Part shown: positions 1-22,140 of the stretch, piece after piece
Layout of the letters: each line of letters starts with the position of its first letter
Numbering within the stretch: the first letter of the stretch is position 1
Origin: a virus
Reading direction: 5' to 3' (one strand)
DNA length: 22,140 bases
Virus record (IMG/VR): IMGVR_UViG_3300031974_001765
Coordinates: 1 to 22,140 of that record
Notes under the pieces: generated by a model
Told to the model about the DNA's origin: nothing
The model's database searches: none
The model's input: only the letters and a program-made list of their open reading frames with translations
Program-made: the position numbers and the translations under genes

Positions 1-2284
1 TATTGAAAGCGAAGTTTTCAGTTCCAGTACCGTAGTCAGAGGAAGATACGGAACCTCCAACCTCATCTCTATCCCAGAAGGAATGGTGATCCCCCATATC
101 CTCCATGATAATATTTGATCCGTTATTAGCAACTAAGCAAGCTCTAGTCGCATGAAGCTCGACAGCCGTGTGGTTTTGTGAATCTTCAAGGCCCCAACCG
201 CTAACATCGATGTTAGCACCGTCTTCAGTTTTGTGGGGCTCGAACTTTATTGTGGAGTTTGCGTCAGCTAAAACATCGACACCAAACTGTCCTATTAAGG
301 TAGGACCGCTAAACCTACAGCTAGAGTTGTTATTAACGGAAATACCTGCGGACTTTACTTGATTTAGAACACCCTCAGGACCTATCAGTATAGAGGCTGC
401 GTGCTTTCCTCCTCTAAACAAGGCTTCTGAATTATTGTTAGCTCTAAGCAAACATCCGTCTACGAAACTGGCTCTCTTATATTCGATTGGAGATCCAGTT
501 CCACCTGGGGAAACTAACCTTCCATAAACAATCTCACACTTAGAGTTGTCTAGGTCAATGCCTGGGGAAGTATTTGATTGAGAGAACCCAGACACATCAA
601 CTCCCATGTTTAGAGAGAAGGTAGAGTAAGGAGAGCTTGTGTAAGCCTGCTCATGTGTCTCTGGTTTGAATGACGAGTTAACCATCTTAAGGTGCCTGCC
701 GTTTGAACAGAAACCTATTTGATAGTTGTGAGATAGCGTTTGAGTTTCGTTAAGAGCAACCAGAGTTTCTCTACCACCTACGGTATTGTAAACAACATTA
801 GAGTTCAGGAGGTTCATTCCGAAGTCCTGATTAAGCTCAACCCACATATTGTCTAGTCTAACAGTAGAACCGAAGCCCTTTAACCCTGTCTTGTTACCAT
901 ACAAGGACAAGTATCCTTTAAGGTCTATTGTAGAATTTCTAGCGTCTATACCTGTAAGGTTATACGATGAGTTAATGATGGTGTAATCAGGATCATCGTT
1001 TCTAGACTGACCTCCAGTTAGAACGGAGTTGTCCAGCAGGATTCCAGTATCATGGTTCTGAATGTTAAAGAAGTAGTCGAGACCTGATACATAGGTGTCA
1101 GGCTTGATTACGATCTCGCTATTAACAACCTTAAGACCGTAGGTATCCCTACCGTGTCGAGTCGTGGTGGTAAGGGGCTCATAGTTTCTACTAGAAGCAA
1201 ACCCTCTTCTCAAGTATACCTTTGAGTTTTCAATAAGGCATCCTACCTCTTTAGATCTCATGGACCCGCAATGCTCCAAGGTCACATTTTCACAGTTAGA
1301 AACCTTGATTCCAACTGTGCCGCTCATTGAAGACTCACTATCATCGTAAGTATAAGGTTCGGAGTAGGAGTCTCCTGCGGGGTCAGTGATAAATCCTCTA
1401 ATGAAAATAGGACCATCACAGTTTGATATGTTAATGTGCCTTAAATAGTTTGAGGTAAAGAATCCGTGTATAGGATCATCAGAATTGTTGGGTACAACAG
1501 TTCTTCTTATAAATGTACCGTCAGTCTCAGCAAAGGTAGAAGCGTCTAAGGTTTCCCATGTTCCTTCCGATCCTATGCCAGATCTTGCGGGTATAGGATA
1601 GAAAACCCTAAGGGTGTTCAGTTTGTCGTGTATACCTTCAGTCATCCTGTCTGGTCTGTATGAAGCTGCGTTGCCGTCATACGCTACCTGACAAAAAGCC
1701 CTAGCGGGATACTTTCCCGAAATAGTTGCTTGATTGAATAGATCCGCAATGTTAGCTGATGCTAATAGACAAGAAGTATCTTGTTGAGTTTGATACATGT
1801 CCGTGGAGGATACTGCTACAACGGAATCATTTAGAACTGTCCTAGAATAGGAACTTGCGCTGTAAGATGTAAGCTTTAATCTGTTTATAATCTCAAGCTT
1901 TCCGTCACCCTCGCACTTAATATTATCAAGGTCTAGCCCGCCTGCATCTCCTGAAACACAAACCTCAATAAGGGTTGGCATTCTAATGATTTCAGGAAGT
2001 GCCTTGATAGCAGATGAAAGATCAGTAAAGAAGTTACAGCTAACATCTAGCTCCGTAGGGATAGAGGATGATACCGCGAGCACCATTCCTGGTATGGACG
2101 AAGTAGGCCACCCTAGCTTCTCCCAAAGGTAGTCCGTCCGCTCCTCTAAATCATAAAGGGGAAGGTTGTCCTGCTCCCAGTTGTAGAAAGAGCTAGTGTC
2201 ATGCTTGGTTACGAATGGGTTCCAGTAGTCGCTTAATAGGACCCCTGAACTTACCGTATATAAATCGTCTGAGTTGAATGCCAT
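1..2284 (-). CDS. Parallel beta-helix tail spike/fibre adhesin (C-terminus cut by window edge)
   Basis: An ATG at 2284-2282 opens a frame with no stop down to base 1, giving 761 codons; the C-terminus lies outside the window. Residues 1-150 form a non-repetitive head with Trp, Asp and Asn-rich segments, probably for attachment to the baseplate. From about residue 280 the protein is built of irregular 20-30 residue coils that each end in short beta strands with an Asn-Ser or Asn-Cys turn (ISNCDG, SNCENVTL, ENSKVYL, VNSEIVI, LDNSVL, RNSTIDL, NNSSCRF). This is the look of a right-handed parallel beta-helix with an Asn ladder, a fold common in phage tailspikes and receptor-binding proteins. No catalytic residues can be assigned, so it may be a binding protein or a depolymerase. 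It starts one base after the preceding stop and lacks a clear ribosome site, so translation is probably coupled. Fold inferred by eye; role inferred from position at the fibre end of the operon. Confidence 0.75.
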   Translation of the reverse strand, partial: MAFNSDDLYTVSSGVLLSDYWNPFVTKHDTSSFYNWEQDNLPLYDLEERTDYLWEKLGWPTSSIPGMVLAVSSSIPTELDVSCNFFTDLSSAIKALPEIIRMPTLIEVCVSGDAGGLDLDNIKCEGDGKLEIINRLKLTSYSASSYSRTVLNDSVVAVSSTDMYQTQQDTSCLLASANIADLFNQATISGKYPARAFCQVAYDGNAASYRPDRMTEGIHDKLNTLRVFYPIPARSGIGSEGTWETLDASTFAETDGTFIRRTVVPNNSDDPIHGFFTSNYLRHINISNCDGPIFIRGFITDPAGDSYSEPYTYDDSESSMSGTVGIKVSNCENVTLEHCGSMRSKEVGCLIENSKVYLRRGFASSRNYEPLTTTTRHGRDTYGLKVVNSEIVIKPDTYVSGLDYFFNIQNHDTGILLDNSVLTGGQSRNDDPDYTIINSSYNLTGIDARNSTIDLKGYLSLYGNKTGLKGFGSTVRLDNMWVELNQDFGMNLLNSNVVYNTVGGRETLVALNETQTLSHNYQIGFCSNGRHLKMVNSSFKPETHEQAYTSSPYSTFSLNMGVDVSGFSQSNTSPGIDLDNSKCEIVYGRLVSPGGTGSPIEYKRASFVDGCLLRANNNSEALFRGGKHAASILIGPEGVLNQVKSAGISVNNNSSCRFSGPTLIGQFGVDVLADANSTIKFEPHKTEDGANIDVSGWGLEDSQNHTAVELHATRACLVANNGSNIIMEDMGDHHSFWDRDEVGGSVSSSDYGTGTENFAFN

Positions 2285-2285
2285 T

Positions 2286-2867
2286 TTAGAATTGTATTGT
2301 CCAAACAAATATTAACGAGAAAGATCTCGTTTTTCTTATACCAGGGAACGGTCTGTAAGCGACTAGGATAGGTGCATGAGGATCAAGACCCCTAGGGTTT
2401 CTCATAAAGAGTCCGATCTCATCAATATCCTCGTCAACATTTAAAGTATTAGGGTCTAAGACTAAAGTAAACCTTACTGAGGTTGGGGTTACTTTATGTA
2501 TATTACTAAATTTTATTCTTGGGAAATCCTTTGCAAGACCTAAAGAACCGTCCTCTATGGGAGTAAACTGCTCTATAACAAGACCCGCATTAGCGCCGTA
2601 ATCCGCCTCATCGAACTGGCCGTTAAGCGTGAAGGAAGAAGCTCCGTAATTAGTAGTATCCCCACCAGAGCCACATGCGAAGTTTAGAATCTGATATCCA
2701 AGGATGGATTGGCTACCTGAAGCTGAGAATAAATGAGACAGGGCCACACCCATGCCTGATGTAATGACATTATTCTCCTCCCACACCAATTCTTTAGTGT
2801 GATCATCTTCGTAGATCTTCCAGATCTCTACATGCCCTTTGGGCTTAAGCTCTTTGGTAACGCTCAT
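2286..2867 (-). CDS. Tail-tip/fibre-region structural protein, third of three tandem paralogues (193 aa)
   Basis: This protein shares two landmarks with the two genes upstream of it. The N-terminal one is a KGxVxI strand, then E-N-x-I-x-x-G-x-G and a short hydrophobic helix ending LFSAS (residues 10-50). The C-terminal one is an E-I-G-L-F motif, RNPRG, a VAYRPF strand and a final FVWTIQF strand (residues 145-193). Proteins with a 'GLF ... ARR.F ... W.I.F' end are frequent in phage tail-tip and fibre-attachment clusters, but I cannot assign a precise role. It is the smallest of the three, with a short middle part. The start at 2867 follows a 53-base gap, the only sizeable one in the block, and has no strong Shine-Dalgarno sequence. 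Its stop is one base before the beta-helix gene. Structural role is inferred from context. Confidence 0.75.
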   Translation of the reverse strand: MSVTKELKPKGHVEIWKIYEDDHTKELVWEENNVITSGMGVALSHLFSASGSQSILGYQILNFACGSGGDTTNYGASSFTLNGQFDEADYGANAGLVIEQFTPIEDGSLGLAKDFPRIKFSNIHKVTPTSVRFTLVLDPNTLNVDEDIDEIGLFMRNPRGLDPHAPILVAYRPFPGIRKTRSFSLIFVWTIQF

Positions 2868-2920
2868 GGCTATACTTAATTATATACTTCTTGTGAATAC
2901 TGAAAGCGAGTTTGCTAACC
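2868..2920 (-). other. Only sizeable intergenic gap in the late block
   Basis: These 53 bases separate paralogues two and three, while every other junction in the 21 kb block is an overlap or a one-base gap. On the minus strand the gap holds TATAAT at 2884-2879, but no good -35 box. The position would give a leader of only about five bases before the ATG at 2867. It could be a weak promoter, an RNA-processing site or a scar of the gene duplication. No hairpin terminator is apparent. Confidence 0.35.
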
Positions 2921-3577
2921 TCATTGAAAATCTATTGACCAGTCGATATCCACGGAAAACTGGTCCGTCTTAGCAATAGAGTGTTGTAGTATCTTGTATG
3001 CCGACAAAACAGGTCTATCATCGGATCTGAATTTCCTAGGATTTCTAATAAAAAGACCAAACTCTTTAAGATCCTGCCCTACCGCAGCCCCTTCATCTAT
3101 ATTAAGTTTTATGTGTATGGCGTCCTCGACAAATCTAGCCGTGGAGGATTTCTCTAGCAGAGCTACTGGCTGATCCTCGTAAATATACGAAAGGTCCGCA
3201 GGGGCTAAAAACTGCTCCTCGACCGTTATTATCTGCTTCTCTTCGACATGAACCGTAGTATCAGTGCCATACTCTGCATAAGTTAAAGGAGTTGAGAGTT
3301 CATAGAAGTTATTCTCGACATCCTCTGGTAGAAGATCCTCCCATCCGTCAAACTGTTCGTCCGTTAAGGAACCCGTTTCCACATAAGAGCTTGTTCCCAT
3401 TTGAAAATATGCAAATTGAAAGTCCGATACATTTCCGTCGAATAGCTCTGAATTGGTAGTAAATAGGTTAACTAAAGCCAACCCTAACCCGTCTGTAATT
3501 ATATTACACTCCTCAGAGCAGACTTGCTCCTTAGTGCCATCCTTGTAAACCTTCGTTATTGTTACGCTACCTTTCAT
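2921..3577 (-). CDS. Tail-tip/fibre-region structural protein, second of three tandem paralogues
   Basis: With the start chosen here the product has 218 residues. It begins MKGSVTI, matching MKGEVEI of the upstream paralogue and PKGHVEI of the downstream one. It keeps the conserved ECNIITDGLG turn, a LFTT helix end, and the C-terminal EFGLFIRNPRKF, LSAYKI and DWSIDF elements. The middle is acidic and differs from its relatives. The start at 3577 forms an ATGA overlap with the preceding stop, as at several other junctions, and has GGAG 12 bases upstream. An in-frame ATG at 3595 would add six residues (MEIEIP) and has AGGG four bases upstream, so the start is not certain. The protein is probably a virion component at the baseplate rim or fibre base; that is inferred from its neighbours and family pattern, not from a recognised named family. 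Confidence 0.75.
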   Translation of the reverse strand: MKGSVTITKVYKDGTKEQVCSEECNIITDGLGLALVNLFTTNSELFDGNVSDFQFAYFQMGTSSYVETGSLTDEQFDGWEDLLPEDVENNFYELSTPLTYAEYGTDTTVHVEEKQIITVEEQFLAPADLSYIYEDQPVALLEKSSTARFVEDAIHIKLNIDEGAAVGQDLKEFGLFIRNPRKFRSDDRPVLSAYKILQHSIAKTDQFSVDIDWSIDFQ

Positions 3578-5313
3578 AGGAATTTCAATCTCCATATAAC
3601 CCTAACATCACCATGGTTGTTTAGACCTTGGTTAGTGCCTTCATCCCTAGACACCACGATATTGTCGTTGAATGTTTTCCTTGCTATCAACTTCTTTTTG
3701 AACTCATCGCCTGCGTCTACATCTTTATTGTATGGAGGCTGTGTGTTGAGGTCTCTCAAGGTTTTTTCTAGATCAAGGGTGTATAGCCCTGCTTCAAATA
3801 TACCTCCATAGAAGTTAGATACAATTGCGTCAGGTTGGGGTATGATAGTTACACAAGATATTTCTCCAACAGAGGAGAAGTCTGCGTTTGCTGATACTAT
3901 CAACCTGCCTGACGCATCCGCCGTATCTCCAAGAGTGGGGTAGTAAGCCCTAATAAACCCGTCCTTATCCATGGTTCTTAAGGATGCATAAGACCCGCTG
4001 ACGCCCACTGCGGATGCCGTTAAAGAGCTAAAATCATTTCCTTGCACAGATGCTACCGTGATACCGCTAGTTGGAGCGTAGCATCCTATATGATAACTTA
4101 AATTATCTGAAACGATAGAGGATGCGCCACTTCCTACATCCCATCCCACTAAGTAACTACTTACATAAATATCATCGAACGAGTTGAAGTTTTTATTATG
4201 ATACCCATCTATGACAAGATCGGAGATGTCTTCCACAGAATACACAGCATGAGGTTCTAGTTCTGTGTTTATAGGATTAGGCATCTCGGGGGCACTAGCT
4301 ACAGCGTTGTAGGCTGAAGTGTCCGTGTAAAGAGTTCCTACTGAGTTACTACCTAGCATGATGCCAGATAAAGATACTGGAGTAGTGAACTCAGAGTAAT
4401 TAGTTATTTGAGACTCCGCTAAGGTGGGCTCGTAATCAGTTGGAAAATTACTCATTACAGCCATAGGTCGTGAAACATAAACACTGCCTAGAGAATCCCT
4501 AACATCAGGGTTAGTAAAACCAAGACCTGTGGCATCAAAAGGAAGTGAAGGATATATTCTAACTCTATGTACGGAACCTGATCCCGTGTCTGACCTAGGA
4601 ACAACACAAGCTCTATACCATCCGTTTCCTAGATTTTTTAAGAATCCTGTTGAGAACTGTGAGTTGGGAGTAAGATCCCTATTGGAGTCTAAAAGGTCTG
4701 CGTTACCACTAGCATCCCATTTGACAACTAGATAAGTATCGGTCCCGTTTTGGTCTAGACCGATTGTACTATACCTTGTCCCGCTAACCTTGTCAGGAGG
4801 AAGTTCTGGCCTGTACTTTAAATCTATGGAGAAAGAGATTTTATCATCCTTACCGTCAGTCTCTTTTCCATTAAGCGCGGTATCCTGGCATAAAGACTTT
4901 CCTTCCTTATCGGTTGATATGGCACTTGCAGTTAGGAGGAATACATTGCTACTTGTATCGGGAGCAGTCTCGTCGCTTACCGCGCTGACGCCGAGATTGA
5001 AGCTTTCCCAAGATGCGTTGGTTAAGTCTTCTGAGTAATCTATAGCATTTATGTTATAGAACTTATGCTCGTTATGTAAGTATCCTAGAGTTCCTTTTCC
5101 AAAAGCAAGTGCTTGAATTGTAAAGTTAGAAGCATCTAGCCTTGCTTGAACATCCTCAGAGGTTCCGCGAGCACCTTCAGCAACTATAGATGAAGGGGTT
5201 GTAAGAAGTGAAACCATAGTCTCACCGAACCCGTCCATGATAAGGTTATCTTCTTTTAGAATAGTTTGGGCAACACCATCAACTATTGATACAATCTCTA
5301 CTTCACCCTTCAT
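3574..5313 (-). CDS. Expanded tail-tip paralogue with inserted carbohydrate-binding-like domain (579 aa)
   Basis: The first 75 residues and the last 80 match the two smaller downstream genes: MKGEVEI, EDNLIMDGFG, LLTT and LAFGKGTLG at the front, then FEAGLYTLD, KLIARKTF and VIWRLKF at the end. Between them lies a large insert. Residues about 90-298 read as a beta-sandwich of the kind often seen in phage tail proteins: an opening YSEDLTNASW, a core DKISFSIDLKYR, a LGNGWYRACVV strand, and a closing VYVSRPMAVM...YEPT. Such domains are CBM-like and are usually taken to bind glycans. Residues about 300-495 are further beta-rich sequence without a recognised family. The gene shares one base with the stop of the gp7-like gene (TGATG) and overlaps the next gene by four bases. 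Likely a fibre or fibre-adaptor protein that contacts the host surface; function is inferred. Confidence 0.75.
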   Translation of the reverse strand: MKGEVEIVSIVDGVAQTILKEDNLIMDGFGETMVSLLTTPSSIVAEGARGTSEDVQARLDASNFTIQALAFGKGTLGYLHNEHKFYNINAIDYSEDLTNASWESFNLGVSAVSDETAPDTSSNVFLLTASAISTDKEGKSLCQDTALNGKETDGKDDKISFSIDLKYRPELPPDKVSGTRYSTIGLDQNGTDTYLVVKWDASGNADLLDSNRDLTPNSQFSTGFLKNLGNGWYRACVVPRSDTGSGSVHRVRIYPSLPFDATGLGFTNPDVRDSLGSVYVSRPMAVMSNFPTDYEPTLAESQITNYSEFTTPVSLSGIMLGSNSVGTLYTDTSAYNAVASAPEMPNPINTELEPHAVYSVEDISDLVIDGYHNKNFNSFDDIYVSSYLVGWDVGSGASSIVSDNLSYHIGCYAPTSGITVASVQGNDFSSLTASAVGVSGSYASLRTMDKDGFIRAYYPTLGDTADASGRLIVSANADFSSVGEISCVTIIPQPDAIVSNFYGGIFEAGLYTLDLEKTLRDLNTQPPYNKDVDAGDEFKKKLIARKTFNDNIVVSRDEGTNQGLNNHGDVRVIWRLKFL

Positions 5314-8300
5314 CAGTTGTAAAACTCCAATTCATTATATCTGTTGTCAGTGAACCAAGTTGTGTCATTTTGATAAGAAGCAGGATGTATTCTGTAATTC
5401 ATCCTTCCACCACCGCTGGTTCCGTAAAGGTCCTCAGTCTTAGAGTTATCCCTAGAAGATATCTCTTCAGAAACATATCTAAAGTGTCTAAAGGCTCTAA
5501 GTAAGTTTTCTGGCGACACGGGATATTGTACTACATCCTCAACAACCATATGGCTTCCTAACTCTAACCCTTGCATACCTAGCTCTTCTGGGGAAAGTAG
5601 ATAGTCTCCTTGTTGAGCAAACTCGCCCACATATTTTGTTGTATCTATGAAAACCTCTGTAGAGGGTGAATCTGTAAGAAGATCCTCAGTTACCCAACGA
5701 GACTTTATGTATGCATATACTTTAGAATACAGCTTTGGTTTCTCAGGTGTTTGAACTACAGGAGAAGTGAAAGCGTATGTAATCTTCTCTCCATTTAGCA
5801 GTATTTCACCATCCTCGTTGACATACATTGCGGTCCCACTAGGAACAGTAGATCCATCAGGTTTATAGAAAAGTATTGATGACACAGTTGCTTGCTCTGC
5901 TTTAGAGAAGTCTGGTATCTCGACTACTTCATTTGTTTTGGTGCAGTAGTTGAAGTAATTGTCAACTATTTGCATACCAGTGTACATCCAGTATTTTCTA
6001 GAGTTAGCCGCTGTATCGGACTCAGGCGCAGTGATTGGGAAAACCTCCACAACATAGCTCTGGTCAAGCCTATGCACTTGATTATGCGCTTGGAAGTAAT
6101 TTAAAGGAACCTTCACGGGTCGGTTCTTTGTATCAAACTTAATTTTATTAACCGTCAAGTTACTAGCGTCAAGGGATAGTAATGAAAGCTTTGCAGGCTC
6201 ACTGTCCTCGTAGCAGGGTATTACATTTTCTAAAACACTGTCCTGCTGCATATCAAAAGTATGAGCAAGTTCGTTCTTAGTTCTAGTTATCCCGTTTCTA
6301 TTTCCTGTAATATAAGATGCATCGTACATCTTCCAGGTTCCATCGGGCATGTAGTTCCAAAAAACCTTGTTACCGTTAACATCATTCTCAGGAACAGTAT
6401 GAATCCAAACACCTAAGGTTCCTCCTCCGATTCTGTTGCTATACTCTTCAAGGAACTGTGAGCTTACCTCGAAACTGAAATCGTGCTCAGGAACTAGCTT
6501 GTTGATTCTTGGACCGTATGAACCTCCACCACCATTATCAGAACCTATGTGATACCTTAGTCTAGGCAGACCGTGAATAGGCTTCATAGTAATAAAGTTC
6601 TTGCCTACTAAATGAGTAGGACCTCCAAGAATACTTCTATCAGCAGATAAGTTGAAGCAGGACATTACATTTCCTGTTGGAGTTCTTAAATCAACCACCT
6701 CTACTCCACTTAACATACCAAAGGATCGCTTTTCCGCTTGCTCTCCTACATACAGGTCAGCTAAAGTATTACCGTCATAAGCATCAACTAAACTTGCATT
6801 AGCTAGAGAGAACACATATTCATCAGATACGGCTCCTGATATCCTGTTATGAGAACTATCGTACTCTGATCCTCTAACAGTTAGTTTTGCATTATACGCA
6901 AGTGGACCGAACGCATGGGATATGACACTAAGTCCTCCATCCTCAAGCGAATTCAACTCAGCGTCCGCAACTGGGTGATTCCCTAGCTGCTTTATGTAAG
7001 CATCGTACAGTCTGTGAATCCCTGCGAAGAGGCTCTTACACCCAGGCTTCGTCTGACCGAACTCAAAATCGTAGTAGTTTGATATTGAATCCTCACCAGT
7101 ATTCATGAGATAATTGGTCAAGCTTTCCACGCTATCTCTAAACGAAGAGGTGTCCAGTAATCTGCTATTCCTTTCGTATATTGCAGCGGCTTTAGCCCTA
7201 GTCTTCTCTTCTATTAATTTGTTAATTAGAATCACAACCTCCGAAAGATTGCTTCTATCAACAAAGAAATGCTCTTGATCTTTTTCTATACTGGAGGTGT
7301 TGGCATAAGTTTGAGCACCTCTTATTTCGTAACAGGCCGAAGTCTCCACACCCTTGTATATTGATGAAGAGTCTACTGTTTCACACTTATCCCACACACC
7401 ACTTACAGGGAATACTACTGGAGTATAGCTGTAAGAACTCGTCTGCCAACCTAGAGGTAAGAACTCATAGGATGCATCATCAGAGGGGTTAGGGTCATAA
7501 GTTACAGTTGTGGATGATACGCCGTTATAGAAAGTTGGTTGGTTGTAACCTGTTCTAGCGTACCACTCACCTTTTGTTAAAGTCTTGGAGTGATCTCTTC
7601 TGCGTACTGCTGTTCTAGGAGCTTCAGCGGTGTAAGGTCCTGATGCAGTTAAAGGGTTTCTAGTAGTCCTAGCCTGACCGAAGATAATCTGCTCCCTCTT
7701 AAAGCATGGTAAGAGCCCGTGAATAATATGAGTCTTAGTAGGATCCTCTACAAAGGAAGGCGTGTAAATATCTCTGCCTCTTAAACCTAAGGATGAATCT
7801 CTCATGTCTAGGCTAGAAGCTTGCCACGATGCAGTCAGTCCAGAAGGTGCTTGAAGCTCAACTAGAGAATACTTTACCTTTGGGAAAAAGTAATCTCCTG
7901 ACGATATCTGTTCGACACCACTTATATCAACATGCACCCTAGGTATAGCCTTAGCTGGGCTGAAGTCTTCGACGGAAGCCAGAGAGTTAGTGAAGTCGTA
8001 TCGGTTATAGTTTGGTGATTGGAAGAAGTCCATATCAAACCCTCCTCCCGATACAGTGAAGTCGAAGTGAGAAGATTTAGCATTCCACATAGGAAGATAC
8101 TTCAATCTTCTCTTATCAAAACTGTTGATTATGTGGTCATGATTGGGTGGAGTATTTAGAACATCTGTAAAAAACAGGAAGGTACTGTTGTATTTCTTTA
8201 TAGGCTGATTGCCAGATACAGTGTTACTTAGTACGAATGTTTTAAAGGTATCCACATACTGAGAACTTACCCCTAAACACTTTAACTCCTCTGAAAAGAA

Positions 8301-9902
8301 GCTTACTAGGTCCTCGTTTAGATCGCAGTCCGTATAAAACTTTTCTTCTTCCCAAGGTGGTATCTCGAAAGCACGACCTCTGTAATTAAACCTAAAGCTT
8401 CGGTCTTCTGGGTTGAACCTATACCCTCTGATGTTGAATAAATCAGGAAACCTTTTTACTGCTCTAAGCAAGATATGATCAACAGTATATCTTATATTTG
8501 TCTCTAAGTTAGCAGGGTCATACTCCCCGTTGTTGAACTCAAGAGATTTTTTATGTGTCCATGACTCTAGGCTATCAAACTGAGGAGATGCTGTAGCTAA
8601 GAGATAGAACATTAGCTGGGGAATGTAGGACTCGTAGAACTCGGATATGGCCTCTTGGAAGTCTATGCCTGTCCCTGGTAGAATACTGTTGATAAGTGCT
8701 ACCAGTCCATCCTTGGTTCCTTTCTTCTTGTAAAGGTCTACAGCATTTCTTAGCTGCCTTCTCCAAGACGATATGTCGTTGTTGTAAAACTTCCATCCTA
8801 TAATGTCAGCTAGGTATGGAAGTAATTCGGGAGGACAATCATCTATAGACTTAACTGCTCTAAGCTTTTCGTTATACTCATTTATGTCGGCAAACATGAA
8901 GGATACGGCCTTCATGAATCTAGAGAAAGGCGCTTCTCTGCTCTCGCCATCGGGATACAATGATGAATCGAAATACTCTTGAAGTAAATCTCTCATGTAA
9001 GTATCATCTCCAGATGAATACTTATTCCCGTAGATTACATCAATTAAGGTAAGGTATCTATCTAGCTGTTGGCTTCCACTAGTCCAAGTGTCTATTCCAG
9101 AAGAGTAACTTGAATGAATGTAGTCACCGTATAACGGAGTTCCGTAAATCCACTCTCCTGCAAACTGTGTCCCTGATACGCTTCTACCGTCTTGGTTATA
9201 CCAAAGAAACTTGAATACAGCTTTTATAGCGTCATTTAGAGTAAGGTTCTGACCTTGAAACAACTTTTCGCAATATAGATCAAGGAGAGCGGAGGATGGG
9301 TCGTAAAATTCTATTGACGCTGGGTTGGCTGCTGGGCCATACCCAGCGTCCTGATTTAGGTAGTAAAACCACGACAGGGCGTCTGAAAGATACTCATTAG
9401 TGCCGCTGGCCGTATTTGAGAAGGCACTTGCGGTAGTGTCATCTAGATCAACAAAAGTCGCGGGTCTTCTTTGTCTAATTCCAAACGCAGGAATGGTTGG
9501 CAGGAGAGTTCCTGAAAGGTAACTTTTAAACTCTGCTGATGTTGAGAAATCAGAAAAAGACTTGCCTACCTTATTAAGTATTTTTAGCTCGAAGTCCCTA
9601 GGAGAAAGCTCTGTTAAATTATTCTGGGGTACGAACAGTGCGGCCAATCCTGAAAAGGTGTTTAGATCAAAGTTACCTGCATCAAAGGTGCTTGAAAAGT
9701 TTATAGGTCTTCTACCAATAGACTTGTCGTAACTAGGGTTTGATTGAATACACCCATTTATAAGGTTAATTATTCCTGCGCTAACCTTGTCTATAGGATT
9801 AGTTTCAAACCCACTTAAATCAATATCCCTCTCCTTGTAAATAGAAGGAGTTAGAATATCAACTATCTCGTCGTAGTTTCTTTTGAAGTAGCGATTAGAC
9901 AT
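5313..9902 (-). CDS. Giant gp7/GpI-like baseplate wedge protein (1529 aa)
   Basis: Residues about 345-412 carry the signature of the phage tail protein I family: SIDDCPPELLPYLADIIGW, then WRRQLRNAVDLYKKKGTKDGL and a hydrophobic LINSILPG. In P2 this small protein follows GpJ, and in T4 the equivalent place is taken by gp7. The gene sits directly after the gp6/GpJ-like gene with an 8-base overlap, which supports the same role of linking the wedges to the outer baseplate and fibres. It is far longer than P2 GpI (under 200 residues) and longer than T4 gp7 (about 1030). The rest is beta-rich. A stretch near residues 1130-1190 (FSFEVSSQF, TLGVWIHT, WNYMPDGTWKMYDAS) resembles a lectin-like sandwich, but that is only a guess. 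No signal peptide, membrane segment or repeats are seen. Confidence 0.85.
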   Translation of the reverse strand: MSNRYFKRNYDEIVDILTPSIYKERDIDLSGFETNPIDKVSAGIINLINGCIQSNPSYDKSIGRRPINFSSTFDAGNFDLNTFSGLAALFVPQNNLTELSPRDFELKILNKVGKSFSDFSTSAEFKSYLSGTLLPTIPAFGIRQRRPATFVDLDDTTASAFSNTASGTNEYLSDALSWFYYLNQDAGYGPAANPASIEFYDPSSALLDLYCEKLFQGQNLTLNDAIKAVFKFLWYNQDGRSVSGTQFAGEWIYGTPLYGDYIHSSYSSGIDTWTSGSQQLDRYLTLIDVIYGNKYSSGDDTYMRDLLQEYFDSSLYPDGESREAPFSRFMKAVSFMFADINEYNEKLRAVKSIDDCPPELLPYLADIIGWKFYNNDISSWRRQLRNAVDLYKKKGTKDGLVALINSILPGTGIDFQEAISEFYESYIPQLMFYLLATASPQFDSLESWTHKKSLEFNNGEYDPANLETNIRYTVDHILLRAVKRFPDLFNIRGYRFNPEDRSFRFNYRGRAFEIPPWEEEKFYTDCDLNEDLVSFFSEELKCLGVSSQYVDTFKTFVLSNTVSGNQPIKKYNSTFLFFTDVLNTPPNHDHIINSFDKRRLKYLPMWNAKSSHFDFTVSGGGFDMDFFQSPNYNRYDFTNSLASVEDFSPAKAIPRVHVDISGVEQISSGDYFFPKVKYSLVELQAPSGLTASWQASSLDMRDSSLGLRGRDIYTPSFVEDPTKTHIIHGLLPCFKREQIIFGQARTTRNPLTASGPYTAEAPRTAVRRRDHSKTLTKGEWYARTGYNQPTFYNGVSSTTVTYDPNPSDDASYEFLPLGWQTSSYSYTPVVFPVSGVWDKCETVDSSSIYKGVETSACYEIRGAQTYANTSSIEKDQEHFFVDRSNLSEVVILINKLIEEKTRAKAAAIYERNSRLLDTSSFRDSVESLTNYLMNTGEDSISNYYDFEFGQTKPGCKSLFAGIHRLYDAYIKQLGNHPVADAELNSLEDGGLSVISHAFGPLAYNAKLTVRGSEYDSSHNRISGAVSDEYVFSLANASLVDAYDGNTLADLYVGEQAEKRSFGMLSGVEVVDLRTPTGNVMSCFNLSADRSILGGPTHLVGKNFITMKPIHGLPRLRYHIGSDNGGGGSYGPRINKLVPEHDFSFEVSSQFLEEYSNRIGGGTLGVWIHTVPENDVNGNKVFWNYMPDGTWKMYDASYITGNRNGITRTKNELAHTFDMQQDSVLENVIPCYEDSEPAKLSLLSLDASNLTVNKIKFDTKNRPVKVPLNYFQAHNQVHRLDQSYVVEVFPITAPESDTAANSRKYWMYTGMQIVDNYFNYCTKTNEVVEIPDFSKAEQATVSSILFYKPDGSTVPSGTAMYVNEDGEILLNGEKITYAFTSPVVQTPEKPKLYSKVYAYIKSRWVTEDLLTDSPSTEVFIDTTKYVGEFAQQGDYLLSPEELGMQGLELGSHMVVEDVVQYPVSPENLLRAFRHFRYVSEEISSRDNSKTEDLYGTSGGGRMNYRIHPASYQNDTTWFTDNRYNELEFYN

Positions 9903-11469
9903 ATTCTATATTTATAACAAGGTTATTTAGCTGAAGAATCTCGTTGAACTCCAGACGAATATCATTATCAAGGTTGTCTACGCGACAAATACGAACCTCA
10001 TCTACATTATCGAAGACGGCTCGATTTATATCTGCTAGTAGAAGCCTCTCACCAAACTCTCTGTTGTCAACATTAAAGAAGTTGCTAACCTCGGTAGAGG
10101 CTTTTCTAATAATCTCTCCCTCCTTTGGTTTGAACTTATCAGAGACTGAAATTGTAACAACAAGGTCTACAGTTCTTATGAGTCCATCGACTAGCACTAT
10201 TTCATCAGTCAGCATCTTCTTTCCCTCAACAGCTTGAAGGAATGCGTTCTTAAATGCTATTGAAGCCTTCTGTAGTTGATTGGTGGATGCTTTTTCAAGT
10301 ATGAACAGGTCTACAATGTTTGCTGAAGAGTAGGACTTTCGCGCAGAAGCTGTGGCCTTGGCTGATGAACCTGTGGGGCCTACAAACCTTGCAGCAAATG
10401 ATTTGTAGTCATCCAAAGAAACTAACCTATCCTGAGTTCTAAAGTTGAGTGGTCCGTACTTCTTCGCCTTATCGACTGTCTCCGCTTCTGCTCCTCCCGT
10501 GATTGCCTGAGTGTTTTCTACCTGAGCATTCTTGCCTGGGGTAGTAGTCCTTACTGTGCTGTTAATGTAGCTTCTAGGGACATTACCCCTAGTACCTCCA
10601 CCTACTCTGTAAGTAATAACATAGTCAGAACTGTTTGGAGGAATCACACCATTAGTTCCATCTCCAAATATAACAGTGGCGCGGTAATCGTCATCATATT
10701 TTATTGAAAAGATTCTTTGATCCGTAGATGAAGCAGCATATAAACTATCTACTTCCACATAGGCACCGCTTGCGGTAGTGTCATCAGAATTTACAAATAC
10801 CTGGACACTGCTTTCAATAACTGGGCCTTCAGTTAAGCCCACCTCTTTAACATTGTCTACTTCATTGAAAGGACCTGTTTCTCTAGCAAAGCTGCCCTCT
10901 AATAAAGCTAGGTTTGACCAAACACCTGGGGCATCAGCGTCAGCACTCTCTAAGGCTATAGTTGAATCAGAGTTTGGATCGTCTATTAATCCATTAGTTA
11001 CTGTGTACAGAGTGTAAGTTACTGGCTGCCCGTCATCAGGAGAGGTAACTGTAATTACTCTATTTGCTGGCTCGATTACATAATCTCCAGCGGTATCTAA
11101 GGTTACTGTAGCACCGCCTGCACCTGCCACAGGACCTCTTAGCCTAATACCGATAAGCTCTAAAAGTTTCCTTACATTAACCCTGTCCTTGGCTGTCTTG
11201 ATAAAGGATTCATGGGCTAACATATCACTTTTGTATGACATCACGCTGCCCATATAAGCTACTAGCTCGATAAACATCATGCCAAGGTCAGACTCTTCAA
11301 AGTTATTGTAATCGTTAGGATAAACCGCCTTTACATAATCAATAAGAGACTCTCTGAGAGTTGCGAAGTCTGTAGCCGTAAAGTCTACTAAATCTCCTCT
11401 GTACTCCTCGTCTACAGGAGATACCTTTAAGAAGTCTGACTTGGCTGTTGTGTATGGAATGTTACTCAT
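9895..11469 (-). CDS. gp6: Baseplate wedge protein, T4 gp6 / GpJ family (524 aa)
   Basis: The N-terminus has the typical gp6/GpJ start: TATDFATLRESLIDYVKAVYPNDY, then a F-E-E-S-D-L-G-M-M-F-I-E-L-V-A-Y-M-G helix, and a helix ending KDRVNVRKLLELIGIRLRG (residues about 30-115). The middle holds beta-rich segments with IFGDGTNGVIPP and VTYRVGGGTRGNVP-like motifs of the baseplate J domain (residues about 265-300), followed by RTQDRLVSLDDYKSFA. In contractile tails this protein dimerises into the inner baseplate ring that joins the wedges. At 524 residues it is a little shorter than T4 gp6 (660). The ATG forms an ATGA overlap with the end of the gp25-like gene, and AGG lies seven bases upstream. 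The order gp25, gp6, gp7-like matches other contractile phages. Confidence 0.93.
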   Translation of the reverse strand: MSNIPYTTAKSDFLKVSPVDEEYRGDLVDFTATDFATLRESLIDYVKAVYPNDYNNFEESDLGMMFIELVAYMGSVMSYKSDMLAHESFIKTAKDRVNVRKLLELIGIRLRGPVAGAGGATVTLDTAGDYVIEPANRVITVTSPDDGQPVTYTLYTVTNGLIDDPNSDSTIALESADADAPGVWSNLALLEGSFARETGPFNEVDNVKEVGLTEGPVIESSVQVFVNSDDTTASGAYVEVDSLYAASSTDQRIFSIKYDDDYRATVIFGDGTNGVIPPNSSDYVITYRVGGGTRGNVPRSYINSTVRTTTPGKNAQVENTQAITGGAEAETVDKAKKYGPLNFRTQDRLVSLDDYKSFAARFVGPTGSSAKATASARKSYSSANIVDLFILEKASTNQLQKASIAFKNAFLQAVEGKKMLTDEIVLVDGLIRTVDLVVTISVSDKFKPKEGEIIRKASTEVSNFFNVDNREFGERLLLADINRAVFDNVDEVRICRVDNLDNDIRLEFNEILQLNNLVINIEYV

Positions 11470-11906
11470 AGTGTTACCTGCACATCCGCAATTGCGTTGG
11501 TGCCCGTATCTACAACGGACAGTTTTATCAAGATTCCTGAAAGACCAGAATACTTAACCGTGTCTACAGGACTTACTTTTAATTCTAAAATTTTAACGGT
11601 AGGGAGATAATTCTCAAGGCTTGCTACAATCTCGAACTCAATCTGGGTAGTCGCGTCCTCATCATAAGGATCGAAAAGAAATCTCCTTATACCTATCCCA
11701 AAGTTAGGGAGCATTACCCTCTCACCTTTATCAGTTAGCAGAAGTTGTGTTATCTGAGACTTTAAAAGGGCAGACCCGTACTCACTGGTCACATAGTTCT
11801 TAGTATTTTTTCCAAAAGGGTAGCCTACGCCCAAAATCTTGTCACTGTTAACAAGAGTTACAGACTTGTCTACCTCCCTACTAGGTTGTGATCCGTACAG
11901 TACCAT
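11466..11906 (-). CDS. gp25: Baseplate wedge protein, gp25 / GpW lysozyme-like family (146 aa)
   Basis: The sequence shows the family's core: VGYPFGKNTKNYVTS, a helix SQITQLLLTDKGERVMLPNFG, IGIRRFLFDP, then a helix with EIVASLENYLPTV and a strand KILELKVSP. The G-E-R-x-x-x-P-x-F-G segment is the family's most conserved stretch. Length agrees with T4 gp25 (132 residues). Although called lysozyme-like in older annotation, the family is structural: it nucleates sheath attachment and sits in the inner wedge core with gp6 and gp53. The start shares one base with the preceding stop (TGATG), and the gene overlaps gp6 by four bases. Confidence 0.94.
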   Translation of the reverse strand: MVLYGSQPSREVDKSVTLVNSDKILGVGYPFGKNTKNYVTSEYGSALLKSQITQLLLTDKGERVMLPNFGIGIRRFLFDPYDEDATTQIEFEIVASLENYLPTVKILELKVSPVDTVKYSGLSGILIKLSVVDTGTNAIADVQVTL

Positions 11907-14611
11907 CAGACATCTATATCCTCGAAGAATCCTTTGTGAGCCGTGTAGTTTTTATAAGCTTCACTTATATTTAGAGGCTTACTGTAAACTTTAAAACTTC
12001 CAATATGGCCTGTCAGACCGCTGTAGAAGCCATGGCTTGTAGACATAAAGCCCCCTGAACTGGCGTCCACAGGAATCCCGTCAGTCCAGCCTCCCCCTAC
12101 AATCCAAGGAGTGAAGAATACATCATTGACAGGTCCGTTAGCAAAGTCTGTGGTTTGTTCATTAGTTAGCTTCGTGGTGTCATAGAAGAAACTAGGATCA
12201 TCTGAATCCATGGGAGAGATAAAGGTAGGTATTCTGGCGGGCTCTTTCTCTGTAGTTCCGAAAACCTCGCTATACGCCTTGGACGCTAACAACTCTCCAT
12301 TGAGGAATACTGAGATAAGATCATTTCTAACATCCATAGACACAGACAGATGGTAGAAGTCTGAAGATAGATCAAGAAGCCTGTAGCCGCTGGAAGTGGT
12401 GGCAGTTACATCAACTGACATATTGAGATATGTGTTAACTTGATTCTCGCAATCACCTGATCTTATAAACTCAACATCCGTACCGTTAATAGATTGAGTT
12501 GGAGCTATAAAGAAGCTTATCGAGCTTGTGGTTGAGGAAGTGTCTATATTTAAAGAAGCCCCTGGGTCTAGGTCTGTTCCCCTTGCTTGAACTGATTGCT
12601 GTGTTATCTGAGGATCTCTGGTGAATCCCATCAACATTCCCTTGACAGTCTTGGTCCCAAACTGACTCGATTGCGTTTCTGCGTTTCCTGTGAACGAGCC
12701 ACCGATGTTCTCGTTTGCAAGTATTATCTTGTAGAAGTTGAAGTCTGTCCAACTTGCGTCTGAAGCTTGCAGGTTCATATCAGCGGATGCATCAGTAATC
12801 TCAAAGAAGTTTGAGGAGCCGCAGAAGTTAGGCATGTGAAGCCACATATCAAAAGAACATCCCGAAGTGTTATACATCAGGTTTTGCATCTCTTGTGTTT
12901 GTGGTAATCTTAAATAAGAGCCAAGCCCCGAAGGTGCGAAAGTTCCTTGTCCATCATTAAGATACGCATAACGAACTATCCCGTCCAGCTTAGGTATAGC
13001 CAGTCCGCTAACAAATACAGATTGGAGACTTTTTCCGACTAGCTGTGCGTTGTTGTACCCTGCCTCAGTGTGATGGTTTAGAATCTTAAACTCTGTTGAG
13101 TTGGGGCTCTCTACTTCAGGCACCAAGAATGAATAACAAGCTACTAAGGATTTGGTGGTGATGTCATCAGTTACCGTCAGTGCTGGGGATGTTGTAGAGG
13201 AGACTTCGTTCAGATCTACAATCGCTCCCGTGCCCATATCAGCCACCTCGATAGGATCGATAATTGTTCTTCGGTTGGCAGCAGTAGCTCTTACGAAAGT
13301 TGGTCTAATGGGAAGAACTATATCTTCAACCTCACCATGATCGAAAGTAAGTATGCGCTGCTTCTGAATGGATATGTTAAGGTTTATATTTCCAAGGTAC
13401 GAGAAATCATTAACGGGTACTTCCCCTGGTCTAAAGAAGTTCTCAGTTCCAAATAAGTCTTGAGACTTAACAGCGACTTCAATCTGCTTCTTTCTCTTGT
13501 TTATCTTCCTGTCATACTCATCCAGGGTACTGAAGAGTTGTTGCTTTATGTTTATAATAAGAGCCGAGTCCTCTGTGTAACCAGAAGCCTCAAGCTTTTC
13601 TCTTTGCTTTTTTAGCTCATGAACCGCAACATTCTTCTGCCCAAATAAGGCAGTGAGGAAAGTATCCTTGTCGTAGTATATCTTTAGGTTATCTGAGTCA
13701 TCAATCTGACCAACATCTAAAATGGTATCAAAATATCTCTCAAGCTCTTTGATAGAGAATGATGTACCCTTTCCTCCTAAGTTGGCGGGGTGTTCAAGTT
13801 TCCACTTACTTGGATCTGGTACGAATCCAATATCGGCTTCGGACGGTAAAGAACCACCTTGATATCTCCTGCCCTGGCTGTCATAGTACAGACCGTCTTC
13901 TGATAACAGGTACTGTCCTGATTTGGACTTAGGAGGGCCGTAGACGAGTCGGAAGATGGGTTCGACCTCACCATCATCCCCAACCGCAGAAGTCGTTATA
14001 CCGTTCAATACGGGCTCTCTGGTGGGATCAGCGACTCGCTCCCTGATGATATCGTCAATGTTAGCTAGTTGGTTGTTTACGCTCTCAATGTACTCTAAAG
14101 CGTTTTGTATTTCAGCCTTAGCTACTACAAGAGAAACAGATGTGGGATACTTTGGACCAGAGTTATCGTTACCTTTGTCAAGCCATTGCTCAACCTGACT
14201 AATGCAGTCCTCTATCTGCTGTATAAATTCTTGAGCTACTTGGTAGTTCTCCCATAAGGCAGCGCCTGCGCCAGCCAAAGCTCCAAGGAACTCTCCTACC
14301 TCTCCTAGGAAATCAAGCTCACCGTTCTCTATACCATTCTTGGAGGACCCCGATAAGAAGACCAGTTTGCCCGTAGTGGTATCAAACTCAACAATTCCCG
14401 TATCTCGGAAGAGCTTCTTTACTGCGGTAGCCATAGCTGCCTGAGCAGCGGCCTTTCCTTTAATAAGACCCTGAGAGAATCCACCTAGCATGGAAGTTGG
14501 TAGCAAACTTAATATTTCCTTACTGAAATCGACTAGGCACTTAGGCGCACCGTATTGCATCCCTAGCTCACCTAAGGGATCATTCAGTAGATTTGGATTA
14601 AACTTAACCAT
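11906..14611 (-). CDS. Large virion structural protein with coiled coil and C-terminal LamG-like domain (901 aa)
   Basis: I do not recognise a named family for the whole protein. Residues 40-130 are helical and Ala/Gly-rich. Residues 120-195 and 325-385 look like coiled coils (for example KKQREKLEASGYTEDSAL and EYDRKINKRKKQIEVAVKSQ). Residues 225-300 contain a Tyr-rich section (SEDGLYYDSQGRRY, KWKLEHPANLGGKG). Residues about 480-895 form a laminin-G/concanavalin-A-like sandwich: SCSFDMWLHMP, then FYHLSVSMDVRNDLISVFLNGELL, and finally HIGSFKVYSKPLNISEAYKNY, which is the usual last strand of such domains. LamG-like domains usually bind sugars or mediate protein contacts. The gene lies between spike and gp25, where P2 has nothing (V is followed directly by W). 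It overlaps the spike gene by eight bases. It is probably a baseplate component, perhaps attached to hub or wedge. Confidence 0.75.
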   Translation of the reverse strand: MVKFNPNLLNDPLGELGMQYGAPKCLVDFSKEILSLLPTSMLGGFSQGLIKGKAAAQAAMATAVKKLFRDTGIVEFDTTTGKLVFLSGSSKNGIENGELDFLGEVGEFLGALAGAGAALWENYQVAQEFIQQIEDCISQVEQWLDKGNDNSGPKYPTSVSLVVAKAEIQNALEYIESVNNQLANIDDIIRERVADPTREPVLNGITTSAVGDDGEVEPIFRLVYGPPKSKSGQYLLSEDGLYYDSQGRRYQGGSLPSEADIGFVPDPSKWKLEHPANLGGKGTSFSIKELERYFDTILDVGQIDDSDNLKIYYDKDTFLTALFGQKNVAVHELKKQREKLEASGYTEDSALIINIKQQLFSTLDEYDRKINKRKKQIEVAVKSQDLFGTENFFRPGEVPVNDFSYLGNINLNISIQKQRILTFDHGEVEDIVLPIRPTFVRATAANRRTIIDPIEVADMGTGAIVDLNEVSSTTSPALTVTDDITTKSLVACYSFLVPEVESPNSTEFKILNHHTEAGYNNAQLVGKSLQSVFVSGLAIPKLDGIVRYAYLNDGQGTFAPSGLGSYLRLPQTQEMQNLMYNTSGCSFDMWLHMPNFCGSSNFFEITDASADMNLQASDASWTDFNFYKIILANENIGGSFTGNAETQSSQFGTKTVKGMLMGFTRDPQITQQSVQARGTDLDPGASLNIDTSSTTSSISFFIAPTQSINGTDVEFIRSGDCENQVNTYLNMSVDVTATTSSGYRLLDLSSDFYHLSVSMDVRNDLISVFLNGELLASKAYSEVFGTTEKEPARIPTFISPMDSDDPSFFYDTTKLTNEQTTDFANGPVNDVFFTPWIVGGGWTDGIPVDASSGGFMSTSHGFYSGLTGHIGSFKVYSKPLNISEAYKNYTAHKGFFEDIDV

Positions 14612-15626
14612 TGGATAGTGCTCTCTGTTCGTCGTTAGTTAGCTCTGGTGAGGGGACTGCTACTGATCCAGGGTTGAGGTTGACCGTAGCTCCTTGAATA
14701 TTTACATCTCCAGCAGCAGCAATGTTAATGTTCTGGTCGGATTGTAGGTTTATATCCTTACTTGCATTTACATTTACAGAACCGTTTGTTCGTAGTTGAA
14801 TGACAGAATCGGGACCGTCCGCAACAAGAAAGATCCTTGAGTTGTCGGCATTAACCTTTATCACAATGTCATTGTGAAAGCTCTCCATGTTAATCTGTCC
14901 GCAAGCATTGTCCTCGTCGGAATCCTTCATAACATCTCTGGGAGATCTGTTAAAGATATCGATTCTTCTTCCGCCGTCTAGACATACATGAATGGACCCT
15001 TCTAAAGATAGAAGGTCTATATTTCTAGTAACATTCAACTCAGCAGACTCAGGACCCATCAACCCTTCGTATTGATCGCCTGTAAGCTTTAGCTTATCAA
15101 ACCCGTTGTTGTTGTATAACCCGATGGAGTCGTTTTGTCCGTTGTCAGCGATAACCATTCTATGATCCGCCGCACCTTTTACGGATACGAACCTTTCATC
15201 ATCCTTATTATTTCTCTTAGAGGATATTTCAATCCCATTACCGTCTCGGTTGAACCAACCCATGCTGTCTGGGCTTAATGAGTGTGAGTAAGGGTCTGTC
15301 TGACCAAAGTAAGGGATATTATCAGTTAAAGGAGTTTGTTTAGTCGTAGTCCCTTTAATCTCTTGAGTTCCGTCTACAACTGTTGATAAATAAACCCACT
15401 CATCTGAATTCGAGGGTTTTACAATTACAACAAGATCGGTTTCCTTAGGTATGGCAATAAACCCTCCAGACGAATTCTTGCTAGGAGTGCCGTACTTAAC
15501 ATTAACGATATCTCCAGAATCTACAAGGCCCACTTGTAGGTTACCTGCGTTTCTTCCATCCACATTATTCGTGACATGGCCTAGCTTTACTTGATATTCG
15601 CTTTTTTGTGAATCTATGTATTTCAT
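14604..15626 (-). CDS. Central baseplate spike, OB-fold plus beta-helix (gp5-C/GpV/VgrG-like, 340 aa)
   Basis: Residues about 10-90 look like the OB-fold of spike proteins (YQVKLGHVTN, LQVGLVDSGD, GGFIAIPKETDLVVIV, WVYLSTVVDG). Residues about 200-320 show alternating short strands typical of the intertwined triple-stranded beta-helix: SIHVCLDGGRRIDIF, DIVIKVNADNSRIFLV, SVIQLRTNGSVNVNASKDINL, DQNINIAAAGDVNIQGATVNLNPG. The ending with VNLNPG is very common in these needles. The trimer would sit under the hub and puncture the outer membrane. Unlike T4 gp5 (575 residues) there is no lysozyme domain between OB-fold and helix. The start overlaps the hub stop as ATGA. Confidence 0.88.
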   Translation of the reverse strand: MKYIDSQKSEYQVKLGHVTNNVDGRNAGNLQVGLVDSGDIVNVKYGTPSKNSSGGFIAIPKETDLVVIVKPSNSDEWVYLSTVVDGTQEIKGTTTKQTPLTDNIPYFGQTDPYSHSLSPDSMGWFNRDGNGIEISSKRNNKDDERFVSVKGAADHRMVIADNGQNDSIGLYNNNGFDKLKLTGDQYEGLMGPESAELNVTRNIDLLSLEGSIHVCLDGGRRIDIFNRSPRDVMKDSDEDNACGQINMESFHNDIVIKVNADNSRIFLVADGPDSVIQLRTNGSVNVNASKDINLQSDQNINIAAAGDVNIQGATVNLNPGSVAVPSPELTNDEQRALSNG

Positions 15627-17977
15627 TTGCCTAAGTCCTTGGAAAGAATGTTTGATGTGGTTGGGTCCTTTATGACGGTGAACTCCGAGTAAGCATCATT
15701 CTCTCCAATCACATGTTTAAATCCAGTAAACCTCCAGAACCCGCTGTAAATACTATTAACTATATTATCGGATCCGAACATTTCCACATCTACAGTGTTC
15801 TTAAATAATAGACAAAAATCATTTATGAGGTCTATTTCTGATAAGTTGAAGTAGGGCAAAGTCCTAAGGTTTGCTATGTAAGGCTTTGAGAAAAGCTTGT
15901 AGAAGTTCTCTATGTAGGAAGCCAAGATTACCGAAGGGGCCGACTCTGAAACATATGTAAGCCCTATGAACGCTGGGTCTGTTAAATGGTTAAACAGCTT
16001 CTGAGATAAATCATCAGTGTCTGTCATTTGAATACCTAGATTACCTGCGATCTTGCTTATCCTACTTTTATCCTTAAACATATCGTCTATGTATTTTTTC
16101 ACATCCTCTTTCTTAAGAGACTCTTCATTTGTATCAGATGAATCCAAGATAAAATGCACAAGCTGTCTTATGGTATTACTGTAAGTGCTTAATAGTAACG
16201 ATTGATTTTTTACAACAAATGAAAGGACATTAGGATTCTCTGTGTTAGCTCTAAATACAGGAATACCTAGTTCCGCAGCTTGTTGTTGATCCTCAGCAGA
16301 GATGTCGAAATCATCTGGTATTCTCGGATTGCCTTTCCCAGTCGCGTCCTTAAAATCAAAAAAGGCCAGTGCTGCTTTTTTTCTTAGGACAATATTTCGC
16401 ATCTCTTTTGTGTAAGACCCAGTTAAATTAGACATTATGTAGGTTAAGTGATGATCTTCCGAATCTCCTAACTTAACATCCACGGAGGCTGCGTCCAACT
16501 TCGCGTAAAGTAATGCCTGTATAAGATAGTCATCACCCACGATCACCACGGGGCTTGTTGGGTCTGGAACTAGCTTAGGGAAAAACTTATTTAGTAATGC
16601 AATCTTATCTAGATTATTCTCAATTGTCAGTCTAGTCGTGAACAAATCTTGAAGATTACTTTTGTAATTCTTCAAGAACCTTAGAAGAGGGAAAAACTGA
16701 TCGTTTACAGATTTAGCTTTTACATCATTTGCTATCTTCAATGAGTAGCTTTTAAACGACTGCTGACCTCCTTGTACTAGTTCTGAAGACACGGGAGATT
16801 CTTTATAAGTTTCTATAACATCGTCAACATCAGTTTGATCTCCTAACTCAAATCCCAAGGATGTCATAAACCTAAAGGATAACTCTTCTCGTTTTAAGTC
16901 TAATTGATTATATCTGCACTGTCCAAAGCGAGGTGAGGTATTTAAATCCTCGTCGCTTAGATCTATGTCATTTCCAAGAGAATTTAGAAAAATAATACAG
17001 TTAGCATACCCTAGCTTTTTTAAATACTTAGTAAGAAGTCTATAAACAGGTCCTTCTAAAGGGGCTTGCTTATCTACGAAATCGTACTGTAACTCTATAT
17101 CTGTTAATCTAGTGGTTTCTCCTTGAACTGAAGACTCCCCTACACCTAAAATTCTTTGAAGTAAGCTAGGGTCATCATTCTCTACTTCAAAAAATCTAGT
17201 GTCATCAGTACCCATTATTTCGTTCAATGCGTCCACTGACTGAAAAGGGATATCTTCTCCAGGTGTTAGCTCTGTCCCTAATCCAGTTATAGATTCTACT
17301 ACCTTTGCGAAAGGCTCCTCTACTTTAAATACTTCATAGTCCTCTGCTTGGGATGTAGGTTTAGCTTCAGGATATCCTACAATATCAGTTCCTACGAACT
17401 GAAGTTCTAATTTATTTGCAGAATCTAGCCCTTCTGAGTAAAAGGCGTTACTAATATTTACAACAAAGGGACCAGCCCAGTTCCTACTCTCAGTTCCTAG
17501 CCCATAAGATAGGTATACCTTAGTTGATGAATACTTAGATACTATAGCGTCTCTTTCTTCTCGGGTGAAGTCTCTTTTTTTTGAAGGAGATACCGTTAGC
17601 ACTTCTTTAGTGTTAACTGCTGTGGGTTCATCAGGTAGCTCATTCTTTCTCTTATATATTTCTTTTAGAGCATCCTCAAAAGTATAAGAAAAAAGGGCTT
17701 GAAGAAACTCACCTGCTGGGTCTAGAAGAGTGAGGGAGAACATCCCTCCATTTGATCCTGAATTTATTTGATGAACAAAGTCTAAAAATATACCATCGGA
17801 AGGCTTGAATAAGTAAACACTTTGATCCCCTTCGGATGATTTAGTTCCAAAAGAAAAGAAATCGTTTAAGGCATCCCTACTAAAAGATAAAACGATATTA
17901 GCGGTAGGCACTAGATTATCATTATTTGATCTAGCCTTACCGTATTCATTTCTTAAGGATATCTTCTGTGGACTCAT
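15623..17977 (-). CDS. Baseplate hub protein, gp27/GpD-like position (784 aa)
   Basis: The gene lies directly before the spike and after the LysM protein, the place of the hub (GpD in P2, gpP in Mu, gp27 in T4). The N-terminal 200 residues fit a hub: SNGGMFSLTLLDPAGEFLQALF is a strand-turn-strand, and residues 152-198 form a beta-barrel pattern, VYLSYGLG, then GPFVVNISNAFY and KLELQFVGTDI. The remaining 580 residues are largely helical and have no family I can name; they include several Lys/Asp-rich helices (residues 600-650). The protein is about twice the length of T4 gp27 (391) or P2 GpD (387). Both ends are ATGA overlaps, so translation is likely coupled. Assignment rests on position and the N-terminal pattern. 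Confidence 0.7.
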   Translation of the reverse strand: MSPQKISLRNEYGKARSNNDNLVPTANIVLSFSRDALNDFFSFGTKSSEGDQSVYLFKPSDGIFLDFVHQINSGSNGGMFSLTLLDPAGEFLQALFSYTFEDALKEIYKRKNELPDEPTAVNTKEVLTVSPSKKRDFTREERDAIVSKYSSTKVYLSYGLGTESRNWAGPFVVNISNAFYSEGLDSANKLELQFVGTDIVGYPEAKPTSQAEDYEVFKVEEPFAKVVESITGLGTELTPGEDIPFQSVDALNEIMGTDDTRFFEVENDDPSLLQRILGVGESSVQGETTRLTDIELQYDFVDKQAPLEGPVYRLLTKYLKKLGYANCIIFLNSLGNDIDLSDEDLNTSPRFGQCRYNQLDLKREELSFRFMTSLGFELGDQTDVDDVIETYKESPVSSELVQGGQQSFKSYSLKIANDVKAKSVNDQFFPLLRFLKNYKSNLQDLFTTRLTIENNLDKIALLNKFFPKLVPDPTSPVVIVGDDYLIQALLYAKLDAASVDVKLGDSEDHHLTYIMSNLTGSYTKEMRNIVLRKKAALAFFDFKDATGKGNPRIPDDFDISAEDQQQAAELGIPVFRANTENPNVLSFVVKNQSLLLSTYSNTIRQLVHFILDSSDTNEESLKKEDVKKYIDDMFKDKSRISKIAGNLGIQMTDTDDLSQKLFNHLTDPAFIGLTYVSESAPSVILASYIENFYKLFSKPYIANLRTLPYFNLSEIDLINDFCLLFKNTVDVEMFGSDNIVNSIYSGFWRFTGFKHVIGENDAYSEFTVIKDPTTSNILSKDLGK

Positions 17978-18273
17978 AGCTTTGGAATTCTTATAAAGTC
18001 TCCTGTATTGAACTTTTCAAAAGGATCATCTATGGCATTGAAATGAAGTAAGAACCACCAGAAGGCAGGACTATCGTAGAAAGTATTCGATGTAAGGTCT
18101 GGCCTATTAGCGTGATAGATAGGTATCTGTCCAATTTCAAACGCATAGTTATTAGGTATCTCTGATATTATATCATCCATATCAGAGGCAAGAGAAGTAG
18201 TTATACTCTTTCCCTTATGCTTTATTTCCTTTACTCCATAATCATATCTTGAAGCGTACTGAGTTACTTTCAT
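17974..18273 (-). CDS. gp53: LysM-type baseplate protein, gp53-like (99 aa)
   Basis: The C-terminal half is a LysM-like module of the kind in T4 gp53 and P2 GpX relatives: PIYHANRPDLTSNTFYDSPA, then FWWFLLHFNAIDDPFEKFNTGDFIRIP. The pair 'RPDL ... FY ... WW.L...N.I.DPF ... G..IRIP' is highly characteristic. In phage tails this module is structural and locks wedges or tube initiator to the hub; it need not bind peptidoglycan. I start at the ATG at 18273, which forms an ATGA overlap with the previous stop; the longer frame from 18318 adds 15 residues coded inside the upstream gene. At 99 residues it is about half of T4 gp53 (196), so it is essentially the LysM core with a short N-terminal arm. 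Confidence 0.85.
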   Translation of the reverse strand: MKVTQYASRYDYGVKEIKHKGKSITTSLASDMDDIISEIPNNYAFEIGQIPIYHANRPDLTSNTFYDSPAFWWFLLHFNAIDDPFEKFNTGDFIRIPKL

Positions 18274-19187
18274 CGTGGGTCCATTCCTTGAGAGGGTGAT
18301 CCAAGCATGGACTCCCATCCACGGAGTCTATACTTTGAATTGTCAGAAGGTCTTATTTCCTTGAGGGTCATCGATACCGATATAATTCTTGGAAGCAAGG
18401 TTTTCTTGTCGTAGCCCGCGTTACCGTCATGAACGATATTGTATGATGTAGCTATGCAGGGAATATCCCTGTACATTAGACCGTGAGTCAGGTGAATTAT
18501 AGGAGGGCCTTCTGTAGGGTTGGATGCATTATTAAGTACAGAAGACCTGATAAGGCTAGTCCACTCAGCGATCTTCCTAATAGCCTTGATTCTAACTTCA
18601 TCAGATGCAGGAGTTACATCTACAAGATCATCAAGATTCCCTAGACCTGTAAATGAGTTGAAGCTAACATCAAAAGCCCTATTGCTTTGAAACTTTACAA
18701 GCTTCTCACGGTCGGAGAGAAGGTCTGCATACTTAGCCATCTCTTCCTGAACTATGTTTGAAGGAACGCCCAGCCACTGATCCTGCTCGCTAATAGCGGT
18801 GGTAGCAAACGCTTGAGCAGCGCCTAAGAATCTCCCTACAGGACCAAACCCTCCAGAACCTTTTAGATAAGCCTCCTTCATCTGCTCCTGAGTTTTCTGA
18901 GCGCATAACTGCTCATCAAAGTAATTACCGTGCTCTAAAATATTAGGAAGAGTTATATTAAAGTTAACTGTTAGCTCCCTAGAAGTAGCGCCTAGGTATG
19001 AAAACAATGATCCTGATCTACCGACTGGGTTGTACTCCGCAAGTCTTGAAGACTGTCTCTCATCCACAGAAACATTCTCTATGAACCTAAGAGTTCTGAA
19101 GTAGGTGTTCCCTTGGTTTACATATCTAAACTGTAGCTTAGATCTTTCCTCTAGTTTAGGTTCGATTACTTCTTGTGAAATTGCCAT
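18270..19187 (-). CDS. Tail tube initiator / GpU- or CIS-tube-like protein (305 aa)
   Basis: Residues about 18-85 have a beta-meander: LQFRYVNQGNTYFRTLRFIENVSV, an EYNPVGRSGSLFSYLGATSR loop and ELTVNFNITLP. Residues about 225-290 have a second one: PPIIHLTHGLMYRDIPCIATSYNIV and then LLPRIISVSMTLKEIRP. This arrangement (loop with GRS, 'R-x-L-x-V-x-F' strand, then a late 'LPR-x-I-x-V-x-M' strand) is what I would expect of tube-end proteins such as GpU, T4 gp48/gp54 or the CIS tube protein family. The neighbours agree: tape measure upstream, LysM protein downstream with a four-base overlap. The gene starts one base after the tape measure stop, with AGG nine bases upstream. Whether it is the initiator or another tube-end protein cannot be decided from sequence alone. 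Confidence 0.65.
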   Translation of the reverse strand: MAISQEVIEPKLEERSKLQFRYVNQGNTYFRTLRFIENVSVDERQSSRLAEYNPVGRSGSLFSYLGATSRELTVNFNITLPNILEHGNYFDEQLCAQKTQEQMKEAYLKGSGGFGPVGRFLGAAQAFATTAISEQDQWLGVPSNIVQEEMAKYADLLSDREKLVKFQSNRAFDVSFNSFTGLGNLDDLVDVTPASDEVRIKAIRKIAEWTSLIRSSVLNNASNPTEGPPIIHLTHGLMYRDIPCIATSYNIVHDGNAGYDKKTLLPRIISVSMTLKEIRPSDNSKYRLRGWESMLGSPSQGMDPR

Positions 19188-19188
19188 A

Positions 19189-20745
19189 TCAACTACCTGC
19201 TAGTTCTTCTGTGATTCTTCCAAACCTATCCTCGCTTCCGTTTCTTCTTTGATCGTCCCTCATCTCTGTAAGTATTCTGGCGATCTCCCTGCTTTCAGGG
19301 TTTGATCTACGATTGATTAGAGAAAGCTCTCCTATGTTTGTTTCCATAAATCTTCTAGCAAACTCATTAAACCTAGTGTCTAGGTTAGGTCTTCTCATTC
19401 GTTCAAGTTCTGCTCTTTTAGCTTCCTCTGCTTGAATTCTTAACGAATCTTGAGAAGACTGGTTTATACTCTCAAGCTTGGATAGACTCATTTTTTCAAT
19501 GGCGGCGGCTGCGGCTATACCGCCGACGATACCTACTAATCCAAGTGTTAAGGCGCTAAATCCAGCAGCGTTTACAACAAAGGTAGCAGTAGCAACAGCG
19601 GTCGCAAGACCTAAGGCTGTTAGGAGTCCCGCTAATCCCGCTCCAATAACAGCACCGTTCTCTTCTATGAATGAGGCTAGTTTGGGGATGTATTCTGTAA
19701 AGATTACTGAATTAGACAAAGCCTCGATAGCGACTGTTAATGTATTTAAAGTGGCGGCTGCTATCTGATCTAAGGGACCAGTTAACCTAGCCTTTAGGTC
19801 AGATATACTTTTATCAAAAGCATCCTCTTGTTCCTTAAGGAGTTGCTGTTGAGGATTTAATTTCTCAGCATTGTACAAGGCTTCTAGAAGCTGGACAAAA
19901 TCTTGTCCAAATACATCATAAAGGGCTTTTGCATTTTCTAGCCCTTGACCTTGCGTCTGATCAGCCAATGCCTTACCTTGATCAATTAATCTTTGTAAGG
20001 CTATCGAAGGATCAACCTGACCTCCTGCTATGTCCTGTAACCCTAATGCTGCTAGTTTTTCAAAGTTATTAGGATCAAATACCTTATCAACAAGATTCTG
20101 TACATTACCTAGAGCAGACTTAGGTAATATCTTAGCAGCTTCGAGTAATATGCCTGAGGACTTCTGAAAACTGTCACCACCTAGAACAGCCAAGTTCAGA
20201 TTATTTGAAAGACTATCTAAGGACCCTACTAAACGATCTATTGAAATACCTTGTTCAATCGAGGTATCCAGAAGACTCTTGTTTAGCTTCGTCAGGTTTT
20301 TCTGAGAAACTATTCCATTTCCAACAAGTCTCTCGTTTGTTTTAACAAGCCCTTCTATATTCTGACCTAAGACGGAAACTCTACCTGCTAAATTTAGCAA
20401 CGCTTCGTTGTTAGGATCAAGCCCTGCGTCAATTAGCCTTGCTATGTTTTCATTAGCTGCCGCAAATCCTCCATCTAGAGTTTGTAGCTGTGCGAAAGTA
20501 AGGTCTGTGGCGTTATTTAGAAGTCTATTAGAGCTTATTAAGGACTCTTGTACTGGTATCATCCTCTGTAGCGAGGATGATAGACCAGCCATTGCTTTTG
20601 ACAGAGCTTCGATCTGAAATAGAGTCTCAGTTCTTTTGTTTACTTGATCATCAGAAGCGTTAAGATCTGCTCTGCCGTCAGGACCAACCCCTAGAGCTTT
20701 ACCTAACTGATTAAGGCTATTTACTACATCCTGCAAGTCTGCCAT
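19189..20745 (-). CDS. Tail tape measure protein (518 aa)
   Basis: The product is mostly helical with repeated Leu/Asn/Ser heptads (residues 30-220), Gln-rich linkers, and one strongly hydrophobic Ala/Gly-rich region at about residues 365-416 (AVIGAGLAGLLTALGLATA, then GLVGIVGGIAAAAAI), followed by a basic tail (EEAKRAELERMRRPN). Such helical proteins with a membrane-active segment and a place just before GpU/hub genes are tape measures: they set tail length and may help form the channel in the inner membrane. I choose the ATG at 20745 because GGAGG lies six bases upstream and the previous gene ends one base before it; an ATG at 20781 would add 12 residues and overlap that gene. At 518 residues it is somewhat shorter than T4 gp29 (590), suggesting a tail somewhat shorter than T4's. 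Confidence 0.75.
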   Translation of the reverse strand: MADLQDVVNSLNQLGKALGVGPDGRADLNASDDQVNKRTETLFQIEALSKAMAGLSSSLQRMIPVQESLISSNRLLNNATDLTFAQLQTLDGGFAAANENIARLIDAGLDPNNEALLNLAGRVSVLGQNIEGLVKTNERLVGNGIVSQKNLTKLNKSLLDTSIEQGISIDRLVGSLDSLSNNLNLAVLGGDSFQKSSGILLEAAKILPKSALGNVQNLVDKVFDPNNFEKLAALGLQDIAGGQVDPSIALQRLIDQGKALADQTQGQGLENAKALYDVFGQDFVQLLEALYNAEKLNPQQQLLKEQEDAFDKSISDLKARLTGPLDQIAAATLNTLTVAIEALSNSVIFTEYIPKLASFIEENGAVIGAGLAGLLTALGLATAVATATFVVNAAGFSALTLGLVGIVGGIAAAAAIEKMSLSKLESINQSSQDSLRIQAEEAKRAELERMRRPNLDTRFNEFARRFMETNIGELSLINRRSNPESREIARILTEMRDDQRRNGSEDRFGRITEELAGS

Positions 20746-20746
20746 A

Positions 20747-21244
20747 TTAATCCTCCAAGGGTGTATCGAATTCAATATCAACAGACCTGAAATCTATCTT
20801 GTGAATATCGAATGCTCTGTTCTGAATAAAAGTCCTAAATCTCCTGGGTCCAAATAAGGAAGAGAATAGATTATTTACTACTCCCTTTCCATAAGTTACA
20901 GACCTATTCTTATATATCGCACCCAGAATAACTTTAAGGGTTTCAGGACTGGATGGTACGATTGAGAAGGCTGCTACTAGCCTATTCTTAGTTGATAAAT
21001 TTATACCATAGCCTGAGGGCATCCTAGCTGTCTCTGATATGATGGCTAAATGTTCTAAAGTCCTGGCTGCATAGGGTTTGTCTGGATTTCTGTACTTGAG
21101 GTACACTAGATCCCCTACCTTCAACGAGGAGTTAGTTAGGCTGGTCTTGCGGATAACCTTAGCCATTTGCACATCATCCTCCTCTCGGTCTACTCCAGAG
21201 AATAACGCCTCCCTCAGGAATTTGTAGATTTGTTTTGAAATCAT
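20747..21244 (-). CDS. Unknown tail-cluster protein, first gene of the late block (165 aa)
   Basis: No family is recognised. Residues 40-90 look like a small beta-barrel of SH3 type (LKVGDLVYLKYRNPDK, then LEHLAIISETARMPSGYGINL). The C-terminal part is basic and helical (RSVTYGKGVVNNLFSSLFGPRRFRTF), ending in an acidic strand DFRSVDIEFDTPLED. It is the promoter-proximal gene of the leftward block and ends one base before the tape measure gene, so it is probably expressed with the tail genes, perhaps as an assembly factor or tail component. The ATG at 21244 has no Shine-Dalgarno sequence. Inside the frame, GGAGG at 21182-21178 is five bases before a GTG (21172) and eleven before an ATG (21166). 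The real protein may therefore begin there with 139-141 residues (MAKVIRKTSL...). Confidence 0.65.
   Translation of the reverse strand: MISKQIYKFLREALFSGVDREEDDVQMAKVIRKTSLTNSSLKVGDLVYLKYRNPDKPYAARTLEHLAIISETARMPSGYGINLSTKNRLVAAFSIVPSSPETLKVILGAIYKNRSVTYGKGVVNNLFSSLFGPRRFRTFIQNRAFDIHKIDFRSVDIEFDTPLED
20752..20756 (-). promoter_or_regulatory. Strong ribosome binding site of the tape measure gene
   Basis: The minus strand reads GGAGG at 20756-20752, six bases before the ATG at 20745. It is the best-placed Shine-Dalgarno sequence in the block and decides the start. It lies inside the last codons of the upstream gene. Confidence 0.8.
21178..21182 (-). promoter_or_regulatory. Internal Shine-Dalgarno that may set the true start of the 165-aa gene
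   Basis: GGAGG on the minus strand at 21182-21178 precedes in-frame GTG (21172, spacing 5) and ATG (21166, spacing 11). The annotated ATG at 21244 has no comparable site. Could alternatively be chance Glu-Glu codons (GAG GAG). Confidence 0.45.
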
Positions 21245-21263
21245 GGGGTCAGGCCCGTATAAT
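21235..21263 (+). promoter_or_regulatory. Sigma-70-type promoter for the rightward operon
   Basis: TTGAAA at 21235-21240 (one mismatch from TTGACA) is followed by exactly 17 bases and then a perfect TATAAT at 21258-21263. Transcription would start near 21270 and read into the small gene at 21286 and the nuclease gene. The -35 box overlaps the first codons of the leftward gene if that gene starts at 21244. A promoter this close to consensus would be read by host RNA polymerase without phage factors, as expected for early or middle genes. Confidence 0.7.
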
Positions 21264-21265
21264 AC

Positions 21266-21279
21266 ATATATTAATATAT
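21266..21279. promoter_or_regulatory. 14-base perfect AT palindrome, candidate operator in the divergent region
   Basis: The sequence ATATATTAATATAT is its own reverse complement and covers the predicted transcription start of the rightward promoter. A dimeric regulator could bind it and affect both directions. It may equally be a by-product of the AT-rich divergent region (21245-21285), which must also hold the leftward promoter; no convincing -35/-10 pair is seen on the minus strand. Confidence 0.35.
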
Positions 21280-21285
21280 AGATTA

Positions 21286-21576
21286 ATGAGGAATGCAGAT
21301 ATAGAACTAATAGAGTTGTTAGATTTACTAGATTACACCTTTAGTGATGATTTTGTAGAGAAATGGAGATATAGGTTCTCTACTAAGTTCATTAAGAACT
21401 TTCAATACAGAATACTTAAAAGCCTACAAGAAAAGAAACCTGTAAAGGAGAAGTCTCTATACCTTTACCTTACAAAGAAGTGTAAGTACGCTGAAGAGCA
21501 GGTTGATGATTTCTTTGAGGCTATCGACATAACGCTCTATTATCCGATGGTGATCCCATGTACTGCGAAACGATAA
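21286..21576 (+). CDS. Small helical protein of unknown function (96 aa)
   Basis: First gene of the rightward operon. The product is all-helical by appearance: ADIELIELLDLLDYTF, a basic amphipathic WRYRFSTKFIKNFQYRILKS, then EKSLYLYLTKKCKYAEEQVDDFF and EAIDITLYYPMV. The 'LYLYLTKKCKYAEEQVDDFF' part could be a small winged-helix-like or adaptor fold, but that is speculation. I take ATG 21286 because a longer TTG-initiated frame from 21235 would have its start inside the promoter's -35 box. No clear Shine-Dalgarno sequence precedes it. Its end overlaps the nuclease gene by 19 bases, so the two are probably translated together. Markedly AT-rich compared with the nuclease gene. Confidence 0.6.
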   Translation: MRNADIELIELLDLLDYTFSDDFVEKWRYRFSTKFIKNFQYRILKSLQEKKPVKEKSLYLYLTKKCKYAEEQVDDFFEAIDITLYYPMVIPCTAKR

Positions 21577-22140
21577 GTAACTCAAAGCGTGAAACTTTCC
21601 GCCAGTGTCGTCTTAAGTATAAATATAACTATGTGAACCGTTACGAAGACACTGACCCAGGCAACACAGGCGCTCTGCACTTTGGATCTTTTATTCATGA
21701 GGTGTTTGAGCATTCTACCAACGCCACTTCCATCGACCAACTTTGGGCCAAGGCTAACGAGATAAAGGACAAGTACAAGTTCCCAGACAAGTACAACAAA
21801 GACATTGAGAAGTGCTTCAAGAACTTCCTTCGATTCAACGCATCACTTCCGAAGGAGTCCATTGTGGAGCATCACTTTACAGAGGAGATTGCTGATGGAA
21901 TCAAACATGAGGGATATATTGATAGGATTATCAAAGCACCCACAGGCGATATCCTGGTTGTGGACTACAAGACATCCAGAAGAGAAAAGACTAAATTCGA
22001 ACTCTTCAACGATAGCCAAGGGAAATCTTATGTCTACGCAGCACACAAGCTTACGGGTGTCCCTATACGAAACATTACCTTCGCCCACTATTATCCTCTA
22101 TCAAACAATCTTGTCGCGGCTACCTACACCGAGGCGACTA
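21558..22140 (+). CDS. PD-(D/E)XK nuclease, RecB/Cas4-like exonuclease (3' end beyond window)
   Basis: The frame opens at ATG 21558 and runs to the window edge with 194 codons and no stop. It shows the PDDEXK_1/Cas4-RecB pattern in order: SNSKRETFRQCRLKYKYNYV (start helix with Cys17), GALHFGSFIHEVFEH with His47, HEGYIDRI with Asp122, DILVVDYKTSR with Asp136 and Lys138, and QGKSYVYAAHKL with Gln154 and Tyr158. These are the metal-binding and catalytic residues of the family. It would act on DNA as an exonuclease or endonuclease in phage replication, recombination or host DNA breakdown. A Cas4/AddB-like iron-sulphur cluster would need three further Cys near the C-terminus, which is not visible. 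Overlaps the upstream gene by 19 bases. Codons are richer in C-ending triplets than in the upstream gene. Confidence 0.88.
   Translation, partial: MYCETISNSKRETFRQCRLKYKYNYVNRYEDTDPGNTGALHFGSFIHEVFEHSTNATSIDQLWAKANEIKDKYKFPDKYNKDIEKCFKNFLRFNASLPKESIVEHHFTEEIADGIKHEGYIDRIIKAPTGDILVVDYKTSRREKTKFELFNDSQGKSYVYAAHKLTGVPIRNITFAHYYPLSNNLVAATYTEAT

Follow-up and report, generated by a model that had tools for sequence, protein, structure and literature searches.

The window analysed here is the complete virus record IMGVR_UViG_3300031974_001765, a 22,140-base genome fragment of a contractile-tailed phage. Its minus strand carries a contractile-tail operon in the order gp25-BaseplateJ-Tail_P2_I-C-B-A-fibre (F1), in which A, B and C encode proteins referred to below as cradles. 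The genes and their parts are as follows.

2..2284, minus strand: F1, long fibre/spike-like protein; begins 2 bases past A and is cut by the contig end
2286..2867, minus strand: gene A, 193 aa; minimal cradle, payload-free
2921..3577, minus strand: gene B, 218 aa; acidic, the second of the cradle paralogues
3574..5313, minus strand: gene C, 579 aa; third cradle paralogue and the most diverged, carries an internal insert
5023..5313, minus strand: C front, residues 1–97; conserved cradle front
4345..5022, minus strand: C insert, residues 98–323; predicted CBM4-like jelly roll (strands ~103–286) and linker
3577..4344, minus strand: C rest, residues 324–579; C-specific middle and conserved cradle end
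5313..9902, minus strand: Tail_P2_I (gpI-like) protein, 1529 aa; PF09684, 29.9 bits against a cut-off of 20.6
9895..11469, minus strand: baseplate wedge gp6/BaseplateJ; phrog_219, 6.8e-35; PF04865
11466..11906, minus strand: baseplate wedge gp25; PF04965, 3.2e-11

The coordinates and lengths given for the three cradle genes in the original prediction are correct, including the 218 aa of B, whose start is conserved in relatives; the ORF program begins B six codons earlier (224 aa), and the closest relatives, L001 and L002, use the ATG that gives 218 aa. For F1 the better start is the ATG at 2284, which is also kept in relatives. The F1 homologues of L001 and L002 measure 1161 and 1158 aa, and complete ones range from ~1,020 to 1,260 aa. 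Ahead of gp25 (11906–14611) lies a gene for a 901-aa protein with weak LamG-like/CBM matches near its C-terminus (residues ~692–793). An exonuclease gene on the plus strand (21558–22139; phrog_1218, E=6.7e-23) points away from the tail operon.

Scans with the A, B and C profiles collected 43 distinct loci, and the order gp25-J-T-C-[B]-A-F1 is kept in every locus whose contig spans it. A is constant, measuring 190–217 aa in all relatives and never bearing a payload. C is lean in 17 loci (337–427 aa, no insert). With one insert it measures 532–638 aa, the insertion site lying after ~residue 97 (site 1) in the clade of the window and elsewhere; L057, L059 and L060 have their insert further along the protein (site 2). 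The insert is doubled at site 1 in L042 and L043 (793 aa), and C of L097–L101 has a very large middle (about 1,200–1,540 aa). Relatives with differing inserts and conserved ends, which the original prediction had named as worth looking for, therefore exist.

B is present in 22 of the 43 loci, absent from 18, where A comes directly after C, and undetermined in 3. The plain-ended forms of B are the 218-aa one of the window clade and the 243-aa one of L091, and most other B proteins carry homologous, beta-rich extensions of 630–790 aa. Two B proteins bear domains of other kinds. B of L059 (L059:9424-13593, 1389 aa) contains a sulfatase domain (PF00884, E=1.2e-23) within the tail operon, with a CSPTR motif that fits the sulfatase signature. 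B of L090 (L090:11011-13635, 874 aa) contains an alpha/beta hydrolase-like domain with a GFSMGG motif and Pfam matches below the cut-offs, probably an esterase.

The three cradles are tandem paralogues. A and B align over their full length by BLASTP (E=1e-18) and over 182 columns in a profile–profile comparison (E=4.5e-30). The front of C matches B and A by BLASTP at 2e-5 and 0.003, respectively, and its sub-profile scored 48 against B and 34 against A, compared with best shuffles of 21 and 18. The front described earlier as common to the three genes is thus real. Nearly all the motifs quoted for the family are present, with A-Y-x-x-F missing from B, and the acidic character ascribed to B corresponds to a pI of 4.2. 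AlphaFold2 models of A (pLDDT 88, pTM 0.84) and C (pLDDT 78.9, pTM 0.80) contain the same order of elements, namely two strands, a helix and a strand, followed past the middle by five strands to the end. Structure prediction, one of the checks proposed at the outset, gave agreement in secondary-structure order.

The end of C is the weakest link in the case for paralogy. Its similarity is not detected by single-sequence HMM searches, and a sub-profile built on eight sequences was borderline (score 20 against a shuffle of 18). As the similarity at the front spans just ~40–60 residues, C could be an otherwise unrelated protein that has only a short N-terminal docking tag in common with A and B. 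Deeper profiles argue against this reading. The lean-C end scored 34 against the B end, with a shuffle maximum of 20, and the pooled C ends matched the pooled A and B ends at E=9e-6, with a shuffle maximum of 15.5 in a rerun with a second setting; searches with the ends alone, also proposed at the outset, thus recover the shared end. Together with the strand order predicted for both A and C, these results make a separate origin of C highly improbable. Duplication of one cradle is supported, A and B being alike throughout and C being joined to them by a strong match at the front and a moderate one at the end.

A and B match nearly the whole profile of phrog_5417 (156 aa, function listed as unknown) at 5.7e-5 and 6.2e-7, respectively, over profile positions 7–156, and 32 of 33 A homologues also match the family. 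Window C has no phrog_5417 match, and just 2 of 36 C homologues have one, at ~0.06. Searches of annotated phage proteins with window A, B or C found no relative. Divergent A homologues reach the named phages Vibrio phage D69, Pseudomonas phage vB_PpuM-Peetri and Vibrio phage GR7B, in which all are annotated as 'hypothetical protein'. The named phrog_5417 members lie between baseplate and fibre genes, like the cradles, but are single-copy and insert-free in the phages examined (Peetri, D69, GR7B). PDB sequence searches returned nothing of use and Foldseek of the A model against PDB gave no match below 0.1; against predicted viral proteins (BFVD) the model had 29 matches below 1e-3, and tail-collar fibre proteins followed just past that threshold.

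These collar proteins point to the N-terminal domain of P2 gpH, residues 1–151 of which match PF12571 (Phage_tail_fib). Window A, B and C all fall short of the PF12571 gathering score, likewise the other A and C homologues. A set of 13 PF12571-type N-termini aligned in register with the named phrog_5417 proteins over 104 columns (E=2e-5), and compared directly with the window lineage it gave a motif-level match only. The two families are bridged by a 152-aa protein encoded directly after the Tail_P2_I gene of the 595-kb phage LR756511 (L122:21350-21808). This protein passed the PF12571 cut-off of 23 bits with a score of 39.9 and matched the profile of window-lineage A at 6e-4 and that of A with the named phages at 4.8e-7, with shuffles far lower. 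Because the intermediate matches both PF12571 and the A-like profiles, the cradle is a remote relative of the fibre-anchoring domain at the gpH N-terminus, while not being a member of the Pfam family. The two also resemble each other in the EIGLF/REIGLYD core motif and in position. In P2 the order is W-J-I-H, with gpH following gpW-gpJ-gpI, and C lies directly downstream of the Tail_P2_I gene, in relatives as in the window. Different from gpH, the cradles are stand-alone proteins that occur as tandem pairs or triplets, one member having an internal insert; A is a separate 193-aa gene followed by F1 and does not form the N-terminus of the fibre polypeptide.

The lean-C profile aligns to residues 1–97 and 324–579 of window C and leaves residues 98–323 over, in line with the claim that a module has been inserted. 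Foldseek of the C model against PDB matched the CBM4 of CelK (3p6b, 8e-4), agarase CBMs and Eph ligand-binding domains, as well as baseplate proteins of Pa193 and phi812. Because of the CBM4 and agarase CBM matches, residues ~98–300 are modelled as an inserted CBM4-like jelly roll, which agrees with the 'CBM-like sandwich' first suggested for this region. Window C has no Pfam match to PF02018 (CBM_4_9), and one C homologue matches it at E=0.0019; the insert resembles CBM4/CBM9-type modules in its predicted fold but misses their Pfam model, and it would probably bind carbohydrate. The possibility that the C insert is the same domain as the B extension was rejected, a GWYR motif being their sole common feature.

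The closest functional analogue of C is the evolved Dit known from siphophages of lactococci and other Gram-positive bacteria, a tail-tip core split by an optional insert of one or two CBMs that promotes adsorption (PMC10688798). In both, the halves of a core (1–97 and 324–579 in C) align with an insert-free form around a CBM-like insert. However, Dit is the central hub of siphophages, whereas the cradle would be a collar-type protein at the periphery of a contractile tail, and the cradle paralogues carry other payloads. The cradle core gave no Dit match in PHROG, Pfam and Foldseek BFVD searches and is of the phrog_5417/tail-collar type. No literature on multiple collar paralogues bearing payloads was found. 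Each part belongs to a known kind, and the arrangement is real and richer than first stated.

The original prediction held that the three genes diversify by exchange of swapped-in inserts. The two distinct insert sites, the doubled insert, the very large replacements in L097–L101 and the unrelated payloads on B would all fit frequent recombinational exchange. In the tree of the baseplate J protein, however, the loci with a site-1 insert form one group (99/99), the lean loci without B a separate group and the site-2 insert loci another. Since the carriers of the site-1 insert make up a single clade of this tree, the insert was gained once, inherited and then diverged, rather than being swapped in recently, and the other gains lie at another site. 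Among the relatives compared, no close pair combined matching ends with unrelated inserts. Divergence is often faster in the insert than in the front (39% versus 66% identity in L046/L053), a difference not seen among the closest relatives of the window. B has a single origin, since the B proteins form one clade in a tree of A and B proteins (97/91; recovered in 96% of bootstrap trees). L042/L043 form the sister group of the window clade, and their B carries the extension common to all extended clades. As this sister clade and others have homologous extensions, the simplest reading of the short window B is a loss of the C-terminal extension, of which a search elsewhere in the window found no match. 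The history of C and B is one of gain, loss and divergence, and frequent swapping between close relatives is decidedly unlikely.

Because C carries a sugar-binding-type domain and relatives of its sister copy carry enzymes, the set resembles a mount for different cell-surface tools. We consider it likely that A, B and C are tandem tail-fibre collar adaptors at the baseplate, with lineage-dependent payloads on C and B and with A mounting F1. In P2-type phages the N-terminal PF12571 domain probably holds the fibre next to gpI, and the cradles would similarly dock at the baseplate periphery beside the Tail_P2_I protein, the 1529-aa product being their likely docking partner. A would be the plain adaptor and most likely mounts F1, since it directly precedes F1 and never bears a payload. 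C would display the jelly roll, most likely to grip a surface glycan, and B would be a third adaptor, not present in every lineage, on which gain, replacement or loss of the C-terminal payload differs between lineages: B is plain in the window, and the payload is beta-rich in sister clades and a sulfatase or probable esterase elsewhere. The paralogues may be present in the virion and may form a mixed complex. C would contribute to receptor binding, and the payloads of B would act enzymatically in the lineages that have enzyme domains. Placed directly after the gp6- and gpI-like genes, the cradles could instead be internal wedge parts of the baseplate like T4 gp8, gp9, gp10 or gp11, with the C insert as a structural spacer or subunit contact. 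The top Foldseek match of C, 9b45_1 (E=2e-8), a baseplate chain of Pa193 whose length is compatible with the described wedge protein gp46 (PMC11042391), would agree with such a role, as would the constant lack of a payload on A. Against it speak an insert that is optional in relatives and varies in site and copy number, its frequent divergence ahead of the front, and the enzymes carried by sister copies, so that a wedge role is unlikely.

With the cradles as collar adaptors, phrog_5417 gains a likely role, being tied to the collar of P2-type tail fibres. The CBM-insertion strategy of evolved Dit would then be seen in contractile phages as well, extended to paralogues that bear enzymes such as the sulfatase, a payload that would suit hosts with sulfated polysaccharides. 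Relatives differing in the number of inserts at a single site, from zero to two, offer a natural experiment on the role of the insert. More tentatively, and somewhat against our expectation, large contractile phages may possess a modular adhesion crown, in which two or three paralogues occupy different positions of one heteromeric ring as independent sockets for payloads that bind sugars or are enzymes (jelly roll, sulfatase, esterase); if so, host range would shift by refitting the sockets while the fibre stays unchanged.

F1 and F2, the two proteins past A (window 2–2284 and L001:9423-11816), have in common the N-terminal motif W-E-x-D-N-x-P ... L-E-E (profile E=2.6e-5) and may be a second tandem paralogue pair. 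Among the matches of the A model are also proteins from tailed viruses of haloarchaea and from filamentous viruses of archaea (Betalipothrixvirus uzonense B2CRN3, E=1.9e-8; SIFV Q914H2), which would mean a fold common to tailed and filamentous viruses.
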